A stretch of DNA of 64,000 nucleotides, from contig NZ_FOXI01000005.1 in NCBI RefSeq assembly GCF_900115675.1, forward strand, positions 1 through 64,000, read 5' to 3'. Of this stretch, positions 1 to 64,000 are shown in pieces. The stretch is from Halolamina pelagica (GTDB taxonomy: Archaea; Halobacteriota; Halobacteria; Halobacteriales; Haloferacaceae). How positions within the stretch are numbered: position 1 is the first letter of the stretch; each line of letters opens with the position of its first letter. The notes under the pieces were generated by a model that did not search any database, was not told the DNA's origin, and saw only the letters and a list, made by a program, of their open reading frames with translations. Made by a program: the position numbers and the translations under genes.

Positions 1-360
1 AGCAGTTCTGGCTGTACGCTGCTGTCGATCCAGAGACGAACAAGTTCCTGCATATACGGCTGTTTACGACCACTACGACCGTATTAACACAGCAGTTTCT
101 GCGGGAGCTGCAGGAGAAACACGACGTCTCCGACGCCGTGTTTCTCGTCGATTACGCTCAGCATCTAGCGACAGCACTCCGCCGAGCAGGGATCCGATTT
201 CAGACGGTTCGTCATGGAAATCGGAATGCTGTTGAACGTATATTTAGAGAAGTAAAACGACGTACTTCTTCGTTTAGTAATAGTTTCAGCAACGTGCAGC
301 CGACGACGGCAGAAACATGGCTGCAAGCCTTCGCCGTCTGGTGGAATTCCCTTAACTAAA
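1..360 (+). mobile_element. Right end of an IS6-like insertion sequence
   Basis: The window opens inside an insertion sequence; only the 3' part of its transposase gene is present. The right terminal inverted repeat should lie just past the stop codon, around 352-372, but the left end is outside the window, so neither the terminal repeat nor a target duplication can be defined. The next gene starts only about 55 bases away, so the insertion probably replaced or displaced its native promoter (inference). Confidence 0.75.
3..359 (+). CDS. IS6-like DDE transposase, C-terminal part (5' end outside window)
   Basis: An open frame runs in from the window edge and ends in TAA at 357-359. The visible 118 residues carry all three candidate acidic residues of an RNase H-fold transposase: Asp in YAAVDPET (near residue 9 of the fragment), Asp in VFLVDYAQ and Glu in NAVERIFREVKRR. 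The run HGNRNAVERIFREVKRRT followed by a C-terminus ending WLQAFAVWWNSLN is typical of haloarchaeal IS6/ISH-type transposases. It would cut and join the element ends during replicative transposition. Base composition is clearly more AT-rich than the flanking chromosome, which agrees with a mobile gene. Whether the copy is intact cannot be judged because the 5' part is missing. Confidence 0.85.
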   Translation, partial: QFWLYAAVDPETNKFLHIRLFTTTTTVLTQQFLRELQEKHDVSDAVFLVDYAQHLATALRRAGIRFQTVRHGNRNAVERIFREVKRRTSSFSNSFSNVQPTTAETWLQAFAVWWNSLN

Positions 361-415
361 CACGATGCCGAGTAGCCGCCGAGGCTTTTTCACCCGACCG
401 GTCGAGCCCTCGGAC

Positions 416-1426
416 ATGTTCGACCTCGTGGGGTTCGGCGAGGCGACGCTACGACTGCGCGCCGAGCGCGGGCGCCAGCTCGGTGACACCGACTCCTTCG
501 CCGCCGGCGTCGGTGGGCCGGAGCGGAACGCCCTCGTCGCGGCGTCGGGGCTGGGCGCCGACGCCGTCTGGCTCTCGCGGCTCCCCGACTCGCCGCTGGG
601 CGACCGCGTCGTCGCGGACCTGCGGCGCCACGGGGTCAGAACGGGCGTCTCGTGGGCCGACGCCGACGCACGGCTCGCGACGGCGTTCGTCGAGGCCGGG
701 CCCGAACCGCGCGGGCGCACGATCGTCCGCGACGCCGACGACGCCGCGTTCGAGGGGATCCACGCCGAGAACCTCCCGCTGAACGCGGTGGGGAACGCCG
801 AGCGTTTCCACGTCGCCGGCGCCACGGTCGCCCGGTCGGAACAGACCGCGGCGGCGACGGAGTCGCTGCTGGCCGCGGCCGTCGAGGGCGACACGACCAC
901 CGCGTTCGACCTGCGCTACCGGGAACGCGACTGGCCGCCCGCGGCCGCACGCGAGACCTGCGAGTCCCTCTTCCCCGCCGTCGACGTGCTGTTCGTCTCC
1001 TCGACGGCCGCGGAATCGGTGCTCGGCGAGGAGGGCGATCCGATCGAGATCGCCCACGCGCTCCGCACGAAGCACGACCTCGAGACGGTCGTGTTGCTCC
1101 GGACCGACGGCGGCGCGCTCGCGGTCCACGGCGACGAGGTCCACGAGACCGACGCGGTCCGGGGGGAGTCCATCGACGGCGCGGGCGCCCGGGACGCGTT
1201 CGTCGGCGCGTTCCACGCGAAGCGGACCGCGGACGCCGCCGCCACGGGGGCTGACGCCCACCGGAACGACGGCGCCGGCGAGCCACCGGCGGGCGACGGG
1301 TCGCCGCCCGGCGTCGGCGACGCGCTCGCGTGGGGGGCCGCGGCCGCGGCGCTGGCGCGGACGCTCACGGGCGAGTCAGTGACCGTCTCGCGCGCGGCCG
1401 TGGAGCGGATCGTCGCCGAGCAGTAA
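416..1426 (+). CDS. PfkB-family sugar kinase, KDG kinase-like (possibly impaired)
   Basis: A 336-residue ribokinase/PfkB protein most like haloarchaeal 2-keto-3-deoxygluconate kinases, which phosphorylate KDG in the semi-phosphorylative Entner-Doudoroff pathway. I use the ATG at 416 (MFDLVGFGEATL) because the family begins at this point; the in-frame ATG at 365 adds 17 unrelated residues next to the insertion sequence. Visible: the substrate loop GGPERNALVAA, the family run LPDSPLGDRVVADLRRHGV, and GRTIVRDADDAAF. The anion-hole/catalytic loop, normally GAGDAF, reads GAGARDAF, so two residues separate the glycines from the catalytic Asp. After it comes a low-complexity stretch of about 25 residues (ATGADAHRNDGAGEPPAGDG). 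These oddities and the insertion sequence just upstream raise the possibility of lost function. Confidence 0.75.
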   Translation: MFDLVGFGEATLRLRAERGRQLGDTDSFAAGVGGPERNALVAASGLGADAVWLSRLPDSPLGDRVVADLRRHGVRTGVSWADADARLATAFVEAGPEPRGRTIVRDADDAAFEGIHAENLPLNAVGNAERFHVAGATVARSEQTAAATESLLAAAVEGDTTTAFDLRYRERDWPPAAARETCESLFPAVDVLFVSSTAAESVLGEEGDPIEIAHALRTKHDLETVVLLRTDGGALAVHGDEVHETDAVRGESIDGAGARDAFVGAFHAKRTADAAATGADAHRNDGAGEPPAGDGSPPGVGDALAWGAAAAALARTLTGESVTVSRAAVERIVAEQ

Positions 1427-1452
1427 CCGGACCGACGCGTCACTCGTCGGTT

Positions 1453-2493
1453 CTACGCGAGGTCGCGGTCGAGGAGCCATTTTCGGAGCCCCCCTGCCGA
1501 CGCCGTCTCGCTGGTCGCGACGTAGTGGCTGGCGCAGGCGTTCCCGCAGGCCAGCGCGACCGGCCAGTCCCAGCCGGCACCCAGTCCGACCGCCAGCCCG
1601 CCGTCGAAGCGGTCGCCGCCGCCGACCTGCCGGCGGGAGTCGACGGTGGGGTTCTCGACGCGGGCGACGCCCCCGTCGGTCGCCGCCAGCGCCTCCTGTT
1701 TGCCGTGTTTCACGACCGCCGCGGCGTCGAACGCGTCGCGGACGGCGAGCAGGCGGTCCGCGTCGTCGACCGGCGGCGCGGGCGGGTCGGGCACCGCCGC
1801 GGCGAGCGCCCGGAGCTCGGTGGGGTTGACCGAGAGCACGGCGTCGACGCGGTTGCCCAGTGCGCGGACGGCCTCGCGGAGCTCCCGGTGGTCGTCGAGG
1901 TCGCTCCCCAGCACGTCGCCGGGATCGAACACGAACGGCACGCGCGGGATCGACGCGTCGCCGAGCTCGTGGAACGCGTCGGCCATCCCGGGCGTCGAGA
2001 CCCAGTTCGCACAGACGACGGCGTCGGCGTCGAAGACGGCCGAAAGCGGCGCGGCTTCGCGGAGGTCGGCCAGCGACCACGCCGAGAGGTCCGGCGACGC
2101 CTCGACCAGCAACAGGTCGCTGTCCGCGAAGTCGAGGACGTTCACCCTCGCCGCCCGCCCCATCGAGACGGTCTCGAACGGCAACCCGGCGAAGGCGTCC
2201 CGATCCGGTTCGGGGTCGTCGAGGTGGCCGTAGCAGGTCGCGCCCGCCCCGAGCGCGTGGGCCTGCTGGGCGGCGTTGACTGCCTGGCCGCCGGGTTCGA
2301 CGAACCGGGGCTCGAGATCGAACCCCTTCCGGCCGTCGGCGGCGGCTTCGCGGGCGAACGTGGTCCGCCGGTCGACGGGGTCGAGCGCGCCCGTCGAGAG
2401 CCGACAGTAGCGGTCGACGCTCCCGTCGGGGAGCGTCGTCACCGCGGGCGCGGGATCGTCGGCCAGCCGGCGGGCGAGGCGCTGGTAGGGCAC
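1453..2493 (-). CDS. PfkB-family carbohydrate kinase
   Basis: A 346-residue ribokinase-superfamily protein, convergent with the KDG-kinase-like gene, with 26 bases between their stops. The N-terminal substrate motif is present as PGGQAVNAAQQAHALG, and the C-terminal ATP/catalytic signature as VGGGDRFDGGLAVGL, which keeps the catalytic Asp. The middle contains VFDPGDVLGSDL and the VLSVNPTELRALA segment usual in the family. Predicted cytosolic ATP-dependent kinase of a sugar or nucleoside; the substrate cannot be read from sequence. The start is taken at the first in-frame codon at 2493; a later start is possible because the first 40 residues are poorly conserved in such proteins. Confidence 0.75.
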   Translation of the reverse strand: MPYQRLARRLADDPAPAVTTLPDGSVDRYCRLSTGALDPVDRRTTFAREAAADGRKGFDLEPRFVEPGGQAVNAAQQAHALGAGATCYGHLDDPEPDRDAFAGLPFETVSMGRAARVNVLDFADSDLLLVEASPDLSAWSLADLREAAPLSAVFDADAVVCANWVSTPGMADAFHELGDASIPRVPFVFDPGDVLGSDLDDHRELREAVRALGNRVDAVLSVNPTELRALAAAVPDPPAPPVDDADRLLAVRDAFDAAAVVKHGKQEALAATDGGVARVENPTVDSRRQVGGGDRFDGGLAVGLGAGWDWPVALACGNACASHYVATSETASAGGLRKWLLDRDLA

Positions 2494-2565
2494 GAGGCGG
2501 CGTTCGACCGGGGGGAAGAAGGGTGCTACGCTCGGCGGGGAGAGAAACCGGGCGGGGCCGCGGGT

Positions 2566-3096
2566 CTACCGGACCAGCAGATCCTCGCCGCGCTCGACGA
2601 CGATGCGGCAGGGCGGCGACATCTTGTTGTAGGCGCGGCGGAACGCCTCCTTCACTTCCTCGGCCTGCTCGACTTCGCAGTAGGCCGTGAAGATGTTCTC
2701 GCCCTGGTTGATGCGGGCGGCAGTACCGACCGGCTTCCCGAACGCCTGCCGCATCCCGTCGGAGACACGGTCGGCGCCGGCGCCGGTCGCCTGCTTGTTC
2801 TCTCGGAGGATCTGGTGGGGGAACTTCCGGAGGACCATCTTGTAGTTCCCCTCGCCGAGGGTCTTGATCAGGTGGCGGTTGGCCGAGAGCCGCGCGGACT
2901 CGAGCGAGCCGTGACGCACCTGGAGGGTCTCCTCGGGTCGCAGCGAGATCTTGACTGGGTAGTCCTGCGGGTCCGCCTGCAGGTCGCCCATGTTGTGCTG
3001 TGCGATCTTCGAGCCGGGGATGCCGGTGATGTACTCGCGCCGGGTGTACGACGGCTTGTCGATCTCCCGGTACATTGAGGCGGGCTTGTCAGACAT
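2566..3096 (-). CDS. rpl10e: Large-subunit ribosomal protein L10e/uL16
   Basis: The 176-residue protein matches archaeal L10e (uL16): [18 protein letters not shown] at the N-terminus, [18 protein letters not shown], then [16 protein letters not shown] and the loop [19 protein letters not shown] near the peptidyl-transferase centre, followed by [13 protein letters not shown]. It binds 23S rRNA near the A site and the tRNA acceptor ends. Length is as expected. It stands alone here rather than in a ribosomal operon, which is normal for archaeal rpl10e. The neighbour downstream on the same strand is an unrelated kinase. Confidence 0.97.
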
Positions 3097-3157
3097 GGCT
3101 ACTTGGCTGTTCTGAGGCCCACGCGGCGATTAAAGCCTTCGATGCGTCCCCGTCCCG

Positions 3158-3973
3158 TCAGTCAGCCCCGTCCTCGGGCTCGCTCGAGGAGTCCCCGACC
3201 GTCGTCGGCTCCCCGCCGTCGCCGCTGGCCGCCGTATCGGCGGCCGTCGACGACTCCGCCGGCGGCGCCAGCGGGACGTGCGAGAGCCCCTTCTCGGCCA
3301 GTAGCTCCCGCGCGCGGTCGGTGACGGAGGGAGCGACCAGAACCCCGCGAACCTCGGTCCCGTCCGGGACCTCACGCGACAGCGCCTCGACGTAGCGGCC
3401 GAGTTGGCCGGCGGCGTCCGGGCCGACCCGGCGGCGTTTGAGTTCCACGACCACGGGTCGCCCCTCGTCGTCGTGGCCGAACAGGTCGACCGGGCCGGCG
3501 GCGGTCTGGCGCTCGGTCGCCGCGGGCTCGAACCCCGGTTCGACGAGGTCCGGGTCGTCGAGGATCTCCTGGCGCAGGTCCTCCTCGCTGCCGTACACGT
3601 CGACGCTCCGGCCGCCGGTGACCGGGAGCGCCGAGACCTGATCGACGCGCTCGAAGCGCACGTCCAGCCGCTCGTCGGGGTTCCCGCGCACGCTGCGGAC
3701 GCGCAGGCGCCCGTCCCGCACGGCGGCGCGGTGCTCCGACCCGGGCGGTTGCCAGTTGACGGGCGTGCGCTGCTCGTCGGTGTGGACCAGTGCGGTCCCG
3801 TCCGGTTTGAGGATCAGCAGGCGGTCGCCCGGGCCGAGCGAGGAGGCCGCGCGGCCGTCGTAGTCGACGGTGCAGCGACCGAACACGGTGACCAGCTCCC
3901 CGCGCTCGAACGCCGCCGACAGCGCCGAGAGCGCGTCGCGGTGGGTCGGCCGGTGGAGGGTGGTCACGCTCAC
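3158..3973 (-). CDS. nucS: Endonuclease NucS/EndoMS
   Basis: A 271-residue NucS nuclease. The N-terminal domain (residues 1-125) begins TTLHRPTHRDAL and holds VFGRCTVDYDGRA and LLILKPDGTALVHT, used for DNA and dimer contacts. The C-terminal RecB-like nuclease domain shows PGFEPAATERQTAAGPVDLFGHD, then VVVELKRRRVGPDAAGQLGRY, i.e. the D...ExK active site and the QLxRY motif. In archaea and actinobacteria NucS/EndoMS cuts both strands at mismatches and works with PCNA in non-canonical mismatch repair. I use the GTG at 3973 because upstream residues are basic and unlike the family; the GTG at 3967 is equally possible. The C-terminal 35 residues are an acidic Ser/Ala tail. Confidence 0.93.
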   Translation of the reverse strand: MSVTTLHRPTHRDALSALSAAFERGELVTVFGRCTVDYDGRAASSLGPGDRLLILKPDGTALVHTDEQRTPVNWQPPGSEHRAAVRDGRLRVRSVRGNPDERLDVRFERVDQVSALPVTGGRSVDVYGSEEDLRQEILDDPDLVEPGFEPAATERQTAAGPVDLFGHDDEGRPVVVELKRRRVGPDAAGQLGRYVEALSREVPDGTEVRGVLVAPSVTDRARELLAEKGLSHVPLAPPAESSTAADTAASGDGGEPTTVGDSSSEPEDGAD

Positions 3974-4108
3974 GCTCGCCGTTGGGTGCGGACGGACAAA
4001 TGGCCGACGGTCCCCGAACCGTGACCGTCGGCGCCCGCGCAAACCGGAGGTGACAGCCGGCGGACGGAAGCCGTAGCACATACAGTCCCCCCGGGAAAAC
4101 GGGGAGGT

Positions 4109-4567
4109 ATGGTCGACCCCATACTCACCTACGTCGCCGGGATCGCCTTCCTCGTCCTACTGATCGTGCCGGTACTGTACCTGCTCTCCGCTCAATCGGA
4201 CACGGAGGAGGGCGACGAGTACCCGAGCGAGAGCGTCGTCGGCGGCGTCGGCCCCGTCGCGGAGGCGGGCGGCGAGACCGAAGCCGACAGCGCGGCTGAA
4301 GCGTCGGCCGCGGCGGAACCGGCGGACGGCGACGCGGAAGACGAGGCGGAGCCTGAGAGCGACGACGTGGAAGACGGCGGAGACGAGGCGGAGGCGGAGA
4401 GTGACGATGCGGAAGACGGCGGAGACGAGGCAGAGGCGGAACCAGAGATCGACGACGTGGAAGACGGCGGAGACGAGGCGGAGGCGGAGCCTGGGAGCGA
4501 CGACGCGGAGGAAGATGCCGAGGAAACTGCATCGGCGGGCGACGACGCGGAAGACGACGACGCCTGA
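4109..4567 (+). CDS. Single-span membrane protein with acidic repeats
   Basis: A 152-residue protein with one N-terminal membrane segment (about residues 8-27, YVAGIAFLVLLIVPVLYLL). The rest is an extremely acidic tail rich in Glu, Asp and Ala. The tail contains three or four copies of an imperfect unit of roughly 15 residues, GGDEAEAE followed by DDVED or DDAED, encoded by near-identical DNA between about 4366 and 4500. No catalytic motif is visible. N-terminal membrane anchors with acidic tails are common in haloarchaea and have no assigned function. It converges on the enoyl-CoA hydratase gene with only two bases between the stop codons. Confidence 0.75.
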   Translation: MVDPILTYVAGIAFLVLLIVPVLYLLSAQSDTEEGDEYPSESVVGGVGPVAEAGGETEADSAAEASAAAEPADGDAEDEAEPESDDVEDGGDEAEAESDDAEDGGDEAEAEPEIDDVEDGGDEAEAEPGSDDAEEDAEETASAGDDAEDDDA

Positions 4568-4569
4568 GC

Positions 4570-5355
4570 CTACTTCTCCAGGAACTCGCCCACCCGTTCG
4601 CGGCGCTCCTCGCTCTCGAACTGCGCCCACCAGAGCGACGCCTCGCGCTCGCGGGCGGTCCCGGGATCCGGCGCCGCGACCGCGGCGTTGATCGCCCGCT
4701 TCGCCCGCGTTCGGGCCTCGCTGCCGACCGCCTGCATCGACGCGACGAGCTCCGCGACGCGCTCGTCCAGGGCGTCGGCCGCGACAACGTCGGTCAGTAA
4801 CCCGACCTCCAGAGCGCGGGCGGCGTCGACGCGCTCGGCGGTGAACACCAGCTCCTTCGCGGTCGACTCGCCGACGGCGTCGACCAGCCGCCGCGTCGCG
4901 CCGCCGGTGGGGAGCAGGCCGACCGCGGCGGTCGGGAGGCCGAACGTCGAGCGCCGGCTGGCGACCCGCAGGTCGCAGTACAGCGCGAGCACGAGGCCGC
5001 CGCCGATGCAGAACCCGTCGATCTTCGCGGTCACGGGGGCGTGACACTCGTGGGGCGCGCGGAAGATCTCGTGGAAGCGCTCCTGTCGCTCGCGCTGGTC
5101 GGGATCGTGGTCCCCGAACGGGCCCGCGTACTCCGCGAGGTCGGCGCCGGCGGAGAACGCCTCGTCCCCGGCGCCCGCGATCACCACGGCGTCGACGGCG
5201 TCGCGGTCGCTCTCGATCTCCGCGAACGCGCGATCGAGGTCGTGCATGACGGCGGTGTTCAGCGCGTTGTGCGTCCCCGGGCGGTCGATCGTCAGCGTCG
5301 CGAGGCCGGCGTCGACGGTGGCGTCGAGGTGGCGGTAGGGGCCGTACTCGGGCAT
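4570..5355 (-). CDS. Enoyl-CoA hydratase/isomerase family protein
   Basis: A 261-residue crotonase-fold protein. Visible are the oxyanion-hole segments FSAGADLAEYAG (residues about 66-78) and KIDGFCIGGGLVLALYCDLRVAS (about 112-134), then TFGLPTAAVGLLPTGGATRRL, which fits the hydratase Glu region although the usual catalytic Glu pair is not obvious. The C-terminal part has the A-R-A-L-E-V-G-L family run. Such proteins act on acyl-CoA thioesters in beta-oxidation or in side-chain and aromatic degradation; the exact reaction is undetermined. I prefer the ATG at 5355 to the GTG two codons upstream (5361). No fatty-acid genes adjoin it, so context gives no pathway. Confidence 0.85.
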   Translation of the reverse strand: MPEYGPYRHLDATVDAGLATLTIDRPGTHNALNTAVMHDLDRAFAEIESDRDAVDAVVIAGAGDEAFSAGADLAEYAGPFGDHDPDQRERQERFHEIFRAPHECHAPVTAKIDGFCIGGGLVLALYCDLRVASRRSTFGLPTAAVGLLPTGGATRRLVDAVGESTAKELVFTAERVDAARALEVGLLTDVVAADALDERVAELVASMQAVGSEARTRAKRAINAAVAAPDPGTAREREASLWWAQFESEERRERVGEFLEK

Positions 5356-5639
5356 AGTCACCGCTGTCGAGGCCGGTCGGAAAGAGCCTACCGGGGCGGC
5401 GACGACCCGGAGTAGAACGGTTTTTCAGTCGTGACGGATACCCTCGTCCATGTCCCTGAACCGCCGCAAGCGACCCGACGTTCGAGCGTACAGCGCCCAC
5501 GGGGGCCACGGTTGATGTCCGCTTGCGACACGTCCCGACGCAGCGGTGCCCCGTCCCTTCTCGCGACTTCCCGCTCGTTCACCAGCGCGGGCCACGTGGA
5601 GCCGTCGGCCGACCTGCTGGCTCAGTCCCGGTGACCACG

Positions 5640-6737
5640 ATGGCTGAGAGCACACCGAAGCAGGTCCAGAAGTCGTTCCTGCGCTACCAACACCTGTTCG
5701 TCTTCGCTGCCCCCGTGGTGTTCGTTCTCGGCGTCGTCTTCGCCGCACCGACGCCGGACGGGGCTGGCACCGCCTACTGGCTGGAGTACTGGTGGCTGCT
5801 GCCCTTCTTCCTGCTCGGGGCCACCATCGTCAACACCGTCGGGATCAGCGGTTCGGCGCTGTTCGTGCCGTTCCTGATCTTCCTCTTTCCGCTTCTCGCG
5901 GGAGAGACGCTGACTCCCGAGACGATCGTGAAGGTCGGGCTCATCAGCGAGTCGTTCGGCCTCTCGAGCTCCGCCGTCGCGTTCATCCAGTACGGCCTCG
6001 TCGACCGACGGCTGGCGGCGACGCTCGTCGTCGGTGGGATCCCGTTCGTCGTGGGCGGGGCGCTGCTCTCGTTCGTCATCCCGGCACCGCTGTTCCACGC
6101 GGCGCTGGGGCTGGCGCTCATCGCGGCCGCCTTCCTCATGCTCAAAGCCGACCTGAGCCACGAGGAGCCCGACGAAGCGGGCGAGTCGACCGACGTCGCG
6201 GAAGCCGCGGCGGACGGTTCCGGTGAATCGGCGCTCCCCGACGACCCCGGCAAGCCAGGCGAGGCCGGCGTCGAGGCCGACGAGGGCCGCATCACCCGGG
6301 TCGACCGGGCGGGCGATACCTACTACTACACTTGGTCGGGCTACCTCGAACGCTTCGCGAACTACAGCATCGGCGGCGTGTTTCAGGGGCTCGCCGGCTT
6401 CGGCATCGGCGAACTGGGCATCATCTCCCAACTCCGGACCGACGTCCCCGTCCGCGTCGCGATCGGGACGAACCACATCGTCGTCGCGGTCACGGCGGTC
6501 CTCGCCTCGATCGTGCACGTCTTCGGCGGTCAGTTCGTCCCCGGCGGGCACACCCTCAGCCTCGCCTCGACGCCGTGGAACATGGTCGTCTTCACCGTCC
6601 CCGCCACCGTCACCGGCGGTCAGATCGCCCCGTACGTCTCGAACGCGATCGACACGGGGCTGATCCAGAAAGGCGTCGGCATCCTCTTCGCGATCATCTC
6701 CGTCGCGCTGTTCCTGATGGCGGGCAACGTCGTCTGA
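5640..6737 (+). CDS. TauE/SafE-family membrane transporter (sulfite exporter type)
   Basis: A 365-residue polytopic protein made of two homologous halves, each with about four membrane spans. The first half starts after MAESTPKQVQKSFLRYQHL and includes GATIVNTVGISGSALFVPFLI; the second has FQGLAGFGIGELGIISQLR and GTNHIVVAVTAVLAS, the paired motifs of the family. The halves are joined by a highly acidic linker of about 60 residues (around 175-235) that should lie in the cytoplasm. Family members export sulfite, sulfonates or related anions; the substrate here is unknown. The ATG at 5640 is preferred because the upstream in-frame residues are basic and non-conserved. A UspA gene follows 76 bases downstream. 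Confidence 0.88.
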   Translation: MAESTPKQVQKSFLRYQHLFVFAAPVVFVLGVVFAAPTPDGAGTAYWLEYWWLLPFFLLGATIVNTVGISGSALFVPFLIFLFPLLAGETLTPETIVKVGLISESFGLSSSAVAFIQYGLVDRRLAATLVVGGIPFVVGGALLSFVIPAPLFHAALGLALIAAAFLMLKADLSHEEPDEAGESTDVAEAAADGSGESALPDDPGKPGEAGVEADEGRITRVDRAGDTYYYTWSGYLERFANYSIGGVFQGLAGFGIGELGIISQLRTDVPVRVAIGTNHIVVAVTAVLASIVHVFGGQFVPGGHTLSLASTPWNMVVFTVPATVTGGQIAPYVSNAIDTGLIQKGVGILFAIISVALFLMAGNVV

Positions 6738-6813
6738 CCGTCGGCCGCGTACCGGCCTCTCGGGCCGCCGTCGGGCACAACACTTCTCCCCGTTCCGCCC
6801 CTCAGGAGCGAGC

Positions 6814-7251
6814 GTGTACGACCAGATCCTGCACCCCACCGACGGCAGCGAGGGCGCCGCGGCGGTCGCCGACCATGTCGGCGTCCTCGCCGAGCGCTTC
6901 GACGCGACGGTCCACGTCCTCGCGGTCGCCGACACCAGAAACCGTTTCGAGAGTCCGTCGAGCGGTCTCGCCCCCGAGGTCTGGGAGGAGCGCGAGAAGG
7001 ACCGCGCCGAGGCCGCCGTCGACGACACCGTCGAAACCCTTCCCGACTCGACCGACACCGAGCGCGTCGTCGAGTCGGGCGTCCCTCACGAGGCGATCCT
7101 CACCTACGCCGAGGAGGCGGGGATGGACGTGATCGTGATGGGCACCCACGGTCGGACAGGCCTGGACCACTACCTCATCGGTAGCGTGGCCGAGCGGGTC
7201 GTCAGACGGTCGTCGGTGCCCGTGCTGACGGTTCGGATCGGTGAGGAGTGA
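6814..7251 (+). CDS. Universal stress protein (UspA family)
   Basis: A 145-residue Usp domain starting from GTG (VYDQILHPTDGSEGA). The nucleotide-binding motif GTHGRTGLDHYLIGSVAERVVRRSSVPVL is complete (G-2x-G-9x-G(S/T) pattern), so it is probably an ATP-binding Usp. The N-terminal strand PTDGSEGAAAVADH is typical. It follows the TauE/SafE transporter gene on the same strand, 76 bases away, and the two may be co-transcribed; Usp genes often sit beside transporter genes in haloarchaea. A second UspA protein is encoded at 56275-56709. An inverted repeat CCCGG/CCGGG with an AAA loop lies shortly downstream and could serve in termination. Confidence 0.9.
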   Translation: MYDQILHPTDGSEGAAAVADHVGVLAERFDATVHVLAVADTRNRFESPSSGLAPEVWEEREKDRAEAAVDDTVETLPDSTDTERVVESGVPHEAILTYAEEAGMDVIVMGTHGRTGLDHYLIGSVAERVVRRSSVPVLTVRIGEE

Positions 7252-7301
7252 ACCAGGAGAGACGTGTCTCGAGCACCCGGAAACCGGGCGATCGACGCGA
7301 C

Positions 7302-7451
7302 CTACCGCGTTCGCGCGTCGACGCGCATCTCCACGTAGCGTCGGCCCCATCGCTCGACGTGTCGTCGGACCTTCGCGGCGACGCGGCCGAGGAGCGAGGT
7401 GTCTTCGGACTGCGGGTCGACGTTAGTGGGGGCGCTGTTCTGGAGGCTCAT
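7302..7451 (-). CDS. Small protein, 49 residues, unknown function
   Basis: Between the usp gene and the DoxX gene the minus strand holds an ATG-TAG frame of 49 codons. It begins MSLQNSAPTNVDP, has an acidic patch QSEDTSLLG and ends in a basic helix-like stretch (GRVAAKVRRHVERWGRRYVEMRVDARTR). Third positions are mostly G or C, as in the neighbouring real genes, and the start lies about 25-30 bases after an AT-rich element (ATTATG on the minus strand near 7480) that could be a TATA box. The amphipathic, Arg-rich C-terminal half could bind nucleic acid or membrane. I do not recognise a family. The overlapping plus-strand frame has no comparable start context. Confidence 0.45.
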   Translation of the reverse strand: MSLQNSAPTNVDPQSEDTSLLGRVAAKVRRHVERWGRRYVEMRVDARTR

Positions 7452-7525
7452 TCCATCACGAACTTTCACACGCCGCCGACATAATGCTGGTGATTAGCAC
7501 GGCCCCCTCTGACCGGCCGCAGCGC

Positions 7526-7966
7526 TCACTCGTCGGCCCCGTTCGCTCCGGAGTAGAGCCACGCCCAGCCGATCAGCACCGCCTGCATCGGCAGCCGAAC
7601 CCACGCCGCGATCCGGGCCACGCCGTTCAGCCGGTCGGGCACCAGTTCGGGCGCCACGTCGTCGGTCACGGTGTAGACGTTCGCCGGGAACACGGCGATC
7701 AGGAGCCCGACGATCCCCCACGCCGAGAGTCGGCGGGTCCGCTCGAACAGGACGCCGATACCGAGGGTGACCTCGGCGGCGCCGGAGAGATAGACGAGCG
7801 CCGTCGGCCGCGGGAACCGGGGCGGCACGACCCGTTCGAACGCCCTCGGCGCACGGAAGTGACTCACGCCGGCGACGACGTAGAGCAGTCCCATGACGTA
7901 CCGGAGTCGGCTTCCCTTCGACCGTGACGGCGCGTCGGGATCGGTCACGGGTCGCGGGTCGTCCAC
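7526..7966 (-). CDS. DoxX-like membrane protein
   Basis: A 146-residue protein with four predicted membrane spans, starting from GTG at 7966. After a 20-residue polar N-terminus come YVMGLLYVVAGVSHFRAPRAFERVVPP, the DoxX-like first span and loop, then ALVYLSGAAEVTLGIGVLF, WGIVGLLIAVFPANVYTVTDD and a final span. The pattern VAGVSHF ... PxxF and AEVTLG is that of DoxX-family proteins, which include subunits of quinone-linked oxidoreductases but are mostly uncharacterised. Nothing adjoining suggests a partner. Confidence 0.8.
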   Translation of the reverse strand: MDDPRPVTDPDAPSRSKGSRLRYVMGLLYVVAGVSHFRAPRAFERVVPPRFPRPTALVYLSGAAEVTLGIGVLFERTRRLSAWGIVGLLIAVFPANVYTVTDDVAPELVPDRLNGVARIAAWVRLPMQAVLIGWAWLYSGANGADE

Positions 7967-8044
7967 CAGTGCGAAGAGCGTTTCCCCGCCGGGAGCGGGT
8001 GGCGGTGTGTCACGGTTTCCGAGGGGGCGGAGCGAGAGCGCCGG

Positions 8045-8908
8045 CTACCGGTGTGACGTGTCGGCCTGCGTCGCCAGCGCGTCGGGGGCTGCCCGGAGCA
8101 ACGTCCGGAGGTGGTCGGCGTCGTCGAGGGTGCGGAACTCGGTCGTCGGGATCCGCTCGCTGAACCGTCGTGCGCTCGCGATCGGGACGTTGGCGTCGTC
8201 CTCACCGTGCCAGAAGCGGACCGTGGCGTCGATGTCGCCGACTTCGACGTTCCACGCGGCTGCCGTGGTCCGGAACTCGGTGACGGCACCGGAGCGGGAG
8301 TCGGTGAACGCTTCGCGGAAATCCGCTTTCACGACCCGCTGTGCGTTCGTCGGGATCGACTCGGGGTCCTCGGTGTACTGTGCGAGCACGAACGACGGGT
8401 CGAGTCGCCCGGCGAGCCACGCCTGGCCGCGGAACAGGCCCCCGAGCAGCGTCGGCGTCGTCGTCGCCAGCCACGAGAGCACGCGCTGTGGCGTCGGTGT
8501 CCCCTCCCGAGCGCTCGGGGGCGTGACGCCGGCGAGTACGTCGACGGATTCGACACGGTCCGGACTGCCTGCCGCGAGGGCCAGTGCGTGGGCGCCGCCG
8601 CCGGAGAACCCGAGGACGCCGGCCGACTCGACGCCGGCGTGGTCCAGGACCGCCGTGAGGTACGCGTCGGCATCGTCGATCGACCGATCCGGCCACGGCT
8701 CCGAGCGCCCGTAGCCCGGCCGGTCGGGGGCGACGAGACGGACGCCCAGTTCGCGAACGTCGCTGTGGAACAGCCCACCGAGGCGACGCGACCCGGGCGT
8801 CCCGTGGAGGAACAGGACGGGAACGCCGTCGGGATCGCCGTACTCCGCGTAGGCGAGCTGTCGGTCGTCGACTGTGCTGATCGTCGTGGTGTGGGTGGGT
8901 GCTGTCAC
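8045..8908 (-). CDS. Alpha/beta hydrolase
   Basis: A 287-residue alpha/beta hydrolase. The oxyanion-hole segment is FLHGTPGSRRLGG (about residues 33-45), followed by APDRPGYGRSE. The nucleophile elbow is GFSGGGAHAL (Ser near residue 101), the likely catalytic Asp is in HGEDDANVP and the His in DDADHLRTLL. The HGTPGSR start is typical of a subgroup of small soluble esterases/hydrolases with unknown substrates. Start is GTG at 8908. A second, less similar hydrolase of this superfamily is at 21129-21896. Confidence 0.85.
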   Translation of the reverse strand: MTAPTHTTTISTVDDRQLAYAEYGDPDGVPVLFLHGTPGSRRLGGLFHSDVRELGVRLVAPDRPGYGRSEPWPDRSIDDADAYLTAVLDHAGVESAGVLGFSGGGAHALALAAGSPDRVESVDVLAGVTPPSAREGTPTPQRVLSWLATTTPTLLGGLFRGQAWLAGRLDPSFVLAQYTEDPESIPTNAQRVVKADFREAFTDSRSGAVTEFRTTAAAWNVEVGDIDATVRFWHGEDDANVPIASARRFSERIPTTEFRTLDDADHLRTLLRAAPDALATQADTSHR

Positions 8909-8953
8909 GGTTTGGTGGGGAGAGGGGAATCGTCGGTGCTGCGACGTGCTCGG

Positions 8954-9583
8954 TCACGCCGAACGCGCCGCGGCGGGGTCGATCCTGCCACGGCCGCCGG
9001 CGCGAACCGACTCGCCGAACGGGCCGGGTTCGGACGCCTGCACCGTGAACGAGCAGTGGAGTTGTTCAGGGGCGGTCTCGACCGGTTCGAACACGAGGGG
9101 GAACCTGATCGTGCCGCCGCCGTCGATCTCGGGGAGCTCGATCACGAGTTCTCGCCGGCCGCCACGCCGGTCGTACCGGGCTCTGAGTTCGGGCCGCGTC
9201 GGTGGCCGGACCCACATCCGGTACTGGTGGGTGGCGTCGTAGTCGCTCGGCGGTCCGAGCCGGAAGCGCGCCCAGTCGGCCTCGTACTCGGTGTACTGCT
9301 CGCTCGCGGCGATGCCGCCGACGGTCGTGTTCAACCCGAACCGCAGCGCCCGCTCCGACGACCGTTCGCGCTCGAACGTCACCGAGGCGTAACCGATCCC
9401 CTCGCTGTCTCCGTCGACAACCGCGGCGGGGTACTCCCAGTGGAGTTCACTCCGGCCGCCGGTCTCGGTGGCGTCGACGTCTCGCGGGGACGTTCCAGGG
9501 ACCTGACCGGCACAGCCGGCGACGCCTGCCGCGCCGGCGACGCCGAGGCTCGCGAGCAGGCGTCTGCGTGTCGTGGAGGGCAT
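8954..9583 (-). CDS. Tat-exported lipoprotein, unknown function
   Basis: A 209-residue precursor. The N-terminus MPSTTRRRLLASLGVAGAAGVAGCAG combines a twin-arginine signal with a lipobox Cys near residue 24, the usual arrangement for haloarchaeal surface lipoproteins that cross the membrane folded. I use the ATG at 9583 because the signal begins there; 13 extra residues in frame upstream do not fit. The mature part is beta-rich (for example HWEYPAAVVDGDSEGIGYASVTF, RMWVRPPTRPELRARYDRRGG) with no motif I recognise. It would depend on the Tat translocase whose TatC genes lie at 35.5-39.7 kb. Confidence 0.8.
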   Translation of the reverse strand: MPSTTRRRLLASLGVAGAAGVAGCAGQVPGTSPRDVDATETGGRSELHWEYPAAVVDGDSEGIGYASVTFERERSSERALRFGLNTTVGGIAASEQYTEYEADWARFRLGPPSDYDATHQYRMWVRPPTRPELRARYDRRGGRRELVIELPEIDGGGTIRFPLVFEPVETAPEQLHCSFTVQASEPGPFGESVRAGGRGRIDPAAARSA

Positions 9584-9668
9584 CGTCAGTTCACGTTCGA
9601 CCGCCGACAGAAAAACCCACACGAAGTTCGACGGTCGTCGTCGCTTCGTTCCTCGTTCGCAGCAAAAA

Positions 9669-9772
9669 TGCCGCCTCCCCGATTTGAACCTCCGGAAGAC
9701 TTCGCTCCGCTCGTCTTCCGTGCCCCCGCTCGCTCCGCTCGCGGGGAGGGGGACAGCTCGATCTTCAGTCGA
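9669..9772 (-). pseudogene. Broken second copy of the tRNA-Phe 3' half, split by a hairpin insert
   Basis: Two blocks identical to the neighbouring tRNA-Phe gene are present: 9669-9689 (acceptor and T arm from the 3' end) and 9748-9772 (T-stem through the anticodon region). In the intact gene these blocks are contiguous; here 58 bases (9690-9747) separate them. The insert holds two hairpins: arms GGAAGAC/GTCTTCC at 9694-9719, and CCCCGC/GCGGGG at about 9724-9746, both with loops containing TCGCTCCGCTC. The 5' half of the tRNA is missing, so no functional tRNA can be made. Duplicated tRNA 3' ends are a usual trace of integration of mobile elements, but the internal insert is not explained by that. 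Confidence 0.8.
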
Positions 9773-9804
9773 ACCTCACCAATGCAACCCGCGTCGAAAA
9801 GGTA

Positions 9805-9878
9805 TGCCGCCTCCCCGATTTGAACGGGGGACAGCTCGATCTTCAGTCGAGTGCTCTCCCAATCTGAGCTAAGGCGGC
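9805..9878 (-). tRNA. tRNA-Phe (GAA anticodon)
   Basis: A 74-base tRNA on the minus strand. The acceptor stem GCCGCCT pairs with AGGCGGC, the D arm reads GCTCAGATTGGGAGAGC, the anticodon stem CTCGA/TCGAG encloses the loop CTGAAGA (anticodon GAA, Phe), and the T arm is CCCCG-TTCAAAT-CGGGG. The discriminator base is A; CCA is not encoded. No intron is present. A broken copy of its 3' half lies 33 bases away at 9669-9772. Confidence 0.97.
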
Positions 9879-9938
9879 GCAGTCGGAACGAAGCCCGATT
9901 GGGCATTAAGGATTTCGAAAACCCCGAGCCGGCGACGA

Positions 9939-10487
9939 TCAGCTCACGTTCCGCCTGTCCTTGAACACGTACGTTCCCCCGTCGGTCCGAACGTACGTCT
10001 TGACCAGGATCTCGCCGTCGTTCTGCTGGACCTTGTACGCCTGGCTGTAGCTGAGCTCGACGCGCTTGGTGTCGGTGAAGGACTCGCCGGCCGAGAGCGT
10101 CCCGACGTCGGAGGTCCCCTCCCAGATCAGGTCGCCGCCGGTGTAGATCTCCGAGCGTACCTCGACGCCGGTGGCGGCGGTGTCCTGCTGGTTGACGATC
10201 GTGGCGTTCACGTCGCGGCACGTCTGGCCGCACTCGGTGATGCTCTCGATGACGAAGGAAAAGGGCGGCTGGGACTCGGTGGCCGTCGACGTGCTCCCGT
10301 CGCCGTCCTCGCCGCCGCTCCCCCCGGAGTCGGTCGACTCGACGACGACGGTGTCCTCGTAGGGCGTCGACGTGTCCGCGCTCCCGCCGCCGGGGGCCGG
10401 CCCGAACCCGGTAATGAGCGCGCCGGCGACCCCTGCCAGTGCGACCACGACGACGAGCACCGCGATCACGACGTGACTTCGCTCCAT
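9939..10487 (-). CDS. Membrane-anchored extracellular protein with a CARDB-like domain
   Basis: A 182-residue protein beginning MERSHVVIAVLVVVVALAGVAGAL, a single N-terminal membrane segment that probably anchors the rest outside the cell. A low-complexity Gly/Ser/Asp/Thr linker (about residues 35-75) leads to a beta-sandwich-like domain: SFVIESITECGQTCRDVNATIVNQQDTAATGVEVRSEIYTGG, then GTLSAGESFTDTKRVELS. Alternating strands with short loops resemble CARDB/NEW3-type domains. Two Cys in ECGQTC may form a disulfide. I start at the ATG at 10487 because the upstream in-frame stretch is proline-rich, unlike a protein N-terminus, and covers the intergenic promoter. Confidence 0.75.
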   Translation of the reverse strand: MERSHVVIAVLVVVVALAGVAGALITGFGPAPGGGSADTSTPYEDTVVVESTDSGGSGGEDGDGSTSTATESQPPFSFVIESITECGQTCRDVNATIVNQQDTAATGVEVRSEIYTGGDLIWEGTSDVGTLSAGESFTDTKRVELSYSQAYKVQQNDGEILVKTYVRTDGGTYVFKDRRNVS

Positions 10488-10637
10488 GGTCTCGTCCGAC
10501 GGGACTCCCTCACCACCAAAAGGTCTGTTGGGCGGTTCCGTCGGGGATCCGACGTGTTTGGCGGCATCGGCGGCCGAACTCGGTGAGCTGGCTCCGTGGA
10601 ATCCTCGCTGCCGCTCGTCGTTGGGAGGAACCGGAAG

Positions 10638-10711
10638 TGGGCTCGGGCGGATTTGAACCACCGGCCTTCTCCATGTAAAGGAGACGTCATAGCCAACTAG
10701 ACCACGAGCCC
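10638..10711 (-). tRNA. tRNA-Val (TAC anticodon)
   Basis: A 74-base tRNA on the minus strand: acceptor GGGCTCG pairs with CGAGCCC, the D arm region contains GTCTAGTTGGCTATGAC, the anticodon stem TCTCC/GGAGA holds the loop TTTACAT (anticodon TAC, Val), and the T arm is GGTGG-TTCAAAT-CCGCC. Discriminator A, no encoded CCA, no intron. Confidence 0.96.
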
Positions 10712-10795
10712 GTGCCTCGAACTCCCGCCGCCGCGCGAATAACGATTACGCTCTCCGTCGCAACGCTTAGCACCCCGTAACGCCACCTTCGAGGC

Positions 10796-11281
10796 GTGCG
10801 AAACCGCGCCTGGCTCGCGCTCCTGCTCGCGCTCGTCGCCGTCGCCGGCGGGGCGGTCCTCCTCTTCGGGGACGCCGCCGAACGGACGACCGTCACGTTC
10901 GTCGACGGCGAGAACGGCACCGAACTCGCGACCGTCGAGGTGAACGTCTCCGACAGCTACGACGAGCGCTACACCGGGCTGAGCGACCACGAGTCGCTCG
11001 GCGCGGACGAGGGGATGCTGTTCGTCCACCCCCGCGAGGCGACCCACGGCTACGTGATGCGGGACATGGCGTTCCCCATCGACATGGTGTTCGTCGCCGA
11101 GAACGGCACCGTCACCACCATCCACCACGCCGAACTCCCGCCCGAGGGCGAGGACAGCCCCACCTACGAGGGGTACGGGAAGTACGTCGTCGAGCTCCCC
11201 TACGAGTACACCACCGAACACGGGATCGAGGTGGGTGACCGCGTCGAGATCCCCGAGGAACACCGAAAGACCGAGGTTTGA
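10796..11281 (+). CDS. DUF192-family exported or membrane-anchored protein
   Basis: A 161-residue protein starting from GTG, with an N-terminal hydrophobic segment (WLALLLALVAVAGGAVLLF) and then a DUF192 domain: ERYTGLSDHESLGADEGMLFVHP, YVMRDMAFPIDMVFVAENGTV and YVVELPYEYTTEHGIEVGDRV. The M-x-F-P-I-D-M-V-F motif is the family hallmark. DUF192 proteins are small, usually exported beta-barrel-like domains with no settled function. The next gene starts 18 bases downstream and is likely in the same operon. Confidence 0.88.
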   Translation: MRNRAWLALLLALVAVAGGAVLLFGDAAERTTVTFVDGENGTELATVEVNVSDSYDERYTGLSDHESLGADEGMLFVHPREATHGYVMRDMAFPIDMVFVAENGTVTTIHHAELPPEGEDSPTYEGYGKYVVELPYEYTTEHGIEVGDRVEIPEEHRKTEV

Positions 11282-11299
11282 CCGCCCCGACCTGGACCT

Positions 11300-11572
11300 G
11301 TGACCGACGACGCCGTCGACGCCCTGGCCGAGCGCGAGGGCTGGACCGCCGAGGAGTTCGCCGCCCGCGTCCACTACCGCGGCGACGGCGACCGTTACAG
11401 TATCGAGTACTACGCGCCCAGCGACTGCGTGCTCTACTGGAAAGTCAAAGGCGACGGCGAGACCGCCGTTCCGGTCGGCCGCGACACCGTCCCCGACCCA
11501 CTGCGTGCGCGGATCCGTGAGGATCTCGCCGCTGCCGGCGTCGATCCCGACGTCGAAGGCCGGCCGTTGTGA
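11300..11572 (+). CDS. Conserved haloarchaeal protein of unknown function
   Basis: A 90-residue soluble, acidic protein beginning at GTG (VTDDAVDALAEREGW). The N-terminal helical part (LAEREGWTAEEFAARVHYRG) is followed by short strands YSIEYYAPSDCVLYWKVKGDG and a C-terminal helix LRARIREDLAAAGVDPD. No recognised domain. It lies 18 bases after the DUF192 gene on the same strand, so the pair is probably co-transcribed. Confidence 0.65.
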   Translation: MTDDAVDALAEREGWTAEEFAARVHYRGDGDRYSIEYYAPSDCVLYWKVKGDGETAVPVGRDTVPDPLRARIREDLAAAGVDPDVEGRPL

Positions 11573-11720
11573 GTAACGAACACGCCCCACACTACCGGTA
11601 GTTACTTTCTTCCCGAGTCCGCTCACCCGATACCGGAGAATTCGGCCGGCTTACCCCGGCGACAGCATGTTTCGATTCGTAAAGGTTTTTGAACGCACCT
11701 CACGTCGCAACTCGTAAGAA

Positions 11721-13649
11721 ATGTCACACCCCGCTGACGAGGACGACCCCTTCGAGGACATCCGGGAGAAGACGGACAACCCGATGCGCCGCCTGTTCGA
11801 GGAGTACGGGTGGCCCAACGCCCGCTACTTCGGCATCGGCTTCTCCGGGAGCGTCGCCGCCCGAGTGCTCGACCTGCTTCCGCCGCTCCTGCTGGGGATC
11901 GCCATCGACGCGATCTTCGGCCCCGAACAGTTCGACCTGCCGCTGGTCCCACAGCGCTTCATCCCCACCGAGACGATGCCCCAGTTCTGGTTCGCCATCA
12001 CACTGCTGGGCGTCTCCTTCTTCGGTGGGTCGGCGTTCCACTGGGTACGGAACTATGGATGGAACTCCTTCGCCCAGACCATCCAACACAGCGTCCGTAC
12101 GGACACGTACGACAAGATGCAGCGGCTGAACATGGACTTCTTCGCCGAGAAGCAGACCGGCGAGATGATGTCCATCCTCTCGAACGACGTGAACCGCCTC
12201 GAACGGTTCCTCAACGAGGGGATGAACTCGCTGTTCCGGCTCTCGGTGATGGTGCTGGGCATCGCGAGCATCATGATCTGGCTGAACCCCCGGCTCGCGC
12301 TGGTGGCGCTGCTGCCAGTGCCCATCATCGCCGCCATCACGTGGAAGTTCATCGACATCATCCAGCCGAAATACGCCACCGTGCGGAAGACGGTCGGCCA
12401 CCTCAACAGTCGACTGGAGAACAACCTCGGCGGCATCAAGGTCATCAAGACGTTCAACACGGAGAGCTTCGAGTCCGAACGCGTCGACGACGTCTCGATG
12501 GACTACTACGACGCCAACTGGGACGCCATCGAGACGCGGATCCTCTTTTTCCCCGCCCTGCGAGTCATCGCGGGCATCGGCTTCATCATCACGTTCACCG
12601 TCGGCGGTCTCTGGGTGCTCGGCGAGGCGCCGGTGTGGATCACCGGCGGGCAGGGCACCCTCCGTCCGGGTGTGTTCACGACGTTCATCCTCTACACCCA
12701 GCGGTTCATCTGGCCGATGGCGCAGTTCGGCTCGATCATCAACATGTACCAGCGGGCCCGCGCGTCCAGCGCTCGCCTGTTCGGGCTGATGGACACGCCC
12801 TCCCGGATCGTCGAGGACCCCGACGCGCAGGCGCTCGAGGTCACCGACGGCCACGTCGAGTACGACGACGTCTCCTTCGGCTACGACGAGGAGACCATCG
12901 TCGACGACATCAACTTCGAGGTCGAGGGCGGCAACACCCTCGCGCTCGTCGGCCCGACCGGGGCCGGCAAGTCGACGGTGCTGAAACTCCTACTCCGCAT
13001 GTACGACGTGGACGAGGGGTCGATCGAGATCGACGGGCAGGACATCCGCGACGTCACCATCCCCTCGCTGCGGAAGAAACTCGGCTACGTCTCCCAGGAC
13101 ACGTTCATGTTCTACGGGACGGTGTCGGACAACATCGAGTACGGCACCTTCGGCGCCGACCACGAGCAGGTCGTCGAGGCCGCGAAAGCCGCCGAGGCCC
13201 ACGAGTTCATCATGAACCTCCCCGAGGGCTACGAGACCGAGATCGGCGAGCGCGGGGTCAAGCTCTCGGGCGGCCAGCGCCAGCGCCTCTCCATCGCCCG
13301 CGCGATCCTGAAGGATCCGGAGATCCTGATCCTCGACGAGGCGACCTCCGACGTGGACACCGAGACGGAGATGCTGATCCAGCGCTCCATCGACAAGCTG
13401 ACCGAGGACCGAACCACCTTCGCCATCGCCCACCGCCTCTCGACGATCAAGGACGCCGACCAGATCCTCGTGCTCGAGGACGGCCAGATCGCCGAGCGCG
13501 GCACCCACGAAGAACTGATCGAGAACGACGGGCTCTACGCCCACCTCTGGGGTGTGCAGGCCGGCGAGATCGACGAACTCCCCGAGGAGTTCATCCAGCG
13601 CGCCCAGCAGCGCCACGCGCAGGCCGACGTGGACGTCGACGACGACTAG
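11721..13649 (+). CDS. ABC exporter, fused membrane and ATPase domains
   Basis: A 642-residue half-transporter. Residues about 40-330 form the six-span membrane domain, with RTDTYDKMQRLNMDFFAEKQTGEMMSILSNDVNRLERF, the coupling region typical of lipid/drug exporters. Residues about 375-615 are the ATPase: Walker A GPTGAGKST near 411, signature LSGGQRQRLS near 515, Walker B ILILDEATSD near 535 and H-loop AHRLST near 570. It should work as a homodimer, exporting lipids or hydrophobic compounds; the substrate is unknown. The tail is acidic. An AT-rich stretch (AAAGGTTTTTGAA) at about 11680-11693 lies in the expected promoter region. Confidence 0.93.
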   Translation: MSHPADEDDPFEDIREKTDNPMRRLFEEYGWPNARYFGIGFSGSVAARVLDLLPPLLLGIAIDAIFGPEQFDLPLVPQRFIPTETMPQFWFAITLLGVSFFGGSAFHWVRNYGWNSFAQTIQHSVRTDTYDKMQRLNMDFFAEKQTGEMMSILSNDVNRLERFLNEGMNSLFRLSVMVLGIASIMIWLNPRLALVALLPVPIIAAITWKFIDIIQPKYATVRKTVGHLNSRLENNLGGIKVIKTFNTESFESERVDDVSMDYYDANWDAIETRILFFPALRVIAGIGFIITFTVGGLWVLGEAPVWITGGQGTLRPGVFTTFILYTQRFIWPMAQFGSIINMYQRARASSARLFGLMDTPSRIVEDPDAQALEVTDGHVEYDDVSFGYDEETIVDDINFEVEGGNTLALVGPTGAGKSTVLKLLLRMYDVDEGSIEIDGQDIRDVTIPSLRKKLGYVSQDTFMFYGTVSDNIEYGTFGADHEQVVEAAKAAEAHEFIMNLPEGYETEIGERGVKLSGGQRQRLSIARAILKDPEILILDEATSDVDTETEMLIQRSIDKLTEDRTTFAIAHRLSTIKDADQILVLEDGQIAERGTHEELIENDGLYAHLWGVQAGEIDELPEEFIQRAQQRHAQADVDVDDD

Positions 13650-13703
13650 CGCAGGAGAGCAGTTCGCGGCAGTCCCGCAGTTCTTTCCCCGTTCCGAGGT
13701 TGC

Positions 13704-14570
13704 TCAGTCGGCCAGATAGTCGCCGACGAACAGATCCACGCGCTCGCGAGTCTCCTCCGGAATCGCCTCCGTCGGCGTGTTGATCGTCCCCTCCAGCGAA
13801 CTGTGGCAGCTACACTCGTGGTCCTCGGGGAACGTCCGGATCGCCTCCTCGATCGCGGCCTTGATCGCGTCCTCGTTGGCGCTGGCGTTCTCCAGTACCT
13901 CCTGCAGCGTCACCTCGTGATCCTCCTTCCACACGTCGTAGTCGGTGACGCCGGCCAGCGTCGCGTAGCACATCTCGGCCTCACGCGCCAACTTCGCTTC
14001 GGGGATCGCCGTCATACCGACCACGTCCCAGCCCTGCTCGCGGTAGAACTCCGACTCGGCCTTCGTGGAGTACTGTGGCCCCTCGATGCAGACGTAGGTA
14101 CCGCCCTCCTCGACGCCGGCGTCGGTCTCGACGCTCTCGGCGGCGTCGCCCAGGTGCTCGACCATCTCCGGGCAGTACGGCTGGGCGAACGGCTGGTGGA
14201 CGACGATCCCGTCGCCGAAGAACGAGAGGTCGCGGTGCTTGGTGCGGTCGTAGATCTGGTCCGGCACCACGAGCGTCCGCGGCGGCAGGTCCTCGCGCAG
14301 GCTGCCGACCGCGTTGGTCGCGAGCACGTGGTCGACGCCGACCTGCTTCAGCGCGTAGATGTTCGCGCGGTAGGGGAGGTTCGTCGGCGAGTGCTGGTGG
14401 TCCGGCCCGTGTCGCGGGAGGAACGCGACCTCGCGTTCGGTCTCGCCGAACTCGCCGATCGTGACCGGCGACGACGGCTCGCCGTAGGGGGTCTGGACGG
14501 TCACTTCGCGCGTGTTCGACAGCGGGAGCGCCTCGTAGATACCCGATCCGCCGATGAAGCCGATGGTCAT
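13704..14570 (-). CDS. mtnP: S-methyl-5'-thioadenosine phosphorylase family enzyme
   Basis: A 288-residue purine-nucleoside-phosphorylase-type enzyme. It begins MTIGFIGGSGIYEALPL with the phosphate loop GGSG, followed by FLPRHGPDHQHSPTNLPYRANIYAL, ATNAVGSL, VCIEGPQYSTKAESEFYR and VGMTAIPEAKLAREAEMCYA, all family signatures. It cleaves 5'-methylthioadenosine with phosphate to adenine and methylthioribose-1-phosphate, salvaging the by-product of polyamine and SAM metabolism. Substrate choice between MTA and other 6-aminopurine nucleosides is set by a few residues I cannot judge here. ATG at 14570 is chosen over the GTG two codons upstream because it lies 27 bases from a TATA box. Confidence 0.9.
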   Translation of the reverse strand: MTIGFIGGSGIYEALPLSNTREVTVQTPYGEPSSPVTIGEFGETEREVAFLPRHGPDHQHSPTNLPYRANIYALKQVGVDHVLATNAVGSLREDLPPRTLVVPDQIYDRTKHRDLSFFGDGIVVHQPFAQPYCPEMVEHLGDAAESVETDAGVEEGGTYVCIEGPQYSTKAESEFYREQGWDVVGMTAIPEAKLAREAEMCYATLAGVTDYDVWKEDHEVTLQEVLENASANEDAIKAAIEEAIRTFPEDHECSCHSSLEGTINTPTEAIPEETRERVDLFVGDYLAD

Positions 14571-14592
14571 ACGCACACGTTGGGTAGCCCGC

Positions 14593-14601
14593 GGAATAAA
14601 C
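14593..14601 (-). promoter_or_regulatory. TATA box for mtnP
   Basis: On the minus strand the sequence TTTATTCC is centred about 27 bases before the mtnP ATG at 14570. That spacing is the archaeal TATA-to-start distance of a leaderless transcript. Confidence 0.55.
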
Positions 14602-14703
14602 GGCGGCGGTTCGCTTGCGGTGCCGACCGCGAGCGAGGTGGCCAGTGCACCGTGCTACCGCCTGTTGCTCGTCTTCAAGACCCCCGACGACCTCCGGTAC
14701 GTA

Positions 14704-16143
14704 ATGACCGCCACCCACGCCGAACGCGCCTCGCTCACCCGGGGCCCCCTGCTGCGCCCGCTCGTCCGGCTGGCGTGGCCGCTGGTGGCGATCCAGCTCC
14801 TCCAGGTCGCCTACAACCTCGTCGACACCGTCTGGCTGGGCCGGCTCTCGGCCGACGCCGTCGGCGCGCTCAGCCTCGCCTTCCCGCTCGTCTTCCTCGT
14901 CATCGCTGTCGGCGGCGGGTTCACGGCCGCGGGCGCGATCCTCATCGCCCAGCACACCGGCGCGGGCGGCGAGCGCGGGGCCGGCCGGATCGCGGGCCAG
15001 ACGCTCGGTTTCGTCAGTCTCGTCGCCGTCGCCGTCGGGGCGTTCGGCTTCCTCGTGACCGGACCGATGCTCGCCCTGCTGCCGGCCGACGCCGCGACCG
15101 CCGAGCGCGTCGTCCCGCTGGCGGCGGAGTACATGCGGGTGTTCTTCCTCGGCGCCCCGGCGCTGTTCGGCTTCTTCGTGTTCACGGCGCTGATGCGCGG
15201 CGTCGGCGACACCCGGACGCCGCTGGCCGTGATGGTGCTCTCCGTGGTCGTCAACGTCGCGCTCGACCCGTTCCTGATCTTCGGCTGGGGCCCCTTCCCG
15301 GCGTGGGGCGTGCAGGGTGCGGCCGTCGCCACGGTCACCGCCCGCGGAGTCGCCACGCTCGCCGGGTTGTACGTCCTGTTCGGCACCGAACTCGGTCCGA
15401 CGATCGAGCCTCGCGACCTGATCCCCAAGCCCGGGCCGGTCCGGGAGATCGTCGAGTTGGGGGTGCCCACCGCGCTGGAGCAGTCCGGTACCGCGCTGGC
15501 GATGGTCGTCGCCACCGCGATGGTCGCGACGTTTCCGCCTGCCGTCGTCGCCGCCTACGGGCTGGGCAACCGCCTGCTCTCGCTGGTGACCCTGCCCGCG
15601 ATGGGGCTCTCGCAGGCGCTGGACACCGCCGTCGGACAGAACCTCGGTGCCAACGAACCCGAGCGGGCGACCCGGGCGGTCAAACTCGGACTCGGGCTCG
15701 TCGTCAGCGTGCTCGCCGTGGTCGCCGTCGTCGTCGCGACGGTGCCCGAGCCCATCGTCTCGGTGTTCCTCCCCGGTCGGAGCGAGGCGGCCGTCGCCAC
15801 GATCGGGCACGCGTCGACGTACCTCCGGATCGCGAGCGTCGCGTTCGTGTTCTTCGGCGCGTTCCAGGTGGCGATGGGGACGTTCCGCGGCGCGGGCAAC
15901 ACCACCACGGCGCTGGCGCTCTCGCTGGTGGCGCTGTGGGTGGTCCGCCTGCCGGCGACGTATCTACTCGCCTTCCCGCTTGGCTGGGGGCCGACTGGCG
16001 TCTGGACCGCAGTCGCGCTGGGCGACATCGTCGGCGCACTCGCGGCGCTCGCCTGGCTCTCCCGCGGGACGTGGAAGCGTGCAGTCATCGAACCCGAGCC
16101 GCCGGAGACGACGACCAGCGACGTGGTGCCGAGTCACGACTGA
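14704..16143 (+). CDS. MATE-family multidrug/cation efflux transporter
   Basis: A 479-residue, 12-span protein. The first span region LAWPLVAIQLLQVAYNLVDTVWLGRLSADAVGALSLAFPL is the MATE signature, repeated in the second half as ELGVPTALEQSGTALAMVVATAMVATFPPAVVAAYGLGNRLLSLVTLPAMGLSQALDTAVGQNLGAN. MATE proteins export drugs or metabolites in exchange for Na+ or H+. The ATG at 14704 is used since the upstream in-frame part crosses the divergent promoter region of mtnP. The 3' end overlaps the convergent MFS gene by ten bases. Confidence 0.93.
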   Translation: MTATHAERASLTRGPLLRPLVRLAWPLVAIQLLQVAYNLVDTVWLGRLSADAVGALSLAFPLVFLVIAVGGGFTAAGAILIAQHTGAGGERGAGRIAGQTLGFVSLVAVAVGAFGFLVTGPMLALLPADAATAERVVPLAAEYMRVFFLGAPALFGFFVFTALMRGVGDTRTPLAVMVLSVVVNVALDPFLIFGWGPFPAWGVQGAAVATVTARGVATLAGLYVLFGTELGPTIEPRDLIPKPGPVREIVELGVPTALEQSGTALAMVVATAMVATFPPAVVAAYGLGNRLLSLVTLPAMGLSQALDTAVGQNLGANEPERATRAVKLGLGLVVSVLAVVAVVVATVPEPIVSVFLPGRSEAAVATIGHASTYLRIASVAFVFFGAFQVAMGTFRGAGNTTTALALSLVALWVVRLPATYLLAFPLGWGPTGVWTAVALGDIVGALAALAWLSRGTWKRAVIEPEPPETTTSDVVPSHD

Positions 16144-17378
16144 GCGACGGCGGATCTTTCCGTTCGTTCCACCGGCACCCACGCCGTGAGCGTCAGTCCG
16201 AGTCCGACCAGCAACAGCGCGCCCAGCCCGCCGAGTCCGGTCGAGAGCGCGTACGTTGTCGCCAGCCCCCCGCCGACGAGGTTTAGCGGCGCGGTGAACA
16301 GCGATCGCACCGTCGACGCCGCCGACAGCACCGTCGCCCGGCTTTCGTCGGTCCGATCGTTGAGGTACTGGCCGAAGATGGGGGTGGTCGCGCTTCGGAC
16401 CGCTCGACCCAGCACGAACGCCGGCAGCGCGAGCGCCGGCGCGACGGCGACGACGACGAGCATCACTCCCAGCAGCGGCGGGCCGACGAGGAACCACCCG
16501 CGGACGCCGAAGCGGGCCTCGATCCAGCCCGCACGCGCCGCGATGCCCGCGGAGGCGAGCGTGAGGCCGGCGTACAGCGGCCCGAGTTCCGTCGCCGAGA
16601 GCCACGGGGTCGCCACCGCGACTGGCTGGAGGTAGAACTCCATCGTGTTGGTGATGCCTGCGAGAACCCCGACCGCGAGCATCAGCGGGCCGACCGCACG
16701 GTTGGCCAGCGTCGACCGGACCGCGTCGAACGTTGCGCTCGGCGAGAAGCGGGTCTCGTCGACGGCGTCGCCGCCGTCCGGGTCGCCGTCGGCGCCGTTT
16801 CCGCCGTCGACTGTCCGGTCCGGTTCGTCCATTCCGAGCAGGATCACCAGCCCCACAGCGACGGCAGCGCCCTCCAGCAGCCACGGATAGATGGGGTCGA
16901 GCGCGTAGAGCGCGCCGCCGACGAGCGACGCGCCCGCGAGCGTCGCGAGGCCGAACGCGCTCGCCCGGCCGGAGACGTGCGCGAACCGGTCGCCCTCGGC
17001 GTCGCCGGCCAGCGTCTCGTAGAGCCACGCGTCGGTCGCCCCCGAGCGGAACGCCTCGGCGACGGCCCGGACGGCGATGACGGCGGCGAACGACGCGAAC
17101 GAGCGGGCGAACACGAAGCCGACGATGCCGACCGCTGACAGCACCGTCCCGGCGAGCAGGCTCGCCCGTCGACCGAAGCGGTCGCCGAGATACCCTGTCG
17201 GCGTCTCCGCGACCAGCACGAGCACGGTGAACAGCGCCTCGACGGCGCCGATTTCGGCGAGTGAGAGCCCACGAGACTGGAAGAACAGCACGTAGATGGG
17301 GAGGCTGAACCCGGCGGACTGGCTGACGCGGAACGCGTAGAACCGGAGGATCGCTCTCGACGGCAACCGGGGGACCAT
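16134..17378 (-). CDS. MFS transporter
   Basis: A 414-residue major-facilitator protein with 12 predicted spans. The loop between spans 2 and 3 reads GYLGDRFGRRASLLAG, the family motif G-x-L-x-D-R-x-G-R-R. The N-terminus is LRFYAFRVSQSAGFSLPIYVLFFQSRGLSLAEIG. A central acidic Gly/Asp loop (around residues 190-215) links the two halves. Probable proton-driven exporter or importer of small molecules; substrate unknown. ATG at 17378 fits a leaderless transcript from the TATA box at 17401-17409; the upstream GTG does not. Its stop overlaps the end of the MATE gene. Confidence 0.88.
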   Translation of the reverse strand: MVPRLPSRAILRFYAFRVSQSAGFSLPIYVLFFQSRGLSLAEIGAVEALFTVLVLVAETPTGYLGDRFGRRASLLAGTVLSAVGIVGFVFARSFASFAAVIAVRAVAEAFRSGATDAWLYETLAGDAEGDRFAHVSGRASAFGLATLAGASLVGGALYALDPIYPWLLEGAAVAVGLVILLGMDEPDRTVDGGNGADGDPDGGDAVDETRFSPSATFDAVRSTLANRAVGPLMLAVGVLAGITNTMEFYLQPVAVATPWLSATELGPLYAGLTLASAGIAARAGWIEARFGVRGWFLVGPPLLGVMLVVVAVAPALALPAFVLGRAVRSATTPIFGQYLNDRTDESRATVLSAASTVRSLFTAPLNLVGGGLATTYALSTGLGGLGALLLVGLGLTLTAWVPVERTERSAVAQS

Positions 17379-17400
17379 ACGGGCAGTGTAACACACCTCA

Positions 17401-17409
17401 AGTATAAGT
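17401..17409 (-). promoter_or_regulatory. TATA box for the MFS transporter gene
   Basis: The minus strand carries CTTATACTT, preceded by the A-rich CTGAAAA element, centred 27 bases before the ATG at 17378. This is a strong archaeal BRE/TATA arrangement for a leaderless mRNA and fixes the start choice. Confidence 0.65.
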
Positions 17410-17517
17410 TTTCAGTCACTTAGTGGCGGGTTCGCATGCCATAGTCACGGGAACACGTGACGTGTCCGTGGGAGGAGCTGACTGGACGGACGATCGAGCG
17501 GACGGGACTCCAGAAAG

Positions 17518-18474
17518 CTACACGACGGCGCCGGACTGCAGCACCGAGATCAGCAACGTCAGCAGCGGCACCGACAGCACCGTCGTCACCGCCACGACGG
17601 TCGAGACGAACTCGGGGGCGCTGACGCCCCCGACCTGCACGTCGTCGGCGAACTCGATCAGCAACACCAGCGGCGTCACCGCCGCGGGCATCGCCGACTC
17701 CAGCACGAACGTCCGGGCGACGGTGGGCTGGTCGAAGCCGAGCAGGAGCGCGACGCCGACGGCGACGGCCGGCGCGACGACCATCTTCCCGACGGTCGCG
17801 ACCGTGATCTGGGGAAGGGCGGCGCCGAAGTCGGTGTTCGCGAGCTGGATCCCCAGGATCAACAGCATCACGGGGATCGAGGCGTCGCCGACCAGTTGGA
17901 GCGTCTCCATCGCGGTGGAGTCGGCGGCGGGCACGAGGTCGAACGCCCGCGCGAGCAGGCCGACGGCGACCGCGTAGATCAGCGGGATTCGGAACACGCG
18001 CTTGACTGCCCCCAGCCCCGCGCTCCCCCCGCCGCGGGAGGCGACGTAGACGCCGACGGTGTACATCAGTACCGACTGGGCGGCGACGTACAGCACTGCG
18101 ACACCGCGACCGACCGTGCCGAACGCGAAGTCGCTGACCGGGATGCCGTAGTTGCCGGCGTTGGGGAACGTTGACACCAGCACCAGCGCCGACAGCGTGG
18201 CCTCGTCGACGCCGAGCAGTCGCCCGGAGAGTTCGACCAGCGCCGCCATCCCCAGCGTGAACGCGGTGACGGCAGCGGCGAGTTTGAGCAGCGTCCCGCC
18301 GCCGAGTTCCGTGGCCATCAGGCTGTGCAGCACCAGCGCCGGCGCGAGCACGTAGACGACGGCGGTGTTGAGCGGGCCGGGTTCCACGTCCCTCGCCCGG
18401 CCGAGGACGACGCCGACGGCCGCGATCAGGACGATCGGCAGGATGGCGGAGGCGAATATCGAGAGCAGCGACAC
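17518..18474 (-). CDS. AEC-family (auxin efflux carrier-like) transporter
   Basis: A 318-residue protein with about ten membrane spans. It begins VSLLSIFASAILPIVLIAAVGVVLGR and shows NTAVVYVLAPALVLHSL, FPNAGNYGIPVSDFAFG (the conserved N-A-G-N-Y-G-x-P motif) and, in the second half, GDASIPVMLLILGIQLANTDFG. AEC proteins export small organic anions. I choose the GTG at 18474 because the family starts at this point; a TTG at 18501 would add a short proline-rich stretch. The substrate cannot be assigned. Confidence 0.87.
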   Translation of the reverse strand: MSLLSIFASAILPIVLIAAVGVVLGRARDVEPGPLNTAVVYVLAPALVLHSLMATELGGGTLLKLAAAVTAFTLGMAALVELSGRLLGVDEATLSALVLVSTFPNAGNYGIPVSDFAFGTVGRGVAVLYVAAQSVLMYTVGVYVASRGGGSAGLGAVKRVFRIPLIYAVAVGLLARAFDLVPAADSTAMETLQLVGDASIPVMLLILGIQLANTDFGAALPQITVATVGKMVVAPAVAVGVALLLGFDQPTVARTFVLESAMPAAVTPLVLLIEFADDVQVGGVSAPEFVSTVVAVTTVLSVPLLTLLISVLQSGAVV

Positions 18475-18531
18475 GACCGATGGTGGCGCCGGAGCGGGCA
18501 AGAACCGTTCGATCGCGGCGGTCCGGACTGG

Positions 18532-19899
18532 TTACTGTGCCCGCGGCAGGTCGATCCGGACGTCGGCGCCGTCGTCGGGCAACGTCATCGTCCCCTGGGT
18601 GCTCTCGACGATCCACTTCACGAACCAGAGTCCGAGCCCGTCTGCGTGTTCGAGCTTCGTCTCCTCCCCCTCCTGAACCGCTCGCCGGTCGTTCTCGGGG
18701 ATCTCCCATTCGGGGACCCCGACTTCGATCCGGACGCGCTCTACGCCGGAGTTGTCGACGAGCACCGTCACCGCCGGCTGATCCTCGCTCCGGGCGGCGG
18801 CTGCGGTCGTCACGAGCTCCGTCAGCGCGGCGTCGAGGTTCGTGTCGGCCAGCACCGACACGCCGGTCTCGCCGTGGACCTCGATCGTCGCCCCGGGGTA
18901 GTCGCGACGCGCCTGCTCGACGGCGCGCCCGAGCACGGTGCCGAGGTCGAGGTGTTCGGCGGTGCCGCTGCCCAGCGAGTCCTGGACGTACCGCGCCTTG
19001 TCCGACATCTCGACCATATCGTCGAGGTGGTCGATCGCCGTCTCGATCCACCTCTCGGCCGCCGGGCGGAGCGACGCCTCGCTTCGCAGGCGATCGAGAT
19101 ATCCCCGGATGACGTTCATTTCGTTGCGGACGTTGTGCCGGAGCACCCGGTTGACGACGGCGAGTCGCTGTTCCCGGCGCTCGACCTGCTGCCGACTGCG
19201 CGCGAGGTCGTGGGTCTGCTCCAGCATCAGTCGGACGTTCAGGTCGGGGTCCTCCGTCGCGCGGTACTCCGTGGGCGGCAGGTAGTAGGGGTTCTCACAC
19301 AGCGTGTTCCGGTAGATGATCCGCTCGTGGGTGCGGATCGCCTTCGCGATCGACGACTCGCAGAACCGGCTCAGGTCGTACTGACAGAGCGCGGTCACGG
19401 GCATGTTCGGGGAGTCGGCGTCGAAGTCGGCCTCGAAGTCGAGCACGTGGTCGAACGAGGTGTCGGTGTGGAACGACCACGTGTTCTCGCCTGCAACCAG
19501 CAGCCCGTCGTAGCCGTCGTCGACGGCGGCTTTGCAGGCGTCCTTGAGGATCGAGATCAGGCGGTCCGGATCGAACCCGGCGTCGAGGTACACCTCGCCG
19601 GCGTCCCGGATCCGCAGGTCGTCGGCCGCCGTCCGGGCAGCCACGTCGATGCCGGCGGCCTCGAACGCCGACTCGATCTGTGCGGGGGTGTTGTCGTCGG
19701 CGAGGTAGAGGCACCGGCGGTCGTTCCGGAGGCCGTACCCGACGTAGGTGGCGGCGGCGGTCAGTTGCGTCTCGGGCGACCGGTAGAACAGCGCGAGGTG
19801 GCGCGGGAGCGTCGACCGCTCGAACTCGGCCCGGAGGTGCGGAGCGGTTCGGAGCTCCTGGCTCGTCTCGACGTCTCCCGCGGCGTCCATACACCTCAT
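18532..19899 (-). CDS. MEDS-domain histidine kinase
   Basis: A 455-residue soluble sensor kinase. Residues about 25-190 form a MEDS (DcmR-type) sensory domain: HLALFYRSPETQLTAAATYVGYGLRNDRRCLYLADDNTPAQIESAF, later DGLLVAGENTWSFH and VTALCQYDLSRF. A dimerisation helix carries the phospho-acceptor in VLRHNVRNEMNVIRGYLDRL (His near residue 254). The C-terminal ATPase domain ends in DGLGLWFVKWIVESTQGT; its N and G1 boxes are weakly conserved, as in many haloarchaeal kinases. MEDS domains are thought to sense small molecules or hydrocarbon derivatives. No response regulator gene adjoins it. Confidence 0.88.
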   Translation of the reverse strand: MRCMDAAGDVETSQELRTAPHLRAEFERSTLPRHLALFYRSPETQLTAAATYVGYGLRNDRRCLYLADDNTPAQIESAFEAAGIDVAARTAADDLRIRDAGEVYLDAGFDPDRLISILKDACKAAVDDGYDGLLVAGENTWSFHTDTSFDHVLDFEADFDADSPNMPVTALCQYDLSRFCESSIAKAIRTHERIIYRNTLCENPYYLPPTEYRATEDPDLNVRLMLEQTHDLARSRQQVERREQRLAVVNRVLRHNVRNEMNVIRGYLDRLRSEASLRPAAERWIETAIDHLDDMVEMSDKARYVQDSLGSGTAEHLDLGTVLGRAVEQARRDYPGATIEVHGETGVSVLADTNLDAALTELVTTAAAARSEDQPAVTVLVDNSGVERVRIEVGVPEWEIPENDRRAVQEGEETKLEHADGLGLWFVKWIVESTQGTMTLPDDGADVRIDLPRAQ

Positions 19900-19934
19900 C
19901 TACCGCCGACGGCCTTGGGTGTTTGGTCAACCAG

Positions 19935-20921
19935 TCAGAGCCAGCCCTGCCGCCGGAAGTGGGCGAGCATCAGCGCCGCGACCAGCGCCATCCCCAGCAT
20001 CGTCGCCGGATAGGCGTACGTCCAGCCGAGTTCGGGCATCGAGAACGGGGTCCCGGCGAAGTTCATCCCGTAGACGCCGACGACGAACGTCAGCGGGATG
20101 AAGATCGTCGCGACCACCGTCAGCGTCTTCATCACCTCGTTGGTCGACTGGGAGACGGCGTTGAGGTAGATGTCCCGCGAGCCGCCGGTCAGGTCGCGGT
20201 AGGTCTCGATCAGGTCGACGACCTGGACGAGGTGGTCGTACACGTCCCGGAAGTACTTCTCGTTGGCCTCGGCGACCTGCGGGCTGTCACCCCGGGAGAG
20301 CGTGCCGACGGCCTCGCGGGTCGGCCAGGCCACCTTCCGGAACGCGAGCAGGTCCCGGCGCACGCCGTTGAGTTCCTCGAGGATCCCCGGCTCGGGGTGG
20401 GTCAGCACGCGCTCCTCGACGGCCTCGATGTCGGTCTCGATCTCGTCGAGCACGTCGAAGTAGTCGTCGACTACGGCGTCCAGCACCCGGTAGGCGAGGA
20501 AGTCCGCGCCGCGGTCGGCGACGCGGCTGCTGTTTCGAGTCCACGTCGGCGCCGTCGGCGCGACCAGTTCCAGGTCCGGCCGCGCGATCGTCACGAGCCA
20601 GCCGTCGCCGACGAACAGTCCGACCGACTGGGTGTGGATCTCCTTCCCGAACGCCACGTCGTCGCGCTGGCTCAGGCGGGTGGTGTTCACCAGTACGAAC
20701 GTGTGATCGCCGTACTCCTCGGTCTTCGCGCGGGTGTTCTCGTCGAGCACGTCCTCGACGGCCAGCGAGTGGAGGCCGAAGCGGTCCTTGATCGTCTCCA
20801 GGTCCGAGGCCTCGTCGACCGAGGCGTGGACCCACGTCTCGCCCGGGGCGTCGACGGCCGCGCCCACGTCGTCGTACGCTTGGACGCCGTCGCGCGTGTA
20901 CACGACGGCCTGTAGCGTCAT
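19935..20921 (-). CDS. corA: CorA-family magnesium/divalent cation channel
   Basis: A 328-residue CorA protein. A large cytoplasmic N-terminal domain (about 1-260) with HSLAVEDVLDENTRAKTEEYGDHTFVLVNT leads to two C-terminal spans. The pore signature YGMNF is present in FVVGVYGMNFAGTPFSMPELGW, and the last residues AHFRRQGWL form the usual basic tail. It forms a pentameric Mg2+ channel gated by intracellular Mg2+. Its ATG overlaps the stop of a small membrane protein gene by four bases (ATGA), so the two are translationally coupled. Confidence 0.93.
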   Translation of the reverse strand: MTLQAVVYTRDGVQAYDDVGAAVDAPGETWVHASVDEASDLETIKDRFGLHSLAVEDVLDENTRAKTEEYGDHTFVLVNTTRLSQRDDVAFGKEIHTQSVGLFVGDGWLVTIARPDLELVAPTAPTWTRNSSRVADRGADFLAYRVLDAVVDDYFDVLDEIETDIEAVEERVLTHPEPGILEELNGVRRDLLAFRKVAWPTREAVGTLSRGDSPQVAEANEKYFRDVYDHLVQVVDLIETYRDLTGGSRDIYLNAVSQSTNEVMKTLTVVATIFIPLTFVVGVYGMNFAGTPFSMPELGWTYAYPATMLGMALVAALMLAHFRRQGWL

Positions 20922-21082
20922 CGGTCACCCCCCGGCATTCCCCCGATCACCACGAGCACGGTCCCGGCCATGATCGCGGTGAGCGAGAACGCCCGGCCGG
21001 GGTAGGAGACGTACACCCCGACGGCGTAGCCCAGCAGGCCGGCGACCAGCAGCCCGCCGCCCGCGACTGTGCGTCGGTGCAT
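20918..21082 (-). CDS. Small two-span membrane protein upstream of corA
   Basis: A 54-residue protein: a short basic N-terminus (MHRRTVAGG), then two hydrophobic spans (LLVAGLLGYAVGVYVSY and AFSLTAIMAGTVLVVIGG). Its TGA overlaps the corA start codon by the ATGA arrangement, so it is the first gene of a two-gene operon with corA. That linkage suggests a role near the magnesium channel, but nothing in the sequence shows what it does. Confidence 0.75.
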   Translation of the reverse strand: MHRRTVAGGGLLVAGLLGYAVGVYVSYPGRAFSLTAIMAGTVLVVIGGMPGGDR

Positions 21083-21128
21083 GCGCTCGCGTTCGCGGGT
21101 CGAGTAGTTAAAGCCGCCCGCGTCGACA

Positions 21129-21896
21129 CTAGGCCGGGTCCAAGAACGTCTGCAGGCGGTCGTTGACGACCTTCGACGCCTCGACGTGGGCGAGGTGGCC
21201 CGCGCCCTCGACCTCGAACAGCTCCCCCTTCGGGAGGTCGGCGGCGAGTTCGCGGCCCCGCGCAACCGGGCAGAGTCGGTCGTCGGTCCCGTGGACCACG
21301 AGCGTCGGCTCGGTGATCTCGTAGGGGGCGTCGACGGCGAACTCCTCCAGCGCCGCGGCCTGTCGCTCCCACGAGTCGGGGTCGGCGTCCTCGGCGGCGC
21401 GCCACTCGACGATCTGGCTGATCGCGTCCGGTTGCCCGTCGACGAACTCCCGGGAGAAGCCGACCTTGAGCGACTCCCGCAGCGCCGTCTCGTCAGTCGG
21501 CGCCGCGGCGAGGGGCGTGGGGTCGTAGCCGTCGCCGGAGAGCGCCGTCCCGATCAGGGTGAGCGACGCCACGCGGCCGGTCGTGCGGGCCAGTTCGAGC
21601 GCCACCATCCCGCCGAGCCCGGCGCCGACGACGTGGGCCGCGCGCACGTTGTGGTCCCGCAGGACCGCGACCGCGTCGGCGGCCAGCATCTCGACCGTGC
21701 AGTCCGCGGGCGGGTCGTCCGAGCGCCCACAGCCGCGGGTGTCGGCGACGACGGTCTCGTAGGGGCCCGCGAGGGCGGCGTGCTGCCAGCCCCACTGCCA
21801 GGCGCCCAGTCCCACGTCGCCACAGCACAGCACCGCCTCGCCGTCGCCGTCGGTCTCGTAGTAGAGCGAGACGCCGTCGTTGCTCGCGTAAGGCAC
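21129..21896 (-). CDS. Alpha/beta hydrolase
   Basis: A 255-residue alpha/beta hydrolase starting from GTG (VPYASNDGVSLYYETDGDG). The segment VLCCGDVGLGAWQWGWQHAALAG takes the oxyanion-hole position, followed by VVADTRGCGRSDDPP. The nucleophile elbow reads GAGLGGMVALELA: the position usually held by Ser is Gly, with Leu after it (G-x-G-x-G), so the Ser nucleophile appears to be missing. Later HGTDDRLCPVARG and GAGHLAHVEASKVVNDRL supply the Asp and His. The protein may be non-catalytic, or use another residue such as a Cys in VLCCGD. Confidence 0.8.
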   Translation of the reverse strand: MPYASNDGVSLYYETDGDGEAVLCCGDVGLGAWQWGWQHAALAGPYETVVADTRGCGRSDDPPADCTVEMLAADAVAVLRDHNVRAAHVVGAGLGGMVALELARTTGRVASLTLIGTALSGDGYDPTPLAAAPTDETALRESLKVGFSREFVDGQPDAISQIVEWRAAEDADPDSWERQAAALEEFAVDAPYEITEPTLVVHGTDDRLCPVARGRELAADLPKGELFEVEGAGHLAHVEASKVVNDRLQTFLDPA

Positions 21897-21957
21897 AGTG
21901 GGGGTTCGGACGGGTCGGTGTTTACCGTTCCGGGACTTTACGGCCGAGCCGAGTCGA

Positions 21958-22473
21958 TCACTCCACCCGTTCGGCTGTCAGCGTCCGGGAAACTGCGTCG
22001 CCGACGACGTAGGACAGCTCGTAGGTCTCGTTCCCGTACCTGACGTAGTCTACCTCGTTCAGCGGCTCCGGGAGTGCGTCCCACTTCCCGACCGGCGCGT
22101 AGTAGCTCCCTTCGGTTACCGCTGTCCGGACCTCGTCCCGAATGTCGGGCGGGAGTTCCTCCACGGCACGCACCGTCGCGTCCTCGGATGGGTCGTCCGG
22201 CGACGCCTCGATCGTGTAGGAGGCGGACCAGCTTCGAGAGACGCCGACTCGGTACTGCTTCCCTTCGTAGCGGACGTAGTCGTGGTTCCGGAACGGTGCG
22301 GCGTCGACCCCAGTGAGCGTCGTGTTGCTGCCGATGGCGTCGCGGAACGCGTCTTGCTGGCTCTCGTCGAGGTCGTCGTACGCGACAGTGTCGCCCTCGA
22401 TGACTCCAGGGGCGCTACAGCCGGCGAGGAGAAGGAGGAGCACGACGGCGACGGCGGGGACAGGTTTTCGCAC
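21958..22473 (-). CDS. Lipoprotein with two internal repeats
   Basis: A 171-residue precursor starting from GTG. The N-terminus MRKPVPAVAVVLLLLLAGCSAPG is a Sec-type lipoprotein signal with the lipobox Cys near residue 19. The mature protein contains two related units: one with YDDLDESQQDAFRDAI followed by HDYVRYEGKQYRV, the other with VEELPPDIRDEVRTAV followed by VDYVRYGNETYEL. The VRYxxxxY core after an acidic helix points to an internal duplication. Similar repeat lipoproteins occur across haloarchaea without a known function. Confidence 0.8.
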   Translation of the reverse strand: MRKPVPAVAVVLLLLLAGCSAPGVIEGDTVAYDDLDESQQDAFRDAIGSNTTLTGVDAAPFRNHDYVRYEGKQYRVGVSRSWSASYTIEASPDDPSEDATVRAVEELPPDIRDEVRTAVTEGSYYAPVGKWDALPEPLNEVDYVRYGNETYELSYVVGDAVSRTLTAERVE

Positions 22474-22516
22474 GTCCCCAGGACGGTCCGTTTGGGTTGA
22501 AGGTCTTGTGCCGACC

Positions 22517-25282
22517 TCAGGCCGCCTGCTTCCGTCGCAGCACGTCGGGCGCGTCCTCGAGCGCCTTGTCGAGCGCGTCGACGTCCGGGCCGCCCCCCTG
22601 CGCGAAGTCCGGCGGGCCGCCGCCGCCGCCGCCGACCTTGCGGGCGAGTTCGCCGATGACTTCGCCGGCGTCGATGTCGACGCCGTCGGGGACGCCGACG
22701 ACGATCTGTGCGGAGTCGTCGGCGCCGGAGCCGACGACCGCGATCTTGCCCTCGCCCACGAGCGCGTTGGCGGTGGCCTGCAGTTCGTCGGCGTCGGCGT
22801 CGATGCGCTGGATCACGGCGGTCGTGCCGTCGATCTCGACCTCCTCGCCCGCGCCGGCGCCGCCAGCGCGGGCCTCCGCGAGCTGCCGTTTGAGGTCCTC
22901 GATCGTCTTGCCGCGCTCCTTCCACTCCGTGAAGAAGCGCTCGGCGGCGTCGGGCACCTCCTCTGGGTTCACGTCGAACGTCTCGGCGGCGTCGTACAGC
23001 GCGTCCTCGGTGCGCTGGGTCGCCTCGATGGCGGCCTCGCCCGCGGCGAAGACGAACCGCTCGACGCCGTCCTGCACGGGTTCGGTGTTGAGGACCTTGA
23101 TCGTCCCCACGTCGCCGGTGCGGTTGACGTGGGTGCCGCCGCAGGCCTGCACGTCGTCGCCGACGTGGATCAGCCGGATGTTCTCTCCCGGCGGGATGCC
23201 GCCCTGGTAGAGGTCGAAGCCGTGTTTCTCCTCGGCCTCGTGGCGCTCGGGCCACTCCTGGCGGACGCTGGTGTTGTCGGTCACCATTTCGTTGGCGACG
23301 CGTTCGATCTCCGTGACCTCCTCGCGGCTCACGCGGTCGTAGTGGTTCACGTCCAGCCGGGAGCTGTCGACGCCCTTCTGGGCGCCGGCCTGCCGGACGT
23401 GGTCGCCGAGCACCTGTCGCGCGGCGGCGCCGACGATGTGGGTGGCGGTGTGGTGCTGCATCAGCCGACGGCGGCGCTCGGCGTCGATCTGGCCGGTGAC
23501 GAACTCGCCTTTCTCGGGGCGCTCGTCGGTCCGGTGGAGGATCACGCCGTCGCGAAGCTGTACGTCGGTCACCGTGACGCTGCCGTCCTCGCTGACGAGC
23601 GTGCCGTGGTCGGCGGGCTGGCCCCCGCCCTCGGGGTAGAACATCGTCTGATCGAGCACCACGTCGTACCCCTCCTCGCGTTCGAGGACGTCGAGGACGA
23701 CCGCCTCGAACTCCATGCGGTCCTGGTCCTCGTAGTAGAGCTGGTCGGTCTCGGGCAGGTCGTCGACGCGGTCGGTCTCCCCGTGCTCCTCCTCCAGGGC
23801 CTCCTCGGCGTCGTGGCGCTCGGCGACCAGCGAGTAGAAGTCGTCCGGCTCGTTCACTTCGGCGCCGCGCTCCTCGGCGATGTCTTTGACCATCGACGGC
23901 TGGATGCCGTGGGAGTCGTACAGTTCGATCAGCTTCTCGGTCGGGATCGGCGTGCCGGCTTCGGCGTGCTCGTCGGCCAGTTGGCGCACCTTCCGGCCGC
24001 CGCGTTCGAGCGTCTCGCGGTACTTGCGCTCCTCCGTGCGGACGATGTCGCGGATGGTGTCGCGGTTCTCGTACTCCAGTCGCTCGGCCTCGCGGTCGAC
24101 CAGTTCGTCCAGCGGCACGTCGACGCCAACGTCGTCGACGAGGCGCTTGGTGCGGCGGAGCACCATCCGGGCGAGGTAGCCCGTCCCGACGTTGGAGGGG
24201 ACGATCTCGTCGCCGAACATGTAGGCCAGACAGCGCGCGTGGTCGGCGATTGCGTAGACGGCCTCCAGCGGTTCCATCAGCGCCTCGAGCCGCGCCACGT
24301 CCACGTCGAGGCGCTCGGCGATGGTGTCGCGGGCGGCCTCCATGTCCTCGGCCTCGTCGATGTCCATGTGGCCCGCGAGCTTGGAGGCGCGGTGGACGAG
24401 CTCCTGCTCCTCCTCCGTCATGTCGATGCCGGCGTTCTCCTTCAGGAACTCGATGCTCTCGGGGTAGATGGCCTCGTAGACGGTCGGCGTGCCCTGGCTC
24501 ATCCAGGTCCAGCGCTCGATGCCGTACCCCGTGTCGACGACCCGGCGGTCCATCTCGGAGTACGTGTTGCCGTCCTTCATCTCGTACTCGCCGTCGGGGT
24601 CCTTCTCGAGCATCATGAACACGAGCGTCGCCAGCTCGAGCCCCTTGTAGATGACCTCGAAGGCGGGGCCGGCGTTGCCGCCGCCGACCCACGGGTCCTC
24701 GATGAACGTGATCTCCTCCCTCGGGACGCCCATCGACGAGAAGAACTCCTCGCAGTACTCGACACACTGGTCCTTCCAGTAGACTTCGCCCTCGTAGGCG
24801 TAGTCGGTGCCCTCGTCGGCGTTGAACGCGTGGTGGCCGCCCATCTCGAACGCCATCGTGTGCCGGCCGGTCTTCCCGACGTTGTCGATGTCCTGCATTC
24901 GGATGCAGGGCTGGGAAACCACCAGCGGGTTCGCCGGCGGCGGCGACTGGCCGCTGGTGACGTGGGGCTGGAAGTCGTAGATCGACGCCTGGGTCAGCAA
25001 CACGTCGTCGCGCCAGCGGTTGGCGGCGACGGGCGCCGGGTCGACGCGCTCGTGGTCGTGCTCCTCGAAGAAGGAGAGGAACGCCTCGCGCATCTCCACC
25101 AGCGAGTACGCATCGTCGAAACCGGGATCGTCGATGAAGCCGTAGTCCTCACACGGCGGTTCTCCACAGGTCTCACGCGCGACGCGGCTCCAGAAGTGCG
25201 CCCCACACGACGAACAGGTCTGGCGTTCGAACCCGTTCTCGGCGAAGTAGTCGAGACGGTACTCGCTCTCGAGCTCGGTCAT
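22517..25282 (-). CDS. alaS: Alanyl-tRNA synthetase
   Basis: A 921-residue archaeal AlaRS. N-terminal zinc-like cluster [22 protein letters not shown] (about residues 20-41), then the class II catalytic core with [25 protein letters not shown] and the DEGTDY segment. The editing domain carries the metal-binding [11 protein letters not shown] motif and [15 protein letters not shown]; the C-terminal C-Ala domain ends in a Gly-rich stretch [15 protein letters not shown]. It charges tRNA-Ala and clears mischarged Ser and Gly. ATG at 25282 is the family start. Length is normal for archaea. Confidence 0.97.
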
Positions 25283-25464
25283 TACCGGATGTGGTCTACC
25301 GCCGGGCAAAAGGATTCCGGGCTCCGAACGAGGGGTTCAGGTGGCCAACGGCCGAACACTGCCCGCGTACCGCGGCGGGGCAATCAGTTCCGGCTTCTCC
25401 GCCGTACGACTTACCGAAACACATATGGGATAGTCTCACAAGAGAGACAGTAACTCTTCAAAAC

Positions 25465-28254
25465 GTGCCACGTCGAACCGAGATCCTCGTGGTCGGTGAC
25501 TCACCCTGTGAGGGAGCGGGTGCGCTGCTCGAACGGGATGGGTTCACCGGCCGCGCCTGCCCGCAGTCGGAAGCCCGCTCGGCGTTCGAAGAGCTCCACC
25601 CGGACTGTCTGGTCGTGTGTGGCGGCTCGATCCCGACCGCGCTGGCGGCGGCGGCCTCCGAGGACGGCTGTCCGATCGTCGACTGCGACGACCCGCCGAT
25701 CCTGACCCGGAACGACGACGACGAGGACGCGGCCGGCGAGAGCGCGCTCGACGACCGCGTCACGAGAGCCGTCGGCGGCACCCCGAACCGCGAACGGATC
25801 GCTCGCCTCCACGAGGGGTCCGCGGAACTGGTCGGGATCGAGGAGCGCGGCCCGCTCCACCGCCGCGTCGTCGGGATCGCCGAGGACGTGCTCGGCTTCG
25901 ACACCGCCGCGCTGTACATCCACGAGGGGGACGGGTTCGTTCCGAGCGCCGCGATCGGTGACGACCGACCCGACCGGCTCGCCCCGGACCACGGGATGGT
26001 CTCGCAGGTGTTCGAGACGGGCGAGCCCGCGCTGATCGACGACATCGAGAGCCACTCGATCGCCGAACAGCAGATCGAGCGCCACCGCTCGGGGCTGGTC
26101 GTGCCATTCGGCGACGACGGCGTGTTCGCCGGCCTCTCGACGGAGTTCGCGGCGTTCGACGACGTGGACATGGAGCTCGCGGAACTGCTCGTCACCCACG
26201 GCTCGCAGGTCGACGCCCGCCTCCAGGCCGAGGGCGACCTCCGCGACCGACAGCAGCGCATCACCCGACTCCACGAGGCCGCGCCGTCGCTGATCGACGC
26301 CGACAGCGAGGCGGCGCTGTTCGACCGCGTCGTCGACATCACGGAGGGCGTGCTCGCGCTCGACCAGTCCGTGCTGTTGATGGAGCGTGACGGGGAGCTC
26401 ACGCCGGTCGGCGGCCGAACCGACAGGGTCGACGAGGTTTCGACCGACGCCGGGATCGTCGGCCGGACGTACAACGAGAAGCGGTCGTTCCTCGTCACCG
26501 ACGCCGACACGCACGAGGACGCTGAGCCGGCGAACGAGTCGGTCAAGTCGGCGATCAGCATCCCCGTCGGGGATTCGGGGGTGTTCCAGGTCATCTCGGA
26601 CGAGAAAGCCGCGTTCGACGAGACGGACGTGGAACTCGCGGAGCTGTTGATCGGCTACGTGGAGGCGACGCTCGATCGCATCCGCTCGGAAGCCGCACTC
26701 CGGGAGTCACGGCAGGTGATCGAGCGGCTCCACACGACGGCGATGGAGCTCGGCACCGCCGAGACCGAACCGGAACTGCTCGACAACGCGGCCGACGCCG
26801 CCGAGGACGTCCTCGAGATGGACATGTGCAAGCTCGACCTGCGGGACGGCGACGTGCTCGTCCCCGTCGCGGAGTCGGGCAACGTCCCCGACGACGCCGG
26901 TCGGGAGATGCACGTCTCGGAGGGGCTCGCCGGCAAGACCGCTCGGACCGGCGAGTCCTACTTGGTCGTCGATCTCCACGGCGACGCCGACGCCGAGCCC
27001 ACCGACCCAGAGTTCGAGTCGGCGATCTCCGTCCCGATCGGCGACCTCGGGGTGTTCCAGGCGGTGGCGACCGAGCCCGCGGCGTTCGACGAGGAGGACC
27101 TCGAACTCGCGGAGCTGTTGATGGCCCACGTCGCGGTGGCGCTGCAGCGGCTCCGCGCCGAGGCCGAGCTCCGGCGGGAGCGTGACAGCCTCGAGGCGCT
27201 GTTCGAGAACATCCCCGGTTCCGCCGTCGCCTACGAGATGATCGACGGCGAGCCGATCGTGCGCCGTGTCAACGGCGCCTTCGAGCGCACGTTCGGCTAC
27301 GGCGCCGACGAGATCGAGGGGGAATCCCTCGACGAGTACATCGTCCCGCCCGAGAGCGCCGAGGAGGCGGCGACGTTCAACGAACAGCTCGCGAACGGCG
27401 ACCGGGTGCAGACCGAGGTCGAGCGCCGGACGGCCGACGGCACCAAGCACTTCCTCCTGCAGGTCACCCCGCTGGAGGTCGGCGAGGAGAACGCGCCGGG
27501 GTACGCCATCTACTCCGACGTGACCGAACAGCGCCAGCGGGAGGCCGAACTCCGCCGGCAGAACGAACGCCTCGACCAGTTCGCCAGCGTGGTCTCCCAC
27601 GACCTGCGCAACCCGCTCAACGTCGCGTCGGGCTACCTCGATCTGGCCAAGCAGACCGACGACTTCGACAAGCTCGAGCAGGTCGAGGACGCGCTCGATC
27701 GGATGGACTGTCTCGTCACCGACCTGCTGTCGCTGGCCCGCGAGGGGCAGGACGTGGGGGAGACGCAGTCGATCGAGCTCTCGACGATCGCGTGGGAGGC
27801 GTGGGCCCACACCGCGACCGGCGACGCGTCGATCGACGTCGTCGACGACACCACGATCGACGCCGACCCGGACCGGCTGGTGGAACTGTTCGGGAACCTC
27901 TACCGGAACAGCGTCGAGCACGGCTCGACGAGTTCCCGGACGGAGTCCGGTGACACGGCGGACCACGGCTCGGCGAACAGCCGGACGGCGTCCGGTGCCA
28001 CGGCCGAAGGCGCGGGCGACGCGCCGACGGTGACCGTCGGTACGCTGGCGACGGGCGAGGGGTTCTACGTCGCCGACGACGGCCCCGGGATCGACGACGA
28101 CATCGATCCGTTCGACACGGGCGTCACGACCAGCGAGGAGGGGACGGGCTTCGGGCTCCCGATCGTCGAGAGCATCGCCGAAGCCCACGGCTGGTCGGTG
28201 TCGGTAACCGAGAGCGAGGCGGGCGGGGCCCGCTTCGAGTTCGAGACCGCCTAG
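25465..28254 (+). CDS. Multi-GAF, PAS histidine kinase
   Basis: A 929-residue soluble sensor kinase, starting from GTG at 25465 (VPRRTEILVVGDSP). Order of domains: a receiver-like N-terminus (1-75) whose usual phospho-Asp position is replaced (PDCLVVCGGS); three GAF units (about 105-245, 255-400, 410-560), each preceded by an R-L-H helix such as RIARLHEGSAELV; a PAS domain (about 575-690, LFENIPGSAVAYEM ... FGYGADEIEG); a dimerisation domain with VVSHDLRNPL (His near 711); and the ATPase with NLYRNSVEHG, VADDGPGI and GFGLPIVESIA. A 45-base duplication interrupts the ATPase just after the N box. It probably integrates several small-molecule or redox signals. The stop overlaps the convergent aldolase gene by three bases. 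Confidence 0.92.
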   Translation: MPRRTEILVVGDSPCEGAGALLERDGFTGRACPQSEARSAFEELHPDCLVVCGGSIPTALAAAASEDGCPIVDCDDPPILTRNDDDEDAAGESALDDRVTRAVGGTPNRERIARLHEGSAELVGIEERGPLHRRVVGIAEDVLGFDTAALYIHEGDGFVPSAAIGDDRPDRLAPDHGMVSQVFETGEPALIDDIESHSIAEQQIERHRSGLVVPFGDDGVFAGLSTEFAAFDDVDMELAELLVTHGSQVDARLQAEGDLRDRQQRITRLHEAAPSLIDADSEAALFDRVVDITEGVLALDQSVLLMERDGELTPVGGRTDRVDEVSTDAGIVGRTYNEKRSFLVTDADTHEDAEPANESVKSAISIPVGDSGVFQVISDEKAAFDETDVELAELLIGYVEATLDRIRSEAALRESRQVIERLHTTAMELGTAETEPELLDNAADAAEDVLEMDMCKLDLRDGDVLVPVAESGNVPDDAGREMHVSEGLAGKTARTGESYLVVDLHGDADAEPTDPEFESAISVPIGDLGVFQAVATEPAAFDEEDLELAELLMAHVAVALQRLRAEAELRRERDSLEALFENIPGSAVAYEMIDGEPIVRRVNGAFERTFGYGADEIEGESLDEYIVPPESAEEAATFNEQLANGDRVQTEVERRTADGTKHFLLQVTPLEVGEENAPGYAIYSDVTEQRQREAELRRQNERLDQFASVVSHDLRNPLNVASGYLDLAKQTDDFDKLEQVEDALDRMDCLVTDLLSLAREGQDVGETQSIELSTIAWEAWAHTATGDASIDVVDDTTIDADPDRLVELFGNLYRNSVEHGSTSSRTESGDTADHGSANSRTASGATAEGAGDAPTVTVGTLATGEGFYVADDGPGIDDDIDPFDTGVTTSEEGTGFGLPIVESIAEAHGWSVSVTESEAGGARFEFETA
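27919..28008 (+). repeat. 45-bp tandem duplication with a hairpin in each unit, in frame in the kinase gene
   Basis: Two adjoining 45-base units (27919-27963 and 27964-28008) encode 15-residue units of the form HGSxxSRTxSGxTAx, 10 of 15 residues identical. Each unit holds a perfect hairpin with a three-base loop: CCGGAC-GGA-GTCCGG at 27936-27950 and CCGGAC-GGC-GTCCGG at 27981-27995. The insert sits in a loop right after the ATPase N box. Confidence 0.85.
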
Positions 28255-29276
28255 TCCTGCATCGCCGTCCGCACCGAGTCGATCGCCCGTTCGACGTCGT
28301 CGTCGCTCACGTCCCAGTTCGTTGTGAACCGCACCGTCGTCTCGCTGAACGCGACGGCGAGCACGCCGTGGTCCTCGATCTCGTCGACGAACTCCTCGGC
28401 GCTCAGCCCCGTCCCCGCCACGTCGGCGACGACGATGTTCGTGTCCGGTTCCGTGGTCTCGATGCCGTCGATCCCGCCGAGCCCCTCGGCGATGCGCTCG
28501 GCGCGCCGGTGGTCGTCGGCGAGGTGCTCGCGGTTCTCCAGGGCGAGCAGGCCGGGCGCGGCGATGATGCCGGCCTGGCGCATCCCGCCGCCGAACAGCT
28601 TCCGGGTCCGGCGCGCGCGCTCGATGAACGCCCGGTCGCCGACGAGCACGGAGCCGACGGGCGCGCCGAGCCCCTTCGAGAGACAGAACATCACGCTGTC
28701 GACGTTCTCCGCCAGCGCGGCGGGGTCGGCGTCGAGCGCCTCGGCGGCGTTGAACAGTCGCGCGCCGTCGAGGTGGACGGGGACGCCGTGGTCGTGGGCG
28801 ACCGCGGCCGCCGCGTCGATGTCCTCCTTCGAGACGGCGACGCCGCCGCGGTAGTTGTGCGTGTTCTCCAGACAGAACAGCCCAGTCCCGGCCTCGTGGA
28901 GGCTCTCCTCGACGATGCCGTCCTCGACCTGCTCGGGCGTCGGCGTGCCGTCGTCGCCGAAGTCGAGCAGCCGGGTCTGGAGGCTACTCAGCTGGGCGAC
29001 GGCGCCGAGCTCCCACTTCAGGACGTGGGCGTGCTCGTCGGCCAGGAGCTCCTGCCCGCGGTCGGTGTGGGTCCGGATCGCGACCTGGTTGCCCATCGTG
29101 CCGCTGGGGACGAACAGCCCGGCCTCCTTCCCGAGGATCTCGGCGGCGCGGGCCTCGAGTTCGTTGACGCTCGGGTCGTCGCGGTAGACGTCGTCGCCGA
29201 CTTCGGCGTTCTTGGCGGCCTCCCGCATCGCGTCTGAGGGTCTGGTGACGGTGTCGGAGCGAAGGTCTACGACCAT
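28251..29276 (-). CDS. Low-specificity L-threonine aldolase family (PLP enzyme)
   Basis: A 341-residue fold-type I PLP enzyme. It begins MVVDLRSDTVTRPSDAMREA, followed by GDDVYRDDPSVNELEARAAEILGKEAGLFVPSGTMGNQVA, both hallmarks of threonine aldolases. The active-site stretch HLDGARLFNAAEAL gives the PLP-nitrogen Asp, and FCLSKGLGAPVGSVLVG contains the Schiff-base Lys. The enzyme cleaves threonine (or allo-threonine) to glycine and acetaldehyde. ATG at 29276 is the family start; the 11 upstream in-frame residues are not conserved. Confidence 0.92.
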   Translation of the reverse strand: MVVDLRSDTVTRPSDAMREAAKNAEVGDDVYRDDPSVNELEARAAEILGKEAGLFVPSGTMGNQVAIRTHTDRGQELLADEHAHVLKWELGAVAQLSSLQTRLLDFGDDGTPTPEQVEDGIVEESLHEAGTGLFCLENTHNYRGGVAVSKEDIDAAAAVAHDHGVPVHLDGARLFNAAEALDADPAALAENVDSVMFCLSKGLGAPVGSVLVGDRAFIERARRTRKLFGGGMRQAGIIAAPGLLALENREHLADDHRRAERIAEGLGGIDGIETTEPDTNIVVADVAGTGLSAEEFVDEIEDHGVLAVAFSETTVRFTTNWDVSDDDVERAIDSVRTAMQD

Positions 29277-29341
29277 GGGGTCGCTGGGAGAGCGGGAGGA
29301 ATAAGGCACTCGGTGAGGGGTACGCGTTTCCGGGTTCCGAA

Positions 29342-30343
29342 CTACAGGTTCGCGTACGGGCCGCCCTTCGCCTCGGTCAGGCGGTCGACCTGCTCCTCGG
29401 AGAGGTCGATCTGTGCGGCGCCGAGGTTCTCCTCCAACTGCTCGACGGTGCGGGCGCCGACGATCGGCGCGGTCACGCCGTCACGATGCATCAGCCACGC
29501 GAGCGCGGTCTGGGCCGGCGAGGCGTCGACCTCGTCGGCGACCTCGTCGAGCACGTCGTGCACGTCGAAGTTCGTCTCGGTGAGGTACGCGCTCTCGAAC
29601 CGGCTCGACTCCGCGGCGCGGGACTCGCCGGTCAGTCCCTGCTCGCGGTCGTACTTCCCGGTCAGGAACCCCTGGCCGAGCGGGCTCCACGGGCAGACCC
29701 CCAGCCCCTCCTCGCGGGCGAACTGGAGGTAGTCCCCCTCGATCTCGCGGTCGACGAGGTTGTACCGGGGCTGGAGCACGGTGAACGGCTCCCAGCCCTC
29801 CGCACGGGCGAGTTCGTTGGCCTTCGCCACCCGCCACGCGTTGGGCGAGAGCGTCGACGCGCCGAGGTAGTGGACCTTCCCCTCGTCGACCAGCGCGTTC
29901 AGCGTCTTCATCGTCTCGCGGGTCGGCGTCTCGCCGTCCCAGCGGTGGAGGTAGAGCACGTCGACGTAGTCGGTGTCCAGCCGGTCGAGGATCTCGTCGA
30001 CGCGGTGCCGGAGGTTCTTCCGGTTGTTTCCCCGGCTGTTGGGGTCGCCCTCCCGGATCTGCCAGTATATCTTGGAGGCGACCGTGAACCGCTCGCGGTC
30101 GCGCTCTGCCAGCCAGTCACCGATCCACTCCTCGGCCTGCCCGCCGCCGTACACGTCGGCGGTGTCGATGTAGCGCCCGCCGGCGTCGGCGTAGGCGTCG
30201 AGCAGGCGCTTCGCCCGCTCCTCGCCGATCTCGAGGTTCCCCTCCTCGGTCTCGCGACCGAAGCGCCAGGTGCCGAACTGGAGTTCGCTGCTCCGGAGGC
30301 CGCTCTCGCCGAACTGGACGAAGTCGAGGTCCGTCTCACTCAT
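29342..30343 (-). CDS. Aldo/keto reductase
   Basis: A 333-residue AKR-fold oxidoreductase. The beta-barrel motifs include GGRYIDTADVYGGGQAEEWIGDWLAERDRE (catalytic Asp and Tyr), TVASKIYWQIR (with the Lys), YVDVLYLHRWD (with the His), and the C-terminal APIVGARTVEQLEENLGA that binds NADP. The TDLDFVQFGESGLRSSELQFGTW start is normal for haloarchaeal paralogues of the potassium-channel-beta/YhdN type. Substrate unknown. It stands 66 bases upstream of the aldolase stop region on the same strand but has no obvious metabolic link. Confidence 0.92.
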   Translation of the reverse strand: MSETDLDFVQFGESGLRSSELQFGTWRFGRETEEGNLEIGEERAKRLLDAYADAGGRYIDTADVYGGGQAEEWIGDWLAERDRERFTVASKIYWQIREGDPNSRGNNRKNLRHRVDEILDRLDTDYVDVLYLHRWDGETPTRETMKTLNALVDEGKVHYLGASTLSPNAWRVAKANELARAEGWEPFTVLQPRYNLVDREIEGDYLQFAREEGLGVCPWSPLGQGFLTGKYDREQGLTGESRAAESSRFESAYLTETNFDVHDVLDEVADEVDASPAQTALAWLMHRDGVTAPIVGARTVEQLEENLGAAQIDLSEEQVDRLTEAKGGPYANL

Positions 30344-30456
30344 ACGTTGGCTAGTTAGGGCGAACGGGGGAAAAGCGTTCAGCTATCGGCGACGGTCGGG
30401 CGATGCCGAACAGGTTCGGGTACGACTGTAACCCGCCGGCGCGCCAACAGTCGCGT

Positions 30457-30846
30457 ATGAGCGCGATCGAGGCCGAACAGACCGCGACGACGACGGTAAC
30501 CGTGAAGGCGACCGGCCACGTCCGGCGCGAACTGGACGAGCACGAGTTCGAGTTCACCTTCGAGGGCGACACCCTGGGGGAGTTCCTCGACGCCTTCTTC
30601 GCGGAGTACGGCTGCGAGGAGATGCTGCTGGCCGAGACCGAGGACGAGGAGACGGCCAACGGCTGGGCGGACTACCCCGGCGAGCCCCCGGGCCGCTGGG
30701 AGCGCAACCCCGAGGGCGAGCGCACGCGGGCGTTCGCTCGCGTGCTTGTCAACGGCAAGTTCAACGAGCTGCTGGACGGCTTCGGGACGGAACTCGAAGA
30801 CGGCGACCGGGTCGCGCTGACGTACCCGTTCATGTTCTGTCTGTAG
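30457..30846 (+). CDS. MoaD/ThiS-like beta-grasp protein lacking the C-terminal Gly-Gly
   Basis: A 129-residue protein with the beta-grasp pattern VTVKATGHVRRELDEHEFEFTF, EGDTLGEFLDAFF and, after a linker, RAFARVLVNGKFNELLDGFGTELEDGDRVALTYPF, which matches MoaD and small archaeal modifier proteins. Those carriers end in Gly-Gly, the site that is adenylated and thiolated. This one ends FMFCL, so it cannot be charged in that way. An acidic and Pro/Gly-rich insert (about residues 60-90) separates the two parts. I use the ATG at 30457, since upstream residues are unlike the family. Function uncertain; it may be a structural or binding relative rather than a sulfur carrier. Confidence 0.8.
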   Translation: MSAIEAEQTATTTVTVKATGHVRRELDEHEFEFTFEGDTLGEFLDAFFAEYGCEEMLLAETEDEETANGWADYPGEPPGRWERNPEGERTRAFARVLVNGKFNELLDGFGTELEDGDRVALTYPFMFCL

Positions 30847-30861
30847 GCGGCGCGGTCGCCC

Positions 30862-31371
30862 CTATCCCGACCGAACCCGCTCCGCGACGGCGTCGAGCGT
30901 CCGGTACTCCGACTCGGAGTGCGCGATCACCCGGGCGTCGGTCAGCGCCGACGGCTCGTGAGTCCAGACTTCCCCACAGACGAGCCGTGCGCCCCGCTCG
31001 AACCCGAACCCGGCGGCACCGGTCCCGAGGACCGGGATCACGATCGACTCGCACCCCAACCTGTCGGCTTCCGCCAGCGCGTTCCGGGTCGCATCGCGGA
31101 TGCTCCCTTCCGTGGCCCGCCCGTCGCCGTAGTGTGGCATGGCGGCGGCGTGGATCACGTACTCGGCGTCGAGGTCGTAAGCGTCCGTGACCGCGACGCC
31201 GCCGAGGTCGACCGGCCCCTTCGAGACGGCCGCCTCGTCGATCGGCCCGTTCGCGCCGCGGCGGAGCGCGCCCGCGACGCCGCTGCCCATCCGGAGGCTC
31301 GTCCCCGCGGCGTTCACCAACGCGTCGGCCTGCTGGGCGGCGATGTCGCCCTGGACGGTCGTGAACTCCAT
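30862..31371 (-). CDS. Macrodomain (ADP-ribose-binding) protein
   Basis: A 169-residue single macrodomain: MEFTTVQGDIAAQQADALVNAAGTSLRMGSGVAGALRRGANGP (the NAAG and G-S-G-V-A phosphate-binding parts), YVIHAAAMPHYGDG and VIPVLGTGAAGFGFERGARLV. Such proteins bind or hydrolyse ADP-ribose or O-acetyl-ADP-ribose, or remove ADP-ribose from proteins. It is convergent with the MoaD-like gene, with 15 bases between the stops. No ADP-ribosyltransferase or sirtuin gene is nearby. Confidence 0.92.
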   Translation of the reverse strand: MEFTTVQGDIAAQQADALVNAAGTSLRMGSGVAGALRRGANGPIDEAAVSKGPVDLGGVAVTDAYDLDAEYVIHAAAMPHYGDGRATEGSIRDATRNALAEADRLGCESIVIPVLGTGAAGFGFERGARLVCGEVWTHEPSALTDARVIAHSESEYRTLDAVAERVRSG

Positions 31372-31418
31372 GATCGACCGTTGGTCCGCGGACGACTTAT
31401 TCCCTCACGCTCGGCCGT

Positions 31419-32816
31419 TCAGCCGTCAGTCACCAGCCAGACCGCGAGCCGACTGACCAGCGTGCCGACGACGGCGACGGCCGCCCGGCCGCCCAGGCCG
31501 AGCGAGACGCCCACAAGCGGCGCGAGCGAACTCGCCAGCGAGAAGAGGACGACAACTGGCAGCAGCCACCCGACGGTCACCACCCACGACTCGGCGAGGA
31601 CGGCGAACCGGCCCGCGCCGGCACGGAACTCCGCGACAGACTCCGCGCGAAGCACCCAGCCGACGATGACGAGGAAGCCGAACAGCCCGACCGTCAGCAT
31701 CAGGTTGGCGAGGGTCCCCGAGACGAACTCGAAGATCGGACCGGCCAGCGCCAGCCCGCTCCCGGCCGCCGCGAGCAGCAGCGAAACGAACAGCGTCGCC
31801 CGCCGGCGCGGCACGTCGTACTCGTCGACGAGCGTGGCGACCGGGGTCTCGAGCAGGTTGATCCCGCTGGTGATCGCGGCCATCAGCACCGTCCCGAAGA
31901 AGACCGTCGCGACGACGGGGCCGCCCGGCAGCGACCCGAACGCCGCCGCGAGCGCGACGAACAGCGCGCCCGGGCCTCCCTGCCCGGGGACGCCCCCCTG
32001 TGAGAACAGGAGCGGGATGACGACCAGCCCGGCGAGCACGCCGATGAACGTGTTCGAGACGGCGATGACGAGGGTGTCCCGCGGGAGCGAGCTATCGGCG
32101 TCGAGGTAGGAGGCGTAGGTGAGCATCGACCCGGCGCCGACCGAGAGGGTGAACAGCGCCTGCCCGGCCGCGGGCCCGATCACGCTCGGGAAGTTGGCGA
32201 CGAGGTAGTCGGCGTCGAAGCCGAGGTAGAACGCGTAGCCCGCCGCGGTCCCGGGCTGTGTCGCCGTCCAGACGGCGAGGCCGACCAGCAGGACCACGAC
32301 CGCCGGCAGCATCACCTTCGAGACGCGCTCGATCCCGCGGCTCACGCCGAAGAAGACGATGCCGGCGACGATCCCGAGGAAGAGCAGGTGGAAGCCGACC
32401 GCCGGCAGCCCGTAGCTCATCGCGCCGAAGTACTGCTGGGGCTGGCTGAAGTACGCCCCCGTCGGCGAGACCAGCGTGTAGCGCAGGATCCAACCGCCGA
32501 CCACCGAGTAGAAGGAGAGGATCACGAGCGTCGTGGCGACGTTGAACGCGCCCAGCGTCGACCCCCAGCGGGCGCCGATCTGGTCGCTGAGTGCGCCGAT
32601 CGGCGTCTGGCGGCCGCGGCGCCCGAGGACGAATTCCGCGAGCAGCCCCGGGACGCCGACGCCGACGACGATGAGCAGGTAGACCAGCAGGAACGCGCTG
32701 CCGCCGTTGCCGGCGGTCAGCCACGGGAAGCGCCAGATGTTCCCCAGCCCGGCCGCGCTGCCCACGGCGGCGAGCACGAAGCCGAAGTTCGTTACCCACG
32801 AGTCACGTGTAGCCAT
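31419..32816 (-). CDS. Sodium:neurotransmitter symporter (SNF/NSS) family transporter
   Basis: A 465-residue NSS transporter with about 11-12 spans. The N-terminus WVTNFGFVLAAVGSAAGLGNIWRFPWLTAGNGGSAFLLVYLLI is the Na+ and substrate-binding first span motif. Later come PAVVVLLVGLAVW and the unwound sixth-span region GQALFTLSVGAGSMLTYASYL. It probably takes up an amino acid with Na+. ATG at 32816 is clear; the frame stays open far upstream only because it is antisense to rlmE. It shares a divergent 219-base region with rlmE that contains a 6-bp inverted repeat CACAGG/CCTGTG at 32834-32854. Confidence 0.93.
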   Translation of the reverse strand: MATRDSWVTNFGFVLAAVGSAAGLGNIWRFPWLTAGNGGSAFLLVYLLIVVGVGVPGLLAEFVLGRRGRQTPIGALSDQIGARWGSTLGAFNVATTLVILSFYSVVGGWILRYTLVSPTGAYFSQPQQYFGAMSYGLPAVGFHLLFLGIVAGIVFFGVSRGIERVSKVMLPAVVVLLVGLAVWTATQPGTAAGYAFYLGFDADYLVANFPSVIGPAAGQALFTLSVGAGSMLTYASYLDADSSLPRDTLVIAVSNTFIGVLAGLVVIPLLFSQGGVPGQGGPGALFVALAAAFGSLPGGPVVATVFFGTVLMAAITSGINLLETPVATLVDEYDVPRRRATLFVSLLLAAAGSGLALAGPIFEFVSGTLANLMLTVGLFGFLVIVGWVLRAESVAEFRAGAGRFAVLAESWVVTVGWLLPVVVLFSLASSLAPLVGVSLGLGGRAAVAVVGTLVSRLAVWLVTDG

Positions 32817-33035
32817 CAGTGTACAGCGTTGGACACAGGACACGCAAACCTGTGTTGATCTGCGGGTCACAATCCTGTCAAAGGACGCGAAAAACGGGCT
32901 CGGGAGCGGGCGGCTCGCGGCCGACGCCGACGGTGTATCCGATGTGCCTTTCCGGATAGACTCCCTCCGCATCGGTATGAACGCGAATTCGCCGGTCGCT
33001 CTCGCCCGGACCCCCGCCACCTCGGTGAGCCACGT

Positions 33036-33869
33036 ATGACCCGGAAGGACGACTACTACAACCGCGCCAAGCAGCAGGACTACCGCGCCCGCTCGGCGTA
33101 CAAGCTGAAACAGCTCGACGACACCGCGGACCTGTTCGACGACGGCGACACGGTCGTCGACCTCGGCGCCGCCCCCGGCGGCTGGCTGCAGGTCGCCGCC
33201 GAGAAGGTCGGCCCGCAGGGGAAGGTCGTCGGCGTCGACCTCCAGCGCATCGACGACCTCGACGCCCACCAGGTGAGCACGATCCCCGGCGACATGACCG
33301 AGGAGGAGACCCGCGACCGGCTCCGCCGCGAACTCGACGTCGCAGAGCGAAGCTCTGCTGCCAACCAGAAATCGAAGATTTCTGGTGACGCCGAGGGCGG
33401 GCAGGGCGTCGTCGACGTGGTCGTCTCGGACATGGCGCCGAACATGACCGGCGAGTACGAACTCGACCACGCGCGTTCCGTCCACCTCGCGCGGATCGCC
33501 TTCGAGACCGCCGTGGAGTTCCTGAAACCCGGCGGCGACTTCGTCGCCAAGGTGTTCCAGGGCCGGGATCTCGACGACCTGGAAGCCGACATCGAGCCGT
33601 CGTTCCAGTACGTCCGGCGGGTCTCGCCCGACGCCTCCCGGGACTCCTCCAGCGAGGTGTACCTGGTCGCCAAGGGCTACACCGACGCACCCGTCGCCGA
33701 GGGCGACCGGCTCACCGTCGAGATCAGCGACACCGGCGGCGAGGGCGACGGGATCGCGCGGGTCGAGGGGTTCACGGTGTTCGTCTCGGGCGCCGAGGAG
33801 GGCGAGGAGATCGAGGTCTCGGTCACGGACGTGAAGCCGAACTTCGCGTTCGCCGAGCGCGTCGACTAA
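33036..33869 (+). CDS. rlmE: 23S rRNA 2'-O-methyltransferase (RlmE/FtsJ) fused to TRAM
   Basis: A 277-residue protein. Residues 1-205 are an FtsJ-type methyltransferase: YYNRAKQQDYRARSAYKLKQLDD with the K of the K-D-K-E tetrad, the SAM motif VVDLGAAPGGWLQVA, VVSDMAPNMTG (Asp) and LKPGGDFVAKVFQG (Lys), then SRDSSSEVYLVAKG (Glu). Residues about 215-277 form a TRAM RNA-binding domain, usual in archaeal homologues. It methylates the ribose of a 23S rRNA uridine. A 17-residue stretch (about residues 102-118, in a loop before VVDVVVSD) is an in-frame insertion made of two perfect DNA hairpins with atypical codons. The stop overlaps the convergent small membrane protein gene. Confidence 0.94.
   Translation: MTRKDDYYNRAKQQDYRARSAYKLKQLDDTADLFDDGDTVVDLGAAPGGWLQVAAEKVGPQGKVVGVDLQRIDDLDAHQVSTIPGDMTEEETRDRLRRELDVAERSSAANQKSKISGDAEGGQGVVDVVVSDMAPNMTGEYELDHARSVHLARIAFETAVEFLKPGGDFVAKVFQGRDLDDLEADIEPSFQYVRRVSPDASRDSSSEVYLVAKGYTDAPVAEGDRLTVEISDTGGEGDGIARVEGFTVFVSGAEEGEEIEVSVTDVKPNFAFAERVD
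33342..33385 (+). repeat. Two tandem GAA-loop palindromes inserted in frame in rlmE
   Basis: Two perfect hairpins follow each other: arms GCAGAGC/GCTCTGC with loop GAA (33342-33358), then nine-base arms CCAGAAATC/GATTTCTGG with loop GAA (33365-33385). They encode roughly AERSSAANQKSKISG within RlmE. The stretch uses codons rare in the flanks (gca, cga, tct, aaa, att, ggt) and is locally AT-rich. E. coli RlmE has no residues at this loop (family knowledge), so the segment reads as an insertion. Confidence 0.9.
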
Positions 33870-34075
33870 CTGGAGATCCAGGCGTACGTCTGGATCGAGC
33901 CGAACAGCAGCGCGAGCACGCCGTTCTGGACGAGCAGCACGCTCTCGGGGTTCGCCGGGGGCGCGGCCCGGACCCACAGCGTCAACAGCCCGAACAGCGT
34001 CGTGAGTACGAGGTTGTACTTCGCGAGCACGGCCCACGTGTCCTGATCGAGGTCGACGAGACCGTCGCTGCCCAT
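33866..34075 (-). CDS. Small two-span membrane protein
   Basis: A 69-residue protein: MGSDGLVDLDQDTWAVLAKY is polar, then two spans (NLVLTTLFGLLTLWV and VLLVQNGVLALLFGSIQTYAWI). Its stop overlaps the stop of rlmE on the other strand by four bases. The composition and start context fit a real gene. No family recognised; small DUF-type membrane proteins of this shape are frequent in haloarchaea. Confidence 0.7.
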   Translation of the reverse strand: MGSDGLVDLDQDTWAVLAKYNLVLTTLFGLLTLWVRAAPPANPESVLLVQNGVLALLFGSIQTYAWISS

Positions 34076-34115
34076 ACCGGGTCCTGGGGCTGCCGAGGGA
34101 GGAAGCTGGCGGCCG

Positions 34116-34439
34116 CTACCCGCGCCGGTACCACCTGCCCAGTTCGATCAGCGTCCCGACGCCGCTGGCCAGCGCGAGCGCGCCGACGAAGGCCGTTCCG
34201 CTGCCGAGGTAGGCGACGAGACAGACCGCCGTCGCGAACGCGGCGGCGAGGGCGTTGTACGCGCCGTGTTCTCGGACGCTCGGGACCGCGCTCACGCCGA
34301 AGAAGAGCACCCCTAGCGCGACCAGTCCGTAGGCCCACTGTGCGGGGCCGCCCGGGCGGACGGCGAAGGCGACGCCGACGACCGCGAGGAGAGTCGAGAC
34401 GCTCGCGTGGAGCAGCCTCTGTACGCGCCGTTCGTCCAT
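34116..34439 (-). CDS. Four-span membrane protein of unknown function
   Basis: A 107-residue protein that begins MDERRVQRLLHASVSTLLAVVGVAFAV, with four closely packed hydrophobic segments and a short basic C-terminus (GRWYRRG). It precedes the smaller membrane protein at 33866 on the same strand by 40 bases, so they may share a transcript. Function not recognisable. Confidence 0.72.
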   Translation of the reverse strand: MDERRVQRLLHASVSTLLAVVGVAFAVRPGGPAQWAYGLVALGVLFFGVSAVPSVREHGAYNALAAAFATAVCLVAYLGSGTAFVGALALASGVGTLIELGRWYRRG

Positions 34440-34481
34440 CGACGCCCGCTCGGGGCGCCGGCGAGAAAAGCGGCGCGCTCC

Positions 34482-35216
34482 CTACGCCGTGAACAGCCGG
34501 CGATCCTCGGCGTCGCGTCGGCGAACGGCGCCGACGATCGCGTAGACGAACGGCGTGTCGATCAGCGCGATCGCCAGCTTGAGCACGTACTGACCGACGA
34601 CGAGCGCGGCGACGCTCGGTACGGGGCCGCCGCCGACGAGCGGGAGGCCCATCTCCGCGCCGACACCGAGGTTCGGAAGCACCCAGAACGCGACGCCGAC
34701 GAAGATCACGGTGTCGATGAGCTGGCTGCTGGCGGTCGAACCGATGTTGCGCAGCCACAGTTTGTCGCCGTCGGTGTACTCCTTCAGCCGGTGGAAGACG
34801 ATCACGTCCCAGTTCTGGCTGGCGACGTAGGCCAGCAGGCTGCCGGCGACGATGTTCGTCGACGCGCCGAGCACCGCCGAGAACGTGCTCGCGAACTCGG
34901 GGTTCGCGGCGGGCGCGACGATGGTGCTCCAGACCAGCGCCAGGACGACGAAGTTCATCAGGAAGGCGACGTTGACCAGTTCGCGGGCGGCCCGTTTCCC
35001 GTACAGTTCGGCGTAGCAGTCCGACGCGAAGTAGGTCACCGCGTACGCGAGCGCGGCGCCCGGCAGCGTGAGCGCGCTGCCCGCGACCGGGATCCCGAAC
35101 GGTAGCTGGAAGGAGAGCAGCTTCGCGGCGGTGAGCTGGGCGGTCACCAGCGCGGTGACGAACAGCGCCGCCAGCAGCAGGCGGTCGACCGGGAGCGGGC
35201 GGCGGTCGGCGCTCAC
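34482..35216 (-). CDS. Queuosine-precursor-type transporter (YhhQ/VUT family)
   Basis: A 244-residue, six-span membrane protein. Visible family motifs: LVTAQLTAAKLLSFQLPFGIPVAGSALTLPGAALAYAVTYFASDCYAELYGKR (the D-x-x-x-E-x-Y-G-x-x motif) and IVAGSLLAYVASQNWDVIVFHRLKE. YhhQ proteins import the deazapurine precursors preQ0/preQ1. Archaea use preQ0 for archaeosine, so supply of that base is plausible (inference), and archaeosine synthase is encoded at 48680-50437. It starts from GTG at 35216, overlapping the preceding RHH gene by four bases (GTGA), so the two are coupled. Confidence 0.87.
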   Translation of the reverse strand: MSADRRPLPVDRLLLAALFVTALVTAQLTAAKLLSFQLPFGIPVAGSALTLPGAALAYAVTYFASDCYAELYGKRAARELVNVAFLMNFVVLALVWSTIVAPAANPEFASTFSAVLGASTNIVAGSLLAYVASQNWDVIVFHRLKEYTDGDKLWLRNIGSTASSQLIDTVIFVGVAFWVLPNLGVGAEMGLPLVGGGPVPSVAALVVGQYVLKLAIALIDTPFVYAIVGAVRRRDAEDRRLFTA

Positions 35217-35392
35217 GCGTCCTCCTCCTCGATACGACCCTGTCGCTCGTCGATCTCGTCGAGCCGGTCCAGCGTCTTCCGGATCGACGCCCGGATGGCG
35301 TCGCTGCGGTTGACGAACTTCCCGTCGGCGCCGACGTGCTCGTCCAGATCCGCGAGCAGTTCGTCGGGGATCTCGACGGAGACTTTCGTCAT
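35213..35392 (-). CDS. Ribbon-helix-helix (CopG-type) DNA-binding protein
   Basis: A 59-residue protein: MTKVSVEIPDELLADLDEHV is the DNA-binding strand and first helix, VNRSDAIRASIRKTLDRLDEI the second helix. This is the RHH fold of small dimeric transcription regulators. The stop overlaps the YhhQ-type gene's start, which makes regulation of that operon possible. Its ATG is itself overlapped (ATGA) by a 24-codon frame starting at 35463 on the same strand, a possible coupled leader. Confidence 0.88.
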   Translation of the reverse strand: MTKVSVEIPDELLADLDEHVGADGKFVNRSDAIRASIRKTLDRLDEIDERQGRIEEEDA

Positions 35393-35562
35393 CGCTCGTC
35401 CTCCCCGGCCACTGCCTGTTCGGCGGCGGTCCGTGCCGGTCGGTTCGGTGCTCGCATAGTCATACCGGAGGGATACCCAGGGATACGCAAAAACGCACCG
35501 TTCGGGAGCCGGGTGGCTAACTGGCTCGGAGAGCGTGGGGCCGAAGGAGACGCCCGGTCGCG

Positions 35563-38301
35563 CTACCCGTCGTCGCCGGCGGTTTCGGGCCCGATGGTGG
35601 GTTTCCGGAGGTTGCGGCGACCGCCGAGCGTGAGCACGTACAGCACCACGAGGCCGACGCCGTAGGCCGCCATCAGCGGGATCGTGATCATGATCATCGT
35701 GAGCGCGTCCGCCGGCGTCAGCAGCGCGGCGACGAGCATCATCCCGATCATCACCTCGCGCCAGCGGCTCCGCATCGCGGTGTAGGAGACGCCGGCGGTG
35801 TTCAGCAGCGCCATCAGCACCGGCACGTCGGCGAGGATGCCGATGCCGGCGGTGGTGAAGAAGATCAGCCAGAAGAAGTCGGTGATCCGGTAGCTGATCG
35901 TCATGTTCGCCGCCAGCGCGTCCTCGACGAGGTAGGAGATGACCCGCGGCGCCACCTCGAAGTAGCCGAAGATCAGCCCCCCGAGCAGCCCCCCGGTCAG
36001 CAGCGCGGCCCAGCCGAAGATGACCTCGCGGCGCCCGCGGACGAACCCGCGGTCCCGCAGCGCCGGCCACGCGAAGTAGGCGATCATGGGGAGCACGGCG
36101 ATGATCCCCAGCAGCGCCGAGAACTTCACCTCGAACACCAGCGCCTCGACGGGGTGGAGCGCGATGACCTTCGACGCCTCCATCGCCGTCTGCCCCGGCT
36201 GGAGCACCTCCCCGGGCACGCGGGAGAGGAAGTCGGCGTAGACGTCCTTGATGCCGCCGGTGTAGAGCCAGAAGAACGAGCCGGCCATCACGACCATGAA
36301 CGTGCCGACGATGTAGAACAGCCCCGAGGTGACGGAGCCGAGGATGAACTGGAGGTCCTTGTAGTAGCCGCCGATGTCGTCCTCGTCGGTGTCCTCGGCG
36401 AACTCGTCGAGGAACGTGCTGCTGGCGCGCTCGGCTCGGTCGCCGACGCTGCCGGGCTCGGACTCGTCCTCCTCGGCTTCGGCCTCCGCGGTCTCTCGGG
36501 CCTCGTCGAAGCGATCGAGGATCAGGCGCGCCCGGTCGTCGTCGTCGGCCGCGAGCGCGCGGTTGGCGTAGAAGTTCGCCGCCTGCTCCGTCAGCGCCGT
36601 GAAGGTCGCCGGCGGCGCGCGCTCGAGCTCGTCGGTCGAGAGCTGGCCGACGTTGACCGCGGTGGGATCGGTGCCGGCGAAGTAGCACGCGAGCAGCACG
36701 TAGAGGCCGACGAGGGCGGCGATGACCGCGAGCGACCCCACGGCCGCGAGGCCGGCGGCGACGAGCGTCGAGTAGCCGAACGCGGGGAGGGAGACCCCGA
36801 ACCCCGCCTGTCGGAGCAGCCCGTTCACCTCGGCCGTGTAACCGAGCACGGCGTAGGCGACGCCGAACAGCACGACCGCGAAGACGGCGAGTGGCTGGCC
36901 CTGCTGGCGGAGGCGCTCCCCCCAGTCGACCCAGTCCCGGCCCCGGCGGATCGCCTCCAGGGGGTTGGCGGGCGTGAACAGCGGCTCGGTCTCGTGTCGC
37001 GGGGGCTCGGGTTCGTCCCCGTCCGGCTCGTTGGCCTCGTCGTAGCGGTCGAGGATGGCCTGCGCCTTCCCGTGGTAGCCGTCGTCGATGGCCCGTTGGG
37101 CGGCTTCGAGCGCTTCTGGCTCGTCCATCGACTCGAACGCCTGGATCGGCGCCGCGCGGACGCCCTCCTCGTCGAGCGCGTCGAGGTCGATCCCGGTCGG
37201 GTCGCCGAGTTCGGCGTCGGGGTCGACGGTGTTCTCGAGTTCGCGGTAGGCGAACAGCAGCAGGCCGACGACGGCGAAGCCGACGCCGAGGCCGGCGCCG
37301 ACGAGCAGGACGTTCCCGGTGGGGGAAAGCGGGGTGAGCCCGCCCAGCGCCGGCGCGCGGTAGCTGCTGCCGATCGCGGCGAGGCCGGCGTCGATGGCGC
37401 CCCGGCCGCCGGCGTCGGCGTAGAGCCACGCGACGGCGACGCCCGCGACGACGAGCGCGGCGGCCTCGTTCCAGTTGCGCCGGAGCACGCCGCCGACGGT
37501 GAGCCGTTCGCTGCCGCGCTTCATCGTGACCGCGAACTTCGCGAGGTAGAGGCTGAACCCGTACAGCACCAGCAGCGGCGCCGCCCACATGATCTGGGTG
37601 AACGGGTCCGGCGGCGAGAACACGGCGCCGAAGACGAAGATGGCGACGACGGCGTAGCGCCACTTGTCGCGGAACTGCTCGTAGGGGACGATCCCGGTGT
37701 AGGAGAGCCCCGTGATCGCCAGCGGCATCTGGGCCGCCAGCCCGAAGGAGAACGTCAGCAGCAGCACGAACTGGGTCCAGAGGACGATGGACCAGTGGGG
37801 GGCGAAGCCGGCCGCCGCCGCGTTGCCGGCCAGGAAGTTGAACATGATCGGGAAGAACAGCAGGTAGCCGTAGGCCATCCCGCCCATGAACAGCAGGAAG
37901 GAGAGGGCGGCGATGGGCACCGCCTTCCACAGCGGGATCGGGACCTCCGGCCAGCGACCCCGCTCTTTCAGCGCGTCGCGGGAGAAGTAGAGCAGCACGG
38001 GCGCGGCGACGATCAGCCCGACGGCGAGCGAGATCTTCGCCTGGAGCAGGATCACGTCGAAGGGCGTCTGGGCGATGATGTCGAACTGCGAGACCAGCTC
38101 GTCGGGCATCCGCTGGGTGGTGACCCCTTTGAGCCACTCCCAGATCCCCCCGCGGAGGGCCGTGAACATCCCCATGAAGGCGATGACGAAGACGACGAAC
38201 ACCTTCTGGAGGTCCTTCTGCGCGGAGCGGAGCATCGCTCCCGCGGTCTCCCGCCCCTCGGCGATGGCGCGCTGGGTATCGTCGTCGAGCGCGCTGGACA
38301 T
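35563..38301 (-). CDS. tatC2: Double TatC translocase subunit (TatC2/TatCt)
   Basis: A 912-residue protein made of two TatC domains. The first (about residues 30-300) has WEWLKGVTT, FKVAAPVLLYFSRDALKERGR, FGLAAQMPLAITGLSYTGIVPYEQFRDKWRYAVVAIFVFGAVFSPPDPFTQIMWAAPLLVLYGFSLYLAKF, the E-x-F-R-x-x-R and S-P-P-D motifs. The second half repeats this (TAGIGILADVPVLMALL, MRSRWREVMIGMMLVAALLTPADALTM). A long acidic linker with extra spans joins them. Haloarchaea are known to have such fused TatC proteins, needed because most of their secretome uses Tat. It is divergent from tatC1. The second half ends RNLRKPTIGPETAGDDG. Confidence 0.93.
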   Translation of the reverse strand: MSSALDDDTQRAIAEGRETAGAMLRSAQKDLQKVFVVFVIAFMGMFTALRGGIWEWLKGVTTQRMPDELVSQFDIIAQTPFDVILLQAKISLAVGLIVAAPVLLYFSRDALKERGRWPEVPIPLWKAVPIAALSFLLFMGGMAYGYLLFFPIMFNFLAGNAAAAGFAPHWSIVLWTQFVLLLTFSFGLAAQMPLAITGLSYTGIVPYEQFRDKWRYAVVAIFVFGAVFSPPDPFTQIMWAAPLLVLYGFSLYLAKFAVTMKRGSERLTVGGVLRRNWNEAAALVVAGVAVAWLYADAGGRGAIDAGLAAIGSSYRAPALGGLTPLSPTGNVLLVGAGLGVGFAVVGLLLFAYRELENTVDPDAELGDPTGIDLDALDEEGVRAAPIQAFESMDEPEALEAAQRAIDDGYHGKAQAILDRYDEANEPDGDEPEPPRHETEPLFTPANPLEAIRRGRDWVDWGERLRQQGQPLAVFAVVLFGVAYAVLGYTAEVNGLLRQAGFGVSLPAFGYSTLVAAGLAAVGSLAVIAALVGLYVLLACYFAGTDPTAVNVGQLSTDELERAPPATFTALTEQAANFYANRALAADDDDRARLILDRFDEARETAEAEAEEDESEPGSVGDRAERASSTFLDEFAEDTDEDDIGGYYKDLQFILGSVTSGLFYIVGTFMVVMAGSFFWLYTGGIKDVYADFLSRVPGEVLQPGQTAMEASKVIALHPVEALVFEVKFSALLGIIAVLPMIAYFAWPALRDRGFVRGRREVIFGWAALLTGGLLGGLIFGYFEVAPRVISYLVEDALAANMTISYRITDFFWLIFFTTAGIGILADVPVLMALLNTAGVSYTAMRSRWREVMIGMMLVAALLTPADALTMIMITIPLMAAYGVGLVVLYVLTLGGRRNLRKPTIGPETAGDDG

Positions 38302-38323
38302 AGCGAGAAGGAGCGACTTCGGC

Positions 38324-38338
38324 GTTATCAACCTTTTC
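38324..38338 (-). promoter_or_regulatory. BRE and TATA box for tatC2
   Basis: Reading the minus strand, GAAAAGG (BRE-like) runs into TTGATAAC, centred about 27 bases before the tatC2 ATG at 38301. The same GAAAAGG element precedes the divergent tatC1 TATA box. Confidence 0.6.
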
Positions 38339-38357
38339 ACCTCGCGGGCGGGCGATC

Positions 38358-38373
38358 CGAAAAGGCCTATAAG
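38358..38373 (+). promoter_or_regulatory. BRE and TATA box for tatC1
   Basis: The sequence CCGAAAAGG followed by CTATAAG (38367-38373) is centred 28 bases before the ATG at 38398, a canonical haloarchaeal leaderless promoter. Confidence 0.7.
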
Positions 38374-38397
38374 ACCGCGTGAGCGATACCGACCCAT

Positions 38398-39690
38398 ATG
38401 GCCGAGGAACCGGACGACGAGGAGGGACGCGAGCCGTCCGACTCGTCGGTGTCCGGTTCCGACGAGGAACGGGAGTCGGAAACGGGATCGGAGCCGCACG
38501 AGGACACGACGGACGAGGAGCAGTCGCCGGACGAGGGAACGACGAGCGGATCGCCGACGGATGACGACGCCGCGAGTGACGACGCCGCCGACGCGGACGC
38601 CGACGGAACGAACGACGCGGACGGTGATGGCGGCGACGGCGGCGGGGCGGACTCGAACGACACGGTCGAGCCCGCGTTCACGGACGTGAAGGGACTCGGT
38701 CCGGACACCGACGGGTTAGACGACGACGCGGACGATGCGGACGAGAGGTCGGGTGATGCGGACGACGCGGACGACGACGGGTACATGTTCGAGGACTACG
38801 ACCCCGACGAGCCGCCGGCCGCGGCCGCCGAACACGGGGCGCGCCCCCCGGCGGACGACGGCGACGACGCCCCAACCGACGTCGATCGCTCGCCGGACAG
38901 CGACGAGGGCGACGACGGACTGCTCGGCGGCGGGCCCGAATCGGATCAGGAGATGCCGCTGGCAGCCCACATCGAGGAGATGATGAAGCGGCTCTCGGTG
39001 GTGTTCATCGTCGGCGGCGCCGTCGCGCTGACGCTGTTGGGGCTCGGGCAGGCGTTCGAGCAGGTGCCCACGGCGGTGGACATCATCGACGCGCTCTGGA
39101 ACAACGCGATCCCCGGCGCGCCGCAGATCGAGGGCCGGCGCCCCCGAGTGTACGGGCCGCTGGAGCTGATCCTGACCAAGCTCAAGGTGACCGCGCTGGC
39201 GGGCCTGCTGGTCGCGCTCCCCGTCTTCGTCTACGAGACGTACATGTTCATGCGCCCCGGGCTCTTCCCGAAGGAGCGCCGGTACTACCTCGCCGCGATC
39301 CCCACGAGTCTGGTGTTGGGAACGGTCGGGATGGCGTTCTCCCACTTCGTGATCATCCCGGCGATCATGCGCTACTTCACGGTGTACACCGACGAGAACG
39401 TCGCCACCGTGGCCTACGGGCTCGAGAGCACGTTCTCGCTGATCATCGTCCTCATGGGCTACATGGCGGTGATCTTCCAGATCCCGCTGTTCATCATGCT
39501 CGCGATCATGATGGGGATCGTCACCCGCCAGTGGCTGGAGGACAAGCGCCTCCTGTTCTGGGGTGGCTTCCTCACCATCGCGTTCCTGGTCAACCCCGAC
39601 CCGACGGGGATGACCCCGTTCATCATCGCGGCGACGATGATCGTGCTCTACGAGGGGACGCTGGCGTTGCTGCGCTGGACCGGGAACTGA
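38398..39690 (+). CDS. tatC1: TatC translocase subunit with acidic N-terminal extension (TatC1/TatCo)
   Basis: A 430-residue protein. The first 180 residues are an intrinsically disordered acidic extension (Asp, Glu, Ser, Ala). From about residue 183 comes the TatC core: MPLAAHIEEMMKRLSVVFIVGG, PLELILTKLKVTALAGLLVALPVFVYETYMFMRPGLFPKERRYY (with F-x-P-G-L-x-x-x-E-R) and FLVNPDPTGMTPFIIAATMIVLYEG. Six spans. TatC binds twin-arginine signals and nucleates the translocon that exports folded proteins. Haloarchaeal TatCo proteins are known to be long and acidic at the N-terminus (family knowledge). The gene is divergent from tatC2 with 96 bases between the starts. Confidence 0.93.
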   Translation: MAEEPDDEEGREPSDSSVSGSDEERESETGSEPHEDTTDEEQSPDEGTTSGSPTDDDAASDDAADADADGTNDADGDGGDGGGADSNDTVEPAFTDVKGLGPDTDGLDDDADDADERSGDADDADDDGYMFEDYDPDEPPAAAAEHGARPPADDGDDAPTDVDRSPDSDEGDDGLLGGGPESDQEMPLAAHIEEMMKRLSVVFIVGGAVALTLLGLGQAFEQVPTAVDIIDALWNNAIPGAPQIEGRRPRVYGPLELILTKLKVTALAGLLVALPVFVYETYMFMRPGLFPKERRYYLAAIPTSLVLGTVGMAFSHFVIIPAIMRYFTVYTDENVATVAYGLESTFSLIIVLMGYMAVIFQIPLFIMLAIMMGIVTRQWLEDKRLLFWGGFLTIAFLVNPDPTGMTPFIIAATMIVLYEGTLALLRWTGN

Positions 39691-40040
39691 GCCGTCGACG
39701 TCGTTCTCCGCCCGTTCGTGTTTGCGGTCGCCACTCGAAGGGGCAAGTCACGCCGACCGATAGCGTCGGCGCGTCGCGTCCCCGGCGCCCGGTCGTCGTC
39801 CCCGTCGACGACAACCGGCCGATCCACCCCGACTCGTTACAGTCGCTGTTCGGGTTCACACACGGTCGAAGCGATGGGGCCGGTGTCCTGCTGCACCATC
39901 GCGGTCGGTGCAGGCGCGGGTGGCGTCGATGGCCGTCGTCGAGCGACCGGCCGGACGCCTTGCCGCGTCGGATCCGCACGTCGACGCCGTCGCTGGGGAA
40001 CGCTGCGTCGTCGAAAGAACTTCCGCGAAAACGGAGCCGC
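39691..40040 (+). other. 350-base region without a convincing gene
   Basis: Between the convergent ends of tatC1 and lonB no frame has the acidic composition, start context or codon use of the neighbouring genes. The longest minus-strand frame (39623-39979) is Arg/Ser-rich and reads as a shadow. The GC content stays near the local level. It may hold terminators of both genes, but no clear stem-loop plus T-run was found. Confidence 0.5.
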
Positions 40041-42170
40041 CTACTGCGGCGTCGGCTCCGACCCGCCCGCGGGCTTCGTGACTTCGGAGCTCTCCAGCGC
40101 GGAGCCGGTGATGCTCTTCAGCCGACTCACGAGGGAGTCCTTCCCGCCCTCGCCCTCCAGGGCCACGTCGAGCACCTCGGAGATGTGTGAGACCGGAATG
40201 ATCTCGACCATCTCCTTGTACTCGTCCTCGATCATCACGTCCTGCTCGTTGGCCTTGGGGATGATCACGCGGTCACAGCCCGCTTTCGCGGCCGCCTCGA
40301 TCTTGTGCGTCACGCCGCCCACGGGGAGCACGTCGCCCCGCACCGACAGCGAGCCCGTCATCGCGAGGCTCTGGTCGACCCCGATGTTCTCCAGCGCGGA
40401 GATCACCGCCGTCGCGACCGTGATCGACGCCGAGTCGCCGTCGACGCCCTGCTGGCCGGTCTGGATGAACTGGATGTGGATGTCCTTGTCCGAGATCTGC
40501 TCGTCGGTGTACTTCTTGATGATCGCCGAGACGTTCTGCACCGACTCCTCGGCCATCTCCTGGAGCTGGCCGGTGGCGATCACCTGCCCGCCCATCCCTT
40601 GGGAGGGGGTGATCTCCGCCATCACCGGCAGCATGATCCCGGAGTCGTCGCCCATCACGGCGAGACCGTTGACGCGGCCGACCTGGTGGCCTTCCGAGAC
40701 CTGCAGTTCGTAGTCCTTCCGGCGCTCGATGTAGTCGTCGGCGAGCTGCTGCTCGATCGAGCGGCTGCGGCCCTTGGCTTCGAGCACGTGCTCCCGCGTG
40801 GTCCACTCCGCGTTCTCGCCGCGGGCGATGTCGCCCGCCACGCGGACCAACCCACCCAGCGAGCGGAGTTCGAGCGTGAGGTGGTCCTTCCGGCCGGCGC
40901 GGCGCCGGGCCTCGAGGATGACCTCCTCGACGGCGTCGTCCGTGAAGTGGGGCAGGCGGCCGTCGTTGTCGACCTCCTGGGCCACGAAGCGCGCGTACTT
41001 CCGGCGCATCTCCGGGCTGTCGCGGATGGTGTCGTCCATGTACACCTCGTACCCGTAGCCGCGGATGCGGTTCCGGAGCGCGGGGTGCATGTTCTCCATC
41101 GCGTCCAGGTTCCCCGCCGCGACCATCACGAAGTCGGTCGGCACGGGTTCGGTCTGGACCATCGCGCCCGAGGAGCGCTCGGACTGGCCCGTGATCCCGA
41201 ACTCGCCCTCCTGGATCGCGGTCATGAGGTGCTGCTGGGACCGAACGTCGAGCGTGTTGATCTCGTCGATGAACAGCACGCCCTTGTTCGCCTTGTGGAT
41301 GGCGCCGGCCTCGACGCGGTCGTGGCTCGGCGTCTCCATCCCGCCGGACTGGAACGGGTCGTGGCGCACGTCGCCCAGCAGCGCACCCGCGTGGGCGCCC
41401 GTGGCGTCCTCGAACGGCGCGGTCTTGGTGTCCGCGTTGTTCACCAGCAGGTTCGGGATCATCGCGTCGCTGCCGCGGGAGGCGTACTTGAACCCGATGT
41501 AGATCAGCACCGCGCCGATCACGGCGAGGATCGGGTTCCCCATCGCCAGGATCGCGTAGCCGGCGACGACGGCGATCACGATCCACATCAGGAGGCTGCG
41601 GAGCTGATCGCGCTTCTGGGCCTCCTCCTTGTGGGCGTCGATGATCTGTTCGCCCTTGCCCGCGGGGACGGTCCGGACCTTCGGCTCGTTGCCGTCGTCC
41701 GGGTTGTGGTAGACCAGCACGTCCTGCAGCTCCTCCTTGGGGAGGAGCTCGGCCATCGCCTTCGCGAGCATCGACTTCCCCGTCCCGGGGGAGCCGATCA
41801 TCATCACGTGGCGGCGCTGCTTGGCCGCCTTCATCACGACGTCCCGGGCGTGCTCCTGCCCGATCACCTGATCGACCAGCCGGTCGGGGACCTTGATCTC
41901 GGCCGTCGAGTCGATCTGGAGGCCACCGAGCAGCTCGTCCTTCCCGATCTCCTCGTCGTCGTCGATCTCGGCGTCGAACTCCACCTCGCTCCCGAGGTCG
42001 TCGATACCGGGAGCCTCGTCCTCGTCCTCCCCGCGGTGCTGTTGCTCCGCGGGCCGGTCGGGCTGTTCGTCGGGGTCGCCCTCTCGGGCGCCCGACCCGT
42101 TGAGCGGGAAGGGATCTTCCTCCTCCTCCCCCTCGCCGGGCACGTCGGTATCGTCCGTTTCGTTGCTCAT
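40041..42170 (-). CDS. lonB: Membrane-anchored archaeal LonB protease
   Basis: A 709-residue AAA+ protease. An acidic N-terminal tail (about 1-90) precedes the ATPase: Walker A GSPGTGKSM near residue 127, two membrane spans inserted after it (LLMWIVIAVVAGYAILAMGNPILAVIGAVLIYIGF, about 195-230), Walker B GVLFIDEIN, sensor 1 GNLD and arginine-bearing RNRIRGYG. The C-terminal protease domain has the Ser of GDSASITVATAVIS and the Lys of GGVTHKIEAAAKAGCDRVIIPKANEQD. LonB degrades unfolded and regulatory proteins at the membrane; in haloarchaea it controls carotenoid enzymes and is essential. ATG at 42170 is supported by a TATA-like AAAGTATATC about 40 bases upstream. Confidence 0.97.
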   Translation of the reverse strand: MSNETDDTDVPGEGEEEEDPFPLNGSGAREGDPDEQPDRPAEQQHRGEDEDEAPGIDDLGSEVEFDAEIDDDEEIGKDELLGGLQIDSTAEIKVPDRLVDQVIGQEHARDVVMKAAKQRRHVMMIGSPGTGKSMLAKAMAELLPKEELQDVLVYHNPDDGNEPKVRTVPAGKGEQIIDAHKEEAQKRDQLRSLLMWIVIAVVAGYAILAMGNPILAVIGAVLIYIGFKYASRGSDAMIPNLLVNNADTKTAPFEDATGAHAGALLGDVRHDPFQSGGMETPSHDRVEAGAIHKANKGVLFIDEINTLDVRSQQHLMTAIQEGEFGITGQSERSSGAMVQTEPVPTDFVMVAAGNLDAMENMHPALRNRIRGYGYEVYMDDTIRDSPEMRRKYARFVAQEVDNDGRLPHFTDDAVEEVILEARRRAGRKDHLTLELRSLGGLVRVAGDIARGENAEWTTREHVLEAKGRSRSIEQQLADDYIERRKDYELQVSEGHQVGRVNGLAVMGDDSGIMLPVMAEITPSQGMGGQVIATGQLQEMAEESVQNVSAIIKKYTDEQISDKDIHIQFIQTGQQGVDGDSASITVATAVISALENIGVDQSLAMTGSLSVRGDVLPVGGVTHKIEAAAKAGCDRVIIPKANEQDVMIEDEYKEMVEIIPVSHISEVLDVALEGEGGKDSLVSRLKSITGSALESSEVTKPAGGSEPTPQ

Positions 42171-42307
42171 AGAACGCTTTCGCTACCCCAAACGAGGCTC
42201 GCGCGCCTGATATACTTTCCCCCATCATCGACGACGGTTCGAACGTCGTAGATGCGTGTTTCGAGGTCTCTATCCGTCGATGTCGGTAGCCCGGTTTTCC
42301 GAACGAG

Positions 42308-42349
42308 CTTATAAAGGACCGCCGCCGTCCGACTCGCCGTTTTTATTCC
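42308..42349 (+). promoter_or_regulatory. Two TATA-like boxes upstream of nadM
   Basis: CTTATAAAG at 42308-42316 lies about 60 bases before the nadM ATG, and TTTTATTCC at 42341-42349 is centred 27 bases before it. The second matches a leaderless start; the first would give a transcript with a short leader of about 30 bases. Confidence 0.5.
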
Positions 42350-42371
42350 CCCCGGGAGCGAAGCCGCGACC

Positions 42372-42887
42372 ATGCGGGGGTTCTACATCGGCCGGTTCCA
42401 GCCGTACCACGACGGACACCACCAAATGGTGACCGAGATCGCCGACGAGGTCGACGAGCTCGTGGTCGGCATCGGCTCCGCGGGCGACTCCCACACTACG
42501 CGGAACCCCTTCACGGCCGGCGAGCGGGTGATGATGGTGACGAAGGCGCTGAACCCGCTCGACATCCCCACCTACGTCGTCCCCATCGAGGACCTCGAAC
42601 GCAACGCGGTCTGGGTCGGCCACGTCCAGTCGATGACCCCCCAGTTCGACGTTGCCTACTCCAACAACCCCCTCGTCGTCCGGCTGTTCCACGAGTCCGG
42701 CGTCGAGGTGCGGCAGTCGCCGATGTTCCAGCGCGACGTGCTCGAGGGCACGGAGATCCGGCAGCGACTCGTCTCCGACGGCGACTGGGAGTCGCTCGTC
42801 CCCGACGCGGTCGTCGAGACGATCCACGAGGTCGACGGCGTCGAGCGCATCAAGCAGGTCTCCGAAACCGACTCCAACGCGGACTGA
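42372..42887 (+). CDS. nadM: Nicotinamide-nucleotide adenylyltransferase
   Basis: A 171-residue archaeal NadM. It begins MRGFYIGRFQPYHDGHHQMV, which holds the nucleotidyltransferase H-x-x-H-like motif (FQPYHDGH), then GIGSAGDSHTTRNPFTAGERVMMV and, near the end, MFQRDVLEGTEIRQRLVSDGDW, the I-S-x-T-x-x-R-equivalent. It joins NMN and ATP to make NAD+, the last step of NAD synthesis. The hexameric cytosolic enzyme has the expected length. The last base of its stop codon is the first base of the next gene's start, so it forms an operon with the TRIC-like channel gene. Confidence 0.96.
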   Translation: MRGFYIGRFQPYHDGHHQMVTEIADEVDELVVGIGSAGDSHTTRNPFTAGERVMMVTKALNPLDIPTYVVPIEDLERNAVWVGHVQSMTPQFDVAYSNNPLVVRLFHESGVEVRQSPMFQRDVLEGTEIRQRLVSDGDWESLVPDAVVETIHEVDGVERIKQVSETDSNAD

Positions 42888-43504
42888 TGGTCGAGGCCGG
42901 CCTCGCCTTCGAGGTGATGAACGCGATCGGGCTCGTCGCGTTCGCCGCCGTCGGCGCTCTCAAGGGGAGCGACGCCGACCTCGACCTGTTCGGCGTCGCC
43001 GTCCTCGGCTTCCTCACCGCGCTCGGCGGCGGCACCACCCGCGATCTGCTGGTCGGGCGCATCCCCACCTCGCTGCAGTCGAACATCGAGGTGCTCATCG
43101 CGGCGGCCGGGGTCGCGCTCGCGGTCGTCCTCGCCGGGCGCGTCCGCGGCGACCTGATGGAGAGCCCGGCCGTCCTCCTGCCCGACGCGATCGGACTCGC
43201 GGCGTTCGCGGCCACCGGCGCCGCCGTGGGGATCGAGACCGGGCTCTCCCCGTTCGGCGTCGTCGTCACCGCGACGCTGACCGGCGTCGGCGGCGGCAGC
43301 CTCTCGGACCTGCTGCTCGCCCGGGTCCCGGCAGTCCTCCGCGAGGACTTCTACGCGACCCCGGCCGTCGTCGGCGGCGCGGTCGCCCCGCCCGCCGTCG
43401 CGCTCGGACTGCCGCTCGGGGCGACGACGCTGCTCTCCGCCGGCGTCGTGCTGGCGCTGCGTCTCGGCGCGCTGCGGTACGGGTGGCGGCTCCCGACGGT
43501 GTGA
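42887..43504 (+). CDS. TRIC/UPF0126-type cation channel
   Basis: A 205-residue protein with seven predicted spans arranged as two homologous halves. The motifs GALKGSDADLDLFGVAVLGFLTALGGGTTRDLLVGRIP and GAAVGIETGLSPFGVVVTATLTGVGGGSLSDLLLARVP are the repeated GGG-x-x-R/S-D units that line the pore of trimeric intracellular cation channels. Bacterial and archaeal homologues carry monovalent cations. Its ATG overlaps the nadM stop, so it is expressed with nadM; no functional link is obvious. Confidence 0.88.
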   Translation: MVEAGLAFEVMNAIGLVAFAAVGALKGSDADLDLFGVAVLGFLTALGGGTTRDLLVGRIPTSLQSNIEVLIAAAGVALAVVLAGRVRGDLMESPAVLLPDAIGLAAFAATGAAVGIETGLSPFGVVVTATLTGVGGGSLSDLLLARVPAVLREDFYATPAVVGGAVAPPAVALGLPLGATTLLSAGVVLALRLGALRYGWRLPTV

Positions 43505-43564
43505 GCGGGGATCGACCGGCACCGCCGGGCGAACGACTTTCCCTCCTCGCTGCCAGCCGACGGT

Positions 43565-44020
43565 ATGGATCTGGACGCGTTCGATCACGAGTCACACATG
43601 CGCGAAGCGCTCGACTGCGCCCGCGAGGCCGCCGCCCGCGGCGACGAGCCGTTCGGGTCGGTGCTCGTGAAGGACGACGAGGTGGTGCTGACCGCCGGCA
43701 ACCGGATCAACTCCGAGAACGACCTCCGGGCGCATCCCGAACTCACGCTCGCGAAGCGGGCCGCCGCCGAGCGCGACGACGCCGACGAGCTGGTGATGTA
43801 CACCTCGACCGAGCCGTGTCCGATGTGTGCCGGCGGCATCGACATCGCCGGCCTCCGGGCGGTGGTGTACAGCGTCTCGGGCGAACGGGCGGCCGAACTC
43901 CACGGGACCGATCCGCTGCTCTCCTCGACGGCAGTGTTCGAGGCGGGTCGCAGCGACGTCCGGGTGATCCCGGACGTGCTGAAAGCCGAGGGCGAGAAAC
44001 TCCACGACGCACACCGGTAG
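43565..44020 (+). CDS. Nucleoside/nucleobase deaminase (CDA fold)
   Basis: A 151-residue zinc deaminase. The zinc and catalytic residues are seen as AHPELTLAKRAA (His and the proton-shuttling Glu) and EPCPMCAGGIDIAGLRAVVYSVSGE (two Cys). The first signature is HPE rather than the usual HAE. The order and the P-C-x-x-C-A-G-x-x-x motif resemble guanine and cytosine deaminases of the GuaD/TadA type. It deaminates a purine or pyrimidine base; the exact substrate is open. It stands alone between nadM/TRIC and the haem genes. Confidence 0.87.
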   Translation: MDLDAFDHESHMREALDCAREAAARGDEPFGSVLVKDDEVVLTAGNRINSENDLRAHPELTLAKRAAAERDDADELVMYTSTEPCPMCAGGIDIAGLRAVVYSVSGERAAELHGTDPLLSSTAVFEAGRSDVRVIPDVLKAEGEKLHDAHR

Positions 44021-44035
44021 CTCCTTCGCCCAGCG

Positions 44036-44770
44036 CTATTCAGCCGGCGTCGCCCGTTCGACCACCGCTCGGGCCAGCGCCTCGAAGTCGGCCTCCTCGG
44101 GCACCACGTCGACCTCGATACCCGCCTCTCGAGCCGTCTCGGCGGGGCTCTCGGCGATGGCGCCGACGACCGCGTCGTCCAGCCCCGCGACCGCGGCGTC
44201 GCGGATCCCCCGCTCGTCGGCGGCTCGGAGGAAGCCCTCGACGGTCGAGGAGGCGGTGAAGGCCGCACCGTCCAGCCGTCCCTCGGCGGCCAGTTCGGCC
44301 GACTCGCCGGCGTCGTCGGGCCGGCGAAGCCGGTAGAGCGTCGTATCGCTCACCTCGGCGCCGGCCGCGCGCAGGCCCTCGGGCATGGTCGCGCTCGCCC
44401 GGTCCGAGCGCCCGAGCGCGACGGTCCGTCCCGAAACGTCGCCGTCGAGTTCCGCGACCATCCCCTCGGAGTCGTACTGCGCGGGCACGCGGTCGACGGT
44501 CCAGCCGGCCGCCTCGGCGGCCTCGGCCGTCGACGGGCCGATGCAACACAGCTCGGCGTCGCCCGGCTCCCAGCCCGCGTCGGCGAGGGTGTCGACGCCC
44601 GTCGACGACGTGAGGACGACGAAATCGGCGTCCGGCGGCGTCTCACCGGTCGGCTCGATCGTCAGCATCGGATCCGGCACCGGCTCGGCGCCGAGTGAGT
44701 CGAGGCGGGCCGCGGCGTCGTCGATGCGGCCGTCGTCCGGGCGGAAGACGGCGACGCGCGGGCGGGACAT
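44036..44770 (-). CDS. hemD: Uroporphyrinogen-III synthase
   Basis: A 244-residue two-domain HemD. Beginning MSRPRVAVFRPDDGRIDDAAARL, it shows the weakly conserved pattern of the family: FVVLTSSTGVDTLADAG, CCIGPSTAEAAEAAGW, RTVALGRSDRASATMPEGLRAAGAEV, and the second-domain SSTVEGFLRAADERG and VGAIAESPAETAREAG. It inverts ring D of hydroxymethylbilane and closes it to uroporphyrinogen III. Its ATG at 44770 (or GTG at 44773) overlaps the hemC stop, so it is translationally coupled to hemC. Identification rests on position after hemC plus these motifs. Confidence 0.88.
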   Translation of the reverse strand: MSRPRVAVFRPDDGRIDDAAARLDSLGAEPVPDPMLTIEPTGETPPDADFVVLTSSTGVDTLADAGWEPGDAELCCIGPSTAEAAEAAGWTVDRVPAQYDSEGMVAELDGDVSGRTVALGRSDRASATMPEGLRAAGAEVSDTTLYRLRRPDDAGESAELAAEGRLDGAAFTASSTVEGFLRAADERGIRDAAVAGLDDAVVGAIAESPAETAREAGIEVDVVPEEADFEALARAVVERATPAE

Positions 44771-45918
44771 CACTCGTCGGCGGCGGCCGCGATCAGGTCG
44801 GCCGCGCCCCGGTCGGCGAGGTCGGCGGCGAAGGACTCGGCCGCGATCACGTGGTTCTCGATCGGCAGGTCACGGGCGTCCTCGACGACCTCGGTGCCGT
44901 CGGTCGAGAGCACCTGTGCGCGGACGGAGACGGTGTCGCCCTGGACCGTCGCGTGGACGCCCAGCGGCGCGACACAGCCGCCGCCGAGTTCGGCGAGCAC
45001 CGTGCGCTCGACGGTGACGGCGACGCGGGTCGGCGCGTGATCGAGCTTCTGGCGGAGTCGCCCGACGGTGTCCTCGTCCCTCGCCGTCACGGCGATGGCG
45101 CCCTGTGCGGGCGAGGGGACGAACTCCTCCATCGGCAGCCGGCTGGTGCCGATCTTGTGGCGTAGGCCGCTGCGTTCGAGTCCCGCCTCGGCGAGCACGA
45201 GCGCGTCGTACTCGTGGTCGTACTCCCGGCCGAGCGCGCCGCGTTCGAGTTCGGAGAGGCCGTCGAACCACTCCTCGACAGTCCGGTCGAACTCGTCGTC
45301 GTCGTCTTCGAGGTCGTCGAGGTCCTCGTTCTCGTCGTCGAGGACGCCCTCGGGGTCGACGTTGTACTCCCGCATCTCCTTGCTCGTCTCCTCCTCGTCG
45401 GCGTCCATCCGGCGCTCGTGTTCGCGCTGGAGGCGCGGGGCCAGCAGCTTCTCGATCCGGCTGTCGACGTTCCCGCGCAGCGGGCGCACGTCGAGGTCCG
45501 GCCGGGCGTGCAGCAGTTGGGCGGTCCGCCGGAGCGAGGCGGTGCCGACGACGGCGCCCTCGTGGAGGTCCTCGAGCGCCTTCCCGTCCTCCGTGACCAG
45601 CAGGTCGCCCGCGGCGGCGCGCTCGGGCACGGCGGCGACGACCATCCCCTCGGCGAACTCGGTGGGCATGTCCTTCATCGAGTGGACCGCGGCGTCGCAG
45701 TCGCCGTCGACGACCTCCTGGTCCAGCGCGTGGACGAACGCGCCGATCCGGCCCAGATCGGCGATGAGTTCGTCCCGGATCCGGTCGCCCTCGGTCTCGA
45801 TCTCGACCAGTTCCACCGGCCGGCGCCGGGTGCTGACCCGTTCCTGGACGAACGCGGCCTGTCGCATGGCGAGGTCGGACCCGCGCGTGGCGAGGCGGAG
45901 GGTCCTGTCGGTGCTCAT
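44770..45918 (-). CDS. hemC: Hydroxymethylbilane synthase with an acidic insertion
   Basis: A 382-residue porphobilinogen deaminase, longer than the usual 300-320. N-terminal core LRLATRGSDLAMRQAAFVQERV, IGAFVHALDQEVVDGDCDAAVHSMKDMPTEFAEGM, and RTAQLLHARPDLDVRPLRGNVDSRIEKL, then the dipyrromethane-bearing Cys in LGGGCVAPLGVHA. Between about residues 165 and 230 lies an extra, extremely acidic segment (MDADEEETSKEMREYNVDPEG ... DLDDLEDDDDEFDRTVEEW) inserted before YDALVLAEAGLERSG. The enzyme joins four porphobilinogen units. It lies between hemL upstream and hemD downstream on the same strand. Confidence 0.95.
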   Translation of the reverse strand: MSTDRTLRLATRGSDLAMRQAAFVQERVSTRRRPVELVEIETEGDRIRDELIADLGRIGAFVHALDQEVVDGDCDAAVHSMKDMPTEFAEGMVVAAVPERAAAGDLLVTEDGKALEDLHEGAVVGTASLRRTAQLLHARPDLDVRPLRGNVDSRIEKLLAPRLQREHERRMDADEEETSKEMREYNVDPEGVLDDENEDLDDLEDDDDEFDRTVEEWFDGLSELERGALGREYDHEYDALVLAEAGLERSGLRHKIGTSRLPMEEFVPSPAQGAIAVTARDEDTVGRLRQKLDHAPTRVAVTVERTVLAELGGGCVAPLGVHATVQGDTVSVRAQVLSTDGTEVVEDARDLPIENHVIAAESFAADLADRGAADLIAAAADE

Positions 45919-46007
45919 GGGCGGGAGTGGGGGGTGGTGGGGGAAAAGGGGTGCGTTCGTGCCTCGGCGGCGACGCCACGGCGTCGACGGCGCTGCGTCG
46001 CGTGGGG

Positions 46008-47348
46008 CTACAGCGCCTGCCGATAGGCGTCCAGCGTCGCCTCGACGTCTTCCTCGGTGTGCCCGTAGGAGACGAACTGGGACTCGAACTGGTTCTGGGA
46101 GAGGAACACGCCCTGCTCCTTCATCGCCGGCCAGAAGCGCCGCCGCCAGCGGTCGGTCTCGGCGGCGGCCACGTCGGCGCCGGTCTTCGGGCAGTAGTCG
46201 AAGCGCGCACAGCTCTCGTCCTGCGTGCAGCCGCCCGCACAGGTGTCGTCGACGTGCTCCGGGCCGTTCCGGGTGAAGATCACCTTGAACAGCGAGTCGG
46301 TGCCGACGACCGTGTACTCCGGCGCGCGCTCCCGGACGATCTCGCTCAGCCCGGTCCGGAGCTTCTCGCCGAGGCTGTTGACGTGCTCGTACACGTCGTT
46401 CTCGGCGGCGAAGCGCAGGGTTTCGAGTCCGGCCGCCATCGTCACGGGGTGGCCCGAGAACGTGCCGGCCTGAAACACGTCGCCCGAGGGCGTGAACTGG
46501 CTGATGATCTCCGACTTGCCGCCGATGGCGCCGACGGGGAAGCCGCCGCCGATGATCTTCCCGAACGTGGTCACGTCGGGCTCGATGCCGAACTTCGACT
46601 GGGCACAGCCGAGCCCGCCGACGCGGAAGCCCGTGATGACTTCGTCCCAGATCAGGAGGGAGCCGTAGTCGTCACAGAGGTCCCGCAGCGTCTCGTGGTA
46701 GCCGTCGACGGGGTGGACGATCCCCTTGTTCGCGAGGATCGGTTCGACGAGCACCGCGGCGATGTCGTCGCCGTGCTTCTCGAACGCCTCGGTCGCGGCC
46801 TCGGGGTCGTTGAACGGCACCGGGATGGTGTGCTCGGCGAACTCCGCCGGGATCCCCCGGGTGGAGGGGCCGCGCTCGTCGACGTCGCCCTCGACCAGCG
46901 TGGAGTCGTTGGCGCCGTGGTAGGAGCCCTGCATGACGACGATCTTGTTGCGGCCCGTGTAGCCGCGGGCGAGCCGTGTCGCGGAGACGGTCGCCTCGGT
47001 GCCGGAATTCACGAAGCGGAGCATCTCCACGCTCGGGACGTGCCGGGCGACGAACTCGGCGTGTTCGACCTCGATCTCGGTCGGCATCCCGTACATCGGG
47101 CCGGCGCTCGCGTGCCGCTGGATCTCGGACTGCACCTGCTCGGGGAGGTCGTGGCCCAGCAGGAGCGGGCCAAGCCCCATCACCCAGTCGACGTAGCGGT
47201 TGCCGTCGGCGTCGATCAGGTGGCCGCCCTCGCCGTGGTCCGCGAACGGCGGGTACGGCTCGATGGCTGCTCGGACCGACGAGTTGACGCCGCCGGGCAT
47301 GACCGACAGCGCGCGGTCGTAGAGGTCGCCTGAGCGCTCGTGGTTCAT
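46008..47348 (-). CDS. hemL: Glutamate-1-semialdehyde 2,1-aminomutase
   Basis: A 446-residue class III aminotransferase. The N-terminus [46 protein letters not shown] and [14 protein letters not shown] are clear, and the PLP Lys is in [17 protein letters not shown]. It makes 5-aminolevulinate from glutamate-1-semialdehyde at the start of the C5 haem route. Near the C-terminus (around residues 365-400), a Cys-rich segment C-x3-C-x5-C-x5-C ([19 protein letters not shown]) is inserted. The gene is upstream of hemC on the same strand, 89 bases away, so hemL-hemC-hemD form one cluster; hemA and hemB are not in the window. Confidence 0.95.
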
Positions 47349-47445
47349 GTACGCAGGGTCGGTCCGGCCGGCGAAAGAAGCTAACGGGTTCGGCAGGCCG
47401 GGCCGGGAACGGGGGCGAGCTGTTCGCGGGCCGGTCCGTTCCCGG

Positions 47446-48594
47446 TCAGGCCGGCGGCAGCCGCAGCGTGACGACGGCGCCGCCCTCGTCCGGGGCGCCG
47501 AAGTCGAGCCGGCCGTTCGCGGCGTCGACGACCGCCTGCGCCACCCACAGCCCCAGTCCGGAGCCGTGGGTGAGCTGGGTGATCTCGCTGTCGCCGGTGA
47601 CGACCTGGTACTCCTCCTCGGGGATCCCGGGGCCGTCGTCCCGGATCTCGATGGCGATCCAGCCGTCCTCTCGTGCGGCCCGGACCGAGACCGTCGGCTC
47701 GTCGGCGCCGTGGACGACGCCGTTCTCGACCAGTTCCCGGAGCGCGTCCGGGAGTGCGGGGTCGGATCGGACCGTCAGTCCCTCGGGCACGTCGACGGAG
47801 AGGTCGGCCTCGGGGTGCTCCTCGGCGACCGCTTGCACCGCCGAGGTAGCGTCCTCGCGGACCGATCGCTCCTCGAGGTGCCGGCCGCGGCGGTCGTAGA
47901 CGCTCATCACGGTGTCGGCCTCGTCGGCGAGGTCCCCGACGGTCTCGACGTGGTTCATGAGCGTCTCGGCGGAGGCGGCGACCGACTCGTCGTCGGCGGT
48001 CGCGGCGATCTGCTCGGCGTGGCCCAGCATCACGGTCGCCTCGTTCCGGAGGTTGTGTCGGATCACGCGGTTCAGCACCGCCAGTTTCCGTCGCTCGGCC
48101 GCCAGCTCCTCGGCTCGGACACGCCGGGCGTCGTAGACGCCGATGACCACGTGGGCCGCGGCGCCGATCGCCAGCAGGTTCGCGATCGTGAAGGCCTGAT
48201 CGACGGGCGCGGCGCCGGCGTTGCGCTGGTAGGCGAACAGCCCCGCCATCACCGCTCCCAGCACGACCAGCCCGAGCACGTTCCAGATCGCGATCCGGAT
48301 CGCGTTGCGGTTGCTGAAGTTGCTGTGGTAGAGGCTGTACCCCGCCGCGACGAGCCCGGTCGAGACGATCGTCCCGAGGAGCGACAGCACCGTCCCGACC
48401 GGCTCGACCGGCCCGGTCAGGAGCACCGTGACGTTCGGGATCAGCAGCACGACCCCCGTCACCACGAGGACCGCGCTGGCGACGGCCCGAACCGTTCCAC
48501 GGTCCGGTTCCCGATCGGACTCGATCTCGGGGTTGAACCCGACCTCCCGAAGGATCGCGCCGACGATACCCCGTTTGCCCCCGGTTTCGGCCAT
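47446..48594 (-). CDS. Membrane histidine kinase
   Basis: A 382-residue sensor kinase. Four membrane spans lie between about residues 30 and 160 with little extracellular sequence, then the dimerisation helix [20 protein letters not shown] (His near 178). The ATPase has [12 protein letters not shown] (N box), [13 protein letters not shown] (G1) and [18 protein letters not shown] (G2). No PAS or GAF domain, so the membrane part itself may be the sensor. It is divergent from arcS. A partner response regulator is not visible here. Confidence 0.88.
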
Positions 48595-48647
48595 GGAGGC
48601 CCGTGGCCCACTGACCGCATCAAGCTACCGGCGGCGTCACAACGAAC

Positions 48648-48656
48648 GGGATAAGG
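48648..48656 (+). promoter_or_regulatory. TATA box for arcS
   Basis: GGGATAAGG is centred about 28 bases before the ATG at 48680, matching a leaderless archaeal promoter and supporting this start over the long upstream frame. Confidence 0.5.
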
Positions 48657-48679
48657 CCCTCCCCGCGCCAGTTCCGGGC

Positions 48680-50437
48680 ATGACCGAGTACTTCGAGGTG
48701 CACGGGCGCGACGGCGCCGCCCGCCTCGGCGAACTCCGCCTCGACGACCCCGTCACGACGCCGGCCCTCGTTGACGAGGTGGTCGACGACGCCGGCTCGC
48801 TCTGGGCCCGGGAGCGGGAGCTCCCCGAGGGCGCCGCCGACCGCCTCACGATCCTCCCCCACCGCGCGTTCCCGCCGGGCACCCGCGAGCCAGTCCGCGA
48901 ATCCTTCCGGGTCGACCACCCCGAGATCGACACTCCCAGCGCCGCCGTGGTCTCCAGCGAGGAGGCCCGCGACGTGGGGGCCGACGCCTACCTGCTCTCG
49001 GACGCCAACGCGTTCGTCGGCCACGCGTCGGCGTTCACGGACGCGATCATCCGGACGCGCGAGGCGATCCCCGCCGACACCGCGCTCTACCTCTCGGGGG
49101 TCGCGACGCCCCGGAACGTCGCCACGCTCGTCTACGCCGGCGTCGACCTCGTCGACGCGAAGAAGGCGAAGGTCCGCGGCGCGGAGGGGTTCTACCTCAC
49201 CAGCGAGGGCGAGCGGTTCCTCGAGGACCTCAGAGAGCTTCCCTGCGCCTGCTCGGCCTGCCAGCAACCGATCGCGGAGTTCGGGCCCCGTGACTGCGCC
49301 GAGCACAACGTGAACGCGCTCCGGACCGAACTCCGGGTCGTCCGCGAGCGAATCCGCGAGGGGCGCCTGCGGGACTACGTCGAGGGGCAGGCCCGCCACG
49401 ACCAGTGGCTCACCGCGGCGTTCCGGGAGTTCGACCAGCAGTACGGCTACGTCGAGGAGCGCGCGCCGGTCGTCCGCGAGGCCGAACTGGCCGCCGCCAG
49501 CGGCGACAGCATCCGCCGGCCGGAGATCCAGCGCTTCGCCGAGCGCGTGACCGAGCGCTACCGGACCGAGTTCGACGGGCCCCTCGTGCTCGTCCCCTGC
49601 TCGGCAACGAAGCCCTACAGCGAGTCCCAGAGCCACCGACAGTTCCACGACGCGATCCAGTGGCGCGGCCACCTGGCGTCGATGACCTCGCCCATCGGCG
49701 TCGTCCCCCAGGAGCTCGAACTCACCTACCCCGCCCAGCAGTACGACACCGTCGTCACGGGGCGCTGGAGCGCCGACGAGAAGGAGTTCGTCTCGGCGGT
49801 GCTGCGTCGCTACCTCCAGCGCAACGACTACGACCGCGTGATCGCCCACGTCCCGCCGGGGGGGTACACCGACATCTGCGAGACCGTCGAACCAGCGGTC
49901 GACGCCGACTTCGAGTACACCGTCGCCGACCACCCGACGACCGACGACTCACTCGCCGCGCTCTCGGCGGCGCTGGAGGGGGAGGAGGCGTACCGGAAGC
50001 GCACCCGCGAACACCGGATCGTCCGGGCCATGGCCGACTACCAGCTCGGTGAGGGCGCCGGCGCCGAACTGTTCCCCAGCGACGAGATCCAGACCACCAG
50101 TCGCTACCCGAAGATACAGATCCGGGACGCCGAGGGCGAGCAGTTGGCGACGATGGTGCCCAACTACGGCGTCCTCTCCTTCACGACCGCGGGGGCCCGG
50201 AAGTGGGCCGAGAGCGACGCACCGAGCAAGACCGTGGAAATCGACGAGTTCGTCCCCCACGGCAGCGTGCTCGCGCCGGGGGTCGTCGACGCCGACGAAG
50301 CGATCCGCACCGGCGACGAGGTGATCGTCTCCGGTCCGAAGGCGTTCGGCGTCGGCCGGGCGTCGATGTTCGGCTCGGAGATGCGGGAGTCGACGCGTGG
50401 GATCGCGGTCGAGACGCGCCACGTGGACGAGCTGTAG
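48680..50437 (+). CDS. arcS: Archaeosine synthase, TgtA2/ArcS
   Basis: A 585-residue protein. The first two thirds are a degraded tRNA-guanine transglycosylase domain (SGVATPRNVATLVYAGVDLVDAKKAKVRGAEGFYLT) with a Cys cluster CACSACQQPI ... GPRDCAEHN; the next part contains LVLVPCSATKPYSESQSHRQF, the PCSxxKPY motif of ArcS; the C-terminal 75 residues are a PUA domain (VPHGSVLAPGVVDADEAIRTGDEVIV). ArcS acts on preQ0 at position 15 of tRNA in archaeosine formation (family knowledge). The N-terminal extension in the raw frame crosses the divergent kinase gene, so the ATG at 48680 is used. Confidence 0.95.
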   Translation: MTEYFEVHGRDGAARLGELRLDDPVTTPALVDEVVDDAGSLWARERELPEGAADRLTILPHRAFPPGTREPVRESFRVDHPEIDTPSAAVVSSEEARDVGADAYLLSDANAFVGHASAFTDAIIRTREAIPADTALYLSGVATPRNVATLVYAGVDLVDAKKAKVRGAEGFYLTSEGERFLEDLRELPCACSACQQPIAEFGPRDCAEHNVNALRTELRVVRERIREGRLRDYVEGQARHDQWLTAAFREFDQQYGYVEERAPVVREAELAAASGDSIRRPEIQRFAERVTERYRTEFDGPLVLVPCSATKPYSESQSHRQFHDAIQWRGHLASMTSPIGVVPQELELTYPAQQYDTVVTGRWSADEKEFVSAVLRRYLQRNDYDRVIAHVPPGGYTDICETVEPAVDADFEYTVADHPTTDDSLAALSAALEGEEAYRKRTREHRIVRAMADYQLGEGAGAELFPSDEIQTTSRYPKIQIRDAEGEQLATMVPNYGVLSFTTAGARKWAESDAPSKTVEIDEFVPHGSVLAPGVVDADEAIRTGDEVIVSGPKAFGVGRASMFGSEMRESTRGIAVETRHVDEL

Positions 50438-50484
50438 CGGTGCCGTCACGGTAGAACGTTCAACGAACCCTCCTGTCTTTTGTC

Positions 50485-50659
50485 ACGGTTCCCCGGGATC
50501 GCTGCGCACGCGGCGAACTGACCGAATCCGAGTTCGAGCGTCGGCTGAATCGGCCCTTGGAGACCGAAACGGCCGACCGCTCCGCAGTCGACACCGGTCC
50601 GACTCTCGACGTGGTCCACCGCTTCCGGAGTGTCCGTTGCTCTCCCGACCGAGGCTGAC
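50485..50659 (+). pseudogene. Remnant of a SHOCT-domain protein C-terminus
   Basis: In one frame the sequence reads VPRDRCARGELTESEFERRLNRPLETETADRSA before running to a TGA at 50657-50659. The stretch R-x-R/C-A-R-G-E-L-T-E-x-E-F-E-R-R-L is the SHOCT signature (short C-terminal domain) seen at the end of many haloarchaeal membrane proteins. No start codon or membrane spans lie in front of it, so it is a 5'-truncated remnant. It lies directly downstream of arcS and upstream of another decayed gene, marking a small region of gene loss. Confidence 0.5.
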
Positions 50660-50746
50660 CACGAGAGCGGTGGCTGCTTGAATCCAGGAGGTGCGCGGAT
50701 GGAACTTTAAGAAACGTTGACTACTATCTTTGACTATTGTGTAGCC

Positions 50747-50921
50747 ATGTTCAACACCAGTTCACCCGAAAGTGAACCAGCGAGGAGAGAATTGCAGGCC
50801 AGCGACGAGTTCTATCGCGTTCTCGCGTCCCACTCTCGACGGAGGCTGGTGGCTTCCCCCCTCGACGACGAAACGAGTTCGGGACCTCGTCCGGGCCGCG
50901 ATCGAGGCCGAAAAACGATGA
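50747..50921 (+). pseudogene. Frameshifted small winged-helix-type gene (DUF7344-like)
   Basis: From ATG 50747 the frame reads MFNTSSPESEPARRELQASDEFYRVLASHSRRRLVASPLDDE, with the LxxxxRRRLV core typical of the first helices of short haloarchaeal winged-helix proteins. After DDE the frame goes into Arg/Pro-rich nonsense, but a one-base shift gives RVRDLVRAAIEAEKR and a stop at 50919-50921, a plausible helix. The expected second half of the domain is missing. An AT-rich promoter-like stretch (CTTTAAGAAAC at about 50703) precedes it. The gene is probably inactivated by deletion and frameshift. Confidence 0.55.
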
Positions 50922-50970
50922 GACCCACCACACGAGTCGCGGACAGCCACACCGGGGGGCTCCGGTAACG

Positions 50971-51672
50971 ATGCTCGAGAAGTTCATCGAGGAGGTCGAA
51001 CGTCGCCAGAAGCGGTTCGTCGTCTACAGCGACGAGGCGGTCGACGTCGCTGAGCAGTTGGCCACGCGGAACGTGACGGTCGAGCGCCGGGACCTCCCGT
51101 CGACCGATCCGGAGCCGTTCGTGGAGATCTACGACGGCGACCGGTTCCTCGGGGGAATCGACCTCGACGATCTGCAAGTGTTGTTGGAACCGCCGATCGT
51201 CCGTCCCAACGACCCCGAAGCCGTCGGAGAAGCCTACCGTGCGTTACTGGAGGTACTCGACGGGACAGTGTTCGCGACGCTCGACCGACAACAGCTCCAG
51301 GCGACCAGCCGGGAGTTCGAAAGCCGAGCCTGGCAGGTCGGTCAGGGGACGCTTCGAGTCGGGTTCCAGTCGCTCTCGGCGTTCGAGCCCCAGACTGCGG
51401 CGTACCGCCGCCTCGGGGAGGAGACCGACCTCGACATCCACGTGTACGGCCAACCGGACTGGTCGCCGCCGACCATCCCGAACGTGACCTACCACCGCGA
51501 CACGGGGAGGACGCTCGCGCCGTACTGGTTCATGGCCTTCGACGGCGGGGACGAGGAGAGTCAGCGGTGTGCGTTGGTCGCACGGGAACACGAGGACGGC
51601 TACCGGGGGTTCTGGACCTACGACCCTTCGTTGGTCGGCGATATCCTGGCTACGCTCGAGGCGGGGACGTAA
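50971..51672 (+). CDS. DICT-type sensory domain protein
   Basis: A 233-residue soluble protein: LEKFIEEVERRQKRFVVYSDEAVDVAEQL, GDRFLGGIDLDDLQVLLEPP, TVFATLDRQQLQATSREFESRAWQVGQGTLRVGFQSLSAFEPQTAAYRRLGEETDLDIHVYGQPD and, at the end, DEESQRCALVAREHEDGYRGFWTYDPSLV. The REFESRAWxVGxGTLxxGFQxLSAF segment is the core of the DICT domain, linked to light or redox signalling and found in diguanylate cyclase and two-component proteins. It is usually preceded in haloarchaea by a winged-helix gene, here decayed (50747-50921). The regulatory partner may thus be lost. Confidence 0.85.
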   Translation: MLEKFIEEVERRQKRFVVYSDEAVDVAEQLATRNVTVERRDLPSTDPEPFVEIYDGDRFLGGIDLDDLQVLLEPPIVRPNDPEAVGEAYRALLEVLDGTVFATLDRQQLQATSREFESRAWQVGQGTLRVGFQSLSAFEPQTAAYRRLGEETDLDIHVYGQPDWSPPTIPNVTYHRDTGRTLAPYWFMAFDGGDEESQRCALVAREHEDGYRGFWTYDPSLVGDILATLEAGT

Positions 51673-51824
51673 CCGCGGGTGCGGCGACACCGCTACCGAC
51701 CAGTGGCGGGCGTTCAGCCCGCCGTTTCCGACGAATCGCGGGTGGGAACCGTACGGACGGCGAACCTTCAAGCAGAAGAGCCACTGTCGAAACGGCGAAG
51801 GCCCCGGAGCGAGAGAGACGGACG

Positions 51825-52790
51825 ATGGCACGCGTCGAAACGAGCGGGCGACTCCACTTCGGCTTCGGCAACCTCTCGCTGGCACACGACCGCCTCTACG
51901 GCGCGCTGGGCGTCGCGATCGACCGACCGCGGCTGACCGTCGACGCCGCGACCGCGGAGACGGTGCGCTGCGCCGACGCGGACGCCGCTGCGTACGTCGA
52001 GCGCGCCTGCGACATGCTCGGCGTGCCGGGCGCCGAAGTGACCGTCGAGAGCAGCCTCCCTCGCCACGCCGGCCTCGGGAGCGGGACGCAGCTTGCTCTG
52101 GCGGTGCTGACGGCGGTCGCGCGCGCCTACGGTCGTGCGCCGGCCGCCCGCGAGCGGGCCCCCGAACTCGGCCGCGGCGGGCGCTCGGGCGTCGGCGTGG
52201 CCGCCTTCGAGCAGGGCGGGTTCGTGCTTGACGCCGGCCACCCGGCGGCGCTGTTCACGGCCGACGCGCCCGCAGTCGGGGAGTGGGAGGTCCCGCCGGT
52301 CGCCGCCCGGCACCCGATCCCCGAGGGCTGGCGCTTCCTCGTCGTCGTCCCGGACGCGCCCGCGGGCCGGAACGGCGAGGAGGAGGACGCCGCGATGCGC
52401 CGGGCGGTGACCGACGCCGACCCGGAACTGGTCGACCGCGTCGCGGGCGTCGTGCTCCGCGGGGTGCTGCCCGCGATCGCCGAGGGCGACGCCGCCCGCT
52501 TCGGCGACGCGGTGAGCGAGGTGGGCCGGCTCAACGGCGCGTGGTACGCCGACGAGCAGGGTGGCACCTACCGGCCGCCCGTCGGGGCCCTCGTCGACTC
52601 GCTCTCGGGGTCGGCCGCGGTCTACGGTGCCGGCCAGTCGTCGTGGGGGCCGGCGGTGTACGGCGTCACCGACGCCGAGCACGCGGGGGCGGCTCGGGCG
52701 GCCGGCGAGGAGGCGCTCGCGGCGGCGGGCGTCGACGGCGACGTGTTCGTCACCGAGGGCCACAACCGCGGCGCGTCGATCGACGCGTAG
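51825..52790 (+). CDS. Beta-ribofuranosylaminobenzene 5'-phosphate synthase-like GHMP protein
   Basis: A 321-residue GHMP-superfamily protein. The start ARVETSGRLHFGFGNLSLAHDRLYGALGVAIDRPRL and the phosphate loop LPRHAGLGSGTQLALAVLTAVARAYG match beta-RFAP synthase, as does GRGGRSGVGVAAFEQGGFVLDAGH. That enzyme couples 4-aminobenzoate (or 4-hydroxybenzoate) to PRPP-derived ribose phosphate, the first committed step to methanopterin. Haloarchaea do not make methane, so here the product could feed a modified pterin or folate-like cofactor. The ATG at 51825 is used. The next gene begins 62 bases on. Confidence 0.85.
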   Translation: MARVETSGRLHFGFGNLSLAHDRLYGALGVAIDRPRLTVDAATAETVRCADADAAAYVERACDMLGVPGAEVTVESSLPRHAGLGSGTQLALAVLTAVARAYGRAPAARERAPELGRGGRSGVGVAAFEQGGFVLDAGHPAALFTADAPAVGEWEVPPVAARHPIPEGWRFLVVVPDAPAGRNGEEEDAAMRRAVTDADPELVDRVAGVVLRGVLPAIAEGDAARFGDAVSEVGRLNGAWYADEQGGTYRPPVGALVDSLSGSAAVYGAGQSSWGPAVYGVTDAEHAGAARAAGEEALAAAGVDGDVFVTEGHNRGASIDA

Positions 52791-52822
52791 CGAGATCGGC
52801 CGTCGGCGCGACACGGGAACCC

Positions 52823-52829
52823 TTTATAC
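52823..52829 (+). promoter_or_regulatory. TATA box for the KaiC-like gene
   Basis: TTTATAC at 52823-52829 is centred 27 bases before the ATG at 52853, so this gene has its own leaderless promoter. Confidence 0.6.
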
Positions 52830-52852
52830 GGCCGGCGAGCCGTCGAACGGGT

Positions 52853-53689
52853 ATGGAGCGGTTACCGCTGGGCGTCGCGCGCATCGACAGCATCCTTCGC
52901 GGCGGCGCGCCGCCGGGGAGCACCCTGCTCGCGGCGGGCGAGTCGGGGGCCGGAGGCCGGGAGTTCGCCCAGACCGCGGCGGCGATGAACGCGCTGTACG
53001 ACGCCGACCCGGACCTGTTCGACCTCTACTACGGCGATCTGCCGGCGGAGTCCGCGGTCCCGCCGGAGGTTCACTACGTCTCCTTCACCGCCGATAGCGA
53101 CGAGCTCGCCCGCGAGATGGAGCACACGATGGACGACGACATCGTCGAGGCGGCGACCGAGGAGATCCGGTTCCGGGACCTCTCGCCGGAGTACTTCCAG
53201 CTCTCGCCCATCCCCCGGGAGTGGTACATGGGCGAGGCCCAGACGATCGAGGACCTCGGGAAGGCCGAGGCGACCGACGACGTGCTCGGCGCGCTGGGGG
53301 ACTACCTCAACGAGCACGCGGCCGGCAACCTGGTCGTGATCGACTCGATCTCGGACCTGATCGGCGCGATGGGCGACGACATGGAGTGGAGCGACATCAC
53401 GACGCTCATCCGCGGCCTGACCAAGGCCTCCCACACCTGGGACGGCCTGATCATCATGATCGTCAACCGCGACGCGATCACCGGGACCGAGTTCGGCCAG
53501 TTGATGGACGCCGCCGAGGGCACCTTCGAGTTCACGTGGGAGTCCGGCGGCTCCCAGCGCGCCCGAACGATGGTTGTCCGGCAGTTCCGGGGGGTGCTCT
53601 CACAGCTCGAAGCGGAGAACATCGTCCGGTTCGAGACTGAGATCCACGAGGGCGGCTTCGACGTGAGCGACGTGCGGAAGATCCGGTAG
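52853..53689 (+). CDS. KaiC/RadA-superfamily ATPase-like protein with degenerate Walker A
   Basis: A 278-residue RecA-fold protein. The start GVARIDSILRGGAPPGSTLLAAGESGAGGREFAQTAAAMN corresponds to the KaiC Walker A region, but the usual G-K-T/S is replaced by G-G-R-E, losing the Lys. The Walker B strand is NLVVIDSISDLIGAMGDDMEWSD, followed by LIRGLTKASHTWDGLIIMIVNRDAI. Haloarchaea encode many such HTR-like proteins, believed regulatory. ATP binding cannot be assumed; it may bind nucleotide weakly or act as a non-catalytic partner. Confidence 0.85.
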   Translation: MERLPLGVARIDSILRGGAPPGSTLLAAGESGAGGREFAQTAAAMNALYDADPDLFDLYYGDLPAESAVPPEVHYVSFTADSDELAREMEHTMDDDIVEAATEEIRFRDLSPEYFQLSPIPREWYMGEAQTIEDLGKAEATDDVLGALGDYLNEHAAGNLVVIDSISDLIGAMGDDMEWSDITTLIRGLTKASHTWDGLIIMIVNRDAITGTEFGQLMDAAEGTFEFTWESGGSQRARTMVVRQFRGVLSQLEAENIVRFETEIHEGGFDVSDVRKIR

Positions 53690-53709
53690 TCGCCGATCCT
53701 TTCAACCGG

Positions 53710-54306
53710 TCAGTAGCGCGTGTACCCCTCGGTGTCGAGGTAGTTGTGCGCCACCGTGATCGTGTGGTCGGCGTGGAGCCGTTCCGGCCCGACCCGCACG
53801 CGCTGGTCGGCCTCGTCGCGCAGCAGCTCCGTCTCCGCGTCGGCGAAGTCGTGGTGGTCCGAGAGCACGAACAGGGGGTCCACGGGCGGTTCGACCGCGG
53901 GCAGCGCCGCGCCGTTCTCGTGGAGTTGGACGACCGTCGCGTCCCGGGAAACGCGCTCGAACGTGTCCGCAAAGCCCGTCCGGTAGAGCGAGACGCCGGG
54001 GCTCGTCTCGACCGGCTGGTGGCCGATGGCCTCCTGTTTCTCCTCGAGGGCGCCGCGGATCAACGCCGCTGTCGAGCGTTCGTCGGGGTTGAGCCGGCGG
54101 AGGTCGGCGCCGTCGAAGCTGACGGTGTACTCGTCGCTCAGAACGAGGTGGACCCGGACGTCCTCGCGCAGGTCGTGTGAGAGGAAGAACGCGGAGTTGA
54201 CACACCGACACAGCACGTCCAGCCGGCCGGCGCCGCCGGCGATGTCGTCGAGCGAGAACGAGGGCTCGGTCGGCGCGTCGTGGCCGACGACGAGGAACTG
54301 GCGCAT
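53710..54306 (-). CDS. trmY: tRNA pseudouridine(54) N1-methyltransferase
   Basis: A 198-residue SPOUT enzyme. Family segments: MRQFLVVGHDAPTEPSFSLDDIAGGAGRLDVLCRCVNSAFFLSHDLREDVRVHLVL, LNPDERSTAALIRGAL, PLFVLSDHHDFADAETELLR and TITVAHNYLDTEGYTRY. TrmY methylates N1 of pseudouridine 54 in the T-loop of archaeal tRNA, replacing the bacterial ribothymidine. The length is normal. It is convergent with the KaiC-like gene, with 20 bases between the stops. Confidence 0.95.
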   Translation of the reverse strand: MRQFLVVGHDAPTEPSFSLDDIAGGAGRLDVLCRCVNSAFFLSHDLREDVRVHLVLSDEYTVSFDGADLRRLNPDERSTAALIRGALEEKQEAIGHQPVETSPGVSLYRTGFADTFERVSRDATVVQLHENGAALPAVEPPVDPLFVLSDHHDFADAETELLRDEADQRVRVGPERLHADHTITVAHNYLDTEGYTRY

Positions 54307-54350
54307 ACCCCCACTCGACGCCTGGGGGTGGAACCAGTTGCGTTTTCGCC

Positions 54351-56000
54351 TCAGTATCCCTGCGCGTTCCCGTCCTTCCGCGGTTCGGTCGCCCCCGAGA
54401 GCGTGCCGTCCTCGTTCCGGACGATCTGGGCGCCGCCGAACAGGCCGGGGTAGAGCACCCGCACGTCGTGGCCCTTCCGGGTGAGCTTCGTCAGCAGCTC
54501 GTCGTCGGCGTCCATGCGCTCCTCGACGGCCAGCGTGCCGTCCTCGCGGTAGCGCCAGCGCGGCAGGTCCAGCGCGGCCTGCAGCGGCAGGTCGTAGTCG
54601 ACGATGTTCGCGATCACCTGCAGGTGGCCCTGGGGCTGCATGAACCCGCCCATCACGCCGAAGGCCGCCCAGTCCTCGCGGTCCTCGTCGTCGGCCGCGA
54701 AGTCGGCGATGGCCGGGACGAGCGTGTGGAACGGGCGCTTGCCCGGCTCGATGCGGTTCGGGTGGTCCTCGTCGAGCGAGAACGAGGCGCCGCGGTTCTG
54801 GAGCGCGATCCCCGTGTCACCGGCCACGAGTCCGGAGCCGAAGCCGGCGAAGCGGGAGTTGATGAAGGAGACGACGTTCCCCTCGCCGTCGGCGACACAG
54901 AGCAGCACCGTGTCGGCGTCCTCGGCGTTGCTCCCCTCGACGCCGAAGCTCACGTCGTGGTTGGCCTCCTCGCCGATCAGTTCGGCGCGCTTCCGGGCCC
55001 ACTCCTTGGAGCCCAGCGGCGGGTGGTCCTCGTACTCGGGGTCGGTGATGTAGCGGTGGCCGTCCGCGAAGGCGACCTTCATCGCCTCGGCGAAGTAGTG
55101 GACGCGCTCGGGCGAGTCGAGGTCGTACTCGCCGGCGCCGATCTCCTCGGCGACGTTGAGCGCCTCCAGCGCGATCAGACCCTGGTTGTTCGGCGGGAGT
55201 TCGTAGATCTCGGCGCCGTTGTACGTCGTCGACACCGGGTCGAGGAGTTCGGGCTCGAAGTCGGCGAGGTCCTCGGTCGTCATGAAGCCGCCCTTCGACT
55301 GCACCTCCGCGGCGATCTTCTCGGCGATCTCGCCCTCGTAGAACGCGTCGGCGCCCTCCTCGGCGATGGTTTCGAGCGACGCGCCGAGTCGGGGGAGGGT
55401 GACCTCCTGTCCCGTCCCCGGGGCCTCGCCGTCGAAGAGGAACGCCTCGCGGGCGTGGTCGTCGGTGAACAGCTCCTCGGCGTGCTGCCACTGGGCGGAG
55501 ACGACCTCCGAGACGGGGTAGCCCTCGGTCGCGTAGCGGATCGCCGGCTGGAGCAGTTCGCCGAGCCCCTTCCGGCCGAACTCCTCGGCCGTGAGTTCCC
55601 AGCCACGCGCCGTGCCGGGAACGGTCACCGCCTGCGCGCCGGTCTGTGGCATCTCGGCCTCCTCGGGGTCGACGTCCTCGTCGGCGTCTTCGGCGACAGC
55701 TTCGCGGACGTTTTCGAGCGTCGCGTTCGCGGGTGCGCCCCCGCAGGAGCGCATCGCGCCCACGTCCCCGTCGGCGGTCTTGTAGAGCGCGAACACGTCG
55801 CCGCCCAGCCCCGTGGAGGTGGGTTCGACGACGTTGAGCGCGGCGGCGGTCGCGACGGCGGCGTCGAACGCGTTGCCGCCGTCCTGTAGCACGGAGATGC
55901 CGGCCTGCGAGGCGAGGGGCTGGCTGGTCGCGACGACGCCGTCGGCGCCGTAGACGGTCGAGCGGCGGGAAGTGAATCGGTCGAGGTCCGGGTCGGACAT
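54351..56000 (-). CDS. Gamma-glutamyltransferase family hydrolase
   Basis: A 549-residue Ntn hydrolase. The large-subunit part shows TSQPLASQAGISVLQDGGNAFDAAVATAAALNVVEPTSTGLGGDVFALYK; processing would occur before the Thr in DADTVLLCVADGEGNVVSFINSRFAGFGSGLV, and the small subunit has FHTLVPAIADFA and AFGVMGGFMQPQGHLQV. Family enzymes hydrolyse or transfer gamma-glutamyl groups, of glutathione or here more probably gamma-Glu-Cys, the haloarchaeal thiol. There is no signal peptide, so it should be cytoplasmic. Specific activity uncertain. Confidence 0.9.
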   Translation of the reverse strand: MSDPDLDRFTSRRSTVYGADGVVATSQPLASQAGISVLQDGGNAFDAAVATAAALNVVEPTSTGLGGDVFALYKTADGDVGAMRSCGGAPANATLENVREAVAEDADEDVDPEEAEMPQTGAQAVTVPGTARGWELTAEEFGRKGLGELLQPAIRYATEGYPVSEVVSAQWQHAEELFTDDHAREAFLFDGEAPGTGQEVTLPRLGASLETIAEEGADAFYEGEIAEKIAAEVQSKGGFMTTEDLADFEPELLDPVSTTYNGAEIYELPPNNQGLIALEALNVAEEIGAGEYDLDSPERVHYFAEAMKVAFADGHRYITDPEYEDHPPLGSKEWARKRAELIGEEANHDVSFGVEGSNAEDADTVLLCVADGEGNVVSFINSRFAGFGSGLVAGDTGIALQNRGASFSLDEDHPNRIEPGKRPFHTLVPAIADFAADDEDREDWAAFGVMGGFMQPQGHLQVIANIVDYDLPLQAALDLPRWRYREDGTLAVEERMDADDELLTKLTRKGHDVRVLYPGLFGGAQIVRNEDGTLSGATEPRKDGNAQGY

Positions 56001-56131
56001 ACGCCCGCTTGGGGGAGAACACGCAAAAAGGAACAGGACCGGGCGGGCTCTGCCGGGGATCCCGCACGTGACTGATCGCTCTCGCCCGTGGCGTCGGAAC
56101 TGGTTTCCTCCCGGACCTCTAAAACTACGGC

Positions 56132-56257
56132 ATGCGATCCTCAACGATGGTCCTCGCGTTCGGCGCGATCCTGTTCGCGATCCCGATCCCCGGGACGTTC
56201 GTCACCGGCGCGCTCGTACTGCTCGCCGGCGGTCTCGCCCGCTGGCTCGGGGAGTAA
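56132..56257 (+). CDS. Small membrane protein, 41 residues
   Basis: A 41-codon frame from ATG 56132 to TAA: MRSSTMVLAFGAILFAIPIPG leads into TFVTGALVLLAGGLARWLGE. It has two hydrophobic segments joined by the P-I-P-G-T turn and ends with a short polar R-W-L-G-E tail. Proteins of this size and pattern occur in many haloarchaea, as far as I recall, without assigned function. A TCTAAAAC element at about 56117 lies near the position of a promoter, about 15 bases upstream. It lies between the ggt and usp genes, on the opposite strand to both. Confidence 0.6.
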   Translation: MRSSTMVLAFGAILFAIPIPGTFVTGALVLLAGGLARWLGE

Positions 56258-56274
56258 CGCGACCCCGAGGCGTC

Positions 56275-56709
56275 CTACCGGACGACCGTCACCGGGCAGG
56301 GGGACCGGCGAACAACCTTCTCGGCGACGCTGCCGAGCAGCACGCGCGTCACGCCCGTCCGGCCGTGGCTCCCGATCACGATGTGGTCGACCGCCTCCTC
56401 CCCGGCGTACTCGACGATGGCGCGGGCCGGGCGGTCGTTCACTCGGACGGTCTCGATCTCGCGCCCCTCGTCGGCAGCGGTCTCGACAGCCTCGTCGAGG
56501 ATCCAGTCCGCCCGCTCGTTGGCCTGTTCGACCCACTCGCCGGGGTAGCTCCCGCCGTCAGGACCGGGGGCGGACGCGTAGCCGGCGGCGACGGGGTCGA
56601 TCGCTGTCAGGGCGACGATGTCCGCGTCGGGGAACTGGGCCAGCGCGTGCTCGAGTGCGGCGGCTGCCTGCGGCGATCCGTCGACGGCGACCAGCACGGT
56701 TTTGGACAT
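56275..56709 (-). CDS. Universal stress protein (UspA family)
   Basis: A 144-residue Usp domain: MSKTVLVAVDGSPQAAAALEHAL, DHIVIGSHGRTGVTRVLLGSVAEKVVRRSPCPVTVVR (nucleotide-binding G-x-x-G-x9-G-S). It probably binds ATP and works as a dimer. Its ATG at 56709 is the obvious start; the upstream region contains a 75-bp tandem array (56796-56989) which reaches the stop codon of the peptidase gene. It is convergent with the small membrane protein gene (56132-56257), 17 bases between stops. Confidence 0.9.
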   Translation of the reverse strand: MSKTVLVAVDGSPQAAAALEHALAQFPDADIVALTAIDPVAAGYASAPGPDGGSYPGEWVEQANERADWILDEAVETAADEGREIETVRVNDRPARAIVEYAGEEAVDHIVIGSHGRTGVTRVLLGSVAEKVVRRSPCPVTVVR

Positions 56710-56795
56710 GACTCGACGGTCGGCGCCGGGCGTCGAAAAGCTACCGGGCAGTCCCACCGGCCGGGGACTGGATCGACGGCAGTTCGGTTCGCAGG

Positions 56796-56989
56796 GCCAC
56801 GGCGTCGAGCACGGCGGCCGCGAGCGGTCGCGCGCCGTAGATTAGCAGGTGCCAGAGCCACGGCGTCGAGCTCCGTACTCGCGACACGGCGGCCGCGAGC
56901 GGTCACGCGCCGTAGACTAGCAGGTGCCAGAGCCACGGCGTCGAGCTCCGTACTCGCGACACGGCGGTCGCGAGCGGTCACGCGCCGTG
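56796..56989. repeat. 75-bp tandem repeat array
   Basis: Two full units (56811-56885 and 56886-56960) differ at only two positions. A third, partial unit runs 56961-56989, and a shortened piece of the unit's end (56796-56810) comes before, so about 2.6 copies in all. The array ends two bases before the stop codon of the M28 peptidase gene and fills the 5' region of the usp gene. A 25-codon period keeps one minus-strand frame open, but the peptide is Arg-rich and not a convincing protein. Confidence 0.9.
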
Positions 56990-56991
56990 GC

Positions 56992-58365
56992 TCAGGTGTC
57001 GTCTTCGTACGGCCACCGCCCACCCATCTTCAGTTCCTGCACGTACCCCTCGTCGATGGCGTCGCGGGTCTCCTCGCGGCTGCGGGACTCCACCTCGAAG
57101 TCGTCCTGTGCGGCACGGTACACCGCCTCCGTAACGAGCGTCGCCACGTCGCGCAGGTTCCGGGAGTCGAGTTTGTCCAGCGTGTCGGCGTGGGTGTGAC
57201 CCCACCCGCGCCCGGACTGCTCGGAGCTCGTGCCGGTCATCGTCGACGGCACGCCCTCCTGGACGAACGCCCACTGGTCGCCGTGGGGCGAGATCGTGTC
57301 GTCGGTCGAGACGGGAGCGTCGAACTCGTCGGCGACCGACCGGAACAGGTCGCCGAGTTCCTCGAAGCCGTTGGTGCCGACCCGGAGGTTCCGGGAGCTA
57401 CAGGCGCCGTCGAGGTTGATCACGCACTTCACGTTCGAGAGGTCGGTGGTCTCGGCGCAGTGGTAGGCGCCGCGCAGGCCGATCTCCTCGGAACCGAACG
57501 TCACCAGCCGGACCCGGCTGTCGAGGTCCGCGGCGACCTGCGAGAGCAGGCGCCCGACCTCCGCGACGAGGACGGAGCCCGCACCGTTGTCGTTGGCACC
57601 GTCGGCGATGTCGTGGCCGTCGACGTGAGCGGTCACGAGCACCTCGTCCGCCTCGCCGCCCTCGTCGGGGCCTTCGGGGCCCACCAGCGCCTCCACGTTC
57701 CGGGAGGTCGCGGCCTCGTTCCGGCAGTCGACGCTGACCGTCACCTCGCAGTCGCCCTCGCCGGCGTAGCGCTCGAGGCGGGCGCCGACCTCCTTCGAGA
57801 CGCCGACCGCGGGGATCGGGCCGGGGCGGTTGTTGTAGCCGACCTCCCCCGTCGGCGGCAGCGCGCCCTCGATGTGGTTCCGGAACACGAACGCGACGGC
57901 GCCGTGGTCGGCGGCGTTGACGTACTTCTCCATCCGGTGGAGCCAGCGGTCGGCGTGCTCGGGGGTGTTGCTTGAGGCCATCGCGATCGCGCCGTCGAGT
58001 TCGTCGCTCTCGGCCTCGAACTCCTCGTAGGTGCCGTCGCCCACGTCGACGATGGGCGCCGTCGCCTCGCCCGCGGGCGTTCCCGGCAGCGCGACGACCT
58101 GGTGGCTCCCCTCGTGGGTGCGCTCGTGGGGCGACTCGACGGTCAGCGAGGAGTCGCCGCGCCACCAGCCGGGGATCTCGAACTCCTCGATCCGGGGGTT
58201 CCGGAGCCCGGCGTCCTCGAACGCCTCGTGGATGATCTCGGCGCCAGCTGCTTCGCCCTGCTGGCCGGCCATGCGGTTGCCCACGTCGACGAGCTCCTCG
58301 AGCCGGTTCCACGCGAACAGGCTCGTCTGTGCGTCGCCGACGACGGCGTCGGGTAGATTGACCAT
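56992..58365 (-). CDS. M28-family metallopeptidase with PA domain
   Basis: A 457-residue peptidase. A PA-type insertion (about residues 100-200) interrupts the M28 core, which has AHVDGHDIADGANDNGAGSVLVAEVGRLL (metal-binding His, Asp), FGSEEIGLRGAYHC (catalytic Glu pair), NLDGA and GWGHTHADTLDKLD (His). It is probably a two-zinc aminopeptidase; no signal peptide is seen, so it may act on peptides in the cytoplasm. The first residues VNLPDAVVGDAQTSLFAWNRLEELVDVGNR form a helix before the catalytic part. The stop codon lies two bases from the 75-bp tandem array. Confidence 0.9.
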   Translation of the reverse strand: MVNLPDAVVGDAQTSLFAWNRLEELVDVGNRMAGQQGEAAGAEIIHEAFEDAGLRNPRIEEFEIPGWWRGDSSLTVESPHERTHEGSHQVVALPGTPAGEATAPIVDVGDGTYEEFEAESDELDGAIAMASSNTPEHADRWLHRMEKYVNAADHGAVAFVFRNHIEGALPPTGEVGYNNRPGPIPAVGVSKEVGARLERYAGEGDCEVTVSVDCRNEAATSRNVEALVGPEGPDEGGEADEVLVTAHVDGHDIADGANDNGAGSVLVAEVGRLLSQVAADLDSRVRLVTFGSEEIGLRGAYHCAETTDLSNVKCVINLDGACSSRNLRVGTNGFEELGDLFRSVADEFDAPVSTDDTISPHGDQWAFVQEGVPSTMTGTSSEQSGRGWGHTHADTLDKLDSRNLRDVATLVTEAVYRAAQDDFEVESRSREETRDAIDEGYVQELKMGGRWPYEDDT

Positions 58366-58456
58366 GGGCGGGCTGTTCAGCCCCCGAAATAAAGCGGTGG
58401 GGGTCTCGGAAAATTCGCGGGGCGTCCGCGTTCGAACCGGGGGCGCCCGTTCGCCG

Positions 58457-59050
58457 TCAGTCGTCGGCGGCCACGGGGTCGGCGTGGTCGACCTCGGTGC
58501 CGAGCACGTCGAGGAACTCCGCCAGCCACTCGGGGTGGTCTGGCCACGCCTGTCCGGTCACGAGGTTGCCGTCGCGGACGGTCCCGTCGACCCACGAACA
58601 GCCGGCACCCTCGACCTCGGCGCGGACGGCGGGATAGGACGTGATCTCGCGGTCCTCCAGCACGCCGGCGGCCGCGAGGATCTGCGGGCCGTGACACAGC
58701 GCCGCGACGGGTTTGTCCTCCTCGAAGAAGTGCTGGACCGTCTCGATCACCGAGTCGTACGTGCGCAGGTACTCCGGGGCGCGCCCGCCCGGGACCACCA
58801 GCGCGTCGTAGTCGGCCGGGTCGATCTCCTCGAGCGCCACGTCGACGCCGAAGTCGTGGCCGCGGGTCTCCAGGTACGTCTGGTCGCCGCGGAAGTCGTG
58901 GACGGCCGTCTTCACCGTGTCGCCCGCCTCCTTCTCGGGACACGCGGCGTCGACCTCGTGGCCGACCATCTCGAGCGCCTGATACGGCACCATCACTTCG
59001 TAGTCCTCGACGAAGTCGCCGACGATCTCCAGTATCTTCTTGTTTGACAT
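58457..59050 (-). CDS. DJ-1/PfpI-family protein
   Basis: A 197-residue DJ-1/PfpI domain: MSNKKILEIVGDFVEDYEVMVPYQALEMVGHEV, VPGGRAPEYLRTYDSVIETVQHFFEEDKPVAALCHGPQILAAAGVLEDREITSYPAVRAEVEGAG. The nucleophile is the Cys of ALCHGPQ and the acid is Glu near FVEDYE; together with the His of CHG they form the active site. Members are deglycases, proteases or chaperones. Stress role inferred only from the family. Confidence 0.9.
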   Translation of the reverse strand: MSNKKILEIVGDFVEDYEVMVPYQALEMVGHEVDAACPEKEAGDTVKTAVHDFRGDQTYLETRGHDFGVDVALEEIDPADYDALVVPGGRAPEYLRTYDSVIETVQHFFEEDKPVAALCHGPQILAAAGVLEDREITSYPAVRAEVEGAGCSWVDGTVRDGNLVTGQAWPDHPEWLAEFLDVLGTEVDHADPVAADD

Positions 59051-59155
59051 TTTCCCGGGCGTGAGTTAGTGCGCTGCGCTATTAGCTATTGTGTCGGGTT
59101 CTCCGAGTGATCGCCGCTTACGGGCCGAACGGTGGCGTTTCGGTCGTCGATCGAG

Positions 59156-59773
59156 CTACGACACCGTCGTCTCGAGCACCGTCCGGACCCCCTCGACCTG
59201 CAGCGAGAGCGGGAGCGACGCCTGCACGCCGCCGCCGCGTTCGGGCGCCTCGGTCTCCGCGACGGCGCCCGCGGGCGTCAGCGGCAGGTGGAGGAACCCC
59301 GCGGGCACGTCGTGGTCCTCGAGCAGGCTGTAGAGCGCGTGGTTGCAGCAGTGCGTGCCGGCGGAGTTGGAGACCCGGGCCGGGATCCCCGCGTCGAGCA
59401 GCGCCTCGACGCTCTCGACGACCGGAATCGTCGCGAGGTGGGCGTCGGCGCCCGCCGGGTCGATCCGCTCGTCGTGGGGGGAGTCGTCGGCGTTGTCGGG
59501 CACGGTCACGGCGTCGTCGACGTTGATGCCGACGCGCTCGACGCTAACGGTCGTGCGGCCGGCGGCCAGCCCCGTGGCGACGACGGTCGCGGGGTCGTGC
59601 TCGTCGATCAGCGCCGCGAGTTCGTCGGCGACGCGGTCGAACTCGACCGGGAGCACTTCGCCGACGATCTCGTGGCCGGCGACGGTCCCGCCGTCGAGTT
59701 CGCGGGCGACGCGCTCGCTGGGGTTGGTCTCGTGGTCGCCGAACGGCTCGTAGCCAGTACAGAGCAGCGTCAT
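59156..59773 (-). CDS. pcp: Pyroglutamyl peptidase I
   Basis: A 205-residue cysteine peptidase. It begins MTLLCTGYEPFGDHETNPSERVARELDG; the catalytic Glu is in GLAAGRTTVSVERVG, the Cys in SNSAGTHCCNHALYSLL (the usual form is AGTFVCNHLLY) and the His in GFLHLPLTPAG. It removes N-terminal pyroglutamate from peptides. The catalytic triad is complete. Cytoplasmic, homotetramer in the family. It is divergent from the FBP aldolase gene, with about 100 bases between the starts. Confidence 0.92.
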   Translation of the reverse strand: MTLLCTGYEPFGDHETNPSERVARELDGGTVAGHEIVGEVLPVEFDRVADELAALIDEHDPATVVATGLAAGRTTVSVERVGINVDDAVTVPDNADDSPHDERIDPAGADAHLATIPVVESVEALLDAGIPARVSNSAGTHCCNHALYSLLEDHDVPAGFLHLPLTPAGAVAETEAPERGGGVQASLPLSLQVEGVRTVLETTVS

Positions 59774-59872
59774 ACGCGTCCGGGCGTGGCCCGGAGGTTT
59801 CGAGGTTTCGGTCGGGGCGATCCGGGCCGGCCGTTGGATAGCTTTTTGTGTCGACTCGCCCGAACGCCGGGT

Positions 59873-60694
59873 ATGATCCCCGGCGCAACCGACCCCATCT
59901 CCCGTGACGGCAAACTACTGATCCTCGCGTACGACCACGGCCTCGAACACGGCCCCGTCGACTTCGAGGCGGTGCCGGAGTCGATGAACCCCGAGCACGT
60001 GTTCGACGTGGCGACCCACGACGCCGTCACCGCGCTGGCGGTTGGCAAGGGCGTCGCCGAAGCCCACTACCCCGACTACGAGGACGAGGTCAACCTGCTG
60101 GCCAAGCTCAACGGCACTTCGAACCTCTGGATGGGCGAACACGACTCGGCCGTGAACTGGTCGGTCGACTACGCGGACGAACTCGGCGCCGACGCCATCG
60201 GCTTCACGCTCTACGGCGGCTCGAACCACGAAGTCGAGATGGCCGAGGAGTTCCGCGACGTACAGGAGGCCGCGCGCGACAAGGACATGGGCGTCGTCAT
60301 GTGGTCCTACCCGCGCGGGCAGGGCGTCAAGAACGACACCAAGCCCGGTACCATCTCCTACGCCGCCCGCCTCGGTCTCGAACTCGGCGCCGACGTGGCG
60401 AAGATCAAGTACCCGGGCGACCCCGAGGCGATGGCCCACGCCTGCGACGCCGCGGCGTCGACGGACGTGGTGATGTCCGGCGGCTCGAAGGCCTCCGACG
60501 AGGCCTTCCTCTCGACGGTGAAGGAGGCGATGGACGCCGGCGCGAAGGGGCTGGCCGTCGGCCGGAACGTGTTCCAGCGTGAGAACCCCGAGGCGCTGCT
60601 GGACGGGCTCGAGAAGGTCATCTTCGAGGAAACGTCGGTCGAGGCGGCGCTGGCGGCGGTCGAGGACCACGGCGAGCAGGCGACGCTCGACTGA
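59873..60694 (+). CDS. fba: Class I fructose-bisphosphate aldolase, archaeal type
   Basis: A 273-residue DhnA-type aldolase. Begins [31 protein letters not shown], then [38 protein letters not shown] and the Schiff-base Lys in [17 protein letters not shown], with [15 protein letters not shown] and [14 protein letters not shown] for phosphate binding. It makes and splits fructose-1,6-bisphosphate; the related 2-amino-3,7-dideoxyheptulosonate synthase is a possible alternative. The TGA overlaps the start of the FBPase gene (TGATG), so they form a gluconeogenic operon, which favours the aldolase. Confidence 0.92.
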
Positions 60695-61566
60695 TGGTGG
60701 CCCACGAGTCGGTCGACGACGTGCTCGAGACGGTCGCCGCAGTCGCGCCCGACGTGCGCGACGGGCTCCCGGGCCGCCGGCTGACCGAGGCGGGCGTCGA
60801 GAACCCCTCCGGCGAGACCGTTACGGCCGCTGACGTCCACGCCGACGAGCTGTTCTTCGAGGCGCTGGGCGCCATCGACGGCGTCGTCGAGTACGCCAGC
60901 GAGGAGCGCGAGTCGGTCGTCGATGTCGGCGACGGCGCCCCCGGCGACGGGAACGTCGCGGTCGCGATCGACCCGCTCGACGGCTCATCGAACCTCGCCT
61001 CCAACAACGCGATGGGGACCGTCGTCGGCGTCGCCGAGGACTCCCTGCCCGCGGCGGGCGAGGCCCTCGTCGCCGCGGCGTACGTGCTCTACGGCCCGAT
61101 CACGACGATGACCGTCGCCCGCGAGGGGACGGTGACGACGTACGTGCTCGACGGCGGCGAGATGCGCGCGGTCGAGGAGGACGTGACCCTGCCCGAGGAG
61201 CCGGTGGTCTACGGCTTCGGCGGCCGCGTCCCGGACTGGCCCGACGCGTTCCGCGAGTACGCCCGCGAGGTCGAGACCGAACTCAAACTCCGCTACGGCG
61301 GCGCGATGGTCGGCGACGTGAACCAGGTCCTGAGCTACGGCGGGATCTTCGCCTACCCCGCACTGGAGTCGGCGCCGAACGGGAAGCTCCGCCTGCAGTT
61401 CGAGGGGGCGCCGATCGCGAAGATCGTCGAGGCCGCCGGCGGCGCCTCCTCCGACGGCGAGCAGTCGTTGTTGGCTGTCGAGCCGACCGAACTCCACCAG
61501 CGCGTGCCGGTCCACGTCGGGAACGGGGCGTACGTCGACCGACTGGAAGCCGCGCTGGCGGACTGA
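60694..61566 (+). CDS. fbp: Fructose-1,6-bisphosphatase, class I
   Basis: A 290-residue FBPase. Metal and substrate motifs: [37 protein letters not shown] (D-P-L-D-G-S-S-N), and in the C-terminal half [23 protein letters not shown] and [24 protein letters not shown], the class I R-L-x-x-x-x-x-P-I-x-x-I-V-E-x-A-G-G motif. It hydrolyses fructose-1,6-bisphosphate to fructose-6-phosphate for gluconeogenesis. The ATG overlaps the stop of the aldolase gene, consistent with coupled expression. Confidence 0.93.
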
Positions 61567-61630
61567 CGGCGTCGACGCCGCGGGTGCGAACGACAGTTTC
61601 TTACCGCGATTGGGGCGTACGTGTTGGTGC

Positions 61631-61715
61631 GCGCGGGTTGCCGAGCCAGGCCAAAGGCGTAGCGCTTAGGACGCTATCCCGTAGGGGTCCGCCGGTTCGA
61701 ATCCGGTCCCGCGCA
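61631..61715 (+). tRNA. tRNA-Leu (TAG anticodon)
   Basis: An 85-base class II tRNA with acceptor GCGCGGG/CCCGCGC, a D arm with GCCGAGCCAGGCCAAAGGC, anticodon stem TAGCG/CGCTA with loop CTTAGGA (anticodon TAG, Leu), a long variable arm (TCCCGTAGGGGTCC) and T arm GCCGG-TTCGAAT-CCGGT. Discriminator A. No intron and no encoded CCA. A 21-base copy of its 3' end recurs at 61815-61835. Confidence 0.96.
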
Positions 61716-61814
61716 CTGACTGCGTTTTCGAGCGCAGCGAGAAAACGAAGGAGGGAGCAGGAGGATTCCGAACCAGGGAGGTCGCGCACAGCGCAAGCGA
61801 GCACGTCCGACCGT

Positions 61815-61835
61815 GGTTCGAATCCGGTCCCGCGC
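61815..61835 (+). repeat. Displaced copy of the tRNA-Leu 3' end
   Basis: These 21 bases repeat 61694-61714 (T loop through the acceptor 3' strand) exactly, 121 bases downstream. The bases in between hold inverted repeats such as CGTTTTC/GAAAACG around 61730-61757, and no matching 5' tRNA half. It looks like an attachment-type duplicated tRNA end and ends 12 bases before the stop codon of the AI-2E permease gene. Confidence 0.8.
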
Positions 61836-61847
61836 CGCCGTGCCCGT

Positions 61848-62987
61848 TCAAAGCCGTTCCCGCAACCCGGACCGCAAGCTCTGGTTCTCCACGAAGTCAC
61901 TCAGGCGCATCTGGTCAGACGAGATCCCGTCGTCCTCGTCGGCGCCAAGCAGCCGCGGGAGCGCGGTCTGGGCGAACGTCAGCCCGACCACCAGCACGAT
62001 CGGGGCGAAGAAGAGCCCGTAGAACCCCAGCACGACCGGGCCGAGCGTGTACGCGAGCATCAGGAGCCCCACGTGGGTGTTCTCGCCGCTGAGGATCGGT
62101 CGCAGCAGGATGTCCGGGATCGTGTCGACGACCACGACGGCGACGACGAGGAAGCCGAGGACGTACACCAGTAGCGACTGGTCGCCCCCGAGCACGATCG
62201 GGAGCGCCGCAACCCCCGTCAGCGGGAGGTAGACGATCTTCATTCCGACTACCGGGACCAGGCTCGCGATGCCCGTGAGCGTGCCCGCGAGCGTGGGGTA
62301 GGGAACCTCCGCGGGGCCGGGAACGAGCGCGTTGTACACCGTGAACGCGGCGATGGCGATCAGCGATATCGCGATGACGTTGAGCAGGTTGCCGAACAGC
62401 ACCGACTCCAGTTCCTGGTCGGCGGCCTCCAGGTACTCACGGATGATGGCGTCGTCGTCGAACCGGAGCAGCCAGTCCCGGATCCGACGGCCGTCGATGA
62501 GCAGGTAGTAGGTGACGATGACGACGACGAAGAAGTTGAGGAAGAAGCCCGAGATCAGCGAGGTCAAAAGCTCCGCGTGGGCGCTCGCGAAGTCGATGAA
62601 CGGGGAGAGGTCCCCCGACTGGTAGGCCTCGTACAGCCCCTGCACGGTGAACTCCGGGATCTGGTCGATGCCGCCGATCCACTCGACGTTGGTCGCGGCC
62701 ACCTCGAGCAGGGAGTACTCCGTGACGAACGCCCGCGCCTCGATCACCAGCAGCACCGTCGCGTAGCTGATGAGCAGGATCAACGGGATCGCCAAGGAGG
62801 CCAGCACGGTCACCGCACGCACCCGTGCCGGCAGTCGGAGGCGCCGGAGGAACTTGAAGTACCGCCGTGTCGAGTAGTAGAGGAAGATCGACACTGTCAG
62901 CGGCGCGACGAACTGGTACGCGAGGAAACCGACCACGGCTGTGACGACGACGCCGAACGCGGCGATGATCAGCCGTTTCTCGTCCAT
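61848..62987 (-). CDS. AI-2E-family membrane transporter
   Basis: A 379-residue protein with 8 predicted spans. MDEKRLIIAAFGVVVTAVVGFLAYQFVAPLTVSIFLYYSTRRYFKFLRRL, then a soluble-looking loop, FLNFFVVVIVTYYLLIDGRRIRDWLLRF, TGIASLVPVVGMKIVYLPL and DTIPDILLRPILSGENTHVGLLMLAYTLGPVVLGFYGLFFAPIVLVV match the AI-2E/UPF0118 permease family (L-P-I-L-x-G, G-x-x-G-x-x-x-A-P). Such proteins export signalling molecules or exchange Na+/H+; function here is unknown. ATG at 62987 is used. Confidence 0.9.
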   Translation of the reverse strand: MDEKRLIIAAFGVVVTAVVGFLAYQFVAPLTVSIFLYYSTRRYFKFLRRLRLPARVRAVTVLASLAIPLILLISYATVLLVIEARAFVTEYSLLEVAATNVEWIGGIDQIPEFTVQGLYEAYQSGDLSPFIDFASAHAELLTSLISGFFLNFFVVVIVTYYLLIDGRRIRDWLLRFDDDAIIREYLEAADQELESVLFGNLLNVIAISLIAIAAFTVYNALVPGPAEVPYPTLAGTLTGIASLVPVVGMKIVYLPLTGVAALPIVLGGDQSLLVYVLGFLVVAVVVVDTIPDILLRPILSGENTHVGLLMLAYTLGPVVLGFYGLFFAPIVLVVGLTFAQTALPRLLGADEDDGISSDQMRLSDFVENQSLRSGLRERL

Positions 62988-63075
62988 AGCGGGGCCAACA
63001 CTGCGGTCGCTTGTAAAGTGTACTGGAGCGGAGTTGTTCCGTGTGGCTGCCCCCCGTTGGCCGCGAGTGGGGGTC

Positions 63076-63097
63076 CCGTCAGCCGTTCGTCTGACGG
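63076..63097. promoter_or_regulatory. Inverted repeat upstream of dacZ
   Basis: Arms CCGTCAG and CTGACGG with an eight-base loop lie 43 bases before the dacZ start codon, in the 152-base divergent region shared with the AI-2E permease gene. It is suited to a dimeric regulator binding site; no such regulator is known to me. Confidence 0.4.
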
Positions 63098-63139
63098 ACC
63101 CACAAACCCTTTCATCCACGGGCGGGATTATTACTGATA

Positions 63140-63949
63140 ATGTCGACCCCCGCCGATCTCCTCGACGATCTGACGGCCGATCTCGACGCGGTGTTCGTGT
63201 TCTCCCCCAGTAGCGGGTTCTACGAACGGTTCGAGGAGCTCGAGGGGGAGGTGGTCGTTATCGCCCCCGAGAACGCCGTCGACGCCGAGCAGTTCGTCGA
63301 ACTGCCGCTGGCGTTCGAGAGCATCCGCGACCGGATCCGCTTCGGCGTCGAGGGGGCGATGGACCGCAACCTCATCGACGCCGGCGACGAGGTCGGCTGT
63401 GTGGTGAGCGTCTTCGGCGACGACAACGACGCGCTCGTTCGCGTGCGTGCCGACGAGTCGATGCACTCCGGCGTCTACGACCTGTTCGCCAACTCGCGTG
63501 CGGATCCGGGGGTCATCCGCGACGTGTTCGAGGTCGTGATCGAGCTGGGGAAGAAAGGACAGAAGGGCAAGCCCGTCGGCGCGCTGTTCGTCGTCGGCGA
63601 CGCCGGGAAGGTGATGAACAAGTCCCGGCCGCTCAGCTACAACCCCTTCGAGAAGTCCCACGTCCACGTCGGCGACCCCATCGTGAACGTGATGCTCAAG
63701 GAGTTCTCGCGGCTCGACGGCGCGTTCGTCATCAGCGACTCGGGCAAGATCGTCTCCGCGTACCGCTACCTCGAAGCCGGCGCGGAGGGCGTCGACATCC
63801 CGAAGGGGTTGGGAACCCGCCACATGGCCGGCGCCGCGATCACCCGAGCGACGAACGCCACGTCGATCGTGCTCTCGGAGTCCGACGGGATGGTCCGGGC
63901 GTTCAAAGGTGGTGAGCTGATCCTGGAGATCGACCCGGAGGACTACTGA
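63140..63949 (+). CDS. dacZ: Diadenylate cyclase DacZ (c-di-AMP synthase)
   Basis: A 269-residue protein. Residues 1-115 form an N-terminal domain that archaeal DacZ has ahead of the cyclase: MSTPADLLDDLTADLDAVFVFSP, later LINAGDEVGCVVSVFGDD. The C-terminal DAC domain has GALFVVGDAGKVMNKSRPLSYNPFEKSHVHVGDP, LDGAFVISDSGKI (D-G-A motif) and GLGTRHMAGAAITRATNATSIVLSESDG, in which RHMAGA takes the place of the usual RHRAA. It makes c-di-AMP from two ATP; in haloarchaea levels of the messenger must be kept within limits for viability. Its TGA overlaps the next gene's ATG. Confidence 0.93.
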   Translation: MSTPADLLDDLTADLDAVFVFSPSSGFYERFEELEGEVVVIAPENAVDAEQFVELPLAFESIRDRIRFGVEGAMDRNLIDAGDEVGCVVSVFGDDNDALVRVRADESMHSGVYDLFANSRADPGVIRDVFEVVIELGKKGQKGKPVGALFVVGDAGKVMNKSRPLSYNPFEKSHVHVGDPIVNVMLKEFSRLDGAFVISDSGKIVSAYRYLEAGAEGVDIPKGLGTRHMAGAAITRATNATSIVLSESDGMVRAFKGGELILEIDPEDY

Positions 63950-64000
63950 TGGCTGGCCCGTCAGCCATCCAGTTCGGGTTCGAGATCGGCGGGTCGCTGG
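63949..64000 (+). CDS. Start of the gene after dacZ (runs out of window)
   Basis: An ATG at 63949-63951 overlaps the dacZ stop (TGATG), followed by MAGPSAIQFGFEIGGSL to the window edge. The coupling shows a shared operon with dacZ. In other haloarchaea a mechanosensitive ion channel gene commonly follows dacZ, which would fit c-di-AMP osmotic control, but 17 residues cannot prove it. Confidence 0.55.
   Translation, partial: MAGPSAIQFGFEIGGSL

Follow-up and report, generated by a model that had tools for sequence, protein, structure and literature searches.

A tRNA-Phe copy split by a conserved double hairpin in Halolamina pelagica, a probable remnant of an integrase attachment site

Archaeal attachment (att) sites at the 3' ends of tRNA genes are well known, with a usual length of 40-50 bp (PMC8371274). 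Integration is also known to give rise to tRNA fragments (PMC9897764). In such attR remnants and tRNA gene fragments, as at the locus reported here, the 3' part of a tRNA is duplicated downstream while the tRNA itself remains intact (PMC8371274, PMC9897764). Our locus differs from them in that a conserved double hairpin interrupts the fragment, and in that short units bounded by the att core occur in tandem arrays, with about 31 nt of the other element end remaining.

The integrase of the elements with split attR sites described below shares 43-44% identity, across 98-99% of its length, with the SNJ2-type integrases of the pleolipoviruses SNJ2, HHPV4 and HRPV9, and it has the same two domains as the SNJ2 family (PMC8371274). 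Integrases have been assigned to the SNJ2 type at an identity of 30% or more across 60% of the protein (PMC8371274). At 43.7% identity over 98% to the SNJ2 integrase, the integrase of these related elements, which lie outside our window, would be classified as SNJ2-type by this sequence measure. The SNJ2 site is very short and is located at the amino-acid attachment end of the tRNA (PMC8371274), whereas the elements considered here have tRNA-Phe as their predicted target and a longer att repeat. Also, the annotated attP of the related virus Halfgib1 is located past the 3' end of its integrase gene, whereas attR here is located at the 5' end.

Organelle genomes contain mobile double-hairpin elements, which are compact pairs of hairpins. 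The insert at our locus resembles these in being a compact hairpin pair placed in tRNA-like sequence. Unlike them, its hairpins are not repeated throughout the genome, have no target duplication, and are tied to integrase attachment sites. In our searches of the open-access literature, we came across neither such arrays of units nor attachment sites split by a conserved folded module. Attachment-site remnants as such are already known.

The tRNA-Phe locus and its 136-nt unit

The window, by which we mean the entire 64,000-nucleotide stretch that was analyzed, is part of contig 21 of a Halolamina pelagica genome of 3.16 Mb (G000). On the minus strand, tRNA-Phe(GAA) is followed by a 31-nt spacer, a copy of tRNA nt 29-53, a 58-nt insert and a copy of tRNA nt 54-74 (Table 1). 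The copied blocks are exact direct repeats (9668-9689 equals 9804-9825, 22 nt; 9748-9772 equals 9826-9850, 25 nt) that are contiguous in tRNA-Phe and separated by the insert in the downstream copy. A chance origin of these blocks was ruled out by their exactness and their tRNA order.

A preliminary description of the locus had reported two blocks identical to the tRNA and split by 58 bases, an opening within the T arm, and two hairpins in the insert, and our analysis agrees on each point. The split is between tRNA nt 53 and 54, that is, between the 5' strand of the T stem and the T loop. The same description saw a split 3' copy downstream of tRNA-Phe, which is correct as far as it goes, but the duplicate reaches beyond the T arm and acceptor end to include the anticodon loop, and an additional left part of about 31 nt lies between the tRNA and the copy.

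The 22-nt core is present at both ends of the unit, next to a tRNA that scores normally. The unit contains no gene, hence no integrase, and for this reason we call it a remnant and not an element. ARAGORN and Rfam searches did not match it to a tRNA or to any Rfam family, and nothing in the window gives a score except the three real tRNAs.

Table 1. Features of the tRNA-Phe locus (window positions)
Feature	Position	Strand	Evidence
Intact tRNA-Phe(GAA) gene, the integration target (attB/attL)	9805..9878	-	ARAGORN; Rfam RF00005, 61.4 bits
Left arm (~31 nt), matching tRNA-side ends of integrase-bearing elements in register from the tRNA end	9773..9803	-	20/27 identical to G306 element
Duplicate of tRNA-Phe nt 29-53, from the anticodon loop through the 5' strand of the T stem	9748..9772	-	exact 25-nt repeat
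Double-hairpin insert (58 nt) splitting the 3'-half copy	9690..9747	-	same module in attR of 9 integrase-bearing elements
Hairpin 1: CCCCGC-GAGC-GGA-GCGA-GCGGGG	9724..9746	-	fold; compensatory changes in 24 homologues
Hairpin 2: CGGAAGAC-GAGC-GGA-GCGAA-GTCTTCCG	9693..9720	-	fold; compensated changes in the outer stem and in the inner GC/GC (to CC/GG)
Duplicate of tRNA-Phe nt 54-74 and one further base; this shared att core bounds every unit	9668..9689	-	exact 22-nt repeat; delimits 115 units in tRNA-Phe arrays
Start of truncated second unit of the other type (TTTTGCTGCGAACGAGGAACGAAGCGACG, cf. TTTTCCTGCGAACTCGTGAGGGAGCGAAGCGACC)	9631..9667	-	comparison with arrays in other Halolamina

Many other tRNA genes are also followed by a copy of their own 3' end. 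Counting same-strand copies of a tRNA's own 3' terminus within 250 nt downstream, we found own-specific copies for 12 of 43 tRNA genes in G000, compared with 1 of 1,806 mismatched tRNA pairs; the upstream and the opposite-strand downstream controls gave one copy each. In a genome from another family (G029), the corresponding numbers are 13 of 29 genes and 4 of 812 mismatched pairs. Such copies therefore accompany roughly 30-45% of tRNA genes in the two genomes, in both of which the comparison of own with other tRNAs rules out chance.

Distribution and fold of the units

The arrangement is present at tRNA-Phe in four of six other genomes of the genus (complete in G001, G004 and G006, truncated in G003), decayed in G002 and absent from this tRNA in G005. 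Many haloarchaeal genera have units like that of the window (type I, 133-147 nt) at tRNA-Phe, and these often stand in tandem with units of a second type. Type II units, which occur beside type I or alone, open with a T-rich hairpin, followed by an inverted but imperfect T-arm copy and a further hairpin, and close with tRNA nt 54-74. When genomes were scanned for pairs of tRNA-Phe 3' halves spaced 95-124 nt apart, 65 stretches were retrieved, all of them haloarchaeal. Division of the arrays at every core produced 115 units, comprising 27 of type I and 88 of type II. A solo type I unit with an unbroken T arm was sought and not found. Phage records contained no unit and viral contigs no exact tRNA-Phe 3' half, and tRNA and Rfam searches at plasmid and related loci matched tRNAs alone. 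In the window, a type II unit also follows tRNA-Leu(TAG) (tRNA at 61631-61716, whole locus at 61631-61836), where the final part of the unit, 61815-61835, copies tRNA nt 64-84.

We aligned 24 type I units to compare their structures. Both stems of the insert are preserved, as is the T-stem pairing across it, with nucleotide changes on both sides. For example, the stem of hairpin 2 changes in compensated fashion between GGAAGAC/GTCTTCC and GTGAGAC/GTCTCAC, and a T-stem pair across the insert is changed from C-G to G-C in some units. The inner 2-bp stem GC/GC becomes CC/GG around a GNA triloop, and the flanking GA/GA mismatches are kept. The RNA folding energy of the window copy is below that of shuffled sequences (z -2.25), and its DNA folding energy is unremarkable. 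These two-sided changes in the aligned sequences imply that the folded strand, as DNA or RNA, was under selection or maintained by a palindrome-correcting process. It is plausible that the recombination machinery makes use of the double hairpin as a DNA or RNA fold, and likewise plausible that the double hairpin isolates attP from the tRNA-like fold.

The loops in all units (for example, window 9693-9746) repeat GAGC-GNA-GCGA, in which N varies and the GA/GA mismatches are constant; this loop motif is common to unrelated haloarchaeal hairpins. A multi-copy structured intergenic element of haloarchaea (L193, L197-L199, L202, L204-L210, L031, L177 and L180) starts near GGACTGAAAGGGGC, ends near AGGGGCTTTC, and contains many GNA-loop hairpins. 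At the plasmid loci examined, it has no Rfam match, and it has the appearance of an RNA family not yet described.

In 91 of 92 cases, the copies have the same T-stem base as the local tRNA, which would speak for continuing exchange with the tRNA or a recent origin, although shared descent contributes. This agreement, the covariation of both stems and the inner stem, the retained loops and mismatches, and the low folding energy as RNA but not as DNA are all properties expected if the unit were a functional structured RNA, transcribed with tRNA-Phe and having a T arm enlarged by two hairpins. However, type I is a minority of the units and is missing from many genomes; the strict unit pattern occurs in 15 of 392 genomes of the order; the order, number and decay of units vary; no tRNA or Rfam family was recognized; and own-tRNA copies are found at many different tRNAs. 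We therefore regard a functional RNA as improbable.

Split attachment sites beside integrase genes

In four genomes (G028, G032, G039 and G041), elements of 8-20 kb are located between tRNA-Phe and its downstream copy, with a tyrosine integrase adjoining attR; in G039, a 9.9-kb integrase-bearing element lies between tRNA-Phe and a type I-like unit. The G032 integrase contains Pfam domains PF00589 and PF02899 and has homologues in 233 of 392 genomes of the order (E <= 1e-90). The integrase start codon is 57-273 nt from attR, the tRNA-Phe 3' half. Within the close clade of this integrase, attR can be read at tRNA-Phe in 19 loci, beside intact integrase genes. In nine, it is split by the double hairpin at nt 53|54 (L211, L212, L213, L214, L215, L218, L222, L223 and L232); in the other ten, one of which (L231) has a degenerate T-stem strand, it is unsplit. 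The same split is present at tRNA-Tyr beside an integrase that is 59% identical (L233), and at yet another tRNA beside a more distant integrase (L240). Neither viral contigs nor phage records contained a free circular attP with the split, plasmids carried the hairpins without the core, and no copy of the integrase was found in viral contigs.

These sites bear on several proposals of the preliminary description. It had called for a search for an uninterrupted duplicate, and the contiguous attRs of the ten related elements are duplicates of this kind, possibly in the pre-insertion state. Its argument that plain att duplication is insufficient also stands, in that no split is expected from duplication, and split and contiguous attRs both occur. 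However, it had interpreted the insert as a sign of a palindromic element that targets tRNA-like DNA, and had named membership in the end of a known integrative element as evidence to the contrary. The double hairpin is indeed within the attR of integrase-bearing elements, and a palindromic element that moves on its own is not supported. Moreover, the hairpin 2 pattern, with up to three mismatches, is found in G000 only at the window locus, so the many dispersed copies typical of a mobile double-hairpin element or MITE are not seen there; blastn detected one other hairpin-1-like site. Outside tRNA attachment sites, similar hairpins are isolated structured intergenic sequences, including intergenic double hairpins without a tRNA core on haloarchaeal plasmids.

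Split and unsplit states alternate on the integrase tree, with at least four changes, and close relatives can differ in state (L218 split and L220 intact; L215 split and L217 intact). Taken with the plasmid hairpins away from tRNAs, this pattern could be produced by a mobile double-hairpin element that inserted repeatedly, at the same point, into uninterrupted tRNA-Phe attR copies. Against such insertion, inspection of 9685-9752 revealed no target-site duplication at the insertion point, hairpin 2 is confined to one place in G000 and to 6 of 59 genomes of the order, and the same pattern can result from deletion between GAGCTGTCCCC blocks of an intact attR and a neighboring solo unit or from exchange of attP modules. 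Repeated insertion of a mobile hairpin thus seems to us unlikely, if worth keeping in mind. The alternation itself may reflect hairpin insertion, exchange of attP modules, or recombination via GAGCTGTCCCC of an intact attR with a neighboring solo unit, and the double hairpin is either an original part of attP or a repeated insertion. In Halorubrum sp. GN11_10-6_MGM (L155; the same attR appears at L218, G258), the hairpins of attR and of the neighboring solo unit belong to different subfamilies, so local conversion is no explanation for that case.

Left ends and the origin of solo units

In all genomes with a split attR whose tRNA side was read, an element-type left end is located directly behind tRNA-Phe. 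The first ~27 nt of solo units match the left ends of most elements position by position, far above shuffled controls. The match persists for nt 12-27 alone, outside the T run, and is lost in registers slid by 1-3 nt; for the type I family overall it is significant relative to both shuffled and slid controls. Both ends of the window unit, left arm and split attR, thus have homologues in living elements at tRNA-Phe. Type II units do not match element left ends. A second family of left ends at tRNA-Phe (L079, L094, L109, L152 and L213), with the sequence AT-ATACTCACAGTTCAAATGCC or similar, points to another family of integrative elements at this site.

Some arrays also record events of other kinds. 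In G058 (L097), four tandem type II units follow tRNA-Phe, three of which are 122 nt long and nearly identical, the result of recent local amplification. At L188 (G049:C8:5900-10300), a 3.7-kb element at tRNA-Phe lies between two complete 109-nt type II units; these flanks exceed the tRNA core, as if the type II unit traveled with the element. Amplification as in G058, and the two near-identical tandem units of G010, are the kind of event expected if the units arose by slippage or template switching at the tRNA gene with no integrase involved. However, such a process would leave unexplained the homology with the left ends of elements, the occurrence of an identical split next to integrase genes, and the common architecture at many tRNAs in different families, and we give it very little credence.

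We consider it likely that the window unit is a solo attachment-site remnant, in which the left end of an element is joined to a split attR and the interior, including the integrase, is gone. According to this model, site-specific recombination, catalyzed by an integrase from, or resembling, the haloarchaeal XerC/D-like clade that is still found at tRNA-Phe in relatives, would have placed an integrative element at the 3' end of tRNA-Phe. The tRNA is intact despite the split attR, from which we infer that strands were exchanged within tRNA nt 54-74, the shared core; the exchange would restore the tRNA on one side and place the right end of the element on the other. Many such elements have the conserved double hairpin in their right end, in the interval that separates the core from the integrase start codon, and their attR is thereby split exactly as in the window. 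Later loss of the interior, which we also infer, would have fused about 31 nt of the left end to the split attR.

Several observations complicate the origin of the unit as a remnant, among them the failure to find a free circular split attP in viral contigs, phage records or plasmids. Live split attRs contain approximately nt 42-53 of the tRNA, whereas solo units contain nt 29-53, so nt 29-41 are extra, and simply removing the middle of a present-day element would not yield a solo unit. Also, the left arm is short, and the left ends of the split-attR elements in G219 and G121 are unrelated to the units. All genera have approximately the same junction, which suggests one old event that then spread and not independent losses. 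It is conceivable, although we doubt it, that the core-bounded units (~110-190 nt) are instead non-autonomous mini-elements with both element ends, moved and amplified in trans by tRNA-specific integrases, and that the folded double hairpin is active in the recombination site. If so, haloarchaeal tRNA genes would carry evolving arrays of attachment cassettes that lack genes.

Our results suggest that the arrays of tRNA-derived hairpin units downstream of haloarchaeal tRNA genes preserve, at least partly, a fossil record of past integration; such units should not be annotated as tRNA genes or as free-standing repeats. They also suggest that, in one large integrase family, the attachment site in use is often split by a conserved folded module, and raise the concrete, testable question of how a tyrosine integrase deals with, or exploits, a folded insert in its site.
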